From positions 248,001-312,000 of the forward strand of contig JAURFE010000002.1 of assembly GCA_030827135.1 (NCBI GenBank): a stretch of 64,000 bases of DNA, read 5' to 3'. The notes under the pieces are model-generated. The model was given only the letters and a program-made list of their open reading frames with translations, ran no database searches and was not told where the DNA came from. Shown piece after piece: positions 1 to 64,000 of this stretch (positions are counted from its first letter, which is position 1; each line of letters starts with the position of its first letter). Both the position numbers and the translations under genes were made by a program. This stretch comes from Vicinamibacterales bacterium. GTDB lineage: Bacteria > Acidobacteriota > Vicinamibacteria > Vicinamibacterales > SCN-69-37.

Positions 1-1457
1 CGACCGTGACGCACGAACTGCATGTCGGCTACCAGCGGTACAAGGACTCGGAGGAACTGCTCCGCAGCTCGAACGGCTGGGGCAACATCACGCTCCAGGG
101 CGGTCGCGTGTCGCAGGGCGGCGTGCCCGTGTTCTACACGGCGCGGTATCAGCGTCAGACGGCAGGCCTGCCGGCCATCGTGTCGGACTACGAGTCACAG
201 AGCATCGAGTTCAACGACATGATTCGCTGGGGCAACTGGACGTTCAACCTCGGCGTGATTGCCAGCAACGACACGTTGTTCGGACAGGGCCTGCGCGAGG
301 ATTCGTCCACGCTCTCCGGTTACGTGAGCGCGCCGGGTAACCGCTACAACATGTATGAGCTGCCCTTCAGCAAGATGATCCAGCCGCGCCTGAGCGTGGT
401 GCGCAGCTTCAACGGCACCGACACGATCTACGCCAGCTTCGCGCGCTACAACCCGGCAGCCAGCTCGCTGCCGCGCGCCGCGTCGTGGGATCGCAACCTG
501 GTCGGCCAGTTCATCGATGCGCACTTCGACGCCACGGGCCGGCTGTTCGCGGCGGTCCCGGTCGGGTCCTCGTCGGGCAAACTGTTCGTCGAAGACATGA
601 CGCCGCGCCGGACCGATGAGTACCTGATCGGCACCAGCATGGCCGTGAGCAACAACTGGTCGGCGCGCATCTACGGCCGCTACCGCCACAGCACCAACTT
701 CTGGGAAGATACGAACAACACCGCGCGCGTGGCGTTTAATCCCCCGGCCGGCGTGCCGCGTGAACTCTACATTCCGGACCTGACGGCCAGGCTCGCGCAG
801 ATCGGCAGCGGCTCGTCGTACGTGATCGCGGAACTCGATGGCGCCTACACGAAGTACTACGAAGCGACCGTCGAATCCGACTACCGCACGGGCAACTTCT
901 TCCTGCGCGGGTCCTACACCTGGAGCCACTACTTCGGCAACACGGACCAGGACAACACGACGGTCGGCAACGACGCCGCGATCTTCATCGGCTCGTCGAA
1001 CCTGGCTGACGGCGCGGGCCGCCAGATCTGGGACAACAAGGACGGCGATCTGCGAGGCGACCGCCGCCACATGCTGAAGGCCTACGGCTACTACTCGCTG
1101 CCGTGGGAGGCGACGTTCGGTGGTTACTTCATCGCGCAGTCGGGCCACCCGTGGGAAGCCTGGGACTACCGTCCGTATGCGGCGCTCATCGGCACCAACA
1201 CGAGCGACCTCATCCGCTACGCGGAACCGGCCGGCTCGCGCGTGACCAAGGCGCACTACCAGGTGGACCTCAACTACACGCAGAACTTCCGCCTGCCGGG
1301 CCGCGCCAACTTCCAGATCACGGCCGACCTGTTCAACGTGACCAACAACCAGACAGGCTACAACCCGCAGCCGAGCGTCAACACCTCGACCTTCGGCGTG
1401 GCGCGCAACCTGTTCCCGCCGCGGCGTCTCACAATCGCGGCGAAGTTCCAGTTCTAG
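1..1457 (+). CDS. TonB-dependent receptor, Oar-like (3' part only)
   Basis: Outer-membrane beta-barrel C-terminal part of a large TonB-dependent receptor. The frame is open through the left edge of the window (codons from base 3), so the plug and any N-terminal carboxypeptidase-like domain lie outside. The visible 484 or so residues show alternating aromatic/polar beta-strand texture (SARIYGRYRHSTNFWED, FFLRGSYTWSHYFGN), the late-barrel phrase ADLFNVTNNQTGYNP, and a final strand ending in KFQF with terminal Phe, typical of BAM-assembled barrels. Long Oar-like receptors with this C-terminal style are common in Acidobacteriota and are usually tied to polymer or peptide uptake; the substrate cannot be read here. 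A strong terminator follows directly. Product class is confident, substrate unknown. Confidence 0.85.
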   Translation, partial: TVTHELHVGYQRYKDSEELLRSSNGWGNITLQGGRVSQGGVPVFYTARYQRQTAGLPAIVSDYESQSIEFNDMIRWGNWTFNLGVIASNDTLFGQGLREDSSTLSGYVSAPGNRYNMYELPFSKMIQPRLSVVRSFNGTDTIYASFARYNPAASSLPRAASWDRNLVGQFIDAHFDATGRLFAAVPVGSSSGKLFVEDMTPRRTDEYLIGTSMAVSNNWSARIYGRYRHSTNFWEDTNNTARVAFNPPAGVPRELYIPDLTARLAQIGSGSSYVIAELDGAYTKYYEATVESDYRTGNFFLRGSYTWSHYFGNTDQDNTTVGNDAAIFIGSSNLADGAGRQIWDNKDGDLRGDRRHMLKAYGYYSLPWEATFGGYFIAQSGHPWEAWDYRPYAALIGTNTSDLIRYAEPAGSRVTKAHYQVDLNYTQNFRLPGRANFQITADLFNVTNNQTGYNPQPSVNTSTFGVARNLFPPRRLTIAAKFQF

Positions 1458-1477
1458 ACGTCAGTCGCAGATACACG

Positions 1478-1511
1478 AACGCGCGGGGGCTTCGGCTCCC
1501 GCGCGTTTTTT
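1478..1511. terminator. intrinsic terminator, probably bidirectional
   Basis: Perfect 10-bp inverted repeat AACGCGCGGG / CCCGCGCGTT (1478-1487 and 1498-1507) around a 10-base GC-rich loop, followed by a T run to 1510. It lies between the convergent receptor gene and the sulfatase-like gene. The arm starts with AA, so the hairpin can serve the leftward gene too, although the leftward T tract is weak. Confidence 0.85.
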
Positions 1512-3522
1512 ATTGGCGGAACAATCTCTCGTTGGCGATCAACGCCCGCGTGGTCGCATCAGCCCCGCGCCGCGCGGCGTCGATGCGGGCGGCGCGGTCG
1601 GGCTCATTCAACAACACACTCACCTGCGCGCGTTTGAAGAGCACCATCGGATAGTCGGGGTGCGACGATGGAATGCGATCAAGCGCCTGTCGCGCCTCGT
1701 CAACCCGCCGCACTGACTGGTAGAGCACTCCCAGCTCGAGGTCGTGCGCAAAGGAGGCGCCCTGGGCCTGGCGGGCGCGCTCAAATCCCCAAATGGCCTG
1801 ATCGGTCTGCTGCTGCGACATCGCAAGCTGCCCGAACCTGACGGCCTCTGCCGGCGTCGGCGGGCGCAGGTCGAACACGCGGCGCAGCAACACCAGGCTG
1901 TCGGCCGCGCGGCCTTCACGTTCGCGCAGCCGCGCGAGCGTTTCGAGCGCCGGTAAGCGCTCGGGCTGCGTTGCGAGCACGCCCTCAAGCAGCGGCACGG
2001 CCTGGGCCCAGCGCGCGCCCTTCGCGTAGTGCAGCGCCAGATACAGCTTCACGTCGGGTGAATCGGGTGCGAGCGACGAAGCGCGCCGGAAGGCGTCGAG
2101 CGCCTGCGCCTCCTGGCCCAGCGCCGAATGCGCCGTCGCCAGCCGCATCGTCGCATCCAGATGATTCGGATCGGCCGCGAGGATCCGGCGCAGCACGGGG
2201 ATCACCTGCGCGTACCGTTCCTGCACAAACAGTCCGGACGCCTGTTCGAGCAGCGGGAGGATGTGCACCATGTCCACCGGCCTCGGCGCGTCGCGTCGCA
2301 CGGCGGGCGCGGAGGTCGCACTCACGTAGCCGAGGCTCGCGAGTTTTTCGCGCGCCTCGGCATCCATCGGCGCCTGTGACGCCGCAGCTGCCAGGGAGGG
2401 TACGGGGTATTCATCGAGCGCCTTGCGCATCGACGGCGCCAGCGTTGCGCCGGTACGCAAATCCGTCTTCTCCGCCGGGTCAGCGGCCAGGTCGTAGACC
2501 TCGACCGGACCGGCCACGATCGCCTTCTGCGTCCCTTCCACCGCCATGATTTGCGGCTGCCAGCCGTATTGCAGGAACGGCTTCATCGCTTCGCCCAGGA
2601 CAACTTCAGCGGTGGGTTGGGCCGCACGCAGACTGTCGGGCGACGGGCGACCCGCCCAGTCGAGCACGGTATGAAACAGGCGGCGAATACTGACCGGCGT
2701 CGTGACTTCCCCGGCCGTCACGCCCGGGCCCGACAGCGCGAGCGGCACGTGCATCGTGGACTGGTAGACGAGGTGCCCGTGCTGGGCTTCGCCGTGTTCG
2801 CCCAGTCCTTCGCCGTGGTCCGCGGTGATCACGATGGCGGCGTCGCGTCCGGCCGCCGCAGCTTTGGCCCCGAACGCGTCGATCACGCGGCCCATCTGGG
2901 CGTCCGCGTAGGCGACCTCGCCCAGGTACGGCTGACCGGCGAACGCGGCGTTGTGCGGGGCCGGCGGGGTGTACGGCGCGTGCGCGTCGAAGTAGTGCGC
3001 CCAGAGGAACACGGGCTTGTCGGTGGCCAGTGCCTGGACCGTGGCCAGCGCGCGCGCGGTCGTCGCGCCGGCATCGCGTTCCGTCGCCGCCGCCCCGAGT
3101 TCGTCGTCATAGGTATCAAACCCGCGAGCGAGGCCGAACCGTTTCGCGAGGACGTAGGCCGAGACCACGGCCGCGGTCCGGTATCCCGCCTTCTGCAGTT
3201 CCTCGGCGAGCACCGGATGAGTCGCCGCGAGGAACCTGCCGTTTTCGTGGACGCCGTGGCCTCCCGGGTACAGGCCCGTCATCATCGAGGCGTGGGACGG
3301 GAGTGTCTCCGGCACCGTCGCATGCGCCGCCGTGAATTGTCGTCCGGCGGCAGCCACAGCCGCGAACGCGGGCGCCACGTCCGGCCGCATGGCATCCGCA
3401 CGGGTGGTATCGAGGGTGACGAGGAGTATCCAGGGCGCTCGAGAGGGCGTCACCTCGTCGCGCCCGCAGGCCGCCGCCGTGAGGAGGAGCAGAATCATCA
3501 CCGCGGCAACAGGTCTTGGCAT
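1510..3522 (-). CDS. sulfatase-like lipoprotein with C-terminal TPR domain
   Basis: Secreted alkaline-phosphatase-superfamily enzyme of about 670 residues. Start chosen at MPRPVAAVM because it gives a lipoprotein signal (hydrophobic run, then AAAC with Cys19); upstream in-frame codons would cross the divergent gene's promoter. Residues ~30-430 form the sulfatase fold: VTLDTTRAD (metal-binding Asp), ETLPSHASMMTG, ITADHGEGLGEHGE. The position normally held by the FGly Cys/Ser is Thr73 (ETLPSH), as in phosphoethanolamine transferases, so a formylglycine sulfatase is unlikely. Residues ~440-670 are TPR-like helices (ALGQEAQALDAFRRA and similar). The sulfatase-TPR fusion is seen in Acidobacteriota; substrate unknown. 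Divergent from the M14 peptidase with a shared promoter. Confidence 0.8.
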   Translation of the reverse strand: MPRPVAAVMILLLLTAAACGRDEVTPSRAPWILLVTLDTTRADAMRPDVAPAFAAVAAAGRQFTAAHATVPETLPSHASMMTGLYPGGHGVHENGRFLAATHPVLAEELQKAGYRTAAVVSAYVLAKRFGLARGFDTYDDELGAAATERDAGATTARALATVQALATDKPVFLWAHYFDAHAPYTPPAPHNAAFAGQPYLGEVAYADAQMGRVIDAFGAKAAAAGRDAAIVITADHGEGLGEHGEAQHGHLVYQSTMHVPLALSGPGVTAGEVTTPVSIRRLFHTVLDWAGRPSPDSLRAAQPTAEVVLGEAMKPFLQYGWQPQIMAVEGTQKAIVAGPVEVYDLAADPAEKTDLRTGATLAPSMRKALDEYPVPSLAAAASQAPMDAEAREKLASLGYVSATSAPAVRRDAPRPVDMVHILPLLEQASGLFVQERYAQVIPVLRRILAADPNHLDATMRLATAHSALGQEAQALDAFRRASSLAPDSPDVKLYLALHYAKGARWAQAVPLLEGVLATQPERLPALETLARLREREGRAADSLVLLRRVFDLRPPTPAEAVRFGQLAMSQQQTDQAIWGFERARQAQGASFAHDLELGVLYQSVRRVDEARQALDRIPSSHPDYPMVLFKRAQVSVLLNEPDRAARIDAARRGADATTRALIANERLFRQ

Positions 3523-3530
3523 GCTGGGGC

Positions 3531-3540
3531 GATTATAATC
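3531..3540. promoter_or_regulatory. palindromic divergent -10 element, leaderless starts
   Basis: GATTATAATC is a perfect 10-bp palindrome, so TATAAT is present on both strands (+ 3534-3539, - 3532-3537). It lies 8 bases before the rightward ATG (3548) and 9 bases before the leftward ATG (3522). Transcription starting 6-8 bases after the -10 would begin at or next to both start codons, giving leaderless messages. The whole intergenic gap is 25 bp, with no room for a separate ribosome-binding site. Confidence 0.65.
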
Positions 3541-3547
3541 AGCCCCC

Positions 3548-5242
3548 ATGCGACGACTTCTTAGCGCGGTTCTGATCGTCCTCACAATTCCCGTCATCGG
3601 TGGCCGGGCGCAACAGGCGCCCGCCCTCGACAAGTTGCTGACGACCGCGGAAGCCACCAACTTCGCGTCGACCTCCACCTACGACGAGGTGGTCAGGTTC
3701 ATGAACGCAGTGGATGCGGCGTCACCGCTGATTCACATGTCCAGCTACGGGACCACGTTTGAGGGCCGGATGATGCCGATGGCCGTGGTCGGCAAGGGCC
3801 TGAAGGACGCCTCGGCGGCCTCGGTGCTGGCAACCGGACGCCTGCGCGTGCACATTCAGGGCAACATCCACGCCGGCGAAGTGGAGGGCAAGGAGTCGGC
3901 ACAGATTCTGTTGCGCGAGTTCGCCCAGGGCCGCCACGCCGAGTGGCTCGACACGATGGTGTTCCTGATCACGCCGATCTTCAACGCCGACGGCAACGAG
4001 CGATTCGGCCTCCGCAACCGCGGCCGCCAGCACGGTCCGATCAACGGCATGGGCACCCGCGCCAACGCGCAGAACATCAACATCAACCGCGACTTCATGA
4101 AACTCGAGACGCCGGAGGGTCGCGCATTCGTGAAGTTGTGGAATGACTACGATCCCCACGTCGGGATGGACCTGCACACGTCGGACGGGTCGTTTCACGC
4201 GTACCACCTCACCTACTCGCCGCCGCTCAACCCCAACACGAGCGACGCCATCATGAGCATGATGAAAAACGAGTGGTTCCCGTTTGTCACCGACCAGATC
4301 CGCAAGAAGCACGGATGGGAGACGTTCTACTACGGCAACGCGAGCAACCCCGGCGGCGGCCGTGGCGGCGGTCGGGGCGCGGGTGCGCCCGGCGCGCCAG
4401 GCCGCGGAGCGGCCACGCCCCCCACGCCCCCCACGCCCCCCACACCACCTGCGCCCGCCGGCCCTCGCGCCTGGGGCACCTTCGAACACGTGCCGCGCTT
4501 CCACAACAACTACGTGGGCATGCGCAACCGGTTCGCGCTGCTGAGCGAGGCGTATGCCTATGCGACGTTTGAGGACCGCATCAAGGCGACGAACTACTTC
4601 ATTGAAGAGGCGATGAACTTCGCGCACCGCAACGCGGACCGGATCAAGAAGGCCGTGGACGCGGCCGACCGTGAAGCGCTGGCGGGCAGGACGCTGGCGA
4701 CGCGCGCGCGCATCGCCAACGGCGGCATGATCGACATTCTCATGGGCGAAGTCGAGGACGACAAGAACCCGGTGGACGGCGCCATCATGAGCAAACGCAA
4801 GAACGTCGTCATCAAGGAACAGATGATCGATCGTCTGTGGTTTGAGCCGACGGCCACCGAAACGGCGCCGACGGCGTACTACATTCCGGCCACGGCGACG
4901 AAGGCCCTGGACCTGCTGCGCCACCACGGCGTCACGATGCAGGAAGTGACGGCCCCGGTGACAGGTCTGCACGCGTACGCGATCAAGGAGAACACGCAGG
5001 CCGCACCACGCGCCGGCATCGACATCAACGGCCATGCCCTGCGTACGGTCACCGGCACGTGGACGGCCACGCAGGCGGCTGCACCTGCGGGATCGTGGAT
5101 GGTGCCGATGAATCAGCCGCTGGCGCGCCTCGCGTTCTACCTGCTTGAGCCGAACAGCGATGACGGCGTCACGGCGTGGAACTTCCTCGACGACCTGCTC
5201 GGCGAGGGTGTGACGACCTATCCGATTTTACGGAAGCAGTAA
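3548..5242 (+). CDS. secreted M14-family zinc carboxypeptidase
   Basis: 564-residue exported metallopeptidase. Signal peptide at residues 1-22 (MRRLLSAVLIVLTIPVIGGRAQQ style). Zinc ligands of the M14 HxxE...H pattern: GNIHAGEVEG gives His108 and Glu111, and DPHVGMDLHTSDGS gives His210. NADGNERFG and NININRDFMKLETPE are the usual substrate-pocket segments, and RFALLSEAYAY carries the probable catalytic Glu. An unusual Gly/Arg/Pro-rich insert (GGGRGGGRGAGAPGAP followed by repeated PPT) at ~270-305 interrupts the domain and is probably a disordered loop. The C-terminal ~200 residues are beta-rich and unassigned. Very likely a periplasmic or extracellular peptidase. The next gene begins 9 bases downstream, so they are probably co-transcribed. 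Confidence 0.85.
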   Translation: MRRLLSAVLIVLTIPVIGGRAQQAPALDKLLTTAEATNFASTSTYDEVVRFMNAVDAASPLIHMSSYGTTFEGRMMPMAVVGKGLKDASAASVLATGRLRVHIQGNIHAGEVEGKESAQILLREFAQGRHAEWLDTMVFLITPIFNADGNERFGLRNRGRQHGPINGMGTRANAQNININRDFMKLETPEGRAFVKLWNDYDPHVGMDLHTSDGSFHAYHLTYSPPLNPNTSDAIMSMMKNEWFPFVTDQIRKKHGWETFYYGNASNPGGGRGGGRGAGAPGAPGRGAATPPTPPTPPTPPAPAGPRAWGTFEHVPRFHNNYVGMRNRFALLSEAYAYATFEDRIKATNYFIEEAMNFAHRNADRIKKAVDAADREALAGRTLATRARIANGGMIDILMGEVEDDKNPVDGAIMSKRKNVVIKEQMIDRLWFEPTATETAPTAYYIPATATKALDLLRHHGVTMQEVTAPVTGLHAYAIKENTQAAPRAGIDINGHALRTVTGTWTATQAAAPAGSWMVPMNQPLARLAFYLLEPNSDDGVTAWNFLDDLLGEGVTTYPILRKQ

Positions 5243-5251
5243 GGCGCGCTG

Positions 5252-6907
5252 ATGCAACGGGCGATCGTCGCTGGCCTCTTTGCGGCGTTGACGATTCTGA
5301 TGACATGGCCGGTCGGGATTTTCCCGGCGGGCATTCGTATGGGTGGCGGGGCCGACCCCAGCCTGTATGTCTGGACGATCGGCTGGGGCACGCACGCGCT
5401 CACGCACGCGCCGTGGGCGATCTTCAACGCCAATATCTTTTATCCCTACCAGTACACCCTCGCGTATTCCGAGAACCTGATCGGCAGCGCCCTGCTGGCG
5501 ATTCCCATCATGTGGGTCACGGGGGATGCGCTGATCGCGACGAATCTTGTCTCGGTGTTATCGGTGTTCCTGTGTGCCGTTGGCGGCTACTACCTCGGGC
5601 GCACGGTGGGTCTGTCGCTAGTGGCGGCGTTCCTGTGCGGCTTGATCTTCGCGTTTGTGCCGCCGCTGTTTGCGCGACTCGGACAGCTGCATCTCATCGC
5701 CGTCCAGTGGGTGCCGTTCGGCCTTGCGCGGCTGTACCGCTATCTGCGTGACGGACAGGCGCGGGACCTGCGGTGGACGATCGCGCTGCTCTCCCTGCAG
5801 GCGCTGGCCAGCGGGCACGGCGCCGCGCTGATGATTCTGGGCGGCGCGATCCTGGTGGGCTTTGATCTGGCGCGCACGCGGACGCTCGACCTGGCCAGGC
5901 GTGTGCGCGATGTCGGCATTCCCGGCGTGCTCGCCATTCTGCCGGCGGCACTCGCGTTCATTCCCTACTGGCTCGCCAGGCGCGACGTCCCGCTCGAGCG
6001 CGTGCATGACGACGTGGGGGTGACGTGGAACAGTTACATCAGCTCCCCTACACACCTGCACACGGCGATCCTCGAGCGGCTCCCTGACTGGGAATGGCTC
6101 CGCGTATATCCAGACGCGCATCTGTTCCCGGGCTTCGCGGTGATCGTGCTCGCGGCGCTGGCGTTTCGTTCGGCGCACGCGGGCTTTAGCCCGCGTGATC
6201 ACCCAAGGGCAGTCTTTCTCACGATGGTCATCGTGACGTGGTGGATGACGATTGGTCCTCCGTGGTCGGTCTGGGGATATGTCTATTGGCTGCCTGGGCT
6301 GAACTTCATCCGGGTGCCGTCGCGGTTCACGATGCTTGGTGTGCTGGCGCTGGCGGTGTTGGCCGGGTACGGGTTTGATCGGATGGCGCACGCGTGGTCA
6401 CAACGTGGCCGGCTTGTGGCGGCTGCGGCCCTGTCTGCGGTACTGCTCGTGGAGTTCGCGGTGATGCCGGTGGATGTGCGGCCGTTCGACAGCCAGATTG
6501 CGCCGATCGATCACTGGCTCGACAGTCAACCCAAACCCTTCGCGATTGCCGAAGTCCCCGTGTCGGCCTCACGAGACAACTCACGCCGGGCGGAGGTGGC
6601 GACGATGTATATGCTGCATTCGCTGGCGCATCATCAGCCGACGGTGTTCGGGTACAGCGGGGCGGAACCGGCGACCTATCGCCCCCTCTACGACACGCTG
6701 ATTGGATTCCCGTCGGACGACAGTATCCGCGCGCTCACCGAGACGGGCGTCACGTATGTGGTGGCCCATCTTGAGTACTTCACCGAGGAGGATCGGGGGG
6801 AGTTTCTCGAGCGTGCAGCCACGTTCGGAGACCGGCTGCAGGTCGTGCACCGGGACGGACTCGGGATTGTCTACCGAATCGGGGAATCCGTAATCGGAAA
6901 GCGGTAA
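5252..6907 (+). CDS. polytopic membrane protein, GT-C-like
   Basis: 551-residue inner-membrane protein with about 11-13 hydrophobic segments (first at residues 1-25) and a C-terminal soluble part (~420-551). The early acidic loop GGADPSLYVW and the aromatic loop NIFYPYQYTLAYSEN resemble GT-C glycosyltransferase or YfhO-type proteins, where a first-loop Asp is catalytic. No donor or acceptor can be named. Starts 9 bases after the M14 gene. Its last codons (ESVIGKR and stop) lie inside a repeated intergenic sequence, see the repeat at 6875-7083. Function is inferred only from topology. Confidence 0.7.
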   Translation: MQRAIVAGLFAALTILMTWPVGIFPAGIRMGGGADPSLYVWTIGWGTHALTHAPWAIFNANIFYPYQYTLAYSENLIGSALLAIPIMWVTGDALIATNLVSVLSVFLCAVGGYYLGRTVGLSLVAAFLCGLIFAFVPPLFARLGQLHLIAVQWVPFGLARLYRYLRDGQARDLRWTIALLSLQALASGHGAALMILGGAILVGFDLARTRTLDLARRVRDVGIPGVLAILPAALAFIPYWLARRDVPLERVHDDVGVTWNSYISSPTHLHTAILERLPDWEWLRVYPDAHLFPGFAVIVLAALAFRSAHAGFSPRDHPRAVFLTMVIVTWWMTIGPPWSVWGYVYWLPGLNFIRVPSRFTMLGVLALAVLAGYGFDRMAHAWSQRGRLVAAAALSAVLLVEFAVMPVDVRPFDSQIAPIDHWLDSQPKPFAIAEVPVSASRDNSRRAEVATMYMLHSLAHHQPTVFGYSGAEPATYRPLYDTLIGFPSDDSIRALTETGVTYVVAHLEYFTEEDRGEFLERAATFGDRLQVVHRDGLGIVYRIGESVIGKR

Positions 6908-7083
6908 TCGCTGATCGGGAATCGGGGAAGCTGGAATTGGCAATCTGAATCTATGGATCGATGGATCGATGAATCGATGAATCGATGAATCGATGAATTA
7001 CCAGATTCAGATTTCCGGTTGCAGTTCACCCGATTATCGACAGTCGATTACCGCTTCCCGCTTCCCGATTCCAGCTTACCCAG
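6875..7083. repeat. mosaic inverted repeats around an octamer array, overlapping two gene ends
   Basis: Three sequence blocks recur in inverted orientation: GCGGTAATCG (6901-6910 and 7045-7054), AAGCTGGAAT (6928-6937 and 7068-7077) and AATCTGAATCT (6942-6952 and 7003-7013). Their order is not fully nested, so this is a mosaic rather than one clean hairpin. Between the inner arms lie six tandem octamers (6953-7000): ATGGATCG twice, ATGAATCG three times, ATGAATTA once. The region separates convergent genes, and both genes end within it with the same last residues (GKR, stop TAA). Confidence 0.75.
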
Positions 7084-7323
7084 GCGCTTTTCGACATCGG
7101 CGATAGCCGCCTTGAGCTGCTTCTGGCGCACCGGGTGGTCTGTGGCGTCGAACTGGCGGCGCAATTCGGAGAGACCCAGCTTCAGCGACGTCATCTCCGC
7201 GTGTTTGAGCGGGTCGATCTGTGGTCTGGGGGCCCGACGTTCGCGGCGGGCGGCCTCGCGCTCGTCGGCCAGTTCCTGAATTCTCGCGTCTGCGTCAATG
7301 AGGCCTTCGCCGGCATCACCCAT
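7048..7323 (-). CDS. small coiled-coil protein, hypothetical
   Basis: 91-residue, highly charged protein with long amphipathic helical stretches (IQELADEREAARRERR, then LKLGLSELRRQFDATDHPVRQKQLKAAIADVEKRL), probably a cytosolic coiled coil or helical hairpin. No signal peptide, membrane segment or recognised domain. Codon choice and residue mix look like a real protein rather than a shadow frame. The C-terminal GSGKR and the stop come from the repeat block at 7045-7083. It stands alone, convergent with the GT-C-like gene and divergent from the TPR gene. No function assigned. Confidence 0.55.
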   Translation of the reverse strand: MGDAGEGLIDADARIQELADEREAARRERRAPRPQIDPLKHAEMTSLKLGLSELRRQFDATDHPVRQKQLKAAIADVEKRLGKLESGSGKR

Positions 7324-7362
7324 AGTCTGTGAACATTCCCGAGCTTGGTATCCAGCCTGCGG

Positions 7363-7368
7363 TAGGAT
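7363..7368 (+). promoter_or_regulatory. -10 box TAGGAT, leaderless start
   Basis: TAGGAT ends 6 bases before the ATG at 7375 and there is no purine-rich Shine-Dalgarno sequence, so the message probably begins at the start codon. Fits the TANNNT pattern seen at ten other starts in this window. Confidence 0.45.
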
Positions 7369-7374
7369 GGCGCC

Positions 7375-8301
7375 ATGCGTCGCATCATTCCTGTCCTATC
7401 CGCAGTCGTTTTTCTGGTGACGGTCACCGCGGTTGTGCGCTCTGAAACACAACCAGTTGGCATTACGTCGCTGCTGGGAAAGCCGCTTACCGCACCGGCC
7501 ATCGCGCCGGAGGCCAGGGCCAGGATGGAATCGCAGTTGGTGACGGCCCGGCTGGCGTGGGAGAAGAACCCCGCCGACCCGGACGCGCTGATCTGGATGG
7601 GCCGGCGAGCGGCGTATCTCGGCCGGTACAGGGAGGCCATCGCCATTTTCACGGACGGCATCACCCGGCACCCCGGGGATGCCCGGATGTACCGTCACCG
7701 GGGACACCGGCACTTGACGGTCCGGGAAATTGACCGAGGCATTGCGGATTTGGAGAAGGCGGCGGCCCTGATTGCCGGCCGGTCCGACCAGGTTGAACCG
7801 GACGGCCAGCCGAACGCACGGAACATCCCCACCAGCACGCTTCACTCCAACACCTACTACCACCTGGCGTTGGGGTATTACCTCAAGGGCGACTTTGACC
7901 GGGCGGCTGAGACGTGGATCAAGGCCCGCGATGTCGTCCGGAACGCTGACAACCTGGTCGCCGCAAGCCACTGGCTGTATCTCTCATTACGCCGGGCCGG
8001 CCGGACGGCCGATGCCGCGGCCGTTCTCACGCCCATCCTTCCAGTCCTTGAGGTCATCGAGAACGGCAGCTATCACCAGTTGCTGCTCATGTACAAGGGG
8101 GAGAAAACGCCGGAGGACGTGCTGAAGGCAGCTCCGGAAGGATCGGGGGGCTCGGCGATGCGTTATGGCGTGAGCGCGTGGCACCTGATCAATGGAAGAC
8201 GCCGCGACGCCGAATCCCTGTGGGCGTCGATCCTCTCAGGCGAAGACTGGCCGTCGTTTGGCTACCTCGCCGCGGAAGCGGAGGTCGCCGCGCGGCGATA
8301 G
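7375..8301 (+). CDS. exported TPR-repeat protein
   Basis: 308-residue protein with a cleavable-looking signal peptide (residues 1-23, hydrophobic core VLSAVVFLVTVTAVV) and several TPR-like helical pairs: ADPDALIWMGRRAAYLGRYREAIAIF, DARMYRHRGHRHLTVREIDRGIADLEKAA in shortened form, and YYHLALGYYLKGDFDRAAETW. Such periplasmic TPR proteins act as scaffolds; nothing shows a partner here. It is monocistronic, followed by a repeat-rich convergent gap. Family assignment is good, function unknown. Confidence 0.75.
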   Translation: MRRIIPVLSAVVFLVTVTAVVRSETQPVGITSLLGKPLTAPAIAPEARARMESQLVTARLAWEKNPADPDALIWMGRRAAYLGRYREAIAIFTDGITRHPGDARMYRHRGHRHLTVREIDRGIADLEKAAALIAGRSDQVEPDGQPNARNIPTSTLHSNTYYHLALGYYLKGDFDRAAETWIKARDVVRNADNLVAASHWLYLSLRRAGRTADAAAVLTPILPVLEVIENGSYHQLLLMYKGEKTPEDVLKAAPEGSGGSAMRYGVSAWHLINGRRRDAESLWASILSGEDWPSFGYLAAEAEVAARR

Positions 8302-8317
8302 TGGCGCAACGTCCCGC

Positions 8318-8390
8318 AATCAATCCTCAATCCCACACTTGATCAATTGCCAATCCTCAATCCTAAATCCTCAATCCTCAATTGACACCC
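8318..8390. repeat. AATCCTC-type short repeat cluster between convergent genes
   Basis: Five or more copies of CAATCCT/CAATCC, some in direct 7-base tandem, with two CAATTG hexamers at 8344-8349 and near 8379. The same motif family recurs at 28725-28750 and 35823-35890. It fills the gap between the TPR gene and rseP, where a terminator would be expected; no classical T-tract hairpin is seen. Confidence 0.65.
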
Positions 8391-8400
8391 GACGTCGCCC

Positions 8401-9717
8401 TCAGCGAAGCAGACGGGCGACGTCGTTATAAATGACCGTCACCATCAGCAGCAGGATCATGGCGAAGCCTGCAAACAGGATTCGCTCCTTCACCTTGACG
8501 CTGAAGTCGCGTCGGGCGAGGCCTTCCATGGCAAGAATCGCGATGTGGCCGCCGTCGAGCACGGGAATCGGCATCAGGTTCAGCAGGCCGAGGTTGAGGC
8601 TGATATAAGCCATGAGACTGAACAGCGCCACCCACCCGAGCTGGGCGGTCGCGCCTGAAATTTCAGCGATGGCGACCGGGCCCATCAGCTGATTCACCGG
8701 CGTCTCACGAGTGAAGAGTCCGGCCAGCGTGGTGCCGATGGTCTTGCTCGATTCCCATGTCTCGTCCACCGACATCCGCGCGGCTCCAAACAATCCCGGT
8801 TCGAGCCGGCGGGTCTCTCCCGCGCTGATCTGCATGCCGACCATCCCGATCTCGCCGACACGTTCCGAGGTGACGGCGATGTCCAGGGTGGCACCGGCGC
8901 GTTCAACCGTGAAGATCATTTCGGCGTCGGCGCTTTTCTGAATGCGGCTGATGATGCCTTCGCGGCCGACGCCGCGCTCCCCGTTCACCGCAAGAATCAC
9001 ATCGCGCACCTGGAAGCCCGCGCGTTCTGCCGGTGTGTTCGGGTTGATGAGTTGGATCTGCGGGCGCAGGACGGGGGCCACACCGATCGTCCCGATGTCG
9101 AAGCGGCCTTCCGCAGCCGGGGTCAGGATGATGTTGACCGGGACGCCGGCCCGGTCGATCGCGAGGTCGATTTCGCGATTGGCGCGTGGCATCACGGCCA
9201 GGTCGAACTGGTCCCAGGTTTCGACCGTGGTGTCGTTCACGCGAACGACACGGTCGCCGACCTGCACCCCCGCTTTTGCGGCCACGCCATCGGCGGCCAG
9301 CGCCCCGATCACCGGTGGCGCGGAGCGATACAGCGGGACGTCCGCCCCCTGCGTCAGCACCACCGTGGTGAGGATCAGGGCCAGCGCGATGTTCATCACG
9401 GGGCCGGCCAGGTACACCTGAAACCGCACCCACTTGCTCTTGGAGAGGAACTCGGCGGGGTCGCCGGACGGCTTGTCTTCAGCCGTCTCACCCGCCAGCT
9501 TGACGTAGCCGCCGAGCGGGATCGCACTGATGCAGTACTCGGTGTCCCCGCGGGTGACCTTGACCAGCTTGGGGCCGAAGCCCAGGGAAAACGCGAGCAC
9601 CCTGACGCCATACCAGCGCGCCACCAGGAAGTGGCCGAGCTCGTGGACGAAAATCAGGACGCCCAGGACAAAGAGGAACGGGACGATGGTCTGTACAAAT
9701 CCGAGAATACTGCTCAT
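8401..9717 (-). CDS. rseP: site-2 zinc metalloprotease RseP
   Basis: 438-residue intramembrane protease that completes regulated cleavage of anti-sigma factors and other membrane substrates. Start at MSSILGFVQT, the first codon giving a proper TM1; in-frame codons upstream fall in a palindromic repeat. Active-site HELGH at residues 25-29 in TM1, two PDZ-like domains (~115-195 and ~205-285, e.g. NPNTPAERAGFQVRDVILAV), and the conserved NLMPIPVLDGGH segment near 375-390 in a late TM helix. The length matches the family. Order dxr-rseP after cdsA and uppS is the common bacterial arrangement. Three palindromic elements separate it from dxr and may uncouple its expression. Confidence 0.95.
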   Translation of the reverse strand: MSSILGFVQTIVPFLFVLGVLIFVHELGHFLVARWYGVRVLAFSLGFGPKLVKVTRGDTEYCISAIPLGGYVKLAGETAEDKPSGDPAEFLSKSKWVRFQVYLAGPVMNIALALILTTVVLTQGADVPLYRSAPPVIGALAADGVAAKAGVQVGDRVVRVNDTTVETWDQFDLAVMPRANREIDLAIDRAGVPVNIILTPAAEGRFDIGTIGVAPVLRPQIQLINPNTPAERAGFQVRDVILAVNGERGVGREGIISRIQKSADAEMIFTVERAGATLDIAVTSERVGEIGMVGMQISAGETRRLEPGLFGAARMSVDETWESSKTIGTTLAGLFTRETPVNQLMGPVAIAEISGATAQLGWVALFSLMAYISLNLGLLNLMPIPVLDGGHIAILAMEGLARRDFSVKVKERILFAGFAMILLLMVTVIYNDVARLLR

Positions 9718-9757
9718 AGGGACATCCCGATGGTAGCGTACGGCGGGCGCTGGGCCC

Positions 9758-9856
9758 ACGTAGGGCGCGCTGGGGTGTAGCGCGCCAGTGGCGTACGTAG
9801 GGCGCGCTGGGGTGTAGCGCGCCAACACAGCCCGCTGCAGTTGCGCGGGCCCTACG
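9758..9856. repeat. three palindromic intergenic elements (stem 8, loop 7)
   Basis: Two identical 30-bp units (9758-9787 and 9795-9824), each containing GGCGCGCT, a 7-base loop GGGGTGT, then AGCGCGCC, i.e. a perfect 8-bp stem, preceded by ACGTAG. A third, diverged unit in the opposite orientation lies at 9827-9856 (ending GGGCCCTACGT). Located between dxr and rseP. The same element recurs at 37107-37186, 37963-37986, 58922-58985 and 63350-63378. Confidence 0.9.
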
Positions 9857-9872
9857 TCCTGCCTCCACTCGC

Positions 9873-11039
9873 CTAGCCGCCCACCCGCTCTGTGGCGAAA
9901 CGTCGCGCCCAGATGTCCACTTCGCGGACGTCGGCCAGACTGCGCGGCACCGGGGTGGCGCGGCCGGCTTCCTCAAGGGCGCGTTCGATAATGACGGGGA
10001 TGTCCACGAAACGCAGGCGCTCGTCGAGGAACGCTTCGACCGCGATCTCGTTCGCGGCGTTGAGCACCACAGGCCAGGCGCCGCCGTGTTCGAGGGCCGC
10101 GTAGGCGAGACGCAGACACGGAAAGCGCTCGGGGTTGGGCGGCAGAAACTCGAGCGTGCCCATGCGCGCGAGGTCGAGGGGCGGCACAGGGGCGTCCCAG
10201 CGCTCGGGATACGAAAACGCGTACTGAATGGGAAGGCGCATGTCCGTGACGCCGAGCTGCGCAATCACCGACCCGTCCGTAAGTTCCACCATCGAATGCA
10301 CGATCGACTGCGGATGCACGACCACGTCGATCCGCGGCGCCGGCACGTCAAACAACCACCGTGCCTCGATCACTTCGAGTCCCTTGTTCATCAGGGTCGC
10401 GGAATCGATCGTGATTTTGCGGCCCATCTGCCACGTGGGATGCCGAAGCGCATCCGCCGGTGAGACCTTCGCAAGTTGTGGGTCGTCCCAGGTGCGGAAC
10501 GGTCCACCAGAAGCCGTGAGCACCAGACGCCGCACCTCGGATGCCCGCCGTCCATGCAGACACTGATGGATGGCGTTGTGCTCGGAATCCACCGGCAACA
10601 GCGCCACGTCATGCCGCCGCGCCGCATCCACCATCAACGCGCCCGCCATCACGAGTACTTCCTTGTTCGCGAGCGCCACGGTCTTCCGGTGATCAATCGC
10701 CGCAAGCGCGGCTTCAAGACCGGCCGCGCCGGACGATGCGCAGAGGACGAGATCGACGTCAGGATGTGTCGCCGCGGCGAGCAGTCCCTCAGGGCCCGCG
10801 AGCAGATCGCGCGGGTGCTCCCCGGGCGCCAGTCGGGCCTTCAGCGTCGCCAGCGCATCTGACGTGCCGGCACTGGCAAGCGCCGGCCGGTACTTCGCGA
10901 CCTGCGCCGCCAGCCGTTCGGTGTTCTGGCCGGCTGCGAGTGCAACGACCTGCACCCGATCGGGGTGGGTATCCACGACGGACAACGCACCCTGCCCGAT
11001 GGAACCTGTCGAACCCAGGATGGCGATTCGGATCGGCAT
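9873..11039 (-). CDS. dxr: 1-deoxy-D-xylulose 5-phosphate reductoisomerase
   Basis: Second enzyme of the MEP isoprenoid pathway, converting DXP to MEP with NADPH and a divalent metal. 388 residues, normal length. N-terminal Rossmann motif ILGSTGSIGQG (residues 8-17); metal ligands in LPVDSEHNAIHQCL; substrate loop ASGGPFRTWDD; PTWQMGRKITIDSATLMNKG; C-terminal helical domain. Its ATG overlaps the cdsA stop by one base, so the two are translationally coupled. Together with cdsA and uppS it supplies isoprenoid and phospholipid precursors for the envelope. Confidence 0.97.
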   Translation of the reverse strand: MPIRIAILGSTGSIGQGALSVVDTHPDRVQVVALAAGQNTERLAAQVAKYRPALASAGTSDALATLKARLAPGEHPRDLLAGPEGLLAAATHPDVDLVLCASSGAAGLEAALAAIDHRKTVALANKEVLVMAGALMVDAARRHDVALLPVDSEHNAIHQCLHGRRASEVRRLVLTASGGPFRTWDDPQLAKVSPADALRHPTWQMGRKITIDSATLMNKGLEVIEARWLFDVPAPRIDVVVHPQSIVHSMVELTDGSVIAQLGVTDMRLPIQYAFSYPERWDAPVPPLDLARMGTLEFLPPNPERFPCLRLAYAALEHGGAWPVVLNAANEIAVEAFLDERLRFVDIPVIIERALEEAGRATPVPRSLADVREVDIWARRFATERVGG

Positions 11040-11839
11040 CAGGCCACGTACCTGAGGAACAACACAAACACGGGCCCGGCAAACAGATGGGCGTCCACAC
11101 GGTCGAGCACACCACCGTGCCCGGGAATGAGCTGGGAACTGTCCTTCACCCCGGCGCTGCGCTTGAGCATGGACTCAAACAGATCACCGGCAATCCCCGC
11201 ACCGCACAACACGACGCCGAGCAGCAGCCCTTGGTACCAGGTCACGTCGAGCACCCACATCGGGGCCAGCACGGCTCCGGCGACTGCCGCCACGACCACT
11301 CCCCCGATCGCACCTTCGATGGTTTTCGCCGGGCTGATCGCCGGGGCAAGTTTCCGGTGTCCGAACGCGCGTCCGCAGAAGTACTGTGCAGAGTCACTGA
11401 GCGCGATAACGGCCAGAAGAAACACCAGCGTCCAGGGGCCGTAGGTGACCGCCACCCATGCCAACGCGCCCATCGGCACGCCGACATAGATCGGCGCCAT
11501 GACGAGCATCCCGGCCCGCGTCATCATCGACGGCGCCGGCACCCCGCTGCCCAAGGTGACAAGCCCCGCGCCCACGACCAACGCGAGCAGCACCGGCGCC
11601 AACGGGCCACCGGAGATCAGATCACCGGTAAACGCGGTGGCCGCACAGACAACGGCAGCAGCCGTCATGGTCACCGGTCGCGACACGGGCGCCCCGACCG
11701 CAGCCGCGAGGCCCGCCATCTCATGGGCGCCCAGCGCGGCAATCGCCATGGTGACCAGCACCGTGGCCCACCATGGCGCAAAAAACAGCACGCCGACGTT
11801 GAACGCAATCAGGACGACCGCGCTGAGGACGCGAGCCAC
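11039..11839 (-). CDS. cdsA: phosphatidate cytidylyltransferase
   Basis: Makes CDP-diacylglycerol from phosphatidate and CTP at the inner membrane. 266 residues with about 7-8 hydrophobic segments. The C-terminal family signature is complete: ESMLKRSAGVKDSSQLIPGHGG followed by VLDRVDA in shortened quotation, with the conserved K-D and D-R-x-D residues. Lies 3 bases after uppS and overlaps dxr, in the conserved uppS-cdsA-dxr-rseP order. Confidence 0.95.
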   Translation of the reverse strand: MARVLSAVVLIAFNVGVLFFAPWWATVLVTMAIAALGAHEMAGLAAAVGAPVSRPVTMTAAAVVCAATAFTGDLISGGPLAPVLLALVVGAGLVTLGSGVPAPSMMTRAGMLVMAPIYVGVPMGALAWVAVTYGPWTLVFLLAVIALSDSAQYFCGRAFGHRKLAPAISPAKTIEGAIGGVVVAAVAGAVLAPMWVLDVTWYQGLLLGVVLCGAGIAGDLFESMLKRSAGVKDSSQLIPGHGGVLDRVDAHLFAGPVFVLFLRYVA

Positions 11840-11842
11840 GGA

Positions 11843-12631
11843 TTACTTCAGCGCCCCGACAGGATCCGACGAGACGGCGCCATACCGCCGGTCGCGCTTC
11901 TGATACTCCGTGATGCCCTTGAGCAGGTGCTTCGCGCGGAAGTCGGGCCACAGCGTCTCGGTCACCCAAATCTCCGCATACGCGATCTGCCAAAGCAGGA
12001 AATTGCTGACGCGCATCTCGCCGCTCGTGCGAATCAACAGATCGGGATCGGGCTGTCCGGCCGTATACAGCAGTGACCCGAACGTGTCTTCGTCAATCTG
12101 CGCGGGCGTCAGTCCACGACGCACCGCTTCGCGCGCGGCATCCACAATCTCGGCGCGGCCGCCATACGACAGCGCGATGTTGAAGTGCATGCCCGTGTTG
12201 CCGGCGGTGCGCGTCACGGCGGCTTCCAGTTCCTCGCGCACCTCGGGCGCCAGCCGATCAAGCTGGCCGATCACGTGGAAGCGGATGTTGTTCTTGAGCA
12301 GCGTCTTGAGTTCCGCGCGCAGGTAATGGCGCAGCAGACTCATCAAGGCCGAGACTTCGGTCTCCGGGCGCTTCCAATTCTCGACGGAGAACGCATACAG
12401 GGTGAGGACCTGCAGGCCGAGGCGCGCGGAGGTCTCGACCGTGTCGCGCACGGATTCAATCCCTGCCCGATGCCCTTCCACCCGCGGCAAATGCCGTGCG
12501 GCGGCCCACCGGCCGTTGCCGTCCATGATGACGGCGACGTGCCGCGGGAGGCGGTCGAAGTCGATTCTTCTGGCCAGCCCCTCGTCGGCCGATCCCGGTG
12601 GCACTGCGGCCAGCACATCAACGAGTGCCAT
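11843..12631 (-). CDS. uppS: isoprenyl transferase (undecaprenyl diphosphate synthase)
   Basis: cis-Prenyltransferase that extends FPP with IPP to the undecaprenyl carrier for peptidoglycan and LPS. 262 residues. Signature HVAVIMDGNGRWA with catalytic Asp37; LTLYAFSVENWKRP; C-terminal LLIRTSGEMRVSNFLLWQ and EIWVTETLWPDF. A ~25-residue N-terminal extension precedes the core. The start overlaps the truA stop region by 14 bases, suggesting coupled translation. Confidence 0.95.
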   Translation of the reverse strand: MALVDVLAAVPPGSADEGLARRIDFDRLPRHVAVIMDGNGRWAAARHLPRVEGHRAGIESVRDTVETSARLGLQVLTLYAFSVENWKRPETEVSALMSLLRHYLRAELKTLLKNNIRFHVIGQLDRLAPEVREELEAAVTRTAGNTGMHFNIALSYGGRAEIVDAAREAVRRGLTPAQIDEDTFGSLLYTAGQPDPDLLIRTSGEMRVSNFLLWQIAYAEIWVTETLWPDFRAKHLLKGITEYQKRDRRYGAVSSDPVGALK

Positions 12632-13424
12632 GCGGCAAGTCTACCCCGGCTGGATAGTCGACCGACACCAGGGTCAGCCCCGCCGCCGGTGCCGTATCCC
12701 CCGCCTGCTGCCGGTCCCCCGAACGCAGGAGCCGGGGGATCGCGGCCGGATCCCGGCGGCCCGCCCCCACATCCACCAACGTGCCCACCATCGTGCGCAC
12801 CATGTGGCGCAGAAACCCGTCGCCATGGACCTCGACGATGAGGCCGTCGCCGGTGAGGTGGAGGTCCACGCGGGTCACCGTACGCACCGTCTCGGTCACC
12901 GAAGAATGGGCGGCCTGAAACGCCGCGAAGTCCTGCGTGCCGCAACAGTGGGCTGCGGCCTTCCGCATCGCCTCCATGCGGAGGGGCCCGGGCAGATGCC
13001 ACACGAACCACCGCTCAAACGGCGACACGACTTCAGCCGTGACGATGCGGTAGCGGTAGGTCTTGCCGATAGCCGCAAAGCGCGCATGAAACTCCGGCGC
13101 GACGTCGACAACCGACAGCACGCGGATGTCCGGAGGCAGCCGGACGTTGAGCGCGCGGCGGATGGCGCTCACGGCGTGCACGCAATCGACCCGCACGGAC
13201 GCGACCTGCCCCAGGGCGTGCACGCCGGTATCGGTCCGGCCGGCTCCGGTCACGGTCGGCGCGGCCCCCAGCAGCGGCACAAAGGCCTCTTCGATCGCCG
13301 CCTGGATCGTCGGACCGTTTGTCTGGCGCTGCCAGCCCGAGTAGGCCGTGCCGTCGTAGGCGATGGCCAACTTGAGCGTGCGCCGCGGTCCCGCCGAAGC
13401 TGATGCTTCGGCCTCGGTGGTCAT
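12618..13424 (-). CDS. truA: tRNA pseudouridine(38-40) synthase
   Basis: Isomerises U38-U40 in the tRNA anticodon arm. 268 residues from the start MTTEAEASAS, chosen because it gives a usual length just after the pyrE stop. Catalytic motif GAGRTDTGVHA with Asp65; KLAIAYDGTAYSGWQ at the N-terminus; FLRHMVRTMVGTLVDVG near the C-terminus. The stop overlaps the uppS start by 14 bases, and pyrE ends 3 bases upstream. Confidence 0.95.
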   Translation of the reverse strand: MTTEAEASASAGPRRTLKLAIAYDGTAYSGWQRQTNGPTIQAAIEEAFVPLLGAAPTVTGAGRTDTGVHALGQVASVRVDCVHAVSAIRRALNVRLPPDIRVLSVVDVAPEFHARFAAIGKTYRYRIVTAEVVSPFERWFVWHLPGPLRMEAMRKAAAHCCGTQDFAAFQAAHSSVTETVRTVTRVDLHLTGDGLIVEVHGDGFLRHMVRTMVGTLVDVGAGRRDPAAIPRLLRSGDRQQAGDTAPAAGLTLVSVDYPAGVDLPHGTR

Positions 13425-13426
13425 GG

Positions 13427-13987
13427 TTACTTCCGCGAGCCCGGCTTGGTCACCGGCTGCCCCGCCTTGCAGAGCGGGCAGGCGTCCGGTTCCCACGTCG
13501 GCAAGGCCAGTGGAACGAGGGCACGGAACGGCACATCCAGTGAGGCCGCGCCGCCGCTGCGGTCGATGATCGACCCCGCGCCCACGACCGTGGCGCCGGT
13601 CGCTCGCGCGACAACCATGGTCTCCCTGGTGGACCCGCCGGTCGTCACCACATCCTCGATGATGACCACCCGATCGGCGGCTGAGAGCGAGAACCCGCGC
13701 CGCAGCGTGAGGATGTTGTCCTGCCGCTCGGCGAAGATGGCGCGCACGCCCAGCGCGCGGCCGACTTCATGCCCGATGATCAGCCCCCCCAGCGCGGGCG
13801 ACAACACGACCGTCGCATTCAGGTCGCGCAGCAGGTCGCCCAGCGCCTGACCCAGCGCGGCAGCCTGCTGCGGGTGCTGCAGGACGAGCGCACACTGGAG
13901 GTAGCCCCCGCTGTGCAGCCCGGACGACAGGCGGAAATGCCCCTCGTGCAGGGCGCCCGAATCACGAAACATCTGCAGGACGTCCAT
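13427..13987 (-). CDS. pyrE: orotate phosphoribosyltransferase
   Basis: Converts orotate and PRPP to OMP. 186 residues. PRPP-binding loop VVIIEDVVTTGGSTRE; flexible-loop segment FAERQDNILTLRRGF; LSPALGGLIIGHEVG. C-terminal CPLCKAGQPVTKPGSRK tail is typical of the Thermus-like PyrE form. A second OPRT-like gene at 28087-28686 has the same CPLCKAG tail, so two candidate enzymes exist. This copy is the better match to standard PyrE. Its start overlaps the S9-peptidase stop by one base. Confidence 0.9.
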   Translation of the reverse strand: MDVLQMFRDSGALHEGHFRLSSGLHSGGYLQCALVLQHPQQAAALGQALGDLLRDLNATVVLSPALGGLIIGHEVGRALGVRAIFAERQDNILTLRRGFSLSAADRVVIIEDVVTTGGSTRETMVVARATGATVVGAGSIIDRSGGAASLDVPFRALVPLALPTWEPDACPLCKAGQPVTKPGSRK

Positions 13988-16503
13988 CAGCGTACTCCCC
14001 GCAGTTCTTCCTCGAACAACCTGAGGATCCGTCTGTACTCATCCGCCCAGCTGGTCTCTTCCGTGAATCCGTGATTCTCGACCGGGTAGCCGACAAGATC
14101 CCAGTTCTCCTTCCGCAGTTCGATCAGTCGCTGCGCCAGACGCACCGAGTCCTGGTAGAACACGTTCGTGTCCACCATGCCGTGCAACATCACCAGCCGG
14201 CCCTTGAGTCCCTCTGCAAAGTAGATCGGGGAACTCCGGCGGTACGCCTCCGGGTCGGTCGCCGGCGTGTTGAGGATGTTCGACGTGTAGCCGTGGTTGT
14301 AGTGCGCCCAGTCGGTGACGGGCCGCAGCGCCGCACCGGCCGCAAACACATCGGGCGTCGTGAACATCGCCATCAAGGTGATGAAGCCGCCGTAGCTGCC
14401 GCCATACACCCCGATGCGCTTCGGATCGACCTTCTCGGTTTTCACGAGGAAGTTCGCGCCGTCCACGACATCCTCAAGATCCTTGCCGCCCATGTGGCGG
14501 TAGATGCCGGTGCGCCAGTCGCGGCCGTAGCCCGAGCTCGCGCGGAAGTCGGGGTCAAGCACCACGTACCCCTTCGACGCGAGGATGTTGTGAAACATCA
14601 TCTCGCGGTAATAGGTAGACCAGTACTTGTGCGCGTTCTGCAGATATCCGGCGCCGTGCACAAAGACCACCGCCGGCTTCCGCGGGTCACGCTTCGCGCC
14701 CATCATCTCTGGCGTATACAACCTCGCATACACATCCTTGCCATCGCGGGCTTGGTACGTGATCACCTTCGGGTCGATCCACTTGTGCGCGCGCCACTCG
14801 TCGCTCGGCGTCGTTGTCACCTGCTGCGCCGCCGCACCCACGGCCATTGGCATCACATGCAGTTCATTCGGCTTCGTGCTGTACGAGTGCACCAGCGCGA
14901 TGTGCATTTCGTCGGGCGACAACGTCACCGCGTTATCCCCCGCCATGGTGGTCACCTTCGTCCGCGCGCCGCCCTCGACGGACATCGTGTAGAAGTGGCG
15001 CTCACCGGGATGCACTTCATTGGTGGTCAGGAAGAACTTCGACTTGTCTTTCGACAGCTGCACGCCGGTCACTTCCCAGTTCCCGCTGGTCAGCGCCACC
15101 GCCTGGGGCTGCGCGGCGCTCATGTCGAGCGAGTAGAGATGCATGTACCCGGACCTCTCCGAGAGAAACACGTAGCGCCTGTTGTCGGCCAGCCACACGC
15201 CGCCGGCTCCGCCGACCCCGCCCCCAATCCCCATCGAGCGCACCCATGCATCGTCACGCAGATTGTCGAGCACGGTCGCGGCGCCGGTCGCCGGATCCAC
15301 CTTCACATACCAGCGGTTTTTGTTGTCTTCCGCCGTCAGGGAGATCAGCGTGTGGGCCCCGTCCGGTGAGGTGTCGATGCCGCCCCAGTTCACGGTGCGT
15401 GGCGTCGGCGTGGCGTTCGGGATCGCCGTGTAGTTGGTGCCGGCAAAACTCGCGGCGTCGGCCCAGACGTGTTTGTTCTGCTGCGTGTCGAGCACCGCGA
15501 GCTTGCGCACGGCGAGGTTGTCCCCGACATTCGGCCGGCCAGCAATCATCTCGGGGTACGACGACGTGGTGATGTAGTTGGGCGTGTCCTGGCCACGTGC
15601 CGGTACTTCAGGCTGTTCGTTGACCGTGATCCACACATAACGTCCGTCGCCGGAGAGTTGCATCCCGGCGACCGACTGCCGTTCGGCGAGCTGGAATCGC
15701 GCGATTGGGGTCTGCGTGGCGGCACCACCGCCGGCCCCACCCCGTCCCCCTCGCCCCTCTCCGCCCTGACGTCCGGCCGCGGCCTGCTGCTGCCGAGTGC
15801 GGAGAAACTCAATCAGCTTCAGTTCTTCTTCGCGCAGCAGCCGCTGTGCCTCCGTCTCACTGCCGCGACCCGCACCGGCGCCGCCGCCCCGCGCACTCTG
15901 GGCGGCGCCGCGGCCTCCGGAGCCGCCGCCGCCCGTGGGCGCTGCGCCGGCGGCGACGATGTCGGTCAGCTGCACAAACTGCGGATCGGCCGCGGCGTCC
16001 AGGGCCATCAGGTACAGGTTGCCGTCGCGCTGGAACGTCACGGCAGTGTCGTTTTTGGCCCATCGCGGATCGGACTCATTCGCCGACGTCCGGGTGAGCT
16101 GGCGGCGTGTGCCGGTGGATGTCTCGTAAATGACGAGGTCGCCGCTCTCGGCAACGAGCAGCCGGCGGCCGGCCTGATCGGGACGTCCCGCCTGGGGGGT
16201 GTCGAGGTTCGCGGCCTCCTCGGTCGTCAATTCCCGCAGGCCGGTGCCGTCACGGTTGACGACAAAGGTGCCCGTCCGTTCGGCGCCCGCCTTCTGCCAG
16301 GAGAAGTAGATCTTCGAGGAATCCTTCGACCAGCGGATGTTGCCCGGGGACGTCCCGACGAGCGCGGGGCCCCGCATGATGGAATCCACGGTCAGGGCCA
16401 TGACCGCCGGCGTGGCCGTCGGCGCGGTGGCCCGCTGGTCGGCAATCAGTGCCGACGCAGAAATCGTCAGGCCAAGAACGAGGAGGAGCGGAAGTCGGCG
16501 CAT
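13987..16503 (-). CDS. secreted S9-family (DPP-IV-like) serine peptidase
   Basis: 838-residue exported prolyl-oligopeptidase-family enzyme. Start MRRLPLLLVLG gives a signal peptide; an alternative Met lies three codons upstream. Residues ~40-560 form the beta-propeller (WD40-like PD40 repeats); ~600-838 are the alpha/beta-hydrolase domain with nucleophile motif GVYGGSYGGFITL, acid region HGMVDTNVFYQD and His in VENHGFTEE. A Gly/Arg-rich, probably disordered insert at ~185-260 (GGGGSGGRGAAQ, GRQGGEGRGGRGG) sits inside the propeller, like the insert in the M14 peptidase at 3548. Likely a periplasmic peptidase in protein scavenging. Confidence 0.88.
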   Translation of the reverse strand: MRRLPLLLVLGLTISASALIADQRATAPTATPAVMALTVDSIMRGPALVGTSPGNIRWSKDSSKIYFSWQKAGAERTGTFVVNRDGTGLRELTTEEAANLDTPQAGRPDQAGRRLLVAESGDLVIYETSTGTRRQLTRTSANESDPRWAKNDTAVTFQRDGNLYLMALDAAADPQFVQLTDIVAAGAAPTGGGGSGGRGAAQSARGGGAGAGRGSETEAQRLLREEELKLIEFLRTRQQQAAAGRQGGEGRGGRGGAGGGAATQTPIARFQLAERQSVAGMQLSGDGRYVWITVNEQPEVPARGQDTPNYITTSSYPEMIAGRPNVGDNLAVRKLAVLDTQQNKHVWADAASFAGTNYTAIPNATPTPRTVNWGGIDTSPDGAHTLISLTAEDNKNRWYVKVDPATGAATVLDNLRDDAWVRSMGIGGGVGGAGGVWLADNRRYVFLSERSGYMHLYSLDMSAAQPQAVALTSGNWEVTGVQLSKDKSKFFLTTNEVHPGERHFYTMSVEGGARTKVTTMAGDNAVTLSPDEMHIALVHSYSTKPNELHVMPMAVGAAAQQVTTTPSDEWRAHKWIDPKVITYQARDGKDVYARLYTPEMMGAKRDPRKPAVVFVHGAGYLQNAHKYWSTYYREMMFHNILASKGYVVLDPDFRASSGYGRDWRTGIYRHMGGKDLEDVVDGANFLVKTEKVDPKRIGVYGGSYGGFITLMAMFTTPDVFAAGAALRPVTDWAHYNHGYTSNILNTPATDPEAYRRSSPIYFAEGLKGRLVMLHGMVDTNVFYQDSVRLAQRLIELRKENWDLVGYPVENHGFTEETSWADEYRRILRLFEEELRGVR

Positions 16504-16612
16504 GGTTTGCATTCTCTTCAGGAAACGGCGGAAATCCTGGGTGTTTGGCTCGGGACCTTCCCCGAACCGGGACAGTCGCGTCCCGGAACCGCGAACGACG
16601 ATTGTCGGGGCG

Positions 16613-16619
16613 TAGTATA
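16613..16619. promoter_or_regulatory. overlapping divergent -10 candidates
   Basis: TAGTAT on the plus strand (16613-16618) and TATACT on the minus strand (16614-16619) overlap, between the S9 peptidase and the TolC-like gene. Here both leaders would be long (about 60 and 100 bases), unlike the leaderless pairs elsewhere. No good -35 was recognised. Confidence 0.35.
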
Positions 16620-16687
16620 GAACGTTTGCGAACCGCAGCTGCGCCGCACCCGTCCTACTACGGGACAGCTTTCTGGAGATAGTAACG

Positions 16688-18238
16688 ATGATGACCCGCA
16701 CCGTGGCAGCCATGACCGTCCTTGCACACTTCAGTCTGGTGGGAGTGGCCGGCGTCGGCGCCCAGCAGCCACCGGCATCCGGCGGACCGGTTGTCCAGCT
16801 CACGATGGCGCAGGCCGAGGCGATGGCGCTCGAAGCCAACCTTCAGCTCAAGATCGACCGACTGGATCCCGTGGTCGCCACCGAGAATCTGGCCTCGGCG
16901 CAGTCGGTGTTTGCTCCCACTCTTGGATCGAGCTTCAATCGGGGATCGTCGCAGTCCCCGTCGGGCAGCGTGTTCGAAGGCGGTGGCACGGTCAACAGCA
17001 CCAGCCTGTCGATGGACACCAACGTGCGGCAGCAGCTGCCGTGGTACGGCGGCAGTTATCAGTTGGCGTGGAACGCGAGCCGCTCCGAGACGTCGCAGCT
17101 GGGTGCCAGCTTCAATCCGCGCCTGAGCGCCGGTCTGCGGTTCAACTTCACGCAGCCGCTTCTTGCCGGATTCAAAGTGGACGGCCAGCGCCTGCAGGTC
17201 GACACGGCGCGCCGGAACCAGAGCATCGCCGACATCCAGCTCGACGAGCGCATCGTCACCACCCGCGTGCAGGCGCAGCTGGCGTATCTGGCCCTGGTCT
17301 CGGCCATCCGGCAGCGCGACGTGGCGCAGCAGAACCTCGACCTCGCCCGCCAGCAGCTGAGGGACAATCAGGCGCGTGTGGAAGTCGGCACGATGGCGCC
17401 GATTGACATCATTGAGGCCGAAGCCGAAGTCGCCAGTCGGGAAGAAGGCGTCATCCGCGCGGACTCGGCGATTGCCACGGCAGAAGACAGCCTGCGCGCG
17501 CTGATCCTGGACCCGGGCCGCGCCGACTACTGGCAGGTGCGGTTCGAACCGACGGAGACGATTTCTCTGCAGGAGCGGGAGATCAACATCCCCGCGGCGA
17601 TTGAGACGGCGCTGCGCGAGCGCACGGATCTGATCGTGGCCCGCAGCCAGATGGAGATCACGGACCTCACCATGAAGGTCACGAAGAACAGCACGTTGCC
17701 GACGGCCAACCTGAACTTCCAGTACAGCGCGAGCGGCACCGGCGGCACGCAGAACTTCTACGACAACTCGACGTTCCCTCCGGTGCTCGACCGCACACTC
17801 GCTCGTGGCTTTGGCGCGGTGGTCGGCGACTCGTTGAAGAACAACCTGCCGACGTGGAGCGTGGGGCTCAACGTGTCCTACCCCATCGGCAAGAGCGGCA
17901 CCGAGGCCAACCTGGCGCGCCAGCAGATCCAGCGCCAGCAGCAGGAGACCAGCCTCCGGGCGCTTGAGCTGCGTGTCATCACCTCGGTGCGCACGGTCGG
18001 CCGCGAACTGGAGACCAACTACAAGCGTGTGCAGGTCACCCAGCTCGCGCGCGAACGTGCCCAGCGCCAGCTCGAAGCCGAAGAAAAGCGCTTTGCGGTC
18101 GGGCTCTCAAGCACCTTCACGCTGCAGTCACGTCAGCGCGACCTCGCGACCGCACGCATCAACGAACTCAATGCGACCATCGACTACAACCGGTCGCTCA
18201 TTCAGTTCGACGCCGTCCAGAAGGCACCGGTCCGGTAG
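16688..18238 (+). CDS. TolC-like outer-membrane efflux protein
   Basis: 516-residue outer-membrane factor for type I secretion or RND/ABC efflux. N-terminal signal peptide (MTVLAHFSLVGVAGVGAQ), then two OEP repeats of long helices and beta strands: QLTMAQAEAMALEANLQLKI opens repeat 1; LARQQLRDNQARVEVGTMAPIDI and ERAQRQLEAEEKRFAVGLSS are the usual helix-turn segments. GGAGATAG 8-10 bases upstream is a fair ribosome-binding site. A second Met lies one codon downstream. No adaptor or pump gene is adjacent, so the partner is unknown. Confidence 0.9.
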   Translation: MMTRTVAAMTVLAHFSLVGVAGVGAQQPPASGGPVVQLTMAQAEAMALEANLQLKIDRLDPVVATENLASAQSVFAPTLGSSFNRGSSQSPSGSVFEGGGTVNSTSLSMDTNVRQQLPWYGGSYQLAWNASRSETSQLGASFNPRLSAGLRFNFTQPLLAGFKVDGQRLQVDTARRNQSIADIQLDERIVTTRVQAQLAYLALVSAIRQRDVAQQNLDLARQQLRDNQARVEVGTMAPIDIIEAEAEVASREEGVIRADSAIATAEDSLRALILDPGRADYWQVRFEPTETISLQEREINIPAAIETALRERTDLIVARSQMEITDLTMKVTKNSTLPTANLNFQYSASGTGGTQNFYDNSTFPPVLDRTLARGFGAVVGDSLKNNLPTWSVGLNVSYPIGKSGTEANLARQQIQRQQQETSLRALELRVITSVRTVGRELETNYKRVQVTQLARERAQRQLEAEEKRFAVGLSSTFTLQSRQRDLATARINELNATIDYNRSLIQFDAVQKAPVR

Positions 18239-18300
18239 CTGGGCGGATGGGCGGGTGGGCGGATGGCATCCGCCCAACAACCCAGTTGCCCACCAGCCCA
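18239..18300. repeat. octamer repeat and hairpin after the TolC-like gene
   Basis: Three tandem octamers GGGCGGAT/GGGCGGGT (18241-18264). The third pairs perfectly with ATCCGCCC (18268-18275) over a 3-base loop, and CTGGGC (18239-18244) can pair with GCCCAG near 18295-18300. The result is a long GC-rich stem without a T tract; it may act as a terminator or a 3'-end stabiliser. Confidence 0.65.
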
Positions 18301-18302
18301 GC

Positions 18303-18308
18303 TAAGAT
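18303..18308 (+). promoter_or_regulatory. -10 box TAAGAT, leaderless GTG start
   Basis: TAAGAT ends 6 bases before the GTG at 18315, with no Shine-Dalgarno sequence between. Same arrangement as other TANNNT starts in the window. Confidence 0.45.
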
Positions 18309-18314
18309 GTCCCC

Positions 18315-19052
18315 GTGCGCGTCACCGCCACGGTCATCACGCTGAACGAAGCGGCCCACATTGAGGCGTGCCTCGCGGCCCTCTCCTGGGCCGACGAGGT
18401 CCTCGTTGTCGACAGCGGCAGCACGGACGGCACAGCGGAGCTGGCGCGCAGGGCCGGCGCGCGGGTCATCGAACGCGATTGGCCTGGATATTCCGCGCAA
18501 AAGGACTTCGCCGCCGCGCAGGCCTCTCACGATTGGATCCTGTCGGTGGATGCGGATGAGCGGGTCACGCCGGAATTGGCCGCGGAGGTTCGGCAGACTC
18601 TGACGAACCCCGGCGACAAGGCCGGTTTTCGCGTTCCGCGCATCACGTTCCACCTCGGGCGGTGGATTCGGACGACGGATTGGTATCCGGATTTCCAGTT
18701 GCGCCTGTATGACCGGCGCCAGGCGAGCTGGGCGCAACGCCGGGTGCATGAGTCGGTCACCGCGCGAGGACCGATTGGCTACCTCACAAAGGACCTCCAG
18801 CACTACGCGTACCGGGACCTGGCGCATCACCACGACACGATGCAGCGGTACACGACGCTTGCCGCGCAGCAGATGTTCGACGAAGGGCGCCGGGCCAGCC
18901 TGTCCGGCCTGCTGTTCCACCCGCCGGCAGCGTTCCTGCGCAACTACGTGCTCAAACGAGGATTCCTCGACGGCGCGCCAGGCCTGATCATCTCGGCGAT
19001 GAACGCGCATTACGTGTTCCTGAAGTTCGCGAAGTTGTGGGCGATGCGGTGA
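18315..19052 (+). CDS. family 2 glycosyltransferase, LPS-core type
   Basis: 245-residue GT-A glycosyltransferase of the WaaE/KdtX-like group. TVITLNEAAHIEACLAAL is the nucleotide-binding start, ADEVLVVDSGSTDGT follows, and SVDADERVTPEL carries the DxD-like metal site. A C-terminal hydrophobic segment (~210-240, LLFHPPAAFLRNYVLKRGF) suggests membrane association. Probably adds a sugar to lipid A core or another envelope glycan. The start is GTG after a TAAGAT -10 box. The stop overlaps the next gene in a GTGA junction. Confidence 0.85.
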   Translation: MRVTATVITLNEAAHIEACLAALSWADEVLVVDSGSTDGTAELARRAGARVIERDWPGYSAQKDFAAAQASHDWILSVDADERVTPELAAEVRQTLTNPGDKAGFRVPRITFHLGRWIRTTDWYPDFQLRLYDRRQASWAQRRVHESVTARGPIGYLTKDLQHYAYRDLAHHHDTMQRYTTLAAQQMFDEGRRASLSGLLFHPPAAFLRNYVLKRGFLDGAPGLIISAMNAHYVFLKFAKLWAMR

Positions 19053-20170
19053 CCTCCGTCCATCTCGACACGGCCCGGACGTGGCGGGGCGGGCAACATC
19101 AGGTCCTGCTGACGGTCACCGGCCTCTGCGAGATGGGGCACCCTGCAGTGCTCGTCGCACAAGGGTCTGGTGAACTGACCAAACGAACCACCGAGGGGCT
19201 GCGCACCGTCGCACTCAATCCCAGTGGCGAGTTCGACCTGCAAGCGGGCTGGCAGTTGTACCGAATCCTCCGATCGATTGAACCTGAAGTCGTCCACGTG
19301 CACGACCCGATGGGGGTGGCGCTGATGGCCATGGCGCTGAAGTTCCAGCCGCGGCTCGCCCCACGGCCCCTGATCGTGGCGTCGCGCCGCGTGGATTTCC
19401 ATCTCAAGAAAAACGCGTTCTCGCGGTGGAAGTACCGGCACATCGATGTGTTCATTGCCGTGTCCAGCGTCATCGCACGCATGCTCGCCGAGGATGGGAT
19501 CCCAGCCGATCGCATCGAGGTTGTGCACGACGGGGTCCCCATCGGTACGATCGACAAGACTCCGGCTGCGGACGTGCACAAGGAGTTGTGGCTGCCCCAT
19601 GGCGCGCCGATCATCGGCAACGTCGCCGCGCTTGTGCCCCACAAAGGCCAGAAGGATCTGATCGCGGCAGCCGCCAGAGTCGTGCGCGCCGTTCCCGATG
19701 CGCGCTTCGTCATTCTTGGTGAAGGCGAACTGCGGCCCGTGCTCGAACAGCAGGTCAGGTCGCTGGGGCTCGAGCGCCATGTGTTCCTGCCCGGCTTCAG
19801 ACCGGACGCGCTGTCGCTGCAGAAGTCGTTCGACATCTTCGTCATGAGCTCGATCACCGAAGGCCTCGGGTCGGCGATGCTCGACGCCCTCGCCTGCGGC
19901 ACGCCCGTCGTCGGCACCTACGCCGGCGGAATCCCCGAAGCGATCGAACACGGCCGCACCGGCCTGCTCGTCAAGCCGCACCATCCCAACGACCTCGCGG
20001 CCGCCATTGTGCGCCTCCTTAAAGATCCTGCGCTTCGCGCGCGCCTCGGGGCGGCCGGGCGGGCGCATGTGGAGACCGCCTTCAGCGTGGAACGCATGGT
20101 CGAAGGGACGCTGGCGGTATACGAGAGCCGTCTCGCGGCGCGTACTTCACAAGGCGCGGAGTGTTCGTAG
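19049..20170 (+). CDS. family 4 (GT-B) glycosyltransferase
   Basis: About 373 residues. Start taken at GTG 19049 because it overlaps the preceding TGA (GTGA junction); GTG 19037 would add four residues. N-domain HLDTARTWRGGQHQVLL is the Gly-rich acceptor loop; the C-domain has NVAALVPHKGQKDLI, ILGEGELRPVLEQQV, MSSITEGLGSAMLDALACGTPV with the EGLG/E donor site, and TYAGGIPE. Probably envelope glycan or LPS core synthesis together with the coupled GT2 gene. Confidence 0.88.
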   Translation: MTSVHLDTARTWRGGQHQVLLTVTGLCEMGHPAVLVAQGSGELTKRTTEGLRTVALNPSGEFDLQAGWQLYRILRSIEPEVVHVHDPMGVALMAMALKFQPRLAPRPLIVASRRVDFHLKKNAFSRWKYRHIDVFIAVSSVIARMLAEDGIPADRIEVVHDGVPIGTIDKTPAADVHKELWLPHGAPIIGNVAALVPHKGQKDLIAAAARVVRAVPDARFVILGEGELRPVLEQQVRSLGLERHVFLPGFRPDALSLQKSFDIFVMSSITEGLGSAMLDALACGTPVVGTYAGGIPEAIEHGRTGLLVKPHHPNDLAAAIVRLLKDPALRARLGAAGRAHVETAFSVERMVEGTLAVYESRLAARTSQGAECS

Positions 20171-20310
20171 GTCGGGCTGTGCAGGGTTGAGCAACGTCGA
20201 AACCCAGCCCGGATCATTTCGGGGGTCCGGGCCGCCACGCCGAGAGACCGTCTTAGGTGGGTCACTCCCGAACATCTGGAACCTGCGGTTCAACCTGATC
20301 CATCACCCGC

Positions 20311-22902
20311 TCAGCGGCCCCGGACATCGATACGGACGGTCGGTGGGGCCGGCTCCACTGGCCGCGCGCGCAGCCCTTCCAGCGTACGCCACCAGCGGGT
20401 CCCGTCACCGACACGCACATCGTAGGCACCCGGTGCCGGCACCGACGGACGGTGCCGCGTTCCCGCAATCCTCAGGGTGTACACGGCCGTGCGTGATTGG
20501 GCATCGACCACCTGGATCACCGCATCCACAAGACCGACGACTTCGAGCTCAGGAAGCGCCAGACCTGAGGCGAGCGGATAGTTGTCGCGCTGCTCAATGG
20601 TGACCGGCCACCCGGCATACTGCCGGGGCGTCGTCGCTCGGCCGAGCGCGCGCGGCCAACATTCCATGCGGATCGTCCGGGCGGCCTTGTTGAACACCAT
20701 CACGCCGTACCCGGTGGCGCGATCGTGAATGATGGCGGGGCGTTCCCCGGACCGTCGCGGGTTGGCCACCGCATGCATCGTCAGAGGATTGCCGAATGCG
20801 TCCTCAAAATCACCGGTGTACGCCGGCGACCCGGGAAGCGGCTGATGCCCGACCGCAGGCGTCGGCCACCACCGCCGCGGCCAGAGGTTGTTGAGCGCGG
20901 GCACGGTGAACACGAACCCCGCATCCCGATGACGCTCCACACCGTAGTGCGCCACCGAGGCGAGATGCTGGTCGCCGGCCACATGGACGGCGAACCCCTT
21001 GCGGATGGCCCGGACCGCAAGGTCGCGCTTCGCCTTCGGCCAGCCATTCGTGTCCATATCCCCTGCCGGCGCATCACCGGCGACGTACTCGCCAGGCGCG
21101 GGAAGCGGCAGCGTCGGAATGATGTCACCGCTGGTGGCACCGGCCGGAAGCGAATGAGCCGCGCAAAACGCGGTCTGTGAGACAACCACCTTGAACGCCG
21201 TGCCGGGCTGCCAGTCGGCACTCCAGGCCTCGAGAAACGCCTCCTGACGGTCGCCGAGCAGCTGCACGGTCGGTGGAAGCGGTGCCCGCAGGTCGGCCGG
21301 GGCGGTCGCAAATCCGTTGACGACCTTGGCCGACGCAGGCATCACCCGTGTGGGGGCGGATTTGAACTTGCGATCCTCGAGCAGAGCCAAGCTCAGACCG
21401 CCGTAGTCCCAAGCGGTGTAGTACACGCCGATGTCCTGACCGACCGGCGTGGGATCGTAGGGGTCCGGCAGGTGACTCGTCTGCGTGCGCTGCACCATGT
21501 TCACCCAGGCCGGCGGCATCTTGTACCCACCCTGATCCTGCGAAGCCGCCCCCCAGCCCCGCTCGATCGGTGCCGCCGCTCCCGCCTCGCCCCAGATGTT
21601 GCCGTGATAGACGTCGTGGTCATCGGGAATGAACGCGGCCGGGATGTGGCGGAAGACGTCGCGGTACGACAATCCGAACATGTACCACTTGCGCAGATAG
21701 TCGAGACTTGCCATCTCCATGGGTGAGGACTGGATGCCGAAACCGCCGTGACTCTCGTAGAACTGATCGCCGACAAACAGCGCCAGGTGCGGACGATGCG
21801 CGAGGACCGTGGGCGCGACATCCTCGTCGGGAAACCCGTGATCGCAGTTGCAGCTGAAGCACACCGCCGTTACCGGCGCATCCCCCACCGGCTCCGCCGC
21901 GATCGTGCCCGCATAGTCGAAGATGCGGAGGCCGCCGCGCGCCGGCAGGGCGACCCGCACGCGGTACGGCGTGGCGGCGGTCCGGCGCCACGGCACCCGG
22001 AATGTCACGGTGCGAGCCAACGGGTCGATGTTTCCGGACTGCGCCGTTGTCCACTCACCGCCGTCGCGCACCTCGAGGGTCACGCGGCTTCCGCTGATGG
22101 CCTCGACCGGTGTCAGCTGCGCCGTGAGCTTCAACGTGCCGCGATGAAGGGTGTAGGCGGCAAACGCCACTGGTCCAAACGCCGCGTCCCGGTCGATGAT
22201 CAGCCCTTCCCCCTCGATGGTCCATGAGGCAAATCGTGCCGCCGGCTCGGGTCGATCGACCGAGTCGTGATGCGACAGCAGGCCCAGAGGCCCGGCCACA
22301 TCGCTTGCCGGTCGCTCAGCGACCAGCGCAACCTGCCGCCCCGCCTCCGAGGTCGCGGTGAGCCGCACTGCGGCCACGGCATTCGTCACGGTCACGTCGA
22401 CGGCCAGCCGGAGTGGCCCCGCGAGATTGATGACGTCCAGCCCCGCGAGATCCCCGATCCGCAGACGGCCGTCTGCGCCGACTCCAACATCGAGCCCCGT
22501 GCCGTACACTACCGCCGACAGGTAATGGTCGCGGCGGCCCTTGGCGCCCAGCCGGAACCCGGCCACGCTTGCCACGGGCTGGGCCGCCGACAGACCTGCG
22601 GCATCGACCCGCACGGCGGTTGAGAAGCGCCGGGTCCCGGGTCCCACGCGGTGGGTCAGGCAGTACGCGGCACGGTGCCGCCCCGACACGCCGCACTCCG
22701 CCCACCCATCACGCACCCGCCAGTCCTGCAAGCGATTGGCCCAGACGTCGGGTCCCAGCCACCGCATGTCCGGCCAGTCCTGCCACGCGCTCGCCCACCC
22801 GGAGGGGACCGCCTGCGGGGGCGGATCCTGCCGCGGCCGCGCCGACACTCCGGGCGCCAGAAGAAGGGCGGTCAGTGCCTGGAGCAGATCGCGGCGTCGC
22901 AT
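20311..22902 (-). CDS. PhoD-like metallophosphoesterase, Tat-type signal
   Basis: 863-residue exported phosphoesterase related to alkaline phosphatase D. Start at MRRRDLLQALTALLLAP, which has an RRxDLL twin-arginine-like signal and a TATAAT box 7 bases ahead. The N-terminal ~270 residues are beta-rich and lack clear homology. The PhoD-like core (~350-720) has CFSCNCDHGFPDEDV, LFVGDQFYESHGG, FIPDDHDVYHGN and HVAGDQHLASVAHYG with the Asp/His/Asn metal ligands. A beta domain closes the protein. Longer than usual PhoD (~500-550) because of the N-terminal part. Likely releases phosphate from diesters outside the inner membrane. Confidence 0.82.
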   Translation of the reverse strand: MRRRDLLQALTALLLAPGVSARPRQDPPPQAVPSGWASAWQDWPDMRWLGPDVWANRLQDWRVRDGWAECGVSGRHRAAYCLTHRVGPGTRRFSTAVRVDAAGLSAAQPVASVAGFRLGAKGRRDHYLSAVVYGTGLDVGVGADGRLRIGDLAGLDVINLAGPLRLAVDVTVTNAVAAVRLTATSEAGRQVALVAERPASDVAGPLGLLSHHDSVDRPEPAARFASWTIEGEGLIIDRDAAFGPVAFAAYTLHRGTLKLTAQLTPVEAISGSRVTLEVRDGGEWTTAQSGNIDPLARTVTFRVPWRRTAATPYRVRVALPARGGLRIFDYAGTIAAEPVGDAPVTAVCFSCNCDHGFPDEDVAPTVLAHRPHLALFVGDQFYESHGGFGIQSSPMEMASLDYLRKWYMFGLSYRDVFRHIPAAFIPDDHDVYHGNIWGEAGAAAPIERGWGAASQDQGGYKMPPAWVNMVQRTQTSHLPDPYDPTPVGQDIGVYYTAWDYGGLSLALLEDRKFKSAPTRVMPASAKVVNGFATAPADLRAPLPPTVQLLGDRQEAFLEAWSADWQPGTAFKVVVSQTAFCAAHSLPAGATSGDIIPTLPLPAPGEYVAGDAPAGDMDTNGWPKAKRDLAVRAIRKGFAVHVAGDQHLASVAHYGVERHRDAGFVFTVPALNNLWPRRWWPTPAVGHQPLPGSPAYTGDFEDAFGNPLTMHAVANPRRSGERPAIIHDRATGYGVMVFNKAARTIRMECWPRALGRATTPRQYAGWPVTIEQRDNYPLASGLALPELEVVGLVDAVIQVVDAQSRTAVYTLRIAGTRHRPSVPAPGAYDVRVGDGTRWWRTLEGLRARPVEPAPPTVRIDVRGR

Positions 22903-22909
22903 GAGCGCG

Positions 22910-22986
22910 ATTATATGGATCCCGCTGCGGCTCGCCACCTGACGCGCCGAGACGATTGGACGCCGCCGACCGCCCGTGGCTAGACT
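22910..22986. promoter_or_regulatory. divergent leaderless promoters
   Basis: Minus strand: TATAAT (22910-22915), 7 bases before the phoD-like ATG at 22902. Plus strand: TAGACT (22981-22986), 7 bases before GTG 22994, with TTGGAC at 22956-22961 (19-base spacing) as a possible -35. No Shine-Dalgarno sequence precedes either start. Confidence 0.55.
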
Positions 22987-22993
22987 CAGCCGC

Positions 22994-23851
22994 GTGCCCG
23001 GCGACACCTTCCCGCTGATCCTCCGCGACCCGGCGGCTCCTCCGATCGGCGTCGTTGTCGATTCGCCGCACAGCGGCATGGCGTGGCCCGACGACTTCCG
23101 GCCCGCCGCGCCCAGAGACGCCATCCTCACCACCTGGGATGCCTTCGTGGACGAGTTGTGGAGCGGTGCGACCGAGGCCGGCGCGACATTGCTCGCCGCA
23201 ACGTTTCCGCGTGCCTATATCGACGTCAACCGCGCCGCCGACGACATTGACGCCGACCTGCTGGACGCTCCGTGGCCCGTCCCCCTTGCTCCGACCGCGT
23301 ACACCCGGCGGGGCATGGGTCTCATCAGACGCCACGCGCTGCCCGGCGTGCCGATGTACGACCGCCGCCTGAGCGTGGCCGCGGTGGCCGCCCGGCTCGA
23401 GCGGTGCTACCACCCCTATCGCTCCGCACTGGCGGACGCGCTCGACCGCACTCGGCGGGCCCACGATGTCATCGTGCACATCAACGCCCACTCGATGAAG
23501 TCACGTGCCAACGCCATGAACGTGGACGAGGGTGCGCCTCGGCCCGACATCGTCATCAGCGACCGGATGGGGCTGACCGCAGACGCGGACCTCACGGCGT
23601 GGTGTGCCGCGTGGTTCCGGGATCAGGGCCTCAGCGTGCAAATCAACACGCCGTATCAGGGCGGCGATCTGGTCGCCTCGTTTGGCGCCCCACGCCGCGG
23701 CCGTCACAGCATCCAGATCGAAGTCAACCGCGCGCGGTACCTCGATGAAGCCACCGTCACGCGGACCGCCGGATTCATCGGCCTGCAGCAGACCTTCACG
23801 CGTTTTGTCGTCGCTGTCGGCGAGCGACTGGCAGCGGGAGGCTGTCCGTGA
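22994..23851 (+). CDS. N-formylglutamate amidohydrolase family protein
   Basis: 285-residue zinc-hydrolase-like protein of the FGase family. Motifs: VVVDSPHSGMAWPDD (metal His), FPRAYIDVNRAADDID, HINAHSMKS (His), INTPYQGGD, IQIEVNRARYLDE. The family hydrolyses N-formyl-L-glutamate in histidine breakdown, but no hut genes are here. Start set at GTG 22994 because a TAGACT box lies 7 bases upstream; an in-frame GTG at 22976 lies before that box. The stop overlaps the AbgT-type transporter start by 4 bases (GTGA), so an imported N-acyl or formyl amino acid is a plausible substrate (inference). Confidence 0.82.
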   Translation: MPGDTFPLILRDPAAPPIGVVVDSPHSGMAWPDDFRPAAPRDAILTTWDAFVDELWSGATEAGATLLAATFPRAYIDVNRAADDIDADLLDAPWPVPLAPTAYTRRGMGLIRRHALPGVPMYDRRLSVAAVAARLERCYHPYRSALADALDRTRRAHDVIVHINAHSMKSRANAMNVDEGAPRPDIVISDRMGLTADADLTAWCAAWFRDQGLSVQINTPYQGGDLVASFGAPRRGRHSIQIEVNRARYLDEATVTRTAGFIGLQQTFTRFVVAVGERLAAGGCP

Positions 23852-25371
23852 CCCCGACCGCCGGGACGTCGCGCCTGCAGCGCGCCCTTGATGTCATCGA
23901 GCGCGTCGGGAACACGCTGCCTCACCCCGCCTCGCTGTTTGTCGGCCTCTCGGCACTGGTGGTCGGACTGTCGTGGGCACTGTCGACGCTTGGTGTCAGC
24001 GCCACGCATCCGATGACCGGCGCAACGGTTGCACCGGCGAACCTGCTCTCGTCGGCGGGATTGCAGCGCCTGATTCTGGACTTCGTCACGAACTTCGTGA
24101 ACTTCGCGCCGTTTGGTCCGGTGATCGTCAGCCTGCTTGGACTCTCGGTGGCCGAACGCACGGGTCTGCTCGGCGCGCTGGTACGCATCATCGTCGGCCG
24201 GCTGCCGGGAAGGTGGCTGACGGTCACGGTGGTCTTTGCCGGGGCCATGTCTCATACGGTCGGCGACGTCGGATACGTGCTGCTCCTTCCGCTCAGCGCG
24301 GCGTTGTTTCACACGGCCGGCCGGCATCCGGTCGCGGGCCTGGCCGCGTCGTTCATGGGCGTCTCGGGAGGATTTGCCGCCAACCTGCTGCTCTCACCGA
24401 CCGACGTCATTCTCGCGGGCCTGACACAGGAGGCCGCCCGGCTGGTGGATCCCGCGTACACCGTCTCGCCGATGGCGAGTTATTACTTCCTGGCGGCCTC
24501 GGTGTTGCTGGTCACGACCACCGGCACACTCGTCACGCGGCTCGTCGTGGAACCGCGGCTGGGCACCTACGGCGGCGACGTGATACCGGAAGCGGCCACG
24601 CCGCTGACCGATGCCGAGTGGCGGGGCCTGAAGGTCGCGGGCGTCGTCACGGCGATGCTCGCCGCCTTGGTCATCTGGGGCCTGCAGCCGGGCGGCGTGC
24701 TGACCGACCCCGAGCGCCCCGGGTTCGTCGGGTCGTACGTGCTGCGCGGCCTCGTGTTCTTCATCTTCGTCTTTGGCGTCGTCCCCGGCATCGCCTACGG
24801 CCTCGCCACCGGCACCATCCGCCGCGACGCCGACGTGTACAAGGGCATGACGGCCAACATGGAACTGGTGGCCGGCTACGTCGTGCTGGTCTTTTTCATC
24901 GCGCAGTTCATTGCGATCTTCAGCTGGTCAAACCTGGCGGTCATCGCCGCGGTGCAAGGCGCGGCGGGACTCAAGGCGGCCGGCCTTGGATCGATTCCGC
25001 TGCTGCTGGCCGTCGTCGGCCTGACGGCGAGCATCGACCTGTTCCTCGGGTCGGCCTCGGCGAAGTGGGCGCTGCTCGGGCCGGTGCTGATTCCGATGTT
25101 CATGCTGCTGGGCTACGCCCCGGAACTCACCCAGACCGCCTACCGCGTCGGCGACAGCCTCACGAACATCATCACGCCCCTGTCGTCGAACTTCCCGCTG
25201 GTGTTGATGTTCCTGCAGCGGTACGAACCCAGGGCCGGCATCGGCACACTCACGGCCACGATGCTGCCCTACACCTTGACCAACGCGCTGGTGTGGCCGG
25301 TGATGCTGATCGTCTGGGTGCTACTGGGCCTGTCGACCGGCCCGGGCGCGCCACTCTTCCTGGGCCGGTGA
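23848..25371 (+). CDS. AbgT-family transporter
   Basis: 507-residue inner-membrane transporter with ~11 hydrophobic segments. AbgT features: RVGNTLPHPASLFVGLSALV at the N-terminus, FAGAMSHTVGDVGYVLLLPL, and the paired re-entrant region GFAANLLLSPTDVILAGLTQ; C-terminal YRVGDSLTNIITPLSSNFPL. Family members import p-aminobenzoyl-glutamate or export sulfonamides. Translationally coupled to the FGase-like gene through GTGA. Substrate here is inferred, not shown. Confidence 0.9.
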   Translation: MTPTAGTSRLQRALDVIERVGNTLPHPASLFVGLSALVVGLSWALSTLGVSATHPMTGATVAPANLLSSAGLQRLILDFVTNFVNFAPFGPVIVSLLGLSVAERTGLLGALVRIIVGRLPGRWLTVTVVFAGAMSHTVGDVGYVLLLPLSAALFHTAGRHPVAGLAASFMGVSGGFAANLLLSPTDVILAGLTQEAARLVDPAYTVSPMASYYFLAASVLLVTTTGTLVTRLVVEPRLGTYGGDVIPEAATPLTDAEWRGLKVAGVVTAMLAALVIWGLQPGGVLTDPERPGFVGSYVLRGLVFFIFVFGVVPGIAYGLATGTIRRDADVYKGMTANMELVAGYVVLVFFIAQFIAIFSWSNLAVIAAVQGAAGLKAAGLGSIPLLLAVVGLTASIDLFLGSASAKWALLGPVLIPMFMLLGYAPELTQTAYRVGDSLTNIITPLSSNFPLVLMFLQRYEPRAGIGTLTATMLPYTLTNALVWPVMLIVWVLLGLSTGPGAPLFLGR

Positions 25372-25508
25372 CCAGGCGATCAGCGCACGACGATCGGCGC
25401 CCCTGTCAGTTCACGCCGATGTCGACCGCCGTAGGTCGCGACAGCCGGCCCACGCTCAATCCATCTCAGAGGCGCGCACTCCGGCCCTGTCGTGTCAGGA
25501 TCATCCGG

Positions 25509-25522
25509 CCGGCAGCTGCCGG
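25509..25522. promoter_or_regulatory. 14-bp perfect palindrome upstream of the amidase gene
   Basis: CCGGCAGCTGCCGG is a perfect 14-bp palindrome, nested in a wider CATCCGGC/GCCGGATG pair (25502-25509 and 25518-25525). It lies ~38 bases before the amidase GTG, in a 190-bp gap that is otherwise without a convincing gene. It could be an operator or a hairpin after the AbgT gene. Confidence 0.35.
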
Positions 25523-25560
25523 ATGGGGACTGAGGCGATCGCCGCGGCGTAGCAGCCCTG

Positions 25561-27168
25561 GTGAAACGCGCCGCCTGCCTGGGGAGTAAAGCCGTTGTGA
25601 CGTCCGTTCGATATCTCGGGACTGGCGCCCTCCTGGTCGTGTCGGCCGCTCTGGCCGTTGAGACCCGGGGCAAGAGCTTCATCGTCGAAGAAACCACGAT
25701 TGAACTCGTCCATGCCGCGTTCCGGGACGGGACGCTGACGTGCCGGAACCTTGTGACGGCCTACCTCTCCCGCATTGATCGGTTTGATGATCGCGGACCG
25801 AAGCTGCACGCCATTGCGAGTGTCAATCCGCGCGCACTGGAGGAGGCGGACCAGCGGGACCGCGCGTTCGCGGATCGCGGGCTCGCCGGTCCGCTCCATT
25901 GCGTCCCGGTGATTCTGAAGGACAACATCCTGACGGCCGGCTGGGAAACAACCGCGGGCACATTGGCACTCAAGGGATTTATTCCTGACCGCGATGCCAC
26001 AGCGGTCACGCGCCTGCAGGGAGCCGGTGCGATCCTGCTGGCCAAGAGCAGCATGCCGGACCTCGCGCTCAACGTGCTGGAGACGGTGAATCTGTTTCGC
26101 GGCGCGACACTCAACCCGTACGCGCTCAACCGTGTGTCGGCCGGCTCCAGTGGAGGCACGGCGGTCGCCATTGCGGCCAACTTCGGCCTGGTCGGACTCG
26201 GCACCGACACCGGCGGGTCCATTCGAGGCCCGGCGGCGCACGCCTCGGTTGTCGGGGTGCGACCGACCTTCGGGTTGAACAGCCGGGCCGGCGTGGTGCC
26301 GCTCGACGTCTCGTCGGACATGGTCGGACCGATTGCCCGTACAGTGGAAGATGCCGCAAGAGTCCTTGATGTGTTGACCGGCTGGGATCCCATGGACCCG
26401 GCCACTGAGGCGGTTCGCCGCCTGGGGACGGTCCCCGCCGCCGCGCCAAACCTGCAGGTCGAATTCACCGGCACCCGTGTTGGAATTCTCGCGCAGGCCT
26501 ATCTTGGTGGACCGCGCAAGATTGATCCGCAGGTGGCCCGGTTGTTTGCGCAGGCGCTCACCGACCTGTCCAGCCTCGGCGTGGAAGTGATCGACACGGT
26601 CAAGCTCAATACCCTGCCGAACCTGCCCGAGATGGCCCGGTGCCGCGGACTCAAGTACAACCTCGACGAGTTTCTCAGGACCCTGGGCCCCGGTGTGCCG
26701 GTGCGGTCCTTCGACGAAATCGTCGAGTCCGGAAAGTATCACCCGAGTCTGAAGGACGAAATGCTGGCCATGAAAAACGGCCAATTCGACGGGCCCGACA
26801 GTCAGGCGTGTCGCGACGCGGCAGCCTATCGTGAAGCCGTCGCCGCCAATATCACGGCGGCGATGGATCGACACAATCTCGACGCGCTTGTCTACCCGAC
26901 GTGGAGCCAGCCGCCGCAACTGGCCTCGAACGTTACGCTGCAAACCTCCGGGCAGACACTGCGATTTGCCTCGGCCACCGGCTTTCCGGCGATCACCGTG
27001 CCGATGGGTTTCACCACCGAGGTCCTGCCGGCGGGATTGTCGCTGCTCGGACGGAAATGGGCTGATGCCGCGCTGCTACGCATGGCGTATGCCTTCGAAC
27101 AGGCGACCAAACACCGGCGGCCACCTGTGCTCGCACCGCCGGTACGCGTTCAACAGCGCGTCCCCTGA
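25561..27168 (+). CDS. amidase-signature family hydrolase, exported
   Basis: 535-residue amidase with the Ser-cisSer-Lys triad: Lys120 (VPVILKDN), Ser196 (SAGSSGGT) and Ser220 (GTDTGGSIRGPA). The N-terminal hydrophobic stretch (TGALLVVSAALAVET) suggests secretion. Start GTG 25561 is uncertain; GTG 25597 would leave a shorter signal peptide. The family hydrolyses a wide range of amides; the substrate cannot be told. It sits alone after the FGase-AbgT pair, so a shared role in breaking down imported amides is possible but unproven. Confidence 0.85.
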   Translation: MKRAACLGSKAVVTSVRYLGTGALLVVSAALAVETRGKSFIVEETTIELVHAAFRDGTLTCRNLVTAYLSRIDRFDDRGPKLHAIASVNPRALEEADQRDRAFADRGLAGPLHCVPVILKDNILTAGWETTAGTLALKGFIPDRDATAVTRLQGAGAILLAKSSMPDLALNVLETVNLFRGATLNPYALNRVSAGSSGGTAVAIAANFGLVGLGTDTGGSIRGPAAHASVVGVRPTFGLNSRAGVVPLDVSSDMVGPIARTVEDAARVLDVLTGWDPMDPATEAVRRLGTVPAAAPNLQVEFTGTRVGILAQAYLGGPRKIDPQVARLFAQALTDLSSLGVEVIDTVKLNTLPNLPEMARCRGLKYNLDEFLRTLGPGVPVRSFDEIVESGKYHPSLKDEMLAMKNGQFDGPDSQACRDAAAYREAVAANITAAMDRHNLDALVYPTWSQPPQLASNVTLQTSGQTLRFASATGFPAITVPMGFTTEVLPAGLSLLGRKWADAALLRMAYAFEQATKHRRPPVLAPPVRVQQRVP

Positions 27169-27220
27169 ACGCACCACCCGTCAGAGTGAGCGCCGGGTCG
27201 GTCAGACACCCGACGTCGTT

Positions 27221-28087
27221 TCAGCGGGGTTTGCAGACACCCTTCAGCGGACACTGGGTGTCGCGCTGCTTGGTCTTGTAGCCGCACGCGCCCATCATGC
27301 TGAGGTGGCAAAGGGAGAAGTCGTAACGGACGGGGTCCGCCGGATCGAGGGTCCGCAGCGCGGCGGTGATTTCGGCGGCCATCTTCCACCCAGGTGATGC
27401 GCGTCTGGTGAGGCGCAGACACTTCCCTGTTCGGATGGTGTGGGTGTCGAGCGGAATCACCAACTGGCCTGCGTGTGGTGTGGCCCATCCGCCGGGGTCG
27501 ACACCATCGGTGCGGACCATCCAGCGCAGGAACAGATTGAGTCGCTTGCACGCGCCGCCGCTTGAAGGGCGGCTGAAGAAGAAGTACACGCCAGGGGCTT
27601 TCGGCACTTTGCCATACGCCGGCTTCAGATCGATCGCCCGCGCGCGTTCGGAGAATGACTCGAGAGCGTCCGACACATCGGCCGACTCCACGCGCCACCC
27701 CTTGGCGAAGTACGCCTGAAGCGAGCCCGCCTCGCTGATCATCGTCTTCAGGATCCACAACAGCGCCACAATGTCGCGGCCGCGAATCCAGCGATGCACG
27801 ATAGGCAGGAGTCTGGCCGAGTGGGTGGCCGGATCAAAACGCCGAATGAGGTCCGCCGGGCGCGGGCCCAACACGGCACAGACGGTCTCGATTGAGTTGA
27901 CCACCGATTGCACACGGCCGAACGCGAGGCCCGCGGCGATGAATGCGATCAGTTCGCGGTCGTCGACCCGTTCGTAACGACGGACGACCTGAATGGGATC
28001 GAACGCGGAGTCAGGGTGATCAAAAGAGGCGTAGAGTTCGTCGAGCCTGGACTTCTGGACTCCTGGACTCCTGGACCCCTGCACCAC
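27221..28087 (-). CDS. TIGR02757 (DUF2400) family protein
   Basis: 288 residues if started at GTG 28087, which overlaps the TAG stop of the upstream OPRT-like gene (TAGTG). Family motifs: FDPIQVVRRYERVDDREL, IAAGLAFGRVQSVVNSI, KRLNLFLRWMVRTDG with VDPG, LVIPLDTHTIRTGKCLRL, FSLCHLSMMGAC and a C-terminal Cys cluster (CQCPLKGVC-like). These proteins resemble HhH-GPD base-excision glycosylases with an FeS-like Cys set; the reaction is not established. An octamer repeat (28048-28081) lies just after the start and would encode VQGSRSPGVQKS. No start codon exists between the repeat and the conserved region. Confidence 0.8.
   Translation of the reverse strand: MVQGSRSPGVQKSRLDELYASFDHPDSAFDPIQVVRRYERVDDRELIAFIAAGLAFGRVQSVVNSIETVCAVLGPRPADLIRRFDPATHSARLLPIVHRWIRGRDIVALLWILKTMISEAGSLQAYFAKGWRVESADVSDALESFSERARAIDLKPAYGKVPKAPGVYFFFSRPSSGGACKRLNLFLRWMVRTDGVDPGGWATPHAGQLVIPLDTHTIRTGKCLRLTRRASPGWKMAAEITAALRTLDPADPVRYDFSLCHLSMMGACGYKTKQRDTQCPLKGVCKPR
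28048..28081. repeat. octamer repeat inside the 5' end of a coding region
   Basis: Four tandem octamers on the plus strand: TGGACTTC, TGGACTCC, TGGACTCC, TGGACCCC. On the minus strand this is a GGAGTCCA-type repeat related to the GTCCAGGG arrays at 48372-48409 and 49905-49923. It lies between the proposed GTG start (28087) and the first conserved residues of the TIGR02757-type protein. Confidence 0.8.
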
Positions 28088-28686
28088 TAGAAACTCGTGA
28101 TCGCTGTGCCGGCTTTGCAGAGCGGACACGCGTTCGCCGGGTGATTTTCCGGCGCCGGGTAGTCCACAAGTGCAACATTCGGCACACCAAGATCAACCAT
28201 CGCGTTGAGACGGTCGCAGATTTCAGCCGTGGCCACGACCGTGCCACCCGCAGCCTCGATCAGCGCCTTCGCCTTCTCGAACGTCTTGCCCGTATTCCGC
28301 ACATCGTCCACCAGCAGCACGCGACGGCCCCTGACAACCTCACAATAAAACGGGCGCAGCACCAGCGCGCCGTGGCTGTCGGTGGACACAGGGGCGAACT
28401 GCAGGGCCGGCTGACTGAGGGGCCGCCGACCATCAAGCAACCCCACCATCGTGTGGCCCAGCAACGCACCACCGAGCACCGGACCGGCGACCACGTCCGC
28501 CGACGCCACCACATCACCAGGCAGCGCATCGATCAGGTCCTGCGCAAATCGCCAGATGGTGGACGGATGCTGGAACAGGCGGTGCGGGTTCAGGTACATG
28601 CTGCCGTGATAGCCGTTGCCATAGTCGAAATGGCCGTTGACCATCAGGACGCCGTGGTCGGTCAGACGCTGCAAGTGGGTATTCAT
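28087..28686 (-). CDS. second orotate phosphoribosyltransferase-like protein
   Basis: 199-residue PRTase. PRPP loop VLLVDDVRNTGKTFEKA; VVAGPVLGGALLGHTMVG; C-terminal NACPLCKAGTAITSF, matching the tail of the pyrE product at 13427. The flexible loop differs from standard OPRT and the N-terminus (HFDYGNGYHGSMYLNP) fits an OPRT-like hood. Placed downstream of pyrR-pyrB-pyrC on the same strand, with a 45-base gap containing a repeat. Either a true paralogous PyrE or a PRTase for another pyrimidine or purine base. Confidence 0.8.
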   Translation of the reverse strand: MNTHLQRLTDHGVLMVNGHFDYGNGYHGSMYLNPHRLFQHPSTIWRFAQDLIDALPGDVVASADVVAGPVLGGALLGHTMVGLLDGRRPLSQPALQFAPVSTDSHGALVLRPFYCEVVRGRRVLLVDDVRNTGKTFEKAKALIEAAGGTVVATAEICDRLNAMVDLGVPNVALVDYPAPENHPANACPLCKAGTAITSF

Positions 28687-28724
28687 CGGGGAACCTGCTT
28701 CATCACGGGTTCATGGTTCGATCT

Positions 28725-28750
28725 CAACTCCTCAATCCTCCATCCTCAAT
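28725..28750. repeat. AATCCTC-type repeat at the pyrC 3' end
   Basis: CAACTCCTCAATCCTCCATCC and following bases form the same repeat family as 8318-8390 and 35823-35890. It encodes the last residues of PyrC (LLRMED) and its TGA stop. Confidence 0.65.
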
Positions 28751-30066
28751 AACTCCGTTCCAGGCACTATTGGATTGCTATACAAGACCCGTCCACCGAC
28801 GATCGTCGCGGCGACGGCGCCCGTGAGGGACCAGCCGTCGAACGGCGAGTTCTTCGACTTCGAGACCAGATCGGCCGTATGGATGGTGACCTGAGTGTCT
28901 GGAGAGAGAATGGTGATGTCGGCGGGTTCACCTTCGCGCAGGGTGCCGCCCGGGAGCTTCAAGAGCGACGCCGGGTTGCACGTGAGCAGCGCCACGAGGC
29001 GAGGCAGCGACAACACCTCACCGTGCACGAGACGATCGAGACAAATCGGCACGCAGGTCTCGAGACCGACGATGCCGAACGGCGCATGGTCAAATTCCAG
29101 CGCTTTTTCGTCGGCGTGGTGCGGGGCATGGTCGGTTGAGATGACGTCGATCGATCCGTCGCGCAGGCCGTCAATCATTGCGAGTCGATCGGCCTCCTCG
29201 CGCAGCGGCGGATTCATCTTGTAATTGGTGTCGTAGCCCGCCCCCTTCCTGAGGGCCTCATCCGTCAGCGTGAAGTGATGCGGGGCGACTTCACAGGTGA
29301 CCTTGATCCCGCGGGACTTGCCCTCGCGCACCGCCCGCAGCGTCTGCCGGGCGCTCATGTGCGCGATGTGCACGCGCCCGCCGGTCATCTCCGACAGGCT
29401 GATGTCCCGTTCCGCCATGATTGATTCCGCCACGCTGGGAATGCCGCGCAGGCCGAGCATCGCGGCCACGGCGCCTTCATGCGCGACGCCGTCACCCTTG
29501 AGCGACGGATCCTCGCAGTGCTCAATGATCGGCACGTCGAACATCGACGAATATTCCAGTGCGCGGCGCATCAACATTGCCGTCCGCACCGGATGCCCAT
29601 CGTCGGTGAACGCGACGCAGCCGGCGGCACTCAGGTCGCCCATCTCCGTCATCTGGTCGCCCTTCTGCCCGACCGACACGGCGCCAATCGGGTACACGCG
29701 CGCGAAGTTGGCCTCCGCCGCACGCTTGAGGATGAACTGCGTGACCGAACTCGAGTCGTTCACGGGATCGGTGTTGGGCATGCACGCGACGGCCGTGAAG
29801 CCGCCGACGACCGCCGACCACGTGCCGGTGGCGATCGTCTCCTTGTGCTCCTGACCGGGTTCACGAAGGTGGACGTGAATGTCGATCAGTCCGGGTGTGA
29901 CCACCCACGCCTTCGGGACCTCCACGACGCGTGCGTGGCCGGCCGGGATGTTCTTGCCGATCCTGGCGATCCTGCCGTCGGTGATCAGCACATCGAAGTG
30001 CCCGTCACGTCCCGCGCCCGGGTCCACAAGGCGTGCGTTCTTCAACAACAAGCTCTCAGTCGTCAT
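28732..30066 (-). CDS. pyrC: dihydroorotase
   Basis: 444-residue type I dihydroorotase, which cyclises N-carbamoyl-aspartate. Zinc-site motifs: [21 protein letters not shown] (His-x-His), [23 protein letters not shown] and [12 protein letters not shown] (final Asp). C-terminal [14 protein letters not shown] and [14 protein letters not shown] are normal for the family. The last six residues and stop lie in an intergenic-type repeat, so the native end may have been altered. Its ATG overlaps the pyrB stop by 4 bases. Confidence 0.96.
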
Positions 30067-31001
30067 GACAGGTCCTCACCGGCCAGCAGGTACAACACGG
30101 CCATCCGCACGGCCACGCCGTTGGCCACCTGATCCAGAATCACCGACCACGGACCATCGGCCACTGCAGAGTCAATTTCCACGCCGCGGTTCATCGGTCC
30201 CGGGTGCATCACGATGACATCCGGCGCGGCTCGTTCGAGCCGCGCCGGCGTCAATCCGAACAGCGTGAAATACTCGCGCACCGACGGCAAAAACATGCCG
30301 TGCATCCGTTCGTTCTGCACGCGCAGCATCATCACGACATCGGCGCCGGCCACGGCCTCATCAATCGAGGTCGTCACGTGCACACCCAACTGCGTGAGCC
30401 CGAGCGGAATCAACGTTGCCGGGCCGCACGCCCGCACTTCGGCGCCCATGCGTGTCAGCAACAGCACGTTTGAGCGCAACACGCGGCTGTGCAGCAGATC
30501 GCCGATGATGGCAACCTTCAAGCCCGCCAACCGTCCCTTGCGCTCGCGAATCGTCAACGCGTCAAGCAGCGCCTGTGTCGGATGTTCATGCGTGCCGTCA
30601 CCTGCATTCACGATGCCGGCCTTGCAGATCCGCGACAACAGATGCGGCGCGCCGGACGAGGCATGGCGGATGACGATGATGTCGGGAGACATGGCTTCAA
30701 GGGTGCGCGCCGTGTCGGCGAGGGTTTCGCCCTTCGAGACACTGGAGCCGACCGCCGTCACGCCCATGGTGTCGGCACTCAACCGCTTCTCGGCCAGTTC
30801 AAACGAGAGTCGCGTGCGGGTACTCGCCTCGAAAAACAGATTCACGACCGTGCGGCCGCGCAGCGCCGGCACTTTCTTGATCGTGCGGGCGCCGATTTCC
30901 TTCATCGCCTCGGCGGTCGAGAGGATGAGTTCGATTTCTGATGGTTCGAGGTCGGCGATCCCGAGCAGGTGCCGGCTGCGGAGACGGGTGGCGGCCGTCA
31001 T
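30063..31001 (-). CDS. pyrB: aspartate carbamoyltransferase catalytic subunit
   Basis: 312 residues; condenses carbamoyl phosphate with aspartate. [13 protein letters not shown] is the carbamoyl-phosphate STRTR loop; [13 protein letters not shown] and [12 protein letters not shown] complete the site; [11 protein letters not shown] is the aspartate-domain segment and [13 protein letters not shown] the C-terminal loop. No pyrI regulatory subunit is visible. It overlaps pyrR and pyrC by 4 bases each (ATGA), so the three are translationally coupled and under the pyrR leader. Confidence 0.97.
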
Positions 31002-31543
31002 GATGCCGACTCCACGTCGTGCACTTCGACATCGTCATGCCCGTCAATTTCAGCCAGATGGACCTGCACCGTCTGTTGTCGGGACGTCGGCACGTTGCGC
31101 CCGACGTAGTCGGCCCGAATCGGCAGTTCCCGATGGCCGCGGTCCACCAGCGCGACCAGTTGAATCGCGCTTGGGCGACCGAAGTCGATAAGTGCGTCCA
31201 GCGCCGCGCGAATCGTGCGCCCGGTATAGAGCACGTCGTCGACCAGGATGATGGTCTTGCCGTCGAGCGAAAACGGAATATCCGTGCGGCGGAGGATGGG
31301 CTGCGGGCCGACCTGATGTTTCATCAGGTCGTCGCGGTAGAGCGTGATGTCGAGTGAGCCGGTGGGCACGGACGCGCCGCCGGCGGTTTCGAGGTTGGCG
31401 GCCAGGCGCGCGGCCAGCGGCACACCACGGGCCCGGATCCCGACAAGGGCCAGATGGTCGACGCCGCGATTCCGTTCGAGTATTTCGTGCGCGATGCGCA
31501 TCAGGCTTCGCCCGATGCGATCGGCGTCCATGACGACAGGCAT
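30998..31543 (-). CDS. pyrR: PyrR, pyrimidine operon regulator / uracil PRTase
   Basis: 181 residues. Binds a specific pyr mRNA hairpin in response to UMP and can also act as a uracil phosphoribosyltransferase. PRPP loop [35 protein letters not shown]; the basic TLYRDDL...[13 protein letters not shown] segment is typical of the RNA-binding face. Start [10 protein letters not shown] has AGAGGGG upstream. First gene of the leftward pyr operon, directly behind a PyrR-type hairpin, so autoregulation is expected. Confidence 0.95.
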
Positions 31544-31598
31544 GTGTCCCCTCTTTGCGGCCTCGCAGGACCACGTTAAAGAAGCGAAAGCAAGTGTA
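31544..31598 (-). promoter_or_regulatory. pyr operon leader with PyrR-binding hairpin over the RBS
   Basis: Read on the minus strand: a -10 box TACACT (31593-31598), then GUGGUC / GGCCGC arms around hexaloop CUGCGA; the core GGUCCUGCGAGGCC is at 31572-31559. The CNGNGA loop and flanking GG/CC pairs match the known PyrR-binding consensus. The pyrR Shine-Dalgarno AGAGGGG (31554-31548) begins 3 bases after the lower stem. No terminator/antiterminator pair fits in the ~43-base leader, so control by blocking translation, as described in mycobacteria, is the likelier mode. Confidence 0.7.
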
Positions 31599-31603
31599 AC
31601 GCA

Positions 31604-33358
31604 CTATCGCTCGTGCGTCGAGATGAACGTCACGGGGTACTCGCGCTGATAGGCGCGAACGAAGATATCAGTGCGGGCAAAGCCATCCATGTCCCGGCCG
31701 ACGGGGAGGCCGAGGTAGTACAGCACTGTGGGCGCGAGGTCCACGATCGAGCCGCGTGCAAGCTCGGCGTGCGCAACATCGCGGCCGAACGCGAGCAGGA
31801 ACCCGTCGGGGGCGCTTTCATGGCTTCCGGACAGCTCGGGCGCACCCAGGAGTCGCGCAAGCACACGCTTGGGCAGCGTGACCGGTTCCATGCCGAATCC
31901 GGACACGACCAGCAGCAGATCGCCGGGACGAAGACGCGCGAGCTCAAAGCCGACCTGACGGTCAAGGTCCTGGTAGGTCGCGTCAAACAGGGCGGCGTCA
32001 CCCGAGCGACGGCCGGCGGGCCGAGCCGGATCGCCCGCGCTCCAGTCGGCGTGCGACACGGCGTCGACGCCGGTCAGCCGCAGGGCGGTGACATGCGGCG
32101 CAAACAACGGCTCGAGTTCCACGGCGACGTCGCGGTACACGCGATCCCACTGAGCCCGGGGGTCGCCGACGACGGCTTCGGCGGCAGCGACCACCTCGCG
32201 CGTGGCCTCGGGCAACGTGGTCGCATCAAAGACTTCACGGGCAATGTCCACCGCGCTGGTGGGCGCACCGGCCCGCGCATCCGACAGACGGAGTGGCGAA
32301 CTCGTGCCGAGGTGGAACTGATCGCTGATCAGATAGCCGCGCGCCGACGTCACCGGAAAGGTCAGAGGCCATCGCACGATGCCTGAGGCGAGCCCGTAGT
32401 CGGCCATGATGTCCCAGAGCATGCGGGCACGGATGTCGTCACGCGTGCGACGTGCCGCCTGGATGTACTGCTGGTAGACCAGGCCATACGCAAAGCAGTA
32501 GTCGGGCAGCAGGTCGACGACCTCGGTGTCGGTTGGGGACACCCGGAAGACCGCGTTGGTGCGCACGCCATTTTTCACGGGGTACTTGCCGGTGGCGGCG
32601 GCGGTCCAGACCGGCTCGGCCTGTGTCGGCTTGAGCGTGGCCAGGTCCATGACCGCACCACGATCGAGAATGCGGCCAAGGTTGGGAAGCCGGCCGGCGC
32701 CAGCCTGATCGCGAATGACGCCGAGGCTCGCGCCGTCAATCAGCAGCAGCCGCACACGAGGCGCCACCGACGCCAGCATCGAACTCTGACCGGCCGCCAC
32801 CAGCGCGGGCGTGACCGCACGACGCACCACGGGCACCGGCACCTGCCCCGGGCCTCGCACCCACAGCGGCACCGCGATCGACGCGAGCAACGCGACGGTC
32901 AGCAACACGCCGGTGGCGCGACTGCCCTTCTGGCCGAACGAGTACCGAAGCACGGCGATTCCCAGCAGGACCACAGCGGCCACGGTGCCCGCCACAGCGG
33001 CGGTCTGCATGTGGCCCGACGCCGACTCGCCCAGCACCGCGCGGAACCCCTGGAGGTTTGCCCACGTGATGGCGGCGGAGACGGCGGCAAACATCGCCCC
33101 CAGCCAGGCGAGCAGCCGCACGCTCAGCCACCCGGGGTGCAGCGGCCGCGAGGCCAGCACCTCGCGCCCCAGAATCACGATGTACACCGCCACCGTCAGG
33201 TGAAGGCCGTAAAACGACACCAGCGCGCCGAACCAGCGCACCGTGGTCGGCGACACCAACGGCACCTGCGGATTGAGGATGAGCACGAGTACCGCGATGT
33301 AGATCGCCCCGAGCACGCCGGCCGTGACGGCGTTGGTGAACATGCGCAGGTACCGCAT
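31604..33358 (-). CDS. membrane-anchored type I phosphodiesterase-like protein
   Basis: 584 residues. Start MRYLRMFTNAV chosen by a TACATT box 7 bases upstream and the first TM helix. N-terminal ~200 residues have about six TM segments. The periplasmic part (~220-584) is alkaline-phosphatase superfamily: LLLIDGASLGVIRDQ, LPNLGRILDRGAV, AEPVWTAAATGKYPVKNGV (probable Thr nucleophile zone), VVSGFGMEPV, HESAPDGFLLAFG, VDLAPTVLYYLGLPVGRDMDG. Probably a phosphodiesterase or phosphotransferase on an envelope substrate. It lies between the two halves of the pyr locus without an obvious link. Confidence 0.75.
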   Translation of the reverse strand: MRYLRMFTNAVTAGVLGAIYIAVLVLILNPQVPLVSPTTVRWFGALVSFYGLHLTVAVYIVILGREVLASRPLHPGWLSVRLLAWLGAMFAAVSAAITWANLQGFRAVLGESASGHMQTAAVAGTVAAVVLLGIAVLRYSFGQKGSRATGVLLTVALLASIAVPLWVRGPGQVPVPVVRRAVTPALVAAGQSSMLASVAPRVRLLLIDGASLGVIRDQAGAGRLPNLGRILDRGAVMDLATLKPTQAEPVWTAAATGKYPVKNGVRTNAVFRVSPTDTEVVDLLPDYCFAYGLVYQQYIQAARRTRDDIRARMLWDIMADYGLASGIVRWPLTFPVTSARGYLISDQFHLGTSSPLRLSDARAGAPTSAVDIAREVFDATTLPEATREVVAAAEAVVGDPRAQWDRVYRDVAVELEPLFAPHVTALRLTGVDAVSHADWSAGDPARPAGRRSGDAALFDATYQDLDRQVGFELARLRPGDLLLVVSGFGMEPVTLPKRVLARLLGAPELSGSHESAPDGFLLAFGRDVAHAELARGSIVDLAPTVLYYLGLPVGRDMDGFARTDIFVRAYQREYPVTFISTHER

Positions 33359-33365
33359 GAGGGCT

Positions 33366-33375
33366 AATGTACACT
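33366..33375. promoter_or_regulatory. overlapping divergent -10 boxes, leaderless starts
   Basis: TACACT on the plus strand (33370-33375) and TACATT on the minus strand (33366-33371) overlap around a TGTACA centre. Each ends exactly 7 bases before its ATG (33383 and 33358). The gap between the two start codons is only 24 bp and contains no Shine-Dalgarno sequence. The layout is very similar to the pair at 3531-3540. Confidence 0.6.
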
Positions 33376-33382
33376 CTGAGTG

Positions 33383-34210
33383 ATGCCCGTCGATATCCCG
33401 GCCGAGGTGTTGTCGAACACCCGGTTGTCTCCCGATTACAACGTGCTTGCGCTGGAGGCGCCCGACGTGGCGCGCATCGCGGCGCCCGGCCAGTTCGTCA
33501 TGATCAAGACGGCACCCGGGCTTGATCCGCTGCTCCGCCGGCCGTTCTCCATCTTCGAAATCCTGCGCGACGCCACCGGCGCCCCCCTGGGCCTGAGCCT
33601 GCTCAACAAACGCGTCGGCGTCGGCACGTCGCTCCTCTACGACGCACGACCCGGGGATCGCATCAGCTGCCTTGGCCCGCTCGGTCGCCCGTTTGTCCCG
33701 GTGGATGCGCCGGCGCAGGCGTGGATGGTGGCCGGCGGCGTCGGCCTCGCCCCGTTTGTCACACTGGCCGAGGCGCTGGCCGCGCGAGGCACGTCGATGA
33801 CGCTGTTTTATGGCGGACGCAGCGCTGCGGATCTCTACCACGCGGAATTCTTCGAGACCCTGGGCGCGCGGCTTGTCCTGACGACCGAAGACGGCAGCCG
33901 GGGGGAACGGGGGCGCGTCACCGGGCCGCTGGCTCGTGAACTCGCCGCGCTCCAGCACGACACGCCGGTCACGCTCTACGCCTGTGGCCCCACGCCGATG
34001 ATGCGCGCGGTCGCCGACCTGGGCGCCGTCCACGGCCGGCCGTCGTTTGTCTCGCTGGAACCCGTGATGGGCTGCGGCATGGGCGGCTGTTACAGCTGCG
34101 TCGTGCGCGTCACACGCCCCGGCGGCACGCACCTCGTCCGGTCGTGTATCGAGGGCCCGGTCTTTGATTCGTCCACATTGGTCTGGGACGCGCTGCAGGG
34201 AGGCCACTGA
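33383..34210 (+). CDS. pyrK: dihydroorotate dehydrogenase electron-transfer subunit
   Basis: 275-residue FAD/2Fe-2S protein that passes electrons from PyrD to NAD. FAD site GLDPLLRRPFSIFE; NAD-binding VAGGVGLAPFVTLA; ACGPTPMMRAV; four-Cys cluster in GCGMGGCYSC...SCIEG. Start at ATG 33383 (GTG 33380 would lie in the same frame). Its stop overlaps the pyrD start (TGATG), forming a class 1B pair. Confidence 0.92.
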   Translation: MPVDIPAEVLSNTRLSPDYNVLALEAPDVARIAAPGQFVMIKTAPGLDPLLRRPFSIFEILRDATGAPLGLSLLNKRVGVGTSLLYDARPGDRISCLGPLGRPFVPVDAPAQAWMVAGGVGLAPFVTLAEALAARGTSMTLFYGGRSAADLYHAEFFETLGARLVLTTEDGSRGERGRVTGPLARELAALQHDTPVTLYACGPTPMMRAVADLGAVHGRPSFVSLEPVMGCGMGGCYSCVVRVTRPGGTHLVRSCIEGPVFDSSTLVWDALQGGH

Positions 34211-35127
34211 TGGCAGACCTCTCCGTCCCTATCGGGTCCCTCACACTGAAGAACCCGGTCATCGCCGCCTCAGGCTGTTTCGGCTACGGCGTCGAATACT
34301 CGAAGGCCTTCGACATCTCGACGCTGGGTGGCGTCGCGGTCAAGGGGCTCTTCCTCAATGAACGCGAAGGCCACGCGCCCCCGCGCATCGTCGAGACGCC
34401 GGCAGGCATGCTGAACGCGATCGGGCTGCAGGGCATCGGCGTGCATCGGTTTGTCGCCGAGAAACTTCCGGAACTGCGCGCGCTCGGCGCCACGACGATC
34501 GTCAATGTCTGTGGCACCACGATCGACGAGTACTGCGAGGTCTCACGCATCTTGTCGGACCACGAAGGCGTCCATGCGATCGAGCTGAACATCTCGTGCC
34601 CGAACATCAAGGAGGGCGGCATCCAGTTTGGCTGCAGCCTCATCGGCACACACGACGTGGTGTCTGCTGTTCGCAAGGTCACGTCGCTGCCGCTCATTCC
34701 GAAGCTGACGCCGAATGTCACCGACCCGGCGTCGTTTGCACGCGCATCGGAAGAGGCCGGCGCGGATGCGATCTCGCTGGTGAACACCTTCCTGGCGATG
34801 GCCATCGATGTGGAGACCCGCCAGCCGAAGCTCACCAACGGCATGGGCGGCCTCAGCGGTCCGGCGATTCGCCCGATCGCGGTGCGGATGGTGTATGAGT
34901 GCCGGCAGGCCGTGAAGATTCCGATCATCGGGATGGGTGGCATCGCCACCGTCACCGACGCGCTCGAGTTCATCATCGCGGGCGCCAACGCGGTGCAGGT
35001 GGGCACCGCCAACTTCGTGGAGCCGCTGCTCTGGCAGGGGCTCATTGACGGGATCAACGCCTACCTCGACCGCCATCAACTGGCCGGGGTGGGCGACCTT
35101 GTCGGTCAGGTCAGGTCCGGAAAATGA
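34210..35127 (+). CDS. pyrD: dihydroorotate dehydrogenase, class 1B catalytic subunit
   Basis: 305-residue FMN TIM barrel oxidising dihydroorotate to orotate, NAD-dependent with PyrK. NPVIAASGCFGYGVEY, KGLFLNEREGHAPPRI, LNISCPNIKEGG, PLIPKLTPNV, VNTFLAMAIDVE, GGLSGPAIRPIAVR and GMGGI/VQVGTANF phosphate loops are all present. Overlaps pyrK by one base and pyrF by 4 bases. Confidence 0.95.
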   Translation: MADLSVPIGSLTLKNPVIAASGCFGYGVEYSKAFDISTLGGVAVKGLFLNEREGHAPPRIVETPAGMLNAIGLQGIGVHRFVAEKLPELRALGATTIVNVCGTTIDEYCEVSRILSDHEGVHAIELNISCPNIKEGGIQFGCSLIGTHDVVSAVRKVTSLPLIPKLTPNVTDPASFARASEEAGADAISLVNTFLAMAIDVETRQPKLTNGMGGLSGPAIRPIAVRMVYECRQAVKIPIIGMGGIATVTDALEFIIAGANAVQVGTANFVEPLLWQGLIDGINAYLDRHQLAGVGDLVGQVRSGK

Positions 35128-35837
35128 ATCCCATTCTTGTGGCACTCGATGTGGCGTCGGCCCGTGAAGCGCTCGCCATGGCCGATGCGCTGCGGGGCAC
35201 GGTCGGCGGCTACAAAGTCGGCAGCCAGCTGTTCACGGCGGAAGGCCCGGACATCGTGCGGGCGCTCACCATGCGCGGCGACAAGGTGTTTCTGGATCTG
35301 AAATTCCACGACATCCCGAACACGGTGGCCGGCGCCATCGCCTCGGCCAGCCGCCTCGGGGCGTGGATGATGAACGTGCATGCCGCCGGAGGCCCCGCCA
35401 TGATGGCCGCCGCAAAGGCGGCTGCCGATACGGCGGCGGCTGGGGGTCACGCGCGACCGGTCGTCATTGCCGTGACGGTGTTGACCAGCATGGACGAGGC
35501 CACACTGCGGGCGGTCGGCGTCGACACGTCCCCGCTGGAGCAGGTCGTCCACCTCGCACGGATGGCACAAGATGCCGGTCTCGACGGCGTGGTGGCTTCG
35601 CCGCTTGAAACGGCCGCCATCCGCGCGGCGTGTGGTCCGGATTTTCTGATTGTGACGCCGGGCATCCGCGGCGGCGCAGCCGGCGACGCCAAAAACGACC
35701 AGTCCCGCACGATGACCCCGGATGAGGCCATGCGTGCGGGCGCGAGCTACCTGGTCGTCGGGCGACCAATCACGGCCGCAGCGGAGCCCAGGGTGGCCGC
35801 GGGCGAGATTGCCGCGGCGGCGTCAATTGAGGACTGA
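35124..35837 (+). CDS. pyrF: orotidine 5'-phosphate decarboxylase
   Basis: 237 residues; decarboxylates OMP to UMP. Catalytic DLKFHDIPNTVAGA (Asp-Lys-Asp); VALDVASAREALAM start; VTPGIRGGAAGDAKNDQSRT and SYLVVGRPITAAAEP phosphate-binding end. The C-terminal SIED and stop fall in an AATTGAGGA repeat shared with other intergenic sites. Last gene of the pyrK-pyrD-pyrF operon. Confidence 0.96.
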   Translation: MNPILVALDVASAREALAMADALRGTVGGYKVGSQLFTAEGPDIVRALTMRGDKVFLDLKFHDIPNTVAGAIASASRLGAWMMNVHAAGGPAMMAAAKAAADTAAAGGHARPVVIAVTVLTSMDEATLRAVGVDTSPLEQVVHLARMAQDAGLDGVVASPLETAAIRAACGPDFLIVTPGIRGGAAGDAKNDQSRTMTPDEAMRAGASYLVVGRPITAAAEPRVAAGEIAAAASIED

Positions 35838-35890
35838 GGATTAATTGGGGAACTGAGGGATTGCCAATCCTCAATCCTCCATCCTCAATT
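35823..35890. repeat. AATTGAGGA/AATCCTC inverted repeat between pyrF and pal
   Basis: AATTGAGGACTGAGGATT on the left is an imperfect inverted match to AATCCTCCATCCTCAATT on the right (about 35862-35890). It forms a long, moderately AT-rich stem between convergent genes and includes the pyrF stop. Probably a transcription end signal, although no T tract follows. Confidence 0.65.
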
Positions 35891-35905
35891 CTTCACGGCC
35901 TGGAA

Positions 35906-36493
35906 CTACTTGGCCGTGAAGATGAAGTGTCCCCGCCGGTTCTGCGACCAGCAGGACTCGACGTCCTCGGTGCAGAACGGCTGCTCTTCACCCTTGCTCA
36001 CAATGCTGATGCGCGTGACAGGGACGCCGAGGCTGACCAGATAATCACGCACCGACGAGGCGCGGCGCTCCGCCAGGGCGAGATTGTATTCGTTGGTCCC
36101 CCGCGAGTCAGCGTGCCCTTCGACCGTGATCGTTGTGGACACCCAGCGGCGCAGCCAGTCCGCGTTCTTCTGCAGGCTCGCGCGCGCGGCATCTGACAAC
36201 TCGGCGCTGTCGTATTCAAAAAACACGTCCGCGAGGGGCCGCTGCGCGTTGAGTTGCTCCAGCGTCATGCTCGCGAACAGCTGATCCTCGGTCGGAGGAG
36301 CAGGCGGCGGGGGCGGTGGCGGCTGCGGCGCGGGCGGCGGCGGGGGTGGCGGGGGCGGCGGAGTCACGGCCACCGGCGGGGGTGGGGGCGGCGCGGGCGC
36401 CGGCGGCGGCTGCTTCTTGCCGCACGCCGCGGTCACGACCAGGGCACCGGCCAGGAACGTGAGGGAGAGGACACGAACTGAGAATCGAGGCAT
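35906..36493 (-). CDS. pal: peptidoglycan-associated lipoprotein (Pal/OmpA-like)
   Basis: 195 residues. Lipoprotein signal with Cys24 (VVTAAC); a Pro-rich linker (~30-67, runs of PPPPPPP and PAPQPP) that would reach away from the outer membrane; OmpA C-terminal domain ~85-190 with VFFEYDSAEL, VEGHADSRGTNEYNLALAERRA and a KGEEQPFCTED region. The Cys pair near the end (PFC...ESC) may form a disulfide. No tolAB or ybgF genes nearby. TAAGCT lies 6 bases before the ATG. Confidence 0.85.
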   Translation of the reverse strand: MPRFSVRVLSLTFLAGALVVTAACGKKQPPPAPAPPPPPPVAVTPPPPPPPPPPAPQPPPPPPPAPPTEDQLFASMTLEQLNAQRPLADVFFEYDSAELSDAARASLQKNADWLRRWVSTTITVEGHADSRGTNEYNLALAERRASSVRDYLVSLGVPVTRISIVSKGEEQPFCTEDVESCWSQNRRGHFIFTAK

Positions 36494-36499
36494 GTGCGG

Positions 36500-36505
36500 A
36501 GCTTA
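36500..36505 (-). promoter_or_regulatory. -10 box TAAGCT, leaderless start of pal
   Basis: On the minus strand TAAGCT ends 6 bases before the pal ATG; the upstream bases TTAATAA are AT-rich. No Shine-Dalgarno sequence is present. Confidence 0.35.
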
Positions 36506-36610
36506 TTAACCCCCGACGGCGGTGTCAACGAATACCGTGTCAATTTCAGGCGCTGCGGTTCGTCATGTCACTGAGTGAGAATGTCCTCACGCCGCACACT
36601 GGAACCTGCC

Positions 36611-37084
36611 ATGTCCCGTTTCCTTGCCCTGCTACGAGATCACCCCTCCGGCTTTGCCAGCCTGAGCGCCGCAGAGATACAGGCCGTCATCGAGAAATAC
36701 GTCGCGTGGGGGGAGCGGTTACGGGCCTCAGGTCACCTCGTCCACGAAGCCTTCCACCGCCTCGACCGGGCCTCCGAGGGGGCAGTCATGAGCCGATGTC
36801 ACCTGGAGGCAGGCATCGCCTCGCTCCACGCCGCCGCAGCCTCGTGGCCACCACCCCCTGGGCGCGGATCGTGGCGCTCTATGACGACCTGGTGGCCCTC
36901 CAGCCCACCGGCATCGTCTATCTGAACCGCGCGATCGCCCTGGGCATGCGCGACGGCCCACGCGCGGGATTGGCCGCGCTCGGGAGACCGCGACGCCGCC
37001 CGGGCGGCCTACACGCGCGCCCTGGCCTGCCCCTGCTCGGCGCCCGAGCGGCGTTTCGTCGCGCAGCGCCTGTCACAACTCTGA
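36611..37084 (+). pseudogene. decayed YciI-like gene fused to ECF sigma factor remnant
   Basis: The first ~50 codons (MSRFLALLRDHPSGFASLS, VIEKYVAWGERLRASGHLV) match the N-terminus of a YCII-domain protein. The same frame then jumps to SRCHLEAGIASLHAAAAS, which belongs near the C-terminus of DUF6596/SigJ-type ECF sigma factors. The next sigma segment, TTPWARIVALYDDLVALQPT and IVYLNRAIALGMRDGP, is in another frame from ~36846, and a third frame holds GDRDAARAAYTRALACPC and SAPERRFVAQRLSQL up to the TGA at 37082-37084. So at least one large internal deletion and two frame changes have occurred. YciI-ECF pairs are a known gene neighbourhood. The 36494-37204 gap holds only this remnant and repeats. 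Confidence 0.8.
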
Positions 37085-37186
37085 CCCAACCTCACCCACC
37101 CAACACGGCGCGCTACAGTTCAGCGCGCCCTACGTACCCAACCTCACCCAACCCACACGGCCCGCTACAGGGCAGCGCGCCCTACA
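37081..37186. repeat. composite repeat: CAACC runs plus two palindromic elements
   Basis: GACCCAACCTCACCCACCCAAC (in shortened form) precedes GGCGCGCT-ACAGTTC-AGCGCGCC (37107-37129) followed by CTACGTA, then a second CCCAACCTCACCC run and GGCCCGCT-ACAGGGC-AGCGCGCC (37159-37181). Orientation is opposite to the 9758 copies. Lies between the sigma remnant and the methyltransferase gene. Confidence 0.85.
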
Positions 37187-37189
37187 CCC

Positions 37190-37195
37190 TACAAT
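37190..37195 (+). promoter_or_regulatory. -10 box TACAAT, near-leaderless start
   Basis: TACAAT ends 9 bases before the ATG at 37205 and directly follows the palindromic repeat cluster. No ribosome-binding site is seen. Confidence 0.45.
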
Positions 37196-37204
37196 TGGTC
37201 CCAC

Positions 37205-37939
37205 ATGGACGTCATGCTGGCCGCGACGGCCAACGCCGAAGACACACACTTCTGGTTCAGAGGCCTCCGGCGGACCACTCGCCGCCTGCTTGAAGCGGAG
37301 TTGCAGGGCGCACGCCCGACGCAGATCGTGGATTGCGGGTGCGGCACCGGCCGCAATCTTGACTGGCTGCGGGAGCTTGGTCCGGTCGTCGGCGTGGAAC
37401 TCTCCCCCACCGGCCTGGCGGTGGCGCGCGCTCATCAGCGCCCGGTCGTGCAGGGCTCGGTTCTCGATCTGCCGCTGGCAGACGCCTCTGTGGATCTCGC
37501 CACCTCGTTCGATGTGATCTATTGCCTGCACGACGACCAGGAACAACGCGCGCTGAGCGAGATGCACCGGGTGCTTCGGCCCGGCGGCCTGGCGCTCTTT
37601 AATGTGGCCGCCCTCAATCTCTTGCGCGGATCCCACTCCCCCCTGAGCGGTGAAGTCCGGCGCTATACCAGGGCCGCGCTCAAAGCCCACATCGAAGCGG
37701 CAGGCTTCCGGATCACCCGCCTGACGTTCACCAACTGCGTCACCTTCCCGGTCATGCTCGGCGCGCGGCTGTCGGACCGCCTGCTCGGGAAAGCCAACAT
37801 CGGATCGACGGCCGACCTCCAGGTGCCGATGGCGCCGATCAATACCGCGCTCGATCTCGCGCTGTGCCTCGAGTCGCGCGCAATCACGTATGTCAACATG
37901 CCGATCGGGTCGTCGCTGTTCTGCCTCGCGCGGAAGTGA
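37205..37939 (+). CDS. SAM-dependent methyltransferase, class I
   Basis: 244 residues. Motif I IVDCGCGTGRNL, acidic end of beta-2 VVGVELSPTGLAVA, motif II/III region GSVLDLPLADASVDL, post-motif EMHRVLRPGGLALFNV. N-terminal HFWFRGLRRTTRRLLE is like sugar-linked or lipid methyltransferases. Monocistronic and flanked on both sides by the palindromic repeat element. Substrate unknown. Confidence 0.85.
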   Translation: MDVMLAATANAEDTHFWFRGLRRTTRRLLEAELQGARPTQIVDCGCGTGRNLDWLRELGPVVGVELSPTGLAVARAHQRPVVQGSVLDLPLADASVDLATSFDVIYCLHDDQEQRALSEMHRVLRPGGLALFNVAALNLLRGSHSPLSGEVRRYTRAALKAHIEAAGFRITRLTFTNCVTFPVMLGARLSDRLLGKANIGSTADLQVPMAPINTALDLALCLESRAITYVNMPIGSSLFCLARK

Positions 37940-37940
37940 G

Positions 37941-37986
37941 GTTGGGTAAGGTTGGGGGCGCAGGGCGCGCTGAACTGTAGCGCGCC
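37941..37986. repeat. palindromic element with GGTTGGG run
   Basis: GGTTGGGTAAGGTTGGGGG (37940-37958 region) precedes GGCGCGCT-GAACTGT-AGCGCGCC (37964-37986), a perfect 8-bp stem with a 7-base loop. Located between the convergent methyltransferase and large membrane protein genes. Confidence 0.85.
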
Positions 37987-37998
37987 GTACTGATTGCG

Positions 37999-40317
37999 TC
38001 AGGGCACTCTGGTAATGCGCAGATCAAACACGCGCAAGCTGAGTTGGCGGCGATCCGCGCTTTCACCTCGATCAGCGGGCACGTAGATGTCGGAGACTTC
38101 CAGCGTAATGTCGCCGCGGGCGGCCGCCAGTGCGGCGGCCGGCACCACCACAGACTCCGTGAAGTCGTCGCGGATGTGACGTCGTGCCACTTCGATGTCC
38201 CCGGCGCGCACGATCAGGTCCGTGCCCTTCGCGAAGTAGCGCGCCGGTGATTCCCCCGAGATCGTGAGCATGAGATCGCCTGGTGGAGCCGCGACTGTCA
38301 GATGCCCGACCCCACTCATCCAGCGCCACGACAGGCCGGTGCCCGGTTGCTGCTCGGGCTCATGCCACCCGCGCGCATACACCCACAACACGTCGTCGTA
38401 TGTCGCTGCGTCGAAAAACTCGAGCCCCACCGGGCGGCTGCGCGGTGTATTTTCAACACCGACCGACAATGTGGCGTAGGGCCCCTCCCCTGCAGGCACG
38501 CCTGACGGCAGGTCGATCCAGTGCAGGAAGTGGCGTTCAGGGGGAGTCACGAGCCATCGCCCGACCTCCTGCCCGTCAAGCCGTGCGACCAGCGTCTTGC
38601 GCGCAAAGCCATCAGTCCCCAGCTGTCGCCCGCCGATGACGACGCGCAGGGGTGCTGGATCACGGCGAAGGTACGCATGGGCCGGTTCCCGATGCGGGCC
38701 GAGGCCGAGCGCGGAGGTCGCGCCACCGATTTCAGGCGTCACCGCCCACCCGCGACCAAGCATCCAGCGCGGCGGCCCCACGTTCCACGCGTCCACATCC
38801 GCCGGCCGCGCGAGCGCCACGAGCCGTCGCGTGTCGGGATGCCAGGCGTACCGCGCATGCAGCCTGCGCGCACGGGCATCAATAAGCGCCAGATCGCGGC
38901 GCACCGGATTGGCCAGAAACCAGACCGGGCCCACGCCGCCCTGCCGCCAGTAGTCCACGACGGCCGCCACCTCACCACCCCACTCGGTAGGCAGGAGCCG
39001 GAAGGGCCAGGCCTCTCCCGCCCACACCACCGCCTGCCGGGCCTCCGATGCGACGCGTCGATGCATCCCCAGCGCGGTGGGTGGTGTCGGCGCGCCGGAC
39101 GGTACCCGGACGGTCGCCTCAAGATCGGCAAATGCGCGGAAGATGGGCGCACCCGCCGCGCCGTAGGCCGCCAGTGGCGGCTGGGCCACCCACAACGTCG
39201 CGGCGATCAGCGCGAGACCTGCGGCGATCGCCGCCGGACGTGCCAAGGCCGCAATCGCGACAATCGCTAGGGCCGCGGTCGGCACCACCATGGGCAGTGC
39301 ATACCGCAGCGTCGCGGTCTCCTGGAACGTCAGGTGAAACACGCAGTACGGCCAGAACGCGAGCACCAGCAACGCCAGGACGCCGCGACTGCGCGCAAAC
39401 AGGCGAAGGGTGCCCAGCGCCGCCAGACCCAGCACCACCCATGCGAGCGTCTCGTTCAGCCAGGGCGCGACAAACGTGCGCGACAACGCCTCGACAAACA
39501 GCGGCCACGACGGGCGCGTTGCCAGCATTTCAACGCCGATGAAGTCTTCAGCGCCCTGCGCCCCGAGCACGGCGAGATACGCGTCCCACCCGCCACTGAC
39601 GATCAACATGGGCACACACCACGCCAGCCCGCCCGCGGCACCACTCGCGACCAGACCCGCCACATCGCGCCAACGGCCTCGTGCCGCGAGTTCACCCGCG
39701 CACCAGCACAACAACGGGCCGGTCAGCCACATCGTCTGCGTGCGCAGACCGATAATCAGGCCCGCACCGGCCGCGGCCCACCACCAGACGGTCGGCGCCC
39801 CACCGGTCCCTGACGCTCGAAACAGCCGGAGCCCACTGAAGAACCCGGCCTGCACCGCAAGCGCGGCCACCAACCCGGGTACGTCGGTCAGGGGGCGACT
39901 GGCGGTGAGCCAGAACAACGGTGATGCCAGGGCAAGTACGGTCGCCAACAGCGACTGCGTCGGCGACAGGCCCACTGCCGACCACAAGGCGTGGAGCACC
40001 CACACCGCCACCACGGACGCCGCAATGCTCCACACGGCAAGGCCTGCTGCAGCGCGCTGGTCGCGCGACCACTCCGGGGCGAGCGTAGACACCGCCGCAT
40101 CAGACGCCTTGCCCGCCGCGATGTAGAGGGGATAGCCCGGTGGATGCGGGCGATGTTTCGACACGTCGAACGATTCGACGCCCAGGGCGAAGTTGACGGA
40201 GTCCAAATCCTCAAGTGTGGGCGGCAGCGCGGCGGCATGCGCCAGCGCCACGACCAACCCGATGACCGCGAGAAGACTTTTACTCGTCCCAGTCGTCGCC
40301 GTCGTCGTCGTCCTCAT
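37999..40317 (-). CDS. large polytopic membrane protein, GT39/GT-C-like
   Basis: 772 residues if started at ATG 40317, which lies inside the end of the LysW-like gene (38-base overlap); this is the only ATG that leaves the first TM helix (SKSLLAVIGLVVALAHAAAL) whole. About 10-12 TM segments to ~430, then a ~340-residue soluble C-terminal region with a probable beta-sandwich end. The first-loop acidic motif TLEDLDSVNFALGVESFDVSKH resembles the catalytic loop of GT-C glycosyltransferases, followed by RPHPPGYPLY. Probably a lipid-linked sugar transferase or similar envelope enzyme; substrate unknown. Confidence 0.7.
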   Translation of the reverse strand: MRTTTTATTGTSKSLLAVIGLVVALAHAAALPPTLEDLDSVNFALGVESFDVSKHRPHPPGYPLYIAAGKASDAAVSTLAPEWSRDQRAAAGLAVWSIAASVVAVWVLHALWSAVGLSPTQSLLATVLALASPLFWLTASRPLTDVPGLVAALAVQAGFFSGLRLFRASGTGGAPTVWWWAAAGAGLIIGLRTQTMWLTGPLLCWCAGELAARGRWRDVAGLVASGAAGGLAWCVPMLIVSGGWDAYLAVLGAQGAEDFIGVEMLATRPSWPLFVEALSRTFVAPWLNETLAWVVLGLAALGTLRLFARSRGVLALLVLAFWPYCVFHLTFQETATLRYALPMVVPTAALAIVAIAALARPAAIAAGLALIAATLWVAQPPLAAYGAAGAPIFRAFADLEATVRVPSGAPTPPTALGMHRRVASEARQAVVWAGEAWPFRLLPTEWGGEVAAVVDYWRQGGVGPVWFLANPVRRDLALIDARARRLHARYAWHPDTRRLVALARPADVDAWNVGPPRWMLGRGWAVTPEIGGATSALGLGPHREPAHAYLRRDPAPLRVVIGGRQLGTDGFARKTLVARLDGQEVGRWLVTPPERHFLHWIDLPSGVPAGEGPYATLSVGVENTPRSRPVGLEFFDAATYDDVLWVYARGWHEPEQQPGTGLSWRWMSGVGHLTVAAPPGDLMLTISGESPARYFAKGTDLIVRAGDIEVARRHIRDDFTESVVVPAAALAAARGDITLEVSDIYVPADRGESADRRQLSLRVFDLRITRVP

Positions 40318-40531
40318 CGTCGCCGTCGAGTTCCTCGACGTCGTCGTCCTCGCTCTTTTCCTCGTCGTCCTCTTCGTCTTCGTCGTCGACGTCGAACTCC
40401 AGGGGGTCGAGGACCGCGATGCGGAGGGTGCTGGCGCAGCCGTCACAGACCCAGGGGTCGCCCACTTCCATTTCTTCGAGGTCGTCTTCGTCGATCTCGA
40501 TTTCGATGTCACATTCCGGGCAGGTCGCCAT
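40280..40531 (-). CDS. LysW-like amino-group carrier protein with acidic tail
   Basis: 83 residues. A zinc-ribbon N-terminus with Cys4, Cys7, Cys29 and Cys32 (CPEC...CDGC), then RIAVLDPLEFDV, and a C-terminus ending DDWDE. LysW/ArgW carriers have the same order: CPEC, CxxC, LDPLxL, and a terminal EDWGE whose last Glu carries the substrate. Here a ~30-residue Asp/Glu-rich stretch is inserted before the end, and the Gly is Asp. Strong SD GGAGGAGA and a TATAAT box (40553-40558) precede it. No LysX/ArgX or LysZ/Y gene is adjacent, so the role is open. Confidence 0.6.
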   Translation of the reverse strand: MATCPECDIEIEIDEDDLEEMEVGDPWVCDGCASTLRIAVLDPLEFDVDDEDEEDDEEKSEDDDVEELDGDDEDDDDGDDWDE

Positions 40532-40552
40532 ACACTCTCCTCCGAGACCGCG

Positions 40553-40558
40553 ATTATA
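40553..40558 (-). promoter_or_regulatory. -10 box TATAAT for the LysW-like gene (leadered)
   Basis: TATAAT on the minus strand, 21 bases before the ATG, followed by a GGAGG Shine-Dalgarno sequence 7 bases from the start. Shows that ordinary leadered genes coexist with the leaderless ones. Confidence 0.55.
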
Positions 40559-40590
40559 CCGACGCGATTCCAAGCGCTGCAATCATCAAC

Positions 40591-41232
40591 ATGAGCAAGC
40601 TCGTTTTATTGGCCCATCGGGACGGCACGGTGCGTGACCGATTCGCCGCGGCGCTCGCCGATGCGCGCCACCAATATGTCACGGCTGCTTCACACGACCA
40701 CGCGGTGGCGGCCGCGGCGCGCCGGGACCCGGCGGTCAGCCTGGCCGTGATCGACGTGCGACTGCCTCCCGATCCGGTCGTGTGGATCCGGCAACTGCGT
40801 ACCGCGGCGCATTCGGCCCTTCCCGTGCTGGTGTTTGCCGGCACCGTCGGCGATGCGTCCGCCAGCCGCGCGTTGCTGTCGGCGGCCATTGCCGGATACA
40901 TCAATGACCATGCGGCCACGGCGCAGATCCTTCCCGCGCTGGCGCCCCATCTGTTTCCGTCGAGTTTTGACCGCCGGCTGTCGCCGCGCCAGGTGCTCAG
41001 CGTTCCGGTGTCCTATCGGTCAGGCAGCACGATTGCCGGCGCGGTCACTCTGAACGTGAGCCGCGGCGGACTCGCCATCCGCACGCTCAGCCCGTTGCCC
41101 TCGGGCGCTCCGATTGTGGTGAAGTTCCGCCTGCCGCCCTCTGCGACTGAAATCGAACGCGCCGGTCATGTGATCTGGTCCGACCAGCGCGTGGGCATGG
41201 GCATTCAGTTCGTTCAGGAACTGGACGACTAA
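40591..41232 (+). CDS. PilZ-domain protein with receiver-like N-terminus
   Basis: 213 residues. Residues ~1-115 look like a CheY-type receiver fold (KLVLLAHRDGTVRDRFAAAL; SLAVIDVRLPPDP holds the position of the phospho-Asp region; LPVLVFAGTV), but the acidic pocket is weak, so phosphorylation is uncertain. Residues ~120-213 are a PilZ domain with RRLSPRQVLSVPV (RxxxR) and LNVSRGGLAI (DxSxxG variant with Asn), which bind cyclic-di-GMP in many homologues. Likely a cyclic-di-GMP effector. Its stop overlaps the ATPase stop by 4 bases, convergent. Confidence 0.8.
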   Translation: MSKLVLLAHRDGTVRDRFAAALADARHQYVTAASHDHAVAAAARRDPAVSLAVIDVRLPPDPVVWIRQLRTAAHSALPVLVFAGTVGDASASRALLSAAIAGYINDHAATAQILPALAPHLFPSSFDRRLSPRQVLSVPVSYRSGSTIAGAVTLNVSRGGLAIRTLSPLPSGAPIVVKFRLPPSATEIERAGHVIWSDQRVGMGIQFVQELDD

Positions 41233-43172
41233 CGTCGCAACAACCGGAGGCTGTTCGCAACGACGAGCAGGGACGCACCGGTGTCGGCCAGCACGGCCAT
41301 CCACAACGTGGCGCCGCCGAACAGGGTCAGCACCACGAACGCGCCCTTGAGTCCGAGCGCAATGCCGACGTTGACTTTGATCGTCTGCAACGTGTCACGA
41401 CTGAGCCGGATGACAAACGGCAGGCGCGCAAGGTTGTCGCCGACGAGCGCGACATCCGCGGTCTCGAGGGCCACACCCGTGCCCGCCCCCATCGCAATCC
41501 CGACGTCCGACGATGCCAGCGCCGGCGCGTCGTTGACGCCGTCACCCACCATGGCCACGACGCCGTGTTCGCGCCGCAACATCTCGACCAGCGTGACTTT
41601 GTCTTCAGGCATCAGGTCGGCGTAGACCTCATCCACGCCTGAGGCGTCCCGCGTGGCGGCCGCCGATCGCCGCGTGTCCCCCGTCAGCAGCACGACGTGC
41701 TCGACGCCGGCGGCACGCAGGTCCCGCACGACACGGTCCGATCCTTCGCGCAGCGCATCCGCCAGGCCGATGACGCCAAGCGCGGCGCCATCACGTCCGA
41801 CAAACACCGGCGTGGCGCCCGTGGCTTCCACCTCCGCCATCCGGGCATGCACGTCGTCGTTACAGAGTTCGCGCGATTCAAAGAATCGGTGGCTGCCAAT
41901 GACAGCCGCCCCGGACGCAACGGTCGCTTCCGCACCGAGGCCCGGCAGCGCCCGGAAGCTGTGGCCTTCCGCAAACGCGACGCCCGCCGCGCGTGCGCGA
42001 TCCACGATGGCGCGCCCGATGGGATGTTCGGAGCGCGCCTCGAGGGACGCCGCGACCGTCAGCACCTCGTCCGCCTGCGTGGCACCCACGCCGAACACAT
42101 CGGTGACCGCGACGCGTCCTCCGGTCAGCGTGCCGGTCTTGTCGAAGGCCACACAGCGTACGGACGCGAGCCGCTCGAGATGGGCGCCACCCTTGATCAG
42201 GACGCCGGCGCGTGCCGCGCTGGTCAGCGCGGAGACGATCGCCACCGGCGTCGAAATCACGAGCGCACACGGACAGGAGACCACGAGCAATACGAGTGCG
42301 CGATACCACCACTCGCCCCACTGTCCCGCGGCCATCGACAGGGCTTCGATCGACGCCCCCGTGGGCGGGATAATCGCGATAGCCGCCGCGAGCATGACCA
42401 CGGCGGGGGTGTAGCGGCGCGCAAACCGATCCACAAACGTCTGGATCGGCGCGCGTCGCGACTGCGCTTCTTCGACGAGGTGGATGATGCGCGCGATGGT
42501 GCTGTCGGCCGCGAGACGACCGACGCGCACGTCGAGCGCGCCCATGCCGTTGATGGACCCGGCGAACACCGGGTCTCCGGTGGTCTTGTCTGCGGGCCAC
42601 GACTCGCCGGTGATGGGCGCCTGGTTCACGGCCGATTCGCCGTGGGTGACGGTGCCGTCCACCGGCACGCGATCGCCTGGGCGAACAAGCACGACGTCGC
42701 CGATACGCACGTCGCCGACGGGAATCCCGACGACCTGACCGTCGCGACGCACCAGCGCCTCCTGCGGTGCGACGGACATCATGTCGCGGATGGCGTGGCG
42801 CGCGCGGGCGAGGGTGCGTGCTTCGAGCCATTCGGAAATCCCGAAGAGCCAGACGACCATGGCCGCTTCAAACCACTCGCCGAGCGCGATCGCGCCGATG
42901 ACCGCGATCACCATGAGGACGTTGATGTCGAGCACACGGCGCTGCACGGACCGCCACGCGTGCTGCGCGGGTTCCCGAATCGCCAGCACAGCGGCGACGC
43001 CGAAGGGCACGGGTGCCCAGGGGGACACCCAGATCCACTCGAGCGCCGCGCCCAGACCGATCAGCAGGCCCGCCCCGATCAGCGCGCGGTCAATCGCGGA
43101 GGCGCCGATCGCGGGTGTGGCCGTGGCGGCCGACGTCGTGCAGGTATCCGATCCGCAGCAGGCGTCACTCAT
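41229..43172 (-). CDS. zntA: heavy-metal P1B-type ATPase, Zn/Cd type
   Basis: 647 residues. CPC motif SCPCALVISTPVAIV in TM6; phosphorylation site FDKTGTLTGG; APITGESWPADK; MVGDGVNDAPAL hinge. The N-terminal metal-binding HMA domain is absent and is replaced by a short Cys-rich tag (MSDACCGSDTC). The CPC motif and the adjacent ArsR regulator with an alpha-5 zinc site point to Zn(II)/Cd(II)/Pb(II) export. It overlaps arsR by 4 bases (ATGA). Confidence 0.9.
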   Translation of the reverse strand: MSDACCGSDTCTTSAATATPAIGASAIDRALIGAGLLIGLGAALEWIWVSPWAPVPFGVAAVLAIREPAQHAWRSVQRRVLDINVLMVIAVIGAIALGEWFEAAMVVWLFGISEWLEARTLARARHAIRDMMSVAPQEALVRRDGQVVGIPVGDVRIGDVVLVRPGDRVPVDGTVTHGESAVNQAPITGESWPADKTTGDPVFAGSINGMGALDVRVGRLAADSTIARIIHLVEEAQSRRAPIQTFVDRFARRYTPAVVMLAAAIAIIPPTGASIEALSMAAGQWGEWWYRALVLLVVSCPCALVISTPVAIVSALTSAARAGVLIKGGAHLERLASVRCVAFDKTGTLTGGRVAVTDVFGVGATQADEVLTVAASLEARSEHPIGRAIVDRARAAGVAFAEGHSFRALPGLGAEATVASGAAVIGSHRFFESRELCNDDVHARMAEVEATGATPVFVGRDGAALGVIGLADALREGSDRVVRDLRAAGVEHVVLLTGDTRRSAAATRDASGVDEVYADLMPEDKVTLVEMLRREHGVVAMVGDGVNDAPALASSDVGIAMGAGTGVALETADVALVGDNLARLPFVIRLSRDTLQTIKVNVGIALGLKGAFVVLTLFGGATLWMAVLADTGASLLVVANSLRLLRR

Positions 43173-43516
43173 CGTGTGCCCTGCCGCTTGTGCGCGGGTT
43201 CTTCGGCGTGTTTCCGGGCGTCACGCAACAACCCGATGACGTGGTGATCGTCCAGTGCGTAAAACGCCTGCCGGCCGTCACGACGCACGCGCACCAGTCG
43301 GGCCGTGCGCAACAACCGGAGTTGGTGGGACATCGCGGACTCGGAGATTTCCACCAGGGTCGCCAGGTCCCCGACACAGCGTTCCCCGTGGCTGAGGGCG
43401 TCAAGAATCCGGACGCGGGTGGGGTCGGCCAGCAACCCGAATATTTCGGCGACGGATTCCAGCGGCCCGCCGGTCAGGAGTTTCTCGCGGACGTCGTCCA
43501 GGGTGGCCGGCTGCAT
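43169..43516 (-). CDS. ArsR/SmtB-family metal-responsive repressor
   Basis: 115 residues, winged-helix. EIFGLLADPTRVRILDAL, SESAMSHQLRLLRTARLV is the recognition helix. C-terminal DDHHVIGLLRDARKHAEE matches the alpha-5 site (D-x-H ... H-x-x-E) that binds Zn in SmtB/CzrA. ERCVGDLA also has a Cys at the alpha-3 position, so a second metal site is possible. Overlaps the ATPase gene by 4 bases, fitting metal-induced co-expression. The AT-rich gap above it (TATTGATATATGAGCATGCG, 43523-43542) is the probable operator region, with no clean 12-2-12 dyad. Confidence 0.9.
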   Translation of the reverse strand: MQPATLDDVREKLLTGGPLESVAEIFGLLADPTRVRILDALSHGERCVGDLATLVEISESAMSHQLRLLRTARLVRVRRDGRQAFYALDDHHVIGLLRDARKHAEEPAHKRQGTR

Positions 43517-43667
43517 GACCTATTGATATATGAGCATGCGTGCAGATGTCAACCTGAGAATCCCCCGCGGGAACATTGAACGAAACGCCGTACGCGACTA
43601 CGATCCAATGTCTGTCTACGCATGTGATGGCCCCGCCATCACCAACCACTTCGAAGGAGTCAGTTCT

Positions 43668-44696
43668 GTGATCGAGGTCCAACACCTCACGAAACGCTAC
43701 GGGCCCTTTACCGCAGTTGACGATGTCAGCTTCCGGGTCGAGAAGGGCGAAATCCTCGGATTCCTGGGTCCCAACGGCGCCGGCAAAACCACCACGATGC
43801 GCGTACTCACGGGATACATGCCCGCGACGGACGGCACCGCGACGGTCGCCGGGTTCGACGTCTTCTCCCACCCGGTGGAAGCCAAGCGCCGCATCGGCTA
43901 CCTGCCGGAAACGCCGCCGCTGTACCCCGACATGACGGTACGTGAGTACCTGACATTTGTCGCGAAGCTCAAGCTGCCGAAGACGGTGTCCAAGGCCGAG
44001 CGGACCGAGCGAATCGACAGCGCCATGCGCAAGACGCACGTGGACGACATGGCGAACCGTCACTGCTCGCGCCTCTCGAAGGGCTACAAGCAGCGCGTCG
44101 GCCTCGCCCAGGCGCTGCTGCACGACCCCGAGGTGTTGATCCTCGACGAACCGACGGCCGGGCTCGATCCGAAGCAGATCATCGAGACGCGTGACCTGAT
44201 TCGCGGACTCGCCGGCAATCACACGATCGTCCTCAGCACCCACATCCTCCCCGAGGTCTCGCAGACCTGCAACCGGGTGGTCATCATCAACAAGGGCCGC
44301 GTGGTCGCGGTGGACACGCCTGACAACCTGACGCGCCAGCTCAAGGGTTCGGCGACGTTGTATGTGCAGGTGGATGCGTCGGGCGCGGATGCCGCGGCGG
44401 CGCTCACTGCGGTGCCGGGCGTGCGTGGGGTGTCGCCGTTTGACCGCGATGATCAGGATGGCCACGTCGGCTTCGAGATCACGGCGGAAATGGATCGCGA
44501 CGTGCGTCGCGATGTCGCGCGCCTGGTCGTGGACAAGGGCTGGGGCCTGCTGGAGCTGCGGCCGCTGCGGATGAGCCTGGAAGACATCTTCCTGCAGCTC
44601 ACCACGGACGAAAGTGCGAAGGCACCCGACACGCCGGACGTGCCCGAGGCGCCTGTGTCCGCCGATACCCAGAACGGTGAGGTGCCCAATGCGTAA
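43668..44696 (+). CDS. ABC transporter ATP-binding protein, GldA-like
   Basis: 342 residues. GTG 43668 is chosen because AAGGAG lies 8 bases upstream; an in-frame start at 43530 would add 46 residues of poor composition. Walker A LGPNGAGKTTTMR, signature LSKGYKQRVGLAQAL, Walker B VLILDEPTAGLDPKQ, H-loop LSTHILPEV. The C-terminal ~100 residues form the DUF4162-type accessory domain. Together with the next permease, GldG-like and DUF4340 genes it forms an ABC-2 exporter set of the Gld type, which in other phyla need not mean gliding. Confidence 0.92.
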   Translation: MIEVQHLTKRYGPFTAVDDVSFRVEKGEILGFLGPNGAGKTTTMRVLTGYMPATDGTATVAGFDVFSHPVEAKRRIGYLPETPPLYPDMTVREYLTFVAKLKLPKTVSKAERTERIDSAMRKTHVDDMANRHCSRLSKGYKQRVGLAQALLHDPEVLILDEPTAGLDPKQIIETRDLIRGLAGNHTIVLSTHILPEVSQTCNRVVIINKGRVVAVDTPDNLTRQLKGSATLYVQVDASGADAAAALTAVPGVRGVSPFDRDDQDGHVGFEITAEMDRDVRRDVARLVVDKGWGLLELRPLRMSLEDIFLQLTTDESAKAPDTPDVPEAPVSADTQNGEVPNA

Positions 44697-45450
44697 TGTG
44701 CTCACGATTGCCGGCAAGGAGCTGCGCAGCTACTTCACCTCCCCGGTCGGTTGGGTGGTCATGGGCTTCTTCGCCTTGCTGTTCGGCTACTTCTTCTTCG
44801 CGCACCTCGACTTCTTCGTGCGTCGCAGCATGCAGTCGGCGATGGGCGGCGGCCCGGTCAACGTCAATCAGGACATGATTCGCGGCGTCTTCAGCAACGC
44901 GACCATCATCATCCTGTTCCTGCTGCCGATGATCACGATGCGCACGTATGCGGAGGAAAAGCGCTCCGGCACGATCGAGCTCCTCCTGACCTCGCCGGTC
45001 ACGGATATCGAGATCGTCCTGGGCAAGTTCCTCGGCGCGGTCGGCTTCTTCGGCGCCCTGCTGGGCGTGACGATGCTCGACATGTCGCTGGTGTTCATCT
45101 TCGGCAATCCCGAATGGAAGCCGGTGGCCACCGGATACCTCGGGCTGCTGTTGATGGGCTCGTGCTTCATCTCGATTGGTCTGTTCGTCTCGAGCACGAC
45201 CAAGAACCAGGTCGTCGCCGGCGCCGCGACGTTTGTCGTCGCCCTGCTGCTCTGGGTGATCAGCTGGGTCGGGTCGAGCTTCGGGCCCAACACGGCGGCG
45301 GTGTTGTCGTATCTGTCGATCACCGAACACTTCGATGACTTCGGCAAGGGCGTGATTGATACCAAACACGTCCTCTATTACCTCAGTGTGATTGCCTTCG
45401 GGCTGTTCCTCACGGTGAAGTCCGTGGATACCGAACGGTGGAGGGGCTGA
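44689..45450 (+). CDS. ABC-2 type permease, GldF-like
   Basis: 253-residue inner-membrane permease with 6 TM segments. KELRSYFTSPVGWVVMGFFA at the N-terminus and TYAEEKRSGTIELLLTSPVT are ABC-2/GldF hallmarks. Start ATG 44689 overlaps the ATPase stop by 8 bases, with GAGGTG as RBS. It should pair with the GldA-like ATPase. Confidence 0.9.
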   Translation: MRNVLTIAGKELRSYFTSPVGWVVMGFFALLFGYFFFAHLDFFVRRSMQSAMGGGPVNVNQDMIRGVFSNATIIILFLLPMITMRTYAEEKRSGTIELLLTSPVTDIEIVLGKFLGAVGFFGALLGVTMLDMSLVFIFGNPEWKPVATGYLGLLLMGSCFISIGLFVSSTTKNQVVAGAATFVVALLLWVISWVGSSFGPNTAAVLSYLSITEHFDDFGKGVIDTKHVLYYLSVIAFGLFLTVKSVDTERWRG

Positions 45451-45452
45451 CC

Positions 45453-47018
45453 GTGAAACGACTTCTTGCAGCACTTGGATGGGTGGGTGTGGCGCTCGTG
45501 GGCGCCGCCGTCGTCATCCGCTTTACGCAACCGGACCTTCTCGAGTGGTCGCAGCGGCTCGCCATCGCGGGCCTGGTGACCACCCTGCTCTACACACTGG
45601 GCCAGTGGCGCGAAATCGCCCGCTCGTTCCAGGGCAAAAACGTCAAGTACGGATCGATGACCGCCGGCAGCGTGCTGCTGGTGCTCGGCATCCTGGTCGC
45701 CATCAACTGGATCGGCAATCGGCAGAACAAACGCTGGGACTTCACCGAAACCCAGCAGTTTTCGCTGTCGGAGCAGTCGAAGAAGATTGTGCAGGGGCTG
45801 ACCGCGCCCGTGAACGTGAAGGTGTTCCACGCCGCCGGCGACCGTCGGCGCTTCGAAGACCGGATGGCCGAATACCAGTACCTCTCGAGTCAGGTGAAGG
45901 TCGAGTACTTCGACATCGACGGATCGCCCATCGAGGCGCAGAAGTACGAAATCCAGCAGTACGGCACGATCATCTTCGAGCACGCCGGACGGACCGAGCG
46001 CACGCTGCAGAGCGGCGAACAGGACATCACCAATGCGCTGATCAAGGTCATCGAAGGCAAGGCGAAGAAGATCTACTTCGTGCAGGGGCACGGCGAACGG
46101 GACTCCGCCAACGGCGAAGCCCGCGGGATGAGCGCGATCGCCGGCGCACTCAAGGGCGACAACTTCGAAACGGCCACGCTGGCCCTCGCGCAGGAAGCCG
46201 CCGTCCCCGAGGACGCTTCGCTGGTGGTCATCGCCGGCCCGACGTCGGACTTCCTCGACGGGGAAATTGACGCGCTGACGCAGTACCTCGGACGCGCCGG
46301 CAAGGTGCTGTTGATGATTGACGCGCAGGACGCCAAGGGCTCGCCGAATGTGCCCAAACTCGTCGCGCTGGCGCGCGCGTGGGGCTTTGAAATCGGCAAC
46401 GACATCGTGCTCGACGCCAGCGGCCTGGGCCGCGCAATCGGCGCCGGCCCCGAAGTGCCGCTGGCGATGGCGTACCCGGCGCATCCGATCACGAACGGCT
46501 TCAGCACCATGACCGCATTCCCGATGTCGCGGTCGGTCGCGCCTGTTGAGGGGGGCGTGGACGGAAAAATGCCGCAGGCCCTGGTGCAGACCAGCCCGCG
46601 GAGCTGGGCCGAGTCCGACATCGCGAGCCTGTTCGCGACGAATACGGCGGCACCGGACCCCGAGAAGGACAAAACCGGGCCAATCACCATCGCGGCGGCC
46701 GTCTCTGCGGCCGCCACCAACGCGCCGCCGGCGACGCCGGATGCCCCGGCACCCGAGGCCCGCATGATCGTCGTCGGAGACTCCGACTTCGCGACCAACG
46801 GCGCCCTTGGCATCCAGGGGAACAAGGACCTGTTCCTCAACATGGCGAACTGGCTCGCGCAGCAGGAAAACCTGATCGCGATCCGGCCGGTGGACCCCGC
46901 CGACCGCCGCGTCCAGCTCACCGAGGACCAGACGTCGCGCATCTTCTGGCTGGCGCTCGTGGTGTTCCCGCTCGCCTTCATCGGCATGGGCGTGCGTGTG
47001 TGGTGGAAGAGGCGCTGA
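45453..47018 (+). CDS. GldG-like ABC accessory protein
   Basis: 521 residues. GTG 45453 is preferred (GGAGGGG 6 bases upstream); GTG 45438 would extend it by five residues. Two N-terminal TM helices, then a periplasmic ABC_transp_aux domain: KRWDFTETQQFSLSEQSKKI, FEDRMAEYQYLS, YFVQGHGERDSA, MIVVGDSDFATNGAL, and a C-terminal TM helix (IFWLALVVFPLAFIGMGVRV) with a basic end. Follows the permease by 2 bases. Substrate of this exporter is unknown. Confidence 0.88.
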   Translation: MKRLLAALGWVGVALVGAAVVIRFTQPDLLEWSQRLAIAGLVTTLLYTLGQWREIARSFQGKNVKYGSMTAGSVLLVLGILVAINWIGNRQNKRWDFTETQQFSLSEQSKKIVQGLTAPVNVKVFHAAGDRRRFEDRMAEYQYLSSQVKVEYFDIDGSPIEAQKYEIQQYGTIIFEHAGRTERTLQSGEQDITNALIKVIEGKAKKIYFVQGHGERDSANGEARGMSAIAGALKGDNFETATLALAQEAAVPEDASLVVIAGPTSDFLDGEIDALTQYLGRAGKVLLMIDAQDAKGSPNVPKLVALARAWGFEIGNDIVLDASGLGRAIGAGPEVPLAMAYPAHPITNGFSTMTAFPMSRSVAPVEGGVDGKMPQALVQTSPRSWAESDIASLFATNTAAPDPEKDKTGPITIAAAVSAAATNAPPATPDAPAPEARMIVVGDSDFATNGALGIQGNKDLFLNMANWLAQQENLIAIRPVDPADRRVQLTEDQTSRIFWLALVVFPLAFIGMGVRVWWKRR

Positions 47019-47019
47019 G

Positions 47020-48363
47020 ATGCGAAGCGGAAAGTCGTTTCTCGGACTGCTGCTCGTCGCAACCGCACTCGGCTCGTACATCTACTTTGTGGAGATGAAG
47101 CGGGATCCCGCCGCGGAGACCGAGACCACGAGGGAGAAGGTATTTACGCTGACGCCCGGCTCGATCGAGTCGGTGGAAATCACCAACGCGTCAGCTGAAA
47201 CGACAAAGGTCGTCCGGCAGGACGCCGTGTGGGCCATCACCTCGCCCGAGGCCGCCGAGGCCGACACGGTGGAAGTCAGCACGGTGGTGTCGTCACTCGA
47301 GTCTCTGGAACAGACCCGCGTGGTGACCGAAACGCCGGATGCGCTGGCACCATTCGGTCTCGACCCCGTCCGCATCAGCGTCACGTTCACAGTGGCAGGC
47401 GAATCCACGCCGCGCCGGCTGAAGCTCGGCAACAAGACGCCGACCGGCGGCGACATGTACGCGCAGGTCGAGGGCTCGCCGGCGGTATTCCTCATTGGCG
47501 GCTACCTCGAAGACACGTTCAACAAGGGCCCGTTCACCCTGCGTGAAAAGAGCGTCCTCAAGTTCTCGCGCGACGGCGCGGACGCGCTCACGATTGCACA
47601 GGGGGCCTCGCGCCTCTCGCTGGCCAAGACCGGCAACACCTGGCGGCTCTCGGCGCCCGTCAACGCAGGCGCCGATTTCAACACGGTGGACGGGCTCATC
47701 GGCCGCATTTTCCAGGCGCGCATGGCCCGATTTGTCGCCGCTGACGGTACATCGTCGCTGCGCGAGTATGGCCTCGACCGGCCCACGATGGTCGTCACGG
47801 TCGGCAGCGGTTCCTCGCAGGCCGAACTCGCGATTGGCAGAGCGCAGGACGAGACCAACATCTACGCGCGCGACTTGTCGCGACCGATGATCTTCACCAT
47901 CGAAAAGACACTGGTGGACGAACTGAAGAAACAGCCGGAAGACGTCCGTGCGAAGGATCTGTTCAGTTTCCGATCCTTCACGGCTACGTCCTACGAAATC
48001 ACGACGGGCGGGACCAGATATACCTTCACCAAAAAGGCGGGTGAGGGGGAAAACGCCGCCGACGTCTGGACACTCACCGCGCCGACATCCAGGACGGCCG
48101 ACGCGACCAAGATGACCGACCTTCTCACGACGTCCTCGAACCTGCGCGCGGAACGTTTCGCAGGCACGGCGTTCACGGCAGGTGACCCGGTCACCATCAC
48201 GGCGACGTTTGACGATGCAGGGAATGCGAAGACGGAAACAGTCACGTTCCGGAAGTCCGGCGCGGTCGTGCACGGCATTCGCGCCGGTGAACCCGGCGCG
48301 GCGGTCGTGTCGACGACGGACTTCGATCGGGTGCTCAGCCTTCTGAAAGAGATCACAGGGTGA
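47020..48363 (+). CDS. DUF4340 domain-containing protein
   Basis: 447 residues, one N-terminal TM helix (FLGLLLVATALGSYIYFVE) and a periplasmic beta-rich body with repeated DUF4340 units: EKVFTLTPGSIESVEITN, TPDALAPFGLDPVRISVTF, SPAVFLIGGYLEDTFNKGP, YGLDRPTMVVTVGSGSSQA. Common next to GldFG-like genes. Starts 1 base after the GldG-like stop (TGAGATG). Molecular function unknown. Confidence 0.85.
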   Translation: MRSGKSFLGLLLVATALGSYIYFVEMKRDPAAETETTREKVFTLTPGSIESVEITNASAETTKVVRQDAVWAITSPEAAEADTVEVSTVVSSLESLEQTRVVTETPDALAPFGLDPVRISVTFTVAGESTPRRLKLGNKTPTGGDMYAQVEGSPAVFLIGGYLEDTFNKGPFTLREKSVLKFSRDGADALTIAQGASRLSLAKTGNTWRLSAPVNAGADFNTVDGLIGRIFQARMARFVAADGTSSLREYGLDRPTMVVTVGSGSSQAELAIGRAQDETNIYARDLSRPMIFTIEKTLVDELKKQPEDVRAKDLFSFRSFTATSYEITTGGTRYTFTKKAGEGENAADVWTLTAPTSRTADATKMTDLLTTSSNLRAERFAGTAFTAGDPVTITATFDDAGNAKTETVTFRKSGAVVHGIRAGEPGAAVVSTTDFDRVLSLLKEITG

Positions 48364-48371
48364 ACGAAGGA

Positions 48372-48409
48372 GTCCAGGGGTCCAGGGGTCCAGGGGTCCA
48401 GAGGTCCAA
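48372..48409. repeat. GTCCAGGG octamer tandem repeat
   Basis: Nearly five tandem 8-bp units GTCCAGGG (48372-48379, 48380-48387, 48388-48395, then two variants). In the reading frame that opens at GTG 48360 they encode VQGSRGPG-type octapeptides; with the GTG 48420 start they are leader. Related to 28048-28081 (other strand) and 49905-49923. Confidence 0.85.
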
Positions 48410-48419
48410 GGGGCCGGCT

Positions 48420-49865
48420 GTGGCCCTTGGGCTCCTTTTTGCTGTCGCGCTCGCGCTCGTCGTTCCGACCCGCGCCTCTCAATCCCCCCTTGCCACCGAG
48501 TTGGACGCGTTGTTCAACGACCCCCGGTTTGCCCGGGCGTTGTGGGGCGTGCGCATCGAATCGCTGCGTGATGGGCGGGTGATCTACACGCGCAACAGCG
48601 ACAAACTCGTCGTGCCGGCCTCCAACATGAAGTTGTTGACGATGGCGGCGACGGCGGAGCGGCTGGGCTGGGACTTTCAGTTTGAGACGCGGCTGGAAGC
48701 GCTCGGCACGGTCACCGACGGCACGTTGCACGGCGATTTGATCGTTGTTGGCGGTGGCGACCCGTCAATCGATTCGATCGCATTTGGTCCGGCACCGGTG
48801 TTTGAAGAGTGGGCGGATGCGCTCGCGAAGGCCGGCATTCACCGCGTGACCGGCCGTCTCATCGGCGATGACAATCTGTTTGACGACGCCGGCATCGGGC
48901 CCGGCTGGGCGTGGGATTACCTGAACGACGGGTATGCCGCGCCGTCGAGTGCGCTCAGTTACAACGAGAACATCGCGGTCATCCGCATCTGGCCTGGCGC
49001 GACGACCGGCGCTCCCGCGCGTGTCGAAGCCTCGCCTGCCGGGCACGGCCTGACCATCACCCACACAATCACGACCGGTGCGGAAGGTTCATCCGCGTCA
49101 ATTGCGCAGACCCGCGGGTTGCTCGCCGATGAGGTTGAATTGCGCGGCAGCATTCCACTCGGTAGGGCGGAGCCGCTTGTGCGTACGACGGCGGTTCACA
49201 ACCCGACAGCGTTTTTTGTGGGCGGCCTTCACGCTGCTCTTGCGGCGCGTGGCATTCCGGTGCGTGGTGGCGCGATCGATATCGACGAACTGCCGTTGGT
49301 CCCAGCCGCCGATGGTCGTCGCGTGATCGCGACACGAAAGTCACAGCCGCTGTCGGCGCTGGGCGCGTACTTCATGAAGGCGAGCCAGAATTTTTATGGC
49401 GAGACGTTCCTGAAGACGCTTGGTCAGCGTTTCGGACGCGGCGGCACCACCTCTGCAGGGCGTACGGTCGCCGAGGAAACACTGACGTCGTGGGGCATCC
49501 CGGACGGATCGTTTGTGATGTACGACGGCTCCGGGCTCTCGCGCTACAACTACGTCTCGGCCGACGCCATTGTCACCCTGCTCCGGCATGTGTGGAACAC
49601 CGAGCGGCTTCGCGGTCCCTTCATGGCGGCGCTGCCGGTGGGCGGCCAGGACGGCACCCTCGGCAGCCGCATGCGCAACACGGCACTCGCCGGCAAGGTC
49701 CAGGCGAAGACGGGCACCATCTCAAACGTCCGCTCACTGTCAGGCTTTGTGGACGCGCCTTCCGGCGAGCGGTTCGTGTTCTCGATTATCGCGAATCACT
49801 TCACGGCCGGAAGCGCAGCGGTGGACGAGGTCGCGGAGAAGGCACTTCTCGCTGTCATTCGCTGA
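48420..49865 (+). CDS. dacB: D-alanyl-D-alanine carboxypeptidase (PBP4/DacB type)
   Basis: 481 residues. Start GTG 48420 has AAGGGG 6 bases upstream and gives a clean signal peptide; the alternative GTG 48360 overlaps the previous TGA (GTGA) and would place an octamer repeat in the coding region. Class C PBP motifs: PASNMKLLTMAA (SxxK), SGLSRYNYVS (SxN), and QAKTGTISNVRS (KTG). Long inserted domain between the first two motifs, normal for PBP4. Removes or cuts D-Ala peptides in peptidoglycan. Confidence 0.93.
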   Translation: MALGLLFAVALALVVPTRASQSPLATELDALFNDPRFARALWGVRIESLRDGRVIYTRNSDKLVVPASNMKLLTMAATAERLGWDFQFETRLEALGTVTDGTLHGDLIVVGGGDPSIDSIAFGPAPVFEEWADALAKAGIHRVTGRLIGDDNLFDDAGIGPGWAWDYLNDGYAAPSSALSYNENIAVIRIWPGATTGAPARVEASPAGHGLTITHTITTGAEGSSASIAQTRGLLADEVELRGSIPLGRAEPLVRTTAVHNPTAFFVGGLHAALAARGIPVRGGAIDIDELPLVPAADGRRVIATRKSQPLSALGAYFMKASQNFYGETFLKTLGQRFGRGGTTSAGRTVAEETLTSWGIPDGSFVMYDGSGLSRYNYVSADAIVTLLRHVWNTERLRGPFMAALPVGGQDGTLGSRMRNTALAGKVQAKTGTISNVRSLSGFVDAPSGERFVFSIIANHFTAGSAAVDEVAEKALLAVIR

Positions 49866-49870
49866 CGATT

Positions 49871-49923
49871 CGAAGTTCCGAAGTGCCGAAGTGCCGAAGT
49901 CCCGAGGGTCCAGGGGTCCAGGG
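49871..49923. repeat. CGAAGTGC octamers followed by GTCCAGGG units
   Basis: Four tandem octamers CGAAGTTC, CGAAGTGC, CGAAGTGC, CGAAGTCC (49871-49902) run straight into CGAGGGTCCAGGGGTCCAGGG. Two repeat types are therefore joined here, in the gap after dacB. Confidence 0.85.
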
Positions 49924-49925
49924 CG

Positions 49926-49957
49926 TTGACAGCGCCGGCCCGCGGGAGCAGTATTAC
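49926..49957 (+). promoter_or_regulatory. promoter candidate of the vapBC-like pair
   Basis: TTGACA (49926-49931) is a perfect -35; the best -10 candidates are GTATTA or TATTAC (49951-49957), at 19-20 bases, which is long. AGGAG (49962-49966) follows as RBS 7 bases before GTG 49974. Confidence 0.4.
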
Positions 49958-49973
49958 TTTCAGGAGTAAGACT

Positions 49974-50207
49974 GTGAAGCTGACCACCAAGGGGCAGGTG
50001 ACGATTCCTCTGACGATCCGGGAGCGGCTCGGACTGCTGCCGTGGACCGAAGTCGAGTTCGATGTGGTCGGCGACTCAGTCCGCATCCGCAAGAAAGCGA
50101 CCGACGCAGGCCGCGGCCGACGGGTTGTCGAGGCCATGCGCCGAGCACCGAAGCCCAAACGCGGCATGACCACCGACCAGTTGATGGCTCTAACGCGCGG
50201 AGAATAA
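49974..50207 (+). CDS. vapB: AbrB-type antitoxin, VapB-like
   Basis: 77 residues. N-terminal swapped-hairpin AbrB/MazE domain: VKLTTKGQVTIPLTIRERLG, followed by PWTEVEFDVVGDSVRIRKK. C-terminal part (AMRRAPKPKRGMTTDQLMAL) is the probable toxin-wrapping tail. GTG start preferred by AGGAG 7 bases before. One base separates it from the PIN toxin gene. Such antitoxins bind their own promoter. Confidence 0.85.
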   Translation: MKLTTKGQVTIPLTIRERLGLLPWTEVEFDVVGDSVRIRKKATDAGRGRRVVEAMRRAPKPKRGMTTDQLMALTRGE

Positions 50208-50208
50208 C

Positions 50209-50613
50209 GTGCGCGGAACCCTCGTCGACTCGAACGTCCTCTTCGACATCCTCAGCGACGACGCTGAATGGGCGGACTGGTCGGCCGCCATGCTGACCGC
50301 AGCCGCGAATCGAGGCCCGATTCTGATCAATCCCATCATCTATGCGGAAGTTTCAGTTCGCTATGACCGCATCGAGGACGTAGAGGCCGCCATTCCCGAC
50401 GACTATTTCGTTCGTGCAGCCCTGCCTAGGGAGGCGGGCTTTCTCGCCGCGAAGTGCTTCGTGAAGTACCGACGTCGCGGCGGTACACGAACATCCCCGT
50501 TGCCTGATTTCTATATCGGCGCCCACGCGGCCGTCGCGGATCTGACGCTGCTCACCAGAGACCCGAAACGATACGCGACCTACCTGCCGAAGTTGTCGCT
50601 TATCGCGCCGTGA
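50209..50613 (+). CDS. vapC: PIN-domain toxin, VapC-like
   Basis: 134 residues. Acidic metal-binding residues of the PIN fold: TLVDSNVLFDIL (Asp), NPIIYAEVSV (Glu), SPLPDFYIGAHA (Asp), LLTRDPKRY (Asp). Acts as an RNase in known VapBC systems; target unknown. GTG start, 1 base after the antitoxin stop. Its end overlaps the methyltransferase gene on the other strand by 14 bases. Confidence 0.85.
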   Translation: MRGTLVDSNVLFDILSDDAEWADWSAAMLTAAANRGPILINPIIYAEVSVRYDRIEDVEAAIPDDYFVRAALPREAGFLAAKCFVKYRRRGGTRTSPLPDFYIGAHAAVADLTLLTRDPKRYATYLPKLSLIAP

Positions 50614-51178
50614 CGCGCTGAATGACGGTCACGCGGAATTCCGTGTCGATCACCGTGAACCGGGGATCGCGCGTGATGACCTGTTCGGTGAATTCCTGGC
50701 TGCCGGCGCCGGGCGTCTCCCGGCTGTCGTGGAACGCCATGATCCCGCCTGGTGCGACCTTGCCGCTCCAGGCCTCCCAGTCACCAGCGATGCCGTCCCA
50801 GGTGTGATCGCCATCCACAAAGATGAAGTCCACATCGCGATCTGCCACACGCGGCTCTCGCGCCGCCTCCCGGCCGATCGCGCCAATCCACTCGACACGC
50901 CCACGACGGGTGCGAGCGACCTCGCCATGCGCAATACGCTGATGGAGCGACACGCCGAGCCTGCCGGTGAAAAACGGATCCACCGCAAACAACACCCCGT
51001 CGGCCGCCATCACTTCACGGAGCACGCGGGTCGTGACCCCTTCAAAGACCCCGATCTCCACAAGGGCGCGTCGACCGGTGGCGTGCTTCGCGAGGCACGC
51101 CCGCTCCGCCGCGGTCGTCTGGGTCTCCGCTGCGTCGAGGCCGAGCGTCCAACGCAGATAGTGAAGAGGGACGGACAT
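50600..51178 (-). CDS. class I SAM-dependent methyltransferase (Methyltransf_24-like)
   Basis: 192 residues, start MSVPLHYLRWTLGL. GRRALVEIGVFEGVTTRVL is motif I; GVLFAVDPFF, VDFIFVDGDHTWDGIAGDWEAW and VAPGGIMAFHDSRET are CmcI/macrocin O-methyltransferase-like, with a conserved metal-binding Asp/His set. Possible small-molecule O-methyltransferase. Last gene of the leftward DUF4175 cluster (10 bases after it), although its link to that cluster is unclear. Confidence 0.75.
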   Translation of the reverse strand: MSVPLHYLRWTLGLDAAETQTTAAERACLAKHATGRRALVEIGVFEGVTTRVLREVMAADGVLFAVDPFFTGRLGVSLHQRIAHGEVARTRRGRVEWIGAIGREAAREPRVADRDVDFIFVDGDHTWDGIAGDWEAWSGKVAPGGIMAFHDSRETPGAGSQEFTEQVITRDPRFTVIDTEFRVTVIQRVTAR

Positions 51179-51188
51179 AAGCGTCCGC

Positions 51189-54100
51189 TTACCGGCCGCC
51201 CTTTTTGGCGAGTGAACGGTAGTACTCCTCGACAAGGTTCCGGAAGTTGGCCGGAATCTCTTCGTTGCCGTTGAGGAAGAGCGCGTTGCTCGACTGGTCG
51301 AGCTTCTTGCGGAGATCGAACTCGAACTTCTTGAGCTTCTCGAGCGCCGCGGTGGTGAGTTCCTGGACGCCGAGGGGATCACCGAAGGCGTTTTCGCTGT
51401 CGAGCTGGCGGAGGCGGCGCACAACCTCGTCGAGGTCCTGCGCGTTCACGCCGGCCTGCTGCAGTGCCTGACGCAACGCCTGCACATCGTTCGCCCGTTC
51501 GGCAAGCTCCCGGCGGAACTGACGCGCCTGCTCAGCCGTAAACCGCTGGCCGGTGTTCCGCGCATCGCCAGACGCGCCGCCCATGCGCGACGGCCCACGC
51601 TGCAGGCCCCCCGTGGGTTCGCCGCCGCGGCCATCAGTCATCTCCTGGCCCTGCCGATCACCACCCTGGCCTTGCCGGCCGCCCTGCTGGCCCTGCCCCT
51701 GCTGACCCTGCTGACCTTGTTGGCCCTGCTGGCCTTGCTGGCCCTGCTGGCCCTGTTGGCCTTGCTGACCCTGCTGCCCCTGTTGACCCTGCTGCCCTTG
51801 CTGCCCTTGCTGCCCTTGCTGGCCCTGCTGGCCCTGCTCGCCGGCTTGCTGCATGCGATCGGTCAACGACTCGAGGCCGCGCAGCGCGTTGCGTGCGCGA
51901 TCAAGCGCCTCCGTCTGCGCGTTCTGACGCGTGGCGTTGGACATCGCGGACGCCGCCTGGTCAATCGTGTTCTGCAGGTTCTGCAGATCGCTGCCGATCG
52001 ACTGCTCGTAGTCGCGCGCCAACTGGGGCGACGAGGCGGCGAGCTGCCCCTTGGTGAATTCGATCTTTTCCTTAACCTGGTTGTCCTTGATACCAGCCGC
52101 CGCCTCACGCAACTTGTTGCCGACCTCGCGCTGGTCGCCACGCATCTGGCCGGCCATCCGGTTGAGCTGTTGCTCGAGCTGCGACAGCTGCTTCGACATC
52201 GCATCCTTGCGTTCGCCGATCTGTCCGAGCTGCTGGTCGCGCCCCTGCGCGCCCTGCTGCGGCAGACTGCCGACCTGCGACTGCACGGCCTTCTGCTGAT
52301 TGACCAGCTCCTGCGCCTGCCGCTGCATCTCCTGCACGGCCTGCTGCGGATTGCCCGACTGCATCGCACTCTGGAGGCGCTTCTGCGCTTCCTGCAACTG
52401 CTGCGCCGCCGACGCGGCCTGACTGCCTGCCGCCTGCTGGCCACTCGCGGCCGCGCGACGCATCTGATTAGCGGCCTCCTGCATCCGGCGCGCTTCGTTC
52501 GCCAGCTGCTGCCGCTGTTCCTGTTCGCGCTGCTGGTCGCGGCTCAGCCGCTCGAGCTGCCGCGCCAGCTCTTCCAGTTCTTCCGCGAGCGCCCGCTGCC
52601 CTGACGTGCTGCCACCCGCGCCCTGCTGCGCGGCGGCCTGGCGGCGCTGCCGTTCGGCTTCCTGCATCTGCCGTTCGGCGAGTTCCTTCAGCCGCTGCGC
52701 GACCTCATCCACCTCCTGGTCGCCGCCACCCGCCTGCTGTCCGCCCTGGCTCGCACTCTGCTGCAACTCATACTGGTTGGCGAGCCGGTCACGTTCCAGC
52801 TCAAACAGGTCCGCGAGTTCCTCGGCCATCGCACCGCCGCCGCCCCCGCCACCGCCGCCACCCTGCTGCTCGCCGCGCTCGCGCACTTCCACTTCGTACG
52901 CCGTCTCGGCATCCTGCAGATGCTTGAGCGCCTTGTTCTCAGGCGCGAGCGCCTCCTTCGGCTTCTCCGCGCGCAGCAGCTTCTCGGCGGCGTCCATCGC
53001 CTCCGCGGCCTGCTTGAGCGTCTGGAGGATGGCCTGGAAATCCGCATCACCACCCAGGCGCTGGGCCATCTGCTGCATCAACGCCGTCACTTCATCCCGC
53101 AGTTTTGACTGCGAGAGCGCCACGACGACCGCGTCTTCCTTGAACTGCTGCGTCGCGGTCTTCGCGCGATCACGATTAAGATTGAACGTGGCCGAGATGA
53201 CCTGGCGCTGCTTCTCGGACAATGCGCCCGGCTCCTGCTGACCACCGCCCCCGCCGCCCCCACCGCCGCCCCCCGCCTGCGACTGCCCGGGCCGGAACGC
53301 CTGCTGGAACGGCCGAATCTTCACGAAGTAGATGTCGCTCATCGCCGTCTTCGCGCCGTCCACGCCATCGTTGTCGACCGCCTTCGCGTAGTAGGACACG
53401 GAGTCGCCGACCTTCACGTCGAGCTCTTCCAGATACACGGTGTGACCGGCCGATATCTCCGTGCGCGAGGTACCGCCGGCGCTGTACATCCGCACCGTCT
53501 GCTCGTCGCCGCCGTTCACCGAATACACGAGGTCGAGCGCCTGCACGCCGTAGTCGTCCTCTGCGCGGGCCTCAAGGAACACTTCTTCGACGCTGGTCGC
53601 CGACGTGTCTCGTCCCGGCTTCACAAACTTCACCGTCGGCGCAAGATCCTCGATCACGTCGATCGTGTACGACGGGGAGGCCGCAATGCCCTCCTTGTTC
53701 GGGCCCTCCAGTTCGATGCGGTAGAACCCCTTCTTCTCGACGGTGAACTGGCCTTTCAGCGTGCCGTCGGCCTCCACCTGCAGCGGCGCCGACGTGTCGT
53801 CACCAAACACGATCCGCCCGCCGGTCGTGGCCATCGTGGATTCGATGGTCAGCCGCACCTGCGTCCCCTTCAGCGAGGCAACGTCACCACCGCCTTCAAT
53901 CACCTGCGGCGGAAGCTTCGTGTAGGACGGGAACCGGTACTCATGGTCCATCTCCTTCACCGCCGGCAGATCCACCATCGTCATCCTATACGTCTCAGAC
54001 CGCACGCCGTCGGACTCGACGTAGTACTCGATGTTCTGCATCAGGTCGAAGAGGATGCCTTCGTGCATCCCTGGCTCGAGCCCGGGCACAAGCGGCACCC

Positions 54101-54821
54101 GCACGTAGTCACCGTCGGCCCCGGTCCGCATCATCAGCACCACCTCGTCAGAGCTGAAGTTGAGAAGCCTGGCCTTGACGTTCTGATCGGAGCCCCGGGG
54201 CACCGTGAGGTTGCCGGGCAACACTTCGATTGCGTACGGACTGGCCGCTTCCGCGCGCGTCATCACGAGCAGCGCAGACAGGCCGTGACGCAGGGATTCG
54301 GGACCAAACGACACCGCAGCCGCAATCGCCGCAAGGACAATCACGAGCGCGGCGGCAAACCGGCGGCGGGCGGACTGGTCGATGGTCTGGCTGGTGTTGA
54401 GTGCGCGGCACTGTTCGGTCGCCTGCTCAACAAGCTTTTCGAGCAACGCCGGGGACGCGGAGGCGTTCGCGGTTTCGACCGTCTCGACCGCGCTGAGAAT
54501 CGAAGCCTCAAGCGATGGCTCGTGTTCTTCCACGTAGAGCGCGACCTGACTGTCGGTGACCCGGCGGCGCAGCGGACGAATCAGCCAGAACGCCACGAGC
54601 GCAATGACGGCCAGCAACGCGGCGACGCGGAAACCGACGATGGCGCCAGGAGAGAACCTGAGGGCGTCAATGCCCAAAGCAGAGCCGAGCATCACGATGC
54701 CCGTGCCGAGCACGACGACAGCGGCGCCACGCAGCGCCAGTTTCATGCGCCACTTGCGCCGGACCTCGCTGATGACGGCGGTCAACTGCGCGCGCGGACT
54801 GGACGAATGCGGATGAGCCAT
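51189..54821 (-). CDS. DUF4175-like large membrane-anchored protein
   Basis: 1210 residues. Two N-terminal TM helices (LRGAAVVVLGTGIVMLGSAL; AALLAVIALVAFWLIRPL), then a third hydrophobic helix ~155-175, followed by beta domains (~180-500) and a very long Gln/Ala/Glu-rich coiled-coil region (~560-1000). Near residue ~1000 a (QQG)n run of about 14 copies lies between the coiled coil and a basic-acidic C-terminus. DUF4175 proteins occur next to MoxR/BatA genes. Likely a periplasmic scaffold of the cluster; enzymatic activity not evident. SD GAGAGG precedes the ATG. Confidence 0.8.
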   Translation of the reverse strand: MAHPHSSSPRAQLTAVISEVRRKWRMKLALRGAAVVVLGTGIVMLGSALGIDALRFSPGAIVGFRVAALLAVIALVAFWLIRPLRRRVTDSQVALYVEEHEPSLEASILSAVETVETANASASPALLEKLVEQATEQCRALNTSQTIDQSARRRFAAALVIVLAAIAAAVSFGPESLRHGLSALLVMTRAEAASPYAIEVLPGNLTVPRGSDQNVKARLLNFSSDEVVLMMRTGADGDYVRVPLVPGLEPGMHEGILFDLMQNIEYYVESDGVRSETYRMTMVDLPAVKEMDHEYRFPSYTKLPPQVIEGGGDVASLKGTQVRLTIESTMATTGGRIVFGDDTSAPLQVEADGTLKGQFTVEKKGFYRIELEGPNKEGIAASPSYTIDVIEDLAPTVKFVKPGRDTSATSVEEVFLEARAEDDYGVQALDLVYSVNGGDEQTVRMYSAGGTSRTEISAGHTVYLEELDVKVGDSVSYYAKAVDNDGVDGAKTAMSDIYFVKIRPFQQAFRPGQSQAGGGGGGGGGGGQQEPGALSEKQRQVISATFNLNRDRAKTATQQFKEDAVVVALSQSKLRDEVTALMQQMAQRLGGDADFQAILQTLKQAAEAMDAAEKLLRAEKPKEALAPENKALKHLQDAETAYEVEVRERGEQQGGGGGGGGGGAMAEELADLFELERDRLANQYELQQSASQGGQQAGGGDQEVDEVAQRLKELAERQMQEAERQRRQAAAQQGAGGSTSGQRALAEELEELARQLERLSRDQQREQEQRQQLANEARRMQEAANQMRRAAASGQQAAGSQAASAAQQLQEAQKRLQSAMQSGNPQQAVQEMQRQAQELVNQQKAVQSQVGSLPQQGAQGRDQQLGQIGERKDAMSKQLSQLEQQLNRMAGQMRGDQREVGNKLREAAAGIKDNQVKEKIEFTKGQLAASSPQLARDYEQSIGSDLQNLQNTIDQAASAMSNATRQNAQTEALDRARNALRGLESLTDRMQQAGEQGQQGQQGQQGQQGQQGQQGQQGQQGQQGQQGQQGQQGQQGQQGQQGQGQQGGRQGQGGDRQGQEMTDGRGGEPTGGLQRGPSRMGGASGDARNTGQRFTAEQARQFRRELAERANDVQALRQALQQAGVNAQDLDEVVRRLRQLDSENAFGDPLGVQELTTAALEKLKKFEFDLRKKLDQSSNALFLNGNEEIPANFRNLVEEYYRSLAKKGGR
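51698..51841. repeat. coding 9-bp repeat encoding (QQG)n
   Basis: Sixteen tandem 9-bp units such as CCTGCTGAC, CTTGCTGGC and CCTGTTGGC (plus-strand view), about 14 of them clean QQG codon triplets on the minus strand. In-frame length changes would alter the linker without a frame shift. Confidence 0.9.
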
Positions 54822-54844
54822 AGATCCTCTCGATTTCCTCGACC

Positions 54845-56938
54845 CTACCGTGTTCCGGGCATGGCGGCCACCGGCTTCTGCGACAGCCGGTTGGCCAGGA
54901 CACTCTCAGTCACGAGCAACACAAATCCCACCAACAACAGGAACCACCACGTGGATTGACGACGTTCGGTGTCTTCCGGCTTGACGTCGGTTGGCGCCGC
55001 CGTGGCAACCAGCGACACGCGCCCCGTGGCGCCCGCCGTAAATTCCTGCGCGTCCATCGCAGACAGGTCGGACTCGCCGGCCTCGAGATTCACGGCCAGC
55101 GTGAAGGGCCGAGCGCTGGCAGCGCCGCCCTGCGGGCGAATCTCGTAGAAGCCCTGTTCGTTCACTTCGACCGAACTCGCGGCCCCGCCCTCGCCAACAG
55201 TGAGCCGCCGCCCTGAGGGCGACAACACGACTGCGGACGTCACTCGGGCATCCGCGCCGCCCGCCGTGAGCGCGGCCACACGCTGGGTCACGTCCACGAC
55301 CTGCCCCGACGTCTGCCATTCCGGTTGTGCTTCGACCTGACCAAGATACCGAGTGAACTGGTGCAGCAGCGGCACAAAGACCGGTTTCAGGACGAGGTCA
55401 TTCCAGTCGCCATCGAGGGTGGACCCAAAGGCAATCACGCGGCCGCCGCCGACTTTGCGTTCGGCAATGGCCACGGTGCCGTCGGCGAACCGGGCGAGCA
55501 CGGCATCGGTGGGCGCCGGGGTGATCGGCCGGAAGCGGAAGAACCGCACGCCCGAAAAGTCACCGCTTTTCGGCATCTTGAAGAGTTCGAGCGCCTGGTG
55601 GCTGAAGTCAATGACGCCGAGCGTTTCGAAACGTCCGCCGGGCGCATCTTTCGGCGCGGCGAGCGTGCCGGGCAGCAACGCCCCCTCGCCATCAAGGGCG
55701 TTGCTGCGGCTGCCCAGCACCGACAGGATGCCACCTCCACGTTCGACAAAACGTTTCAGGTCGGCGCCCAGGGCGTCCGGCACGGTAACGTCCGCGAAGA
55801 CAATCACCGACGCGCGCGACATCGCGGTGCTGCTCAGCTTGGAGACGGGCATCGCCTCGACCTGAAAGGCCGGAGGCGTACCGACGGCGAGCCCTGCCGT
55901 CAGATACAGGCTCTCGACCGGGGTCCCGCCGTCACGAGTGATGACGAGCACCGGCGCAGGCCGTGCCGGCGACAACACGAAATTGAACGCATTGTCGGAT
56001 TCGAGAGGATCCGAACCGGCGCGCACGACGCCGCGGACAAAATTCTGCGTGAGCGTGAAGGCTGCAAACGCGACCGGTGTCGCGACGCCGGGCGGCAAGG
56101 TCGCGCGGGCCGTGCCTGACTGAATCCCGTCAATCTGCAACGTGACCGGCACATCCCGCAGTGTCTCCGGACCACGATTCGTGATCGCGGCGGTGACGCC
56201 CACCCGTTCCTCGGCTGCAAACCGGGCCCGGTTGAAGGCGACAGAGGTCACAGAGATGTTCGCCGGATCCACAGGTGCCACCGAGATGGGCGTAAACGTC
56301 GTCCCCTCCGGGAACTGAATCTCTTCGGGGCGTTCCCAGCCCGTGCGCTGCATGTCGCTGATCGCGACGACCTCCTTTCGTCCGAGCGTGGAGCGCGAGA
56401 GCAGGCTCTGCGCCAACCGTAACGCCGGCGCGTATCGGGTGGCCCCTGAGGACAACCCGGCGGCGTCCACAGCCGCTCGAAGCCGCGTGGCATCGCCGGT
56501 CGCGCGCACGTTTTCTTCGGCGTTTCTGTCGAACAAAACGAGGGTCGCCTGGTCGCCATTACCCAGTCCGTCGATCACGCGTTTGGCTTCCGCCTGCGCC
56601 TTCTGCCACGTGTCGCCGTAGCCCATGCTCGCAGATCGGTCCAGCAGGACGACGACGTCGCGCGCGCCGGAGGTCGCCAATGCCGCCTGCACGGGCGTCT
56701 GCCGGAAGAAGGGCCGCGAAAACGCGAGCACGATCAGCAGCACGGCCAGGCAACGCAGCAGGAACAGCGGCCAGTTGGTGATGCGGCGCCGCTGCACGGA
56801 CTGATACGGAATGCGGCGCACGAACATGAGCGACGGAAACTCGATTGGCGTCTTGCGCTCGCGCTGGATGAGGTGCACGAGTACGGGAACCGCGAGCGCG
56901 GCCAGGCCAAGGAGAAACAACGGCGCCAGAAATGCCAT
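54845..56938 (-). CDS. BatA-like protein with von Willebrand factor A domain
   Basis: 697 residues. N-terminal BatA/Aerotolerance region: FLAPLFLLGLAALAVPVLVHL then RERKTPIEFPSLMFVRRIPY, second TM WPLFLLRCLAVLLIVLAFSRPF. vWA domain ~90-250 with MIDAS DRSASMGYGD and TLVLFDRNAE. Beta-rich periplasmic region follows, with a C-terminal TM (STWWFLLLVGFVLLVTESVLA). Works with MoxR ATPases in related clusters. Starts 3 bases after the DUF58 stop. Confidence 0.88.
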   Translation of the reverse strand: MAFLAPLFLLGLAALAVPVLVHLIQRERKTPIEFPSLMFVRRIPYQSVQRRRITNWPLFLLRCLAVLLIVLAFSRPFFRQTPVQAALATSGARDVVVLLDRSASMGYGDTWQKAQAEAKRVIDGLGNGDQATLVLFDRNAEENVRATGDATRLRAAVDAAGLSSGATRYAPALRLAQSLLSRSTLGRKEVVAISDMQRTGWERPEEIQFPEGTTFTPISVAPVDPANISVTSVAFNRARFAAEERVGVTAAITNRGPETLRDVPVTLQIDGIQSGTARATLPPGVATPVAFAAFTLTQNFVRGVVRAGSDPLESDNAFNFVLSPARPAPVLVITRDGGTPVESLYLTAGLAVGTPPAFQVEAMPVSKLSSTAMSRASVIVFADVTVPDALGADLKRFVERGGGILSVLGSRSNALDGEGALLPGTLAAPKDAPGGRFETLGVIDFSHQALELFKMPKSGDFSGVRFFRFRPITPAPTDAVLARFADGTVAIAERKVGGGRVIAFGSTLDGDWNDLVLKPVFVPLLHQFTRYLGQVEAQPEWQTSGQVVDVTQRVAALTAGGADARVTSAVVLSPSGRRLTVGEGGAASSVEVNEQGFYEIRPQGGAASARPFTLAVNLEAGESDLSAMDAQEFTAGATGRVSLVATAAPTDVKPEDTERRQSTWWFLLLVGFVLLVTESVLANRLSQKPVAAMPGTR

Positions 56939-56941
56939 GGC

Positions 56942-57865
56942 CTACCGCACCCTCATGGTGCGCTCACGATGCGCGAGATAGGCAAACAACGCTTCGTCCA
57001 GCGGGCGCGACGTATCCACCAGTGTGTAGTCCACCCGGATTTCCGAGCACTTCGCGCGCAGCGACTCGATGTGTCCCTGGATCAGCTCGCGATACTGCTG
57101 CAGCAGCGACTCGGGCACGACCGGAATTTCTTCACCGGTTTCGAGATCCTGGAACCGTGACGACTCCCGATACGGGAACTCTAACTCGGCACGATCGAGC
57201 ACATGGAACACCATGATGTCGTTGCCGAGGTACCGGTATGGCTTGATTGCCTCGAGAATCTCATCGGGCTCTTCGTAGAGGTCTGAAATCAGAGCAACGA
57301 CGCTCCGGCGCTTGAAATGCTCGGCGATGCGTTCGAGCGGCGCCCGTAGACGGCCGGCACGCACCGGTTGCGCGCGGTCCAGCGTGTGGAGCATCACGTC
57401 GAAATGCTTCGCAGACGGAGGGACGTAGGTCACAATCTCTTCGTCGAAGGTGACGATACCGACGCGGTCGCGCTGGCGGTGGGCCATGTAGCCCATGCAC
57501 GCTGCGAGAAAACGGGCGTATTCGATCTTGGTGGCCCGCCCTTCGCTGCCGAAGGACATCGACTTCGAGATGTCGAGGAGGACGGCGAAGTTGGTGTTGG
57601 TATCGGCTTCGTACTGCTTCAGGTAGAACTTATCCGTGCGCGCAAACAGGCGCCAGTCGAGACGACGGATGTCATCGCCGGGCACGTAGCCCCGGTGTTC
57701 GGCGAAATCGATCGACGCGCCGAAGTGGGGCGCGCGGTGCAGGCCGTTGATGAAGCCGTCGACCACATGGCGCGCCACCAGATCCAGGTTGCCGATGCGC
57801 GCGAGGACCGTCGGGTCGACAAACCTCGACCCGGCCATCGGTCCCGAATGCTGGCGGTGTTCCAC
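56942..57865 (-). CDS. DUF58 domain protein
   Basis: 307 residues from GTG 57865 (1 base after the MoxR stop); ATG 57838 is a possible shorter start. LVDGFINGLHRAPHFGAS region, then EHRGYVPGDDIRRLDWRLFART (typical DUF58 RxYxPGDDxRxIDW), vWA-like LLDISKSMSFGS with the MIDAS DxSxS. Cytosolic partner of the MoxR ATPase in many bacteria. Confidence 0.92.
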   Translation of the reverse strand: MEHRQHSGPMAGSRFVDPTVLARIGNLDLVARHVVDGFINGLHRAPHFGASIDFAEHRGYVPGDDIRRLDWRLFARTDKFYLKQYEADTNTNFAVLLDISKSMSFGSEGRATKIEYARFLAACMGYMAHRQRDRVGIVTFDEEIVTYVPPSAKHFDVMLHTLDRAQPVRAGRLRAPLERIAEHFKRRSVVALISDLYEEPDEILEAIKPYRYLGNDIMVFHVLDRAELEFPYRESSRFQDLETGEEIPVVPESLLQQYRELIQGHIESLRAKCSEIRVDYTLVDTSRPLDEALFAYLAHRERTMRVR

Positions 57866-57866
57866 C

Positions 57867-58904
57867 CTACATCCCCGACCGTGGCAGCGGCACGGCCTTG
57901 AGCAGATCGTCGATCAACTGATCGCTCGTGATGCCCTCGGACTCGGCTCTGAAGTTGGTGAGCACGCGGTGCCGCAGCACGGGGTGCGCCAGGGCTTTGA
58001 TGTCGTCGAAGCTCACGTGGTAGCGACCGCTGGTGAGGGCGCGCGCCTTCGCCCCAAGAATCAGGTACTGCGCCGCGCGAACGGACGCGCCGAACGCCGC
58101 GTACTTCTTCACCGATTCCGGGGCCTCCGCCGACTTCGGACGGCTTGTCCGGACGAGGCGGAGCGCGTAACGCATCACCGGCTCGGACACGGGCACCCGG
58201 CGCACCAGCTTCTGGAACGCGACCAGTTCATCGCCCGACACGGGCCGGTTGAACTTCGGATCCAGGATCGCAGTGGTCGTGCGGACCACGTCGTATTCCT
58301 CGTCTTCGGGTGGGTGCTCGATGATGATGTGGAACATGAAGCGGTCGAGCTGGGCTTCGGGCAGTGGATACGTGCCTTCCAGTTCGATGGGGTTCTGGGT
58401 CGCGAACACGAAGAACGGCTCCGCAAGGTCGTAGGTGCGGCCCTGAATCGTGACGCGGTGCTCCTGCATCGCTTCCAGCAGTGCGGCCTGGGTCTTGGGA
58501 GGCGTGCGGTTGATTTCGTCCGCAAGCACGATGTTCGCGAAGATCGGGCCTGGCGAAAATGTCATTTGCCGGCGCCCGGTCTGCGGGTCTTCCTGGATGA
58601 TGTCCGTGCCGGTGATGTCGGACGGCATGAGATCGGGCGTGAACTGGATGCGGTTGAACTTCAGCTCCAGCACCTGTGCCAGCGTCCGGATGAGCAACGT
58701 CTTGGCGAGACCGGGCACACCGACGATCAGGCTGTTGCCGCCGACAAACAGCGACAGCAGGATCAGATTGACCGTGTCGTCCTGGCCAACGATCAGCTTT
58801 TTGAGCTCGGTGATGATCTGGCCGCGTGCGGCATTCATCTTGTCGGCCAGCGCGATGTCGTCCGGCGACTCCATGTTCACGATCGTCTGCATGTCTACAC
58901 TCAC
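57867..58904 (-). CDS. MoxR-family AAA+ ATPase
   Basis: 345 residues. Walker A VGVPGLAKTLLIRTLA, Walker B LADEINRTPPKTQAALLEAM, sensor 1 VFATQNPIELEGTYPLPEAQLD, arginine-finger region LDRFMF. GTG start with GGAGA 7 bases upstream; ATG 58892 is an alternative. A chaperone-like ATPase that acts on vWA proteins (here probably BatA and DUF58 products). The gap above it holds two palindromic repeat elements. Confidence 0.95.
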   Translation of the reverse strand: MSVDMQTIVNMESPDDIALADKMNAARGQIITELKKLIVGQDDTVNLILLSLFVGGNSLIVGVPGLAKTLLIRTLAQVLELKFNRIQFTPDLMPSDITGTDIIQEDPQTGRRQMTFSPGPIFANIVLADEINRTPPKTQAALLEAMQEHRVTIQGRTYDLAEPFFVFATQNPIELEGTYPLPEAQLDRFMFHIIIEHPPEDEEYDVVRTTTAILDPKFNRPVSGDELVAFQKLVRRVPVSEPVMRYALRLVRTSRPKSAEAPESVKKYAAFGASVRAAQYLILGAKARALTSGRYHVSFDDIKALAHPVLRHRVLTNFRAESEGITSDQLIDDLLKAVPLPRSGM

Positions 58905-58921
58905 GATGCTGTCTCCCTATT

Positions 58922-58985
58922 GGCGCCCTACAACCCAGGGCGCCCTACGTACGTTCGGCGCCCTACACCCCAGGGCGCCCTACGT
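58922..58985. repeat. two palindromic elements, GGCGCCCT-type stem
   Basis: GGCGCCCT-ACAACCC-AGGGCGCC (58922-58944) and GGCGCCCT-ACACCCC-AGGGCGCC (58957-58979), each followed by CTACGT. The stem differs from the GGCGCGCT/AGCGCGCC copies at one position per arm, and the change is compensated, so pairing is kept. A CCCAGCCGC run follows to 59010. Confidence 0.88.
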
Positions 58986-59016
58986 GCCCCTACCCAGCCG
59001 CCCAGCCGCCCAGCCA

Positions 59017-59817
59017 CTAATGCGTCAGCGCATAGACGATGTAGTTGACCCCGAGTTTGAAGGCTTCGTTGGTCTCGGTGATCGAGCGGACGCCGGTATC
59101 GGCAAACTCCCAGAACTCCGAAATGTCGGTGTCGAAATTGGCCATCGCAATCATGCGCTTCGCCGGATCGTTGTCCTCGAACAGCGCGCGGAACTTCGGC
59201 GTGCCGTAGTTCTGAAAATACTGCGGGATCACGTCGAGATCGTTGATGTCGTAGAACGAGTGAAAAATTGGGTGCTCGGCTGTGAGATCAATCCAGCGCC
59301 CTTCTGGATAGATGCGGGCCATCTGCAGCTCAAGGTTGGCCCACTCCCAGGGACTCCTGAAGTCGTCGAAGATCAGGAAGCCCCCCTTTTTCAAGTAGGC
59401 CGTGAGTCCGGCGAGTTCGGCCTCGGTCATCATCCAGTACCCAGGCTCGGCCATGTACGCGATCGGATACTTCATGAGCTCGGGGTTATCGAGCGAGAAC
59501 ACGTTACTCGTCTCCGTGTACGGATTCACGAGTGAGACCTGATTGACGATCTTCATGAAGTGGCGTTCACCGATCGGGTAGTCGTGTGACCACTCATTCC
59601 GTCGGCTCATGAAGTTCTGAAAGCTCACCCGCACAAACGTGAAGCGGCCATCGTAGGGCTGGTTGCCTTCGAGGCGGACGTTGCTGGAGAAGCGGTCTTC
59701 GCCGCCGCGCCGCTGATTGCCAAATCCACGTTGCGCCTCGAGCGTCAGGCCCAGGCTGATGAGCACCGCGGTCACGATGAACGCGATCGACCGCCGCTGC
59801 GTTGTCGAGAGCTTCAT
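59017..59817 (-). CDS. DUF4159 domain-containing exported protein
   Basis: 266 residues, signal peptide 1-28 (RSIAFIVTAVLISLGLTLEAQ), then DUF4159 motifs FTFVRVSFQNF, DYPIGERHFMKIV, YMAEPGYWMMTEAELAGLT, GGFLIFDDFRSPWEWAN, HPIFHSFYDINDLDVIPQ and a conserved C-terminal TETNEAFKLGVNYIVYAL. Start MKLSTTQRRS overlaps the preceding stop by 4 bases (ATGA). Periplasmic component of the MoxR/BatA cluster; reaction unknown. Confidence 0.88.
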   Translation of the reverse strand: MKLSTTQRRSIAFIVTAVLISLGLTLEAQRGFGNQRRGGEDRFSSNVRLEGNQPYDGRFTFVRVSFQNFMSRRNEWSHDYPIGERHFMKIVNQVSLVNPYTETSNVFSLDNPELMKYPIAYMAEPGYWMMTEAELAGLTAYLKKGGFLIFDDFRSPWEWANLELQMARIYPEGRWIDLTAEHPIFHSFYDINDLDVIPQYFQNYGTPKFRALFEDNDPAKRMIAMANFDTDISEFWEFADTGVRSITETNEAFKLGVNYIVYALTH

Positions 59818-62117
59818 GCCAACCCCCTTGCACGCCGGTACACCCACTCGCCGCCGAAACAACCGACCAGCAACAGGAACAGCGCAGGCATGTCCCACAG
59901 GTCTTTCTCTTCTACGACGGTGACGCCGCGACCGCTCAGCGACAGCGCCTCGGCCAGTTTGGAGGTATCAGCGGCCTGGAAATACTGACCACCCGTGTCA
60001 CCGGCCAGCCGGCGAAGCAGGCTGGTGCGCAGCACCGGGTCGAAGTACTCGCGGTCGCTCGGGGCCGTCTGCAGGTGTGTCACCGATGACCCGAGCGACT
60101 CGCCGTTCCTGGTGGCCGTTACGCGCACCTCATACGCGCCTTCTTCCTCGGGAGCAAACGTCGCCTGATACTCCCCATCGCGGCGCACCGTCCACGACAT
60201 CGGCACCTCGCTGACCACCCCTGTGGGCGAGCGCACAATCGCCGTCACGCGCGCGTCGCTCACGTCCTGATACTTCTTGTCCGCGACCAGCGCGGTCATC
60301 GTCACGGGCTCGCGGGGTTCGACGCGGTCCGGCGCCGTCGCCACCTCGACGCGGCCGGGCACGCCGTCCACCACCCATCGCAGCAACCGCTGCCAGAAGT
60401 CGTGATGGGTCGTGTCAGTCACGGGCATCGACGCGTGCATCCGCCACAACCACGAGTCCTGGACCGGGAACGCCAGTGCCTTGCCCCGACCGTAGCGCTG
60501 CGCCGCCAACACCACGAGATCCATGCCACGCGTATCCTCCCCCGACAACAAGGTCGAGGCGCCGGGCTTCACGGACTGAATCAGGTTGACGCTCGTGACC
60601 GGCGGCAACTTCCGCCATGCCTCAAGTGATGCCGCTTCGGTGTCGGCCAGCTGCACGACCGGATGCGCCTGCCCCGCGCGCGCCGGCAACACGGCAATTT
60701 CCGAAAAGTAGTCTCCGGCCCCGGCGCTCGCCGAGGTCTCAAGCGTCACGGGCAGCGCTTCGGCAACCGGCGTGCCGCCCCAGCCACCTTCCGCAAACGA
60801 GCGGCGGCCGCCCAGCGTCAGCAGTCCGCCCCCGCGCCGGCCCACAAACTCCGCAATCATCCGAAGCTGTTCCGCGGTGAACGCGCTCGCTTCGACGCTG
60901 CCCAGAATCAGGCCGTTGTACGTGAACAGCTCGTCCTCGGTCAGCGGGAAGCCCTCAATCAGTTCGTCCGGCGTATCGATGCCAAGGCGCAGAAACTTCG
61001 GCGGGGCCGACGGCGTGGCGGCCGCCGTCCGCTGCAGCAGCACCACCTGGATGTTCGGGTCCTTCTCCAGTGCCTGCTTGATGAACTTCGCCTCAAACCG
61101 CGGCTCCCCTTCGAGGTACAGGATCTTCAGGCGGCGGTCGAGTACATCGATCAGGTGCTCGCGCGCATTGTTCGGCACGACCTGCTCGCCAGGCTGCTCG
61201 GGAATGCGGAATTTGAACCGGCGCGGACCGCCCTCATCCACTTTGAACCGCACCCGAATCGTGGCCGCTTCACCATCAGGCGGCATCGTGATGTCCTGCG
61301 TCTCCACCACGCGGCCCTCACTCTCCACCACGAGCGGAAACGTCTCACCGGCAAACCCGGTCTGCGTGACGACGACGTCGACGACGAGGGAGGTGCCCTT
61401 GAGGGCGGTGCGCGGCGTCTCGACGCGACTGACCTGAATATCGCGCACCAGTCGTTCTTCACCGACGCCTACGGGAAACACCGGAATGGCCTCCGCCTTC
61501 AGCGACGCCAGCGACACGTCAAACGCCGCTTCCGACGTGTCCGCACCGTCGGTCACGACGATCAGTCCGGAGAGCGGGAGACCGGCGAGTTCGTCGCGCG
61601 CGCGGCCCAGCGCATCACCGAGTCGCGTGCCCGTCCCGGTGAACGCCAGCCCCTGACCCGATTCCAGACGTTCCGCGACCGAAGAGAACTTGTAGGTGCG
61701 GACGACAAACTTCTCGGAGAGCTGCCTGAGCAACAACCCGTCCGCCGCCGCAAAATTGTCGCGCACGTAATTGCCGCGCGGCAGGCCTTCAAGATCGGAT
61801 ACCTGCATCGAACGTGAATCGTCGAGCAACACGCCGACGAAGTTCTGTTGCGGCACCGCAACCTTGAGCACGAGCATCGGCCTAAACAGGCAGATCGCCA
61901 GCACGGCCAACGCGGCGAGCCGCAGTCCGATCAGAACCGCACGATCGCGAGGTCCATGTCCACGAATGCCACGGTAGGTGAACAGTGCGTACGCGGCGAT
62001 ACCGGTTGCCACCAGTACGCTGGCGGACATCCACCGGGAACTGCCCCACACGAGGTCTCCCTGTTCGTATACCAGCGGCTGGTACTTGAACAGGAATTGA
62101 AAAATGGCGTCGAGCAC
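59814..62117 (-). CDS. membrane vWA / glutamine amidotransferase-like protein
   Basis: 767 residues from GTG 62117. Two N-terminal TM helices (WMSASVLVATGIAAYALF; LIGLRLAALAVLAICLFRPML), then a vWA domain with VGVLLDDSRSMQ and GLIVVTDGADT. Beta domains and a GATase1-like segment (~420-560, GLILGSVEASAFTAEQL, LLTLGGRRSFAEGG) follow. A C-terminal TM is FLLLVGCFGGEWVYRRARG. GATase catalytic residues are not clear, so it may be structural. TACAAT lies 10 bases before the GTG. Confidence 0.8.
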   Translation of the reverse strand: MLDAIFQFLFKYQPLVYEQGDLVWGSSRWMSASVLVATGIAAYALFTYRGIRGHGPRDRAVLIGLRLAALAVLAICLFRPMLVLKVAVPQQNFVGVLLDDSRSMQVSDLEGLPRGNYVRDNFAAADGLLLRQLSEKFVVRTYKFSSVAERLESGQGLAFTGTGTRLGDALGRARDELAGLPLSGLIVVTDGADTSEAAFDVSLASLKAEAIPVFPVGVGEERLVRDIQVSRVETPRTALKGTSLVVDVVVTQTGFAGETFPLVVESEGRVVETQDITMPPDGEAATIRVRFKVDEGGPRRFKFRIPEQPGEQVVPNNAREHLIDVLDRRLKILYLEGEPRFEAKFIKQALEKDPNIQVVLLQRTAAATPSAPPKFLRLGIDTPDELIEGFPLTEDELFTYNGLILGSVEASAFTAEQLRMIAEFVGRRGGGLLTLGGRRSFAEGGWGGTPVAEALPVTLETSASAGAGDYFSEIAVLPARAGQAHPVVQLADTEAASLEAWRKLPPVTSVNLIQSVKPGASTLLSGEDTRGMDLVVLAAQRYGRGKALAFPVQDSWLWRMHASMPVTDTTHHDFWQRLLRWVVDGVPGRVEVATAPDRVEPREPVTMTALVADKKYQDVSDARVTAIVRSPTGVVSEVPMSWTVRRDGEYQATFAPEEEGAYEVRVTATRNGESLGSSVTHLQTAPSDREYFDPVLRTSLLRRLAGDTGGQYFQAADTSKLAEALSLSGRGVTVVEEKDLWDMPALFLLLVGCFGGEWVYRRARGLA

Positions 62118-62127
62118 TGAAAGGCGG

Positions 62128-62133
62128 ATTGTA
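62128..62133 (-). promoter_or_regulatory. -10 box TACAAT ahead of the vWA cluster
   Basis: On the minus strand TACAAT ends 10 bases before GTG 62117, with no clear Shine-Dalgarno sequence. It is probably the promoter of the whole leftward 62.1-50.6 kb cluster, apart from any internal starts at 58.9 kb. Confidence 0.45.
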
Positions 62134-62139
62134 TCCCGA

Positions 62140-63315
62140 CTACCTGACCGATTCGCGCGCAAAGGCCAGGATCTGATCGGCATCAGCCGCTGCACCCTGG
62201 GCCAATTCCGGTCGACCGCCACCACGTCCCCCCAACGCGCTGGTGATCTGCTTCACGCAGGCACCGGCGTCGAAGGCGACATTCGTCGCGCGTGCAACCA
62301 CGAGCGGGGCCGGAGTACCCGTGCCGGTGACAACCGCCACCACTCCGGGGTGCGCCGCCAATGCAGACGCGAGCGCCTTGAGCGCCACCGCGTCCCACCC
62401 TGGCTGCGAGACGATCACGCGACGGAACAGTCCGACATCCTCTGCCGACGCCGCAAGGCCCGTCGCGATCGAGGCCGCAAGTTCCTCCTGCAGCGCGCGA
62501 ATCGTCTTGTTCGCCGTGCGATTGTCCGTCTGGAGCCGCTCGACTGCGCCGGCCAGCTCATGCGCCGCCACCGTCGTCTGCCGCACGAGGGCCGTCACGC
62601 AGTCGCGCAACCGCTGATGCGACGCAAGCGCCCGGCCACCACAGACAAATTCGATACGGCTGCCCCCCTTGAACCGTTCCCACCCCGCAATCGCAATGAT
62701 GCCGACCATCCCGGTACTCGGCACATGTGTGCCTCCACACGCCGACAGGTCGAAGTCGGTCACGTCAATCAATCGGAGAATCCCGGTCCGCAGCGATTCC
62801 TTGCGCAGCGGCAGCCGCGCTGCCTCGGCGTCGTCGGCGAAACGCACGGAGACCGGGCGGTCCTCCCACACGACCGCATTAGCCATCTTCTCCGCCGCGG
62901 CAATCTCCGTAGCGCTGACCTCACGAGCGAGATCAATCGTGCAGCTCGTGGTCCCCAGGTGAAAACTTTCGGTGCGTACGCCGCACGTCCGGTCAAACGC
63001 CGCCGACAGGATGTGTTGCCCGGTGTGCTGTTGCATGTGGTCGAACCGGCGCGGCCACGCGATCTCACCGCGCACCGTCTCGCCGACCGTCAGTGCCCGG
63101 TCCACCACATGTACCACCCCACGCGCGGCGTCATCAACTACATCAACGACCGATGCCGGCCCCAATGTGCCGGTGTCGTGCGGCTGACCGCCGGAGGTCG
63201 GATAAAACGCCGTGGTGTCGAGCACCACATGCCACCGCGTACCTGCGGGTTCTGCATGGGTCACAGTCGCGGAGAAAGTGGTCTGAAGAGCGTCGGTGTA
63301 ATAGAGGCGGGTCAT
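62140..63315 (-). CDS. alanyl-tRNA editing protein, AlaX-L type
   Basis: 391 residues. AlaRS-like editing domain: FYPTSGGQPHDTG, HMQQHTGQHILSAAF (HxxxH), DFDLSACGGTHVPSTG (Cys-GGTH) give the zinc and catalytic site. The C-terminal ~150 residues resemble DHHA1 (GVVAVVTGTGTPAPLVVAR, GGRGGGRPELAQGA). It hydrolyses Ser- or Gly-tRNA(Ala). No full alaS catalytic core, so it is a free-standing editor. Confidence 0.9.
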   Translation of the reverse strand: MTRLYYTDALQTTFSATVTHAEPAGTRWHVVLDTTAFYPTSGGQPHDTGTLGPASVVDVVDDAARGVVHVVDRALTVGETVRGEIAWPRRFDHMQQHTGQHILSAAFDRTCGVRTESFHLGTTSCTIDLAREVSATEIAAAEKMANAVVWEDRPVSVRFADDAEAARLPLRKESLRTGILRLIDVTDFDLSACGGTHVPSTGMVGIIAIAGWERFKGGSRIEFVCGGRALASHQRLRDCVTALVRQTTVAAHELAGAVERLQTDNRTANKTIRALQEELAASIATGLAASAEDVGLFRRVIVSQPGWDAVALKALASALAAHPGVVAVVTGTGTPAPLVVARATNVAFDAGACVKQITSALGGRGGGRPELAQGAAADADQILAFARESVR

Positions 63316-63320
63316 ATGTA

Positions 63321-63378
63321 GGGTTGGGTCAGGTTGGGTCAGGTTGGGTACGTAGGGCGCGCTGAACTGTAGCGCGCC
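63321..63378. repeat. GGTTGGGTCA decamers followed by a palindromic element
   Basis: Three decamer-like units GGTTGGGTCA / GGTTGGGTCA / GGTTGGGTAC (63322-63351), then ACGTAGGGCGCGCTGAACTG...: stem GGCGCGCT (63356-63363), loop GAACTGT, AGCGCGCC (63371-63378). It lies between the AlaX and histidine-kinase genes on the minus strand. Confidence 0.88.
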
Positions 63379-63390
63379 ATCATCGCTCCA

Positions 63391-64000
63391 TCACGGCACG
63401 ACGGGAACATCGAACCACAGGATCGCGCCGACGGCGGCGGCGCGACGGTAGCCGATGCGGCCGCCGTAGGATTCAATGATCCCGTAGCTGACCGAGAGCC
63501 CCAGCCCGGTTCCCTCCCCCACGGGCTTGGTGGTAAAAAACGGCTGAAAGAGCTTCGGTTCGTCTGCAGACAACACGCCAGGGCCTGTGTCTTCCACTTC
63601 GCAGTACGCCCGATCCTCAACATCACGCGTCCGGATCGTCAACAGCCGCGGCCCACGCTTCATCGACGCCATGGCCTGCTCGGCATTCACCACAAAGTTC
63701 AGCAGCACCTGTTGAAACTCCGGCAGGACGCCCAGCACAGTCGCTCTCGACGCGTCATCCACCACCAGATGAATCCCGAGTTCCTCAAGGTGCCGCTGTC
63801 GCAGTTCCACGACGGAGGCGACGACCGCACCGAGCCGCATGAGCTCTGGTGAGACGTTATCCTGGCGGCTGAAGCGCGAGAGATTGCGGATAATCACACT
63901 GGCGCGAGCACTCTCCCGTTGAATCAGGTCGAGGTCGGCCTTTGCGGCATCGGTGGCCGCGGCCTCACGCATCAGCAACTGCGCACGCCCGGCAATCGCC
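63391..64000 (-). CDS. sensor histidine kinase (C-terminal part; 5' end outside window)
   Basis: The frame is open to the right window edge (AIAGRAQLLMREA at the boundary), so the sensor part and the phospho-His are missing. Visible: dimerisation helix DLDLIQRESARASVIIRNLSRF, ATP-lid and N/G1/G2 boxes as QVLLNFVVNAEQAM, VEDTGPGVL, LFQPFFTTKPVGEGTGLGLS, and FDVPVVP at the end. The spacing is typical of NtrB-like kinases. Signal and response regulator not visible. Confidence 0.88.
   Translation of the reverse strand, partial: AIAGRAQLLMREAAATDAAKADLDLIQRESARASVIIRNLSRFSRQDNVSPELMRLGAVVASVVELRQRHLEELGIHLVVDDASRATVLGVLPEFQQVLLNFVVNAEQAMASMKRGPRLLTIRTRDVEDRAYCEVEDTGPGVLSADEPKLFQPFFTTKPVGEGTGLGLSVSYGIIESYGGRIGYRRAAAVGAILWFDVPVVP

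Follow-up and report, generated by a model that had tools for sequence, protein, structure and literature searches.

Most documented cases of pyrimidine-gene control by PyrR bound to RNA are from Firmicutes and mycobacteria. The Bacillus pyr operon has three attenuator sites, and the PyrR-binding loop is said to consist of a CNGNGA hexaloop closed by a C-G pair, a GC-rich upper stem, a 5' bulge and a lower stem. In Mycobacterium smegmatis, PyrR reportedly represses the pyr operon at the level of translation, by means of a hairpin over the first ribosome-binding site and with no attenuator. Regulators may also reach a main gene through a short upstream open reading frame (uORF). In E. coli, CsrA masks the Shine-Dalgarno sequence (SD) of a uORF with a stop that overlaps the start of iraD (PMC5574718); in M. 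tuberculosis, a B12 riboswitch, uPPE2 and PPE2 form a relay (PMC11260477), and Rho is reported to act on an Mbox-uORF leader when the uORF is untranslated (PMC12810186).

Here, we compare these systems with the leader of a pyrR-led operon found in a window of DNA (the whole stretch that was analysed, 64,000 nucleotides) from the 3.24 Mb genome of a member of the Acidobacteriota (order Vicinamibacterales; G000). From sequence comparison we consider it very probable that the hairpin in this leader is a PyrR-binding RNA operator, mediating UMP-dependent translational repression of pyrR-pyrB-pyrC(-pyrE) by masking of the SD. As a PyrR translational operator the window element would be of an already known kind; a uORF relay in its relatives, described below, would be new as far as a search of the literature goes, which left out most subscription journals and listed no paper on PyrR with a uORF.

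The pyr operon and its leader in the window

The operon lies on the minus strand. Its first gene, pyrR (30998..31543), encodes a regulator/uracil phosphoribosyltransferase (NF003549, E 3.2e-75; PDB PyrR 1non, E 1.3e-64) that is full length and near the solved PyrR proteins. It is followed by pyrB (aspartate carbamoyltransferase, 30063..31001) and pyrC (dihydroorotase, 28732..30066), and since pyrR and pyrB, and likewise pyrB and pyrC, overlap by 4 nt, control at the pyrR start can extend to the genes downstream. A pyrE-like orotate phosphoribosyltransferase gene (28087..28686; TIGR01367, E 9.2e-22, below the cut-off of that model) starts 45 nt past pyrC and probably belongs to the same operon. 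Separately, pyrK, pyrD and pyrF are clustered on the plus strand (33380-35837) without a PyrR element, and PyrR in this genome would control only part of the pathway.

The two-part hairpin upstream of pyrR (31550..31584, minus strand) was defined from the sequence, the minimum-energy fold and an alignment to the Rfam PyrR model, and comprises 13 bp. The lower stem of 7 bp, CUUCUUU/AAAGAGG (31584-31578 with 31556-31550), is given by both the fold and the alignment; above it are a 5' bulge of 3 nt, AAC (31577-31575), and an upper stem of 6 bp in the minimum-energy fold, GUGGUC/GGCCGC (31574-31569 with 31562-31557), which carries the hexaloop CUGCGA (31563..31568, from the sequence and the Rfam alignment). 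The earlier note on this DNA had proposed a core with a CNGNGA hexaloop matching the PyrR consensus, and the loop is indeed there, on the minus strand and aligned by the Rfam model. The GUGGUC/GGCCGC pairing, which it took for the lower stem, is in fact the upper one, with the second, 7-bp stem beneath the bulge. The SD of pyrR, AGAGGGG (31548..31554), is present as the note had it, but lies partly within the hairpin rather than after it, as AGAGG, its first five bases, belongs to the 3' strand of the lower stem. The window has each feature ascribed to the PyrR-binding loop, namely the CNGNGA hexaloop, the closing C-G pair, the GC-rich upper stem and, below an internal bulge on the 5' side, the lower stem.

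Read 5' to 3', the leader consists of a TACACT hexamer (31598-31593), the hairpin (31584-31550), the bases GGACAC and the pyrR ATG (31543), and only 6 nt separate hairpin and ATG. TACACT (31593..31598, minus strand) is the probable -10 hexamer, as judged from related sequences. Among 69 leaders (70 rows less L170, a duplicate of L033), 62 have TANNNT 13-20 nt before the element, 31 of them at -13 and 18 at -14, against a mean of about 2 per offset; a general promoter scan of the window region found no promoter. This position would put the start of the transcript at about the base of the hairpin, near 31585, and give a leader of about 42 nt, close to the 43 bases of the earlier estimate. In three leaders of family f2, genus g19 (L139, L159, L167), a small GC-rich inverted repeat (e.g. 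GCGGAG..CTCCGC) lies between the -10-like hexamer and the PyrR element, and these transcripts may start with an extra 5' hairpin.

The fold energy of the hairpin is unremarkable, as 18/200 shuffles of a 55-nt stretch and 60/200 of a 63-nt stretch fold as well (z -0.5 to -1.6 for hairpin stretches), and we set it aside as uninformative; that the element exceeds chance follows from the comparative evidence given below, the genome search and covariation. A scan against Rfam at the gathering threshold gave no match in the window. The Bacillus subtilis pyr attenuator model, RF00515, aligns end to end with the element through loop, bulge and both stems at 26.7 bits, against a gathering score of 54, and by Rfam's own rule the element is not a member of that family. 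The model has 115 positions and reaches well past the hairpin.

The window shares with the Bacillus subtilis attenuator the CNGNGA-loop binding hairpin, the bulge and the two stems, and differs from it in having neither an antiterminator nor a terminator between hairpin and gene, in its output, which is the SD, and in its score below the Rfam cut-off. Transcription attenuation of the B. subtilis kind, in which the PyrR-bound hairpin acts as an anti-antiterminator and a terminator forms before pyrR, would use the same binding hairpin, and terminator-like stems do follow the hairpin in some leaders farther afield (7/11 of other Acidobacteriota, 13/50 of Actinomycetota). In the window, however, the hairpin-ATG gap is 6 nt and a terminator scan of 31380-31700 found none; within the order, terminator-like stems were found in 0/21 leaders of the window's type and 3/48 of the uORF type. 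We therefore hold attenuation at this locus to be very unlikely, in agreement with the earlier view of the leader as too short for an attenuator. The window, known by its sequence, has the layout of the M. smegmatis operator: a PyrR-type hairpin on the first ribosome-binding site of an operon led by pyrR, and no attenuator. The two differ in phylum and in the SD, GAAGGAGG in M. smegmatis and AGAGGGG in the window.

Conservation, covariation and proposed action of the element

The earlier note had suggested a search for the element upstream of pyrR in relatives, and had named loss of the loop and stem in close orthologues as evidence against it. In a first set of 60 genomes, the window's own included, pyrR was matched in 59 (none in G054), and with two loci on contigs without a leader (L008, L026), 57 genomes were evaluable. 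The element was present upstream of pyrR in 56 of these; in the other (G051, locus L137) pyrR is present with no recognisable element. Four metagenome-assembled genomes of another collection (L033-L036) also carry it before pyrR. Six other species of the genus were fetched, one on a contig that begins inside pyrR, and the five with a readable leader all keep the CNGNGA loop and stem, one with a single C-A mismatch. None of 60 genomes of the order reaches the RF00515 cut-off. RNA control by PyrR would be an order-wide trait within the Acidobacteriota that the Rfam cut-off misses.

In a MAFFT alignment of 60 elements (A1), lower stems fell out of register where the bulge was 3 or 4 nt. Covariation and a covariance model (R1) are based on 33 of the 60, all of 41 nt; the window element, of 40 nt, was left out and one congener is included. 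In these 33, five of the six upper-stem pairs changed on both sides (22 such cells), and pairing reached 96.0% of cells against 90.6% in shuffles, with 0/500 shuffles as high on any measure. Pairing fell to 39-54% when the partner was slid by 1-3 columns, and RNAalifold, unprompted, returned the same 12 pairs. The loop bases C, G, G and A and the closing C-G pair were invariant in 33/33 aligned elements. Compensatory changes are confined to the upper stem. As the lower stem hardly varies, covariation supports the upper stem only.

The G-U pairs point to an element that acts as RNA. They argue against a DNA-level operator or promoter palindrome, for which the place of the element directly after a -10-like hexamer could be cited; so do the asymmetric bulge, the conserved single-strand loop and a spacing that is fixed to a start codon while that to pyrR varies, and we regard such a palindrome as extremely unlikely. 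A plain SD-sequestering hairpin that works without PyrR, by constitutive damping, by temperature sensing or through another RNA-binding protein, deserves slightly more weight but is still very unlikely. The AAGAGG hexamer of the SD has a paired probability of 0.98 in the RNA alone, without any protein, and the near-invariance of the lower stem would suit such a device. However, a covarying stem topped by an invariant closing pair and invariant loop bases would be unexpected of it, as would the match to the PyrR family, the detection of Bacillus sites by R1 and a location before pyrR or pyrC.

Those Bacillus sites come from a positive control, a search with R1 of 75 loci that hold pyrR in other phyla. 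Four loci of the Bacillus group (L086, L087, L099, L111) gave three sites apiece, the first upstream of pyrR, the second shortly behind it and the third about 1.5 kb farther, matching the three attenuators of the Bacillus pyr operon. Searched against the whole window genome, R1 recovered the pyrR-leader element (31547-31586) at 39.8 bits (E 2.1e-7) as the one strong site. The next best match (L142), at 20.8 bits and covering model positions 13-31 only, was taken as chance.

In a sample of the phylum, R1 matched 41/42 genomes of the order, 31 of those 41 being also in the first set; the one without a match (G313) also gave no pyrR match. Among class-mates outside the order, R1 matched 0/4 genomes, and in all four, examined by eye, pyrR follows another gene with no element just upstream. 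Of the other genomes of the sample, 14/350 matched at E <= 0.01. A second element occurs in two genomes (G329, G381), in both cases before a split-off pyrC, and this links the element to the pathway and not to pyrR alone. In one of these (G329, locus L180, reverse strand near 2480-2490), the split-off pyrC seems to lack an ATG, reading ATAA where a relative (L181) has ATGA, in which the pyrC ATG is shared with a uORF stop; this may reflect a sequencing error, or pyrC may start at ATA or at another codon. In six loci (L018, L024, L025, L031, L114, L122), a five-base loop (CGAGA) or another change replaces the CNGNGA hexaloop and the stems are kept.

Translational repression by PyrR is the best reading of the window element because of its conservation, its covariation, the sites found in the Bacillus group and the absent terminator. 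At high levels of uridine nucleotides, PyrR would bind the CNGNGA loop and upper stem, by analogy together with UMP. The bound protein would keep the lower stem closed, hiding the pyrR SD so that no ribosome starts on pyrR, and since the starts of pyrB and pyrC each lie within the end of the preceding gene, translation of the whole set would drop. When UMP is low, ribosomes would compete with the unbound hairpin and the operon would be expressed. With the SD paired so fully in the RNA alone, translation start without PyrR is not explained by folding alone. In this scheme we infer the binding of PyrR, its dependence on UMP, the repression and its spread by coupling. Translational control of pyrR-pyrB-pyrC had been thought likely in the earlier note, and every part of that view that sequence can address agrees with it.

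Direct and uORF leaders within the order

The leaders of the order are of two types. In 21/69, including those of the window's genus, the hairpin AAGAGG is the SD of pyrR itself; this 3' arm is kept in 21/21 such direct leaders, 5-9 nt before the pyrR start. The remaining 48 leaders have the hairpin at a greater distance upstream of pyrR, over the SD of a uORF that starts 2-9 nt past the hairpin, has 9 to 99 codons, reaches pyrR and shows no common peptide by eye. Treating leaders as independent, as do all our counts of frame, stop and codon 4, the uORF has the same frame relative to pyrR in 45/48 (binomial p 2e-18), and its stop falls within -5 to +16 of the pyrR start in 46/48 (exceptions L024 and L114). 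Shuffled leaders of equal length and frame had a mean of 25.0 and a maximum of 35/48 stops near the start in 2000 trials, and with random frame a mean of 9.2 and a maximum of 20 of 48. The hairpin is kept in three leaders of family f11, genus g15 (L028, L112, L121) with AAGATC or AAGAAC as its 3' arm; there the uORF keeps its frame and stop but has no SD or a very weak one.

In most cases the uORF stops at a TGATG or TAATG that pyrR codons 4-5 form. Codon 4 has a purine as its third base, a largely silent position, in 43/48 uORF leaders and 5/21 direct ones (Fisher p 1.3e-7), and the five uORF leaders without it (L015, L022, L113, L140, L178) all stop at another nearby codon. Elsewhere in pyrR, valine codons end in G or A alike in the two types (132/265 direct, 326/702 uORF). 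On a PyrR tree, the architecture label must change about 9 times, with only 2 of these changes forced by well-supported branches, and a phylogenetically paired test of codon 4 against architecture has 2 pairs on well-supported branches, which puts significance out of reach.

Based on these features, an order-wide relay seems likely to us, in which PyrR would gate the uORF and ribosomes terminating there would open or start pyrR, the direct and uORF forms having been interchanged several times; elsewhere in the phylum, where the uORF contains a terminator-like stem, this switch would act by terminating transcription. The only selected features of the uORF would be its SD, its reading frame and a stop at the pyrR start, with a peptide that is not conserved, and the third base of pyrR codon 4 would be kept as part of the uORF stop. 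The window would represent the short form, with the same hairpin directly on pyrR. The uORF stretches are also C-rich and G-poor (C 0.397 and G 0.254, against 0.358 and 0.347 in early pyrR), with C exceeding G in 45/47. When such uORFs are untranslated, Rho could terminate transcription, a composition of this kind being that of rut sites.

A putative regulator site on the uORF SD, with a stop overlapping the main start, is seen in the sequence of 46/48 relatives with a uORF. This is the arrangement reported for CsrA-uORF-iraD, B12 riboswitch-uPPE2-PPE2 and Mbox-uORF; unlike in those systems, the regulator would be PyrR, the uORF peptide of the relatives is not conserved, and the window itself has no uORF, its hairpin sitting on pyrR. 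If the relay is true, one protein-RNA module would have three outputs: direct SD masking, uORF coupling, and uORF with terminator. With the uORF locked in frame and marked by the codon-4 signature, a few point mutations would be enough to test the relay.

Leaders outside the order

Of the 14 R1 matches in other parts of the phylum, 11 loci were fetched. Three are direct (L185, L188, L189); in seven, a uORF reaches pyrR (L182-L184, L186, L187, L190, L191; start codon chosen by hand in L183, L184 and L190), and in L192 it ends 38 nt short. Terminator-like stems occur at L182-L184, L187, L189, L190 and L192. The terminator scan confirmed those of L182 and L187, and did not return a stem seen by eye in L191. 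At the loci with terminator-like stems, classical attenuation is possible on the evidence of these stems.

In the Actinomycetota, 50 of 56 pyrR leaders were looked at, and 44 of the 50 have the hairpin pattern. In 18, a uORF ends within about 11 nt of the pyrR start when that start is picked by eye and the rule is lenient, which indicates that the uORF layout is not confined to the Acidobacteriota. By a similarly lenient rule, with the pyrR start chosen by eye, 11 leaders are direct. Among these is L238, whose PyrR is the closest to the solved PyrR 5iao/1w30, and which shares the layout of the window, with the hairpin on the first ribosome-binding site. Finally, in three actinomycete leaders (L224, L230, L240) the uORF ends at the TGA of a CTGA just before pyrR, where no in-frame ATG, GTG or TTG was found; this sequence suggests that pyrR has a CTG or unrecognised start in these three.

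Follow-up and report, generated by a model that had tools for sequence, protein, structure and literature searches.

The window, a stretch of 64,000 nucleotides from the genome of a Vicinamibacterales bacterium, carries on its minus strand at 40280–40531 a gene for an 83-residue protein in which a zinc-ribbon domain is joined to a long acidic tail. Judged by profile and predicted-fold comparisons, the domain is genuinely LysW-like. We propose, with a probability of roughly 0.45, that the protein is a LysW-derived adaptor or carrier that operates outside the LysX pathway and docks on a partner enzyme through its Trp-x-Glu (W-x-E) tip, the partner being LarE in most relatives.

The acidic-tailed gene and the fold of its zinc-ribbon domain

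The cysteines at positions 4, 7, 29 and 32, the LDPL motif (residues 41–44), the acidic insertion and the terminal DDWDE, all read from this frame in the earlier note, are indeed present in its translation, MATCPECDIEIEIDEDDLEEMEVGDPWVCDGCASTLRIAVLDPLEFDVDDEDEEDDEEKSEDDDVEELDGDDEDDDDGDDWDE, which runs to the stop codon. A globular zinc-ribbon domain spans residues 1–45 (40397–40531, minus strand), its four cysteine codons lying at 40520–40522, 40511–40513, 40445–40447 and 40436–40438, and the Cys columns are invariant across 22 sequences. It is followed by a hypervariable acidic tail (residues 46–78; 40298–40396), set apart by composition, variable length and low pLDDT, and by the C-terminal tip DDWDE, with Trp at -3 and Glu last (40283–40297), which is conserved in the window's family; Asp and Glu make up 29 of the 38 residues that follow DPLE. 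Just upstream of the open reading frame, on the same strand, lies a ribosome-binding site, GGAGGAG (40537–40543), that is kept by members of the genus. Of 60 relatives, 50 have a homologue, among them every one of the 14 genomes in the window's family, and dN/dS of the domain, calculated between members of the genus that lack larE, ranges from 0.05 to 0.21, which by sequence comparison indicates purifying selection on the globular domain. The conserved zinc ribbon and these ratios together rule out the possibility that an acidic, low-complexity frame was mistaken for a gene. One homologous copy (L011, in G004) contains an internal duplication in which CASTLRIAALDP is repeated, which is either real or an assembly error, and a match in another relative (G029:C32:229536–229751) was flagged with one TGA inside, perhaps because the gene there is broken or because the match overruns its stop.

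A LysW profile search was among the checks proposed in the earlier note. Taken alone, the window protein stays below the cut-offs of both models (18.8 bits against TIGR01206, cut-off 53.2, and 16.1 bits against PF21344, cut-off 27), but the family profile reaches LysW structures 3wwl at 3.2e-10 and 5k2m at 6.3e-9, and PF21344 and TIGR01206 each match every one of the 22 domain sequences at E<=0.1, with best values of 7.7e-16 and 3.7e-11, respectively. The AlphaFold model has pLDDT values of about 86–91 over residues 1–40, falling to low values in the tail, and its best five fold matches in the PDB are all LysW chains, at probabilities of 0.97–1.00 with E-values of only 0.03–0.25. Because the family matches, the profile comparisons with 3wwl and 5k2m and the fold matches agree, we consider the homology to LysW to be real; the suggestion that this is a zinc-ribbon protein merely resembling LysW is wrong with respect to the fold, as the likeness goes well past the Cys pattern.

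Absence of a LysX-type ligase and separation from LysX-linked LysW

LysW-type carriers function in lysine and arginine synthesis, where their partner is an ATP-grasp ligase; in lysine synthesis, LysW is the carrier that holds the amino acid. The window genome (3.24 Mb, 100% complete by the tool's estimate) yielded no match to TIGR00768, the LysX/RimK-type ligase model, over its cut-off, and its weak matches to the ATP-grasp model PF08443 were read by eye as CarB, AccC and PurD, with one further Ddl-like protein, which bears out the earlier statement that a LysX/ArgX partner is missing. The Ddl-like protein was rejected as a hidden ligase because its distribution does not match that of the gene: it occurs in genomes of family f4 that lack the gene and is missing from many that have it. 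Nor was a lysX-lysY pair found beside the gene, whose flanks are held by a PilZ-domain protein and a large overlapping gene. An orthodox LysW with a distant ligase was likewise rejected, there being no RimK-type ligase over the cut-off; scoring below the LysW cut-off, lacking the EDWGE end and encoded in a genome without a LysX-type ligase, the window protein is not an orthodox LysW. According to the earlier note, its reading would fall if the genome lacked such a ligase and the similarity to LysW stopped at the Cys pattern; the former proved to be the case and the latter did not.

The relatives show what a LysX-linked LysW looks like in this group. LysX is present in 7 of the 60, and these genomes encode a separate, short LysW ending in EDWGE beside LysX-LysY; in two relatives (G027 and G037), a second LysW-like match adjoins LysX. 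Among 80 named loci, all LysX-linked proteins are short and end in EDWGE, an ending found in none of the larE-linked ones. In a tree of 106 domains, which rests on few columns and has weak inner forks, a branch with 95/95 support parts all the LysX-linked sequences from the window's family and nearly all larE-linked sequences, the window protein falling on the latter side; the exception is a pair of identical larE-linked sequences (L239 and L140) that group with the LysX side. This supported split suggests that the acidic lineage of Vicinamibacterales (Acidobacteriota) is separate from LysX-linked LysW. Two loci of family f16 (L125 and L127) encode a second short LysW-like protein ending in DEDEE or DEEEG, located beside an ORF that by eye is STAS-like, with neither LysX nor LarE nearby.

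These results bear directly on the possibility that the protein remains an amino-group carrier of the LysW type, served by a ligase outside the LysX/RimK family, with the terminal Glu still receiving an amino compound. The LysW fold speaks for it, as does the retention of the W-x-E tip in 7 genomes of the window's family that have neither LysX nor LarE, but the lack of a RimK-type ligase over the TIGR00768 cut-off, the identity of the nearest ATP-grasp matches, the failure of the Ddl-like protein to track the family and the absence of an adjacent LysY all weigh against it, and we regard it as unlikely. The earlier, more general proposal of an amino-group carrier with a new use is possible: the terminal W-x-E is conserved beyond chance, but the lineage stands apart from LysX-linked LysW and is usually linked to larE instead.

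Linkage to larE and retention of the gene without it

Of 60 genomes in the order, 42 contain the LysW-like gene together with LarE, the nickel-pincer sulfur transferase, scoring over its cut-off; in 34 of the 42, larE lies within 96 nt of the LysW-like gene, many pairs overlapping by a few bases, and in the other 8 the two genes are not side by side. Outside Vicinamibacteria, most acidic versions do not adjoin larE. Acidic LysW-like genes from other acidobacterial families are followed by a gene for a small secreted CarboxypepD_reg protein (PF13620; L129, L131, L213, L217, L226, L229 and L232, with L131 below the Pfam cut-off). Two loci of f16, the sister family (L124 and L126), and two related named ones (L184 and L197) have short larE-linked proteins with WEE or WQE at the end, and that of L184, with a DDWEE-type end, scores above the LysW cut-off (58.2 against 53.2); from their sequences, these forms look intermediate between LysW and the acidic form. 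A locus labelled Bifidobacterium breve (L200) contains a LysW-like/larE pair of acidobacterial type, and the record is probably mislabelled.

The linked LarE proteins contain a CxxC motif and a distal Cys, the [4Fe-4S]-binding pattern of Thermotoga maritima LarE (PMC9283937). The same source describes TtuA as paired with TtuB, a protein carrying a C-terminal thiocarboxylate, and reports that T. maritima LarE works with L-cysteine and IscS alone (PMC9283937). By analogy, the LysW-like protein could be a sulfur or substrate carrier for LarE, with LarE either activating its terminal carboxylate or taking sulfur from it. The shared operon and the TtuA–TtuB precedent favor this scheme, but the self-sufficiency of the T. 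maritima enzyme, the persistence of the gene in genomes without larE and the missing tip in some larE-linked members make it very unlikely. Our literature search retrieved no paper describing a LysW-like protein as a partner of LarE, and nothing relevant on a LysW-LarE link or on LysW with an acidic tail.

The gene is retained in eight genomes without a LarE over the cut-off, every one of which belongs to the window's family; LarC1 is absent from all eight, and LarB from the window genome (G000), where the LarE model gives weak matches (about 1e-5; 25 bits, the cut-off being 150) to proteins other than LarE. These eight genomes contradict a role as an obligate LarE accessory, and as the window bacterium keeps the gene without LysX or LarE, the protein there probably has another job. 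Elsewhere, larB, larC and larE are clustered away from the LysW-like gene on two contigs (C318 of G005 and C17 of G011), possibly re-acquired after loss, and four larE-linked genomes (G010, G012, G020 and G057) have larE and larB, with LarC1 not found at E<=1e-20; because LarB is present in them, we do not conclude that LarE acts there independently of the nickel-pincer nucleotide (NPN).

In the window, the place held by larE in relatives is occupied by the gene of a large protein (37999–40317, minus strand), the downstream neighbor of the LysW-like gene; 8 further loci have a homologue of it, in most cases placed downstream of larE. The previously noted 38-base overlap holds if this gene starts at ATG 40317, a putative start. 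Its description as membrane GT-C-like is unsupported, since at E<=0.001 the protein has no match in Pfam or NCBIfam. The divergent neighbor (40591–41232, plus strand) is a PilZ-domain protein (PF07238, E=2.9e-12) whose N-terminal part resembles, by eye, a response-regulator receiver, and it is common to 18 of 21 loci, the window included.

The W-x-E tip and a model for its use

The tail consists largely of Asp (0.51) and Glu (0.30), with almost no Trp, and varies in length. We compared tip counts with those obtained from shuffles of each tail. In the window's family, Trp stands at -3 in 13 of 13 proteins, where shuffling gives a mean of 0.3, and Glu is last in 12 of 13, against a mean of 3.3; close kinship inflates these counts, but the remainder of the tail has changed freely. 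Among seven larE-less genomes of the family, both residues are kept in 7/7. Across larE-linked and window-family proteins combined (n=71), Trp is at -3 in 42 (against a shuffle mean of 1.6 and a maximum of 7) and Glu is last in 61 (against 22.9 and 37), and thinning to below 80% domain identity leaves the signal in place (16/29 and 24/29, respectively). The W-x-E tip is thus conserved beyond tail composition in the window's family, and the window genome keeps this LysW-like end while having neither LysX nor LarE. Some larE-linked members lack the tip and end in DDDE, DYD or LDE. Proteins not linked to larE show no clear excess of Trp at -3 (3/33); in these other families, an aromatic residue falls near the end in 16 of 33 (shuffle mean 7.6, maximum 17), or in 14 of 20 after thinning (mean 6.9, maximum 13).

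Acidic-tailed single-strand DNA-binding proteins employ an aromatic tip as an anchor. The window protein might similarly be a general acidic zinc-ribbon protein, a nucleic-acid mimic or a binder of basic proteins anchored by its aromatic tip and having no carrier role. The variety of neighbors over the phylum (larE, CarboxypepD_reg proteins and, in the window, the large overlapping gene) fits this explanation, as do the often aromatic tips in other families, at about twice the shuffle mean, but the larE linkage is tight and widespread in one order, and the tip of the window's family is specifically W-x-E, as in LysW, rather than any aromatic ending, so that we judge it somewhat unlikely.

Under the adaptor or carrier reading that we prefer, a partner enzyme would grip the protein by its zinc ribbon and recognize it by the conserved Trp-x-Glu tip, and the tail, being long, flexible and negatively charged, would correspond to a lengthened swinging arm of LysW. 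In most of the order, the partner would be the PP-loop enzyme LarE, a predicted [4Fe-4S] protein whose gene forms a tight operon with that of the LysW-like protein; in the window's genus, the nickel-pincer pathway would have been lost and the LysW-like protein retained for another client. We infer both LarE binding and the role of the tip as a docking or carrying site. The LysW fold, the score below the LysW cut-off, the absence of LysX, the distinct EDWGE-ending LysW of genomes with LysX, the separate clade, the larE linkage, the intermediate-looking short forms, the Cys pattern of the linked LarE, the conservation of the tip and the purifying selection that continued after loss of larE, larC and larB argue for this reading; against it, linkage is not interaction, 8 genomes hold both genes apart, some larE-linked members lack the tip, most acidic versions outside Vicinamibacteria do not adjoin larE, and the window genome yielded no client. 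A bolder version seems to us decidedly unlikely: that Acidobacteriota recruited the LysW fold to provide a PP-loop sulfur transferase with a protein-bound carrier or delivery arm, which in the genus of the window now serves a further enzyme via the same tip.

If the preferred reading is true, a widespread LysW paralogue is tied to a PP-loop sulfur transferase and keeps its tip after loss of the partner, which would mean that the carrier principle has been reused. The LysW-like protein and LarE form a concrete, testable pair, and annotation of acidic LysW-like proteins as the LysW of lysine synthesis should be avoided.

Among known systems, LysW/ArgW (TIGR01206, PF21344; PDB 3wwl, 5k2m) shares with the window protein the zinc-ribbon fold, the Cys pattern, the DPL motif and an acidic C-terminus ending in W-x-E; the window protein differs in having about 30 extra acidic residues and DDWDE in place of EDWGE, in lacking a LysX/LysY partner, in scoring below the equivalog cut-off and in belonging to a separate clade. 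The LarE/LarB/LarC pathway to the nickel-pincer nucleotide is connected through larE, the usual neighbor of the LysW-like gene in the order, but all three components are missing from the window genome. With TtuB/TtuA, the likeness lies in the combination of a small protein with a PP-loop [4Fe-4S] enzyme, here confined to the larE-linked relatives and with the cluster predicted; the carrier site of TtuB is a C-terminal thiocarboxylate, whereas the LysW-like protein is a zinc ribbon that ends in W-x-E and whose role in sulfur transfer is putative.
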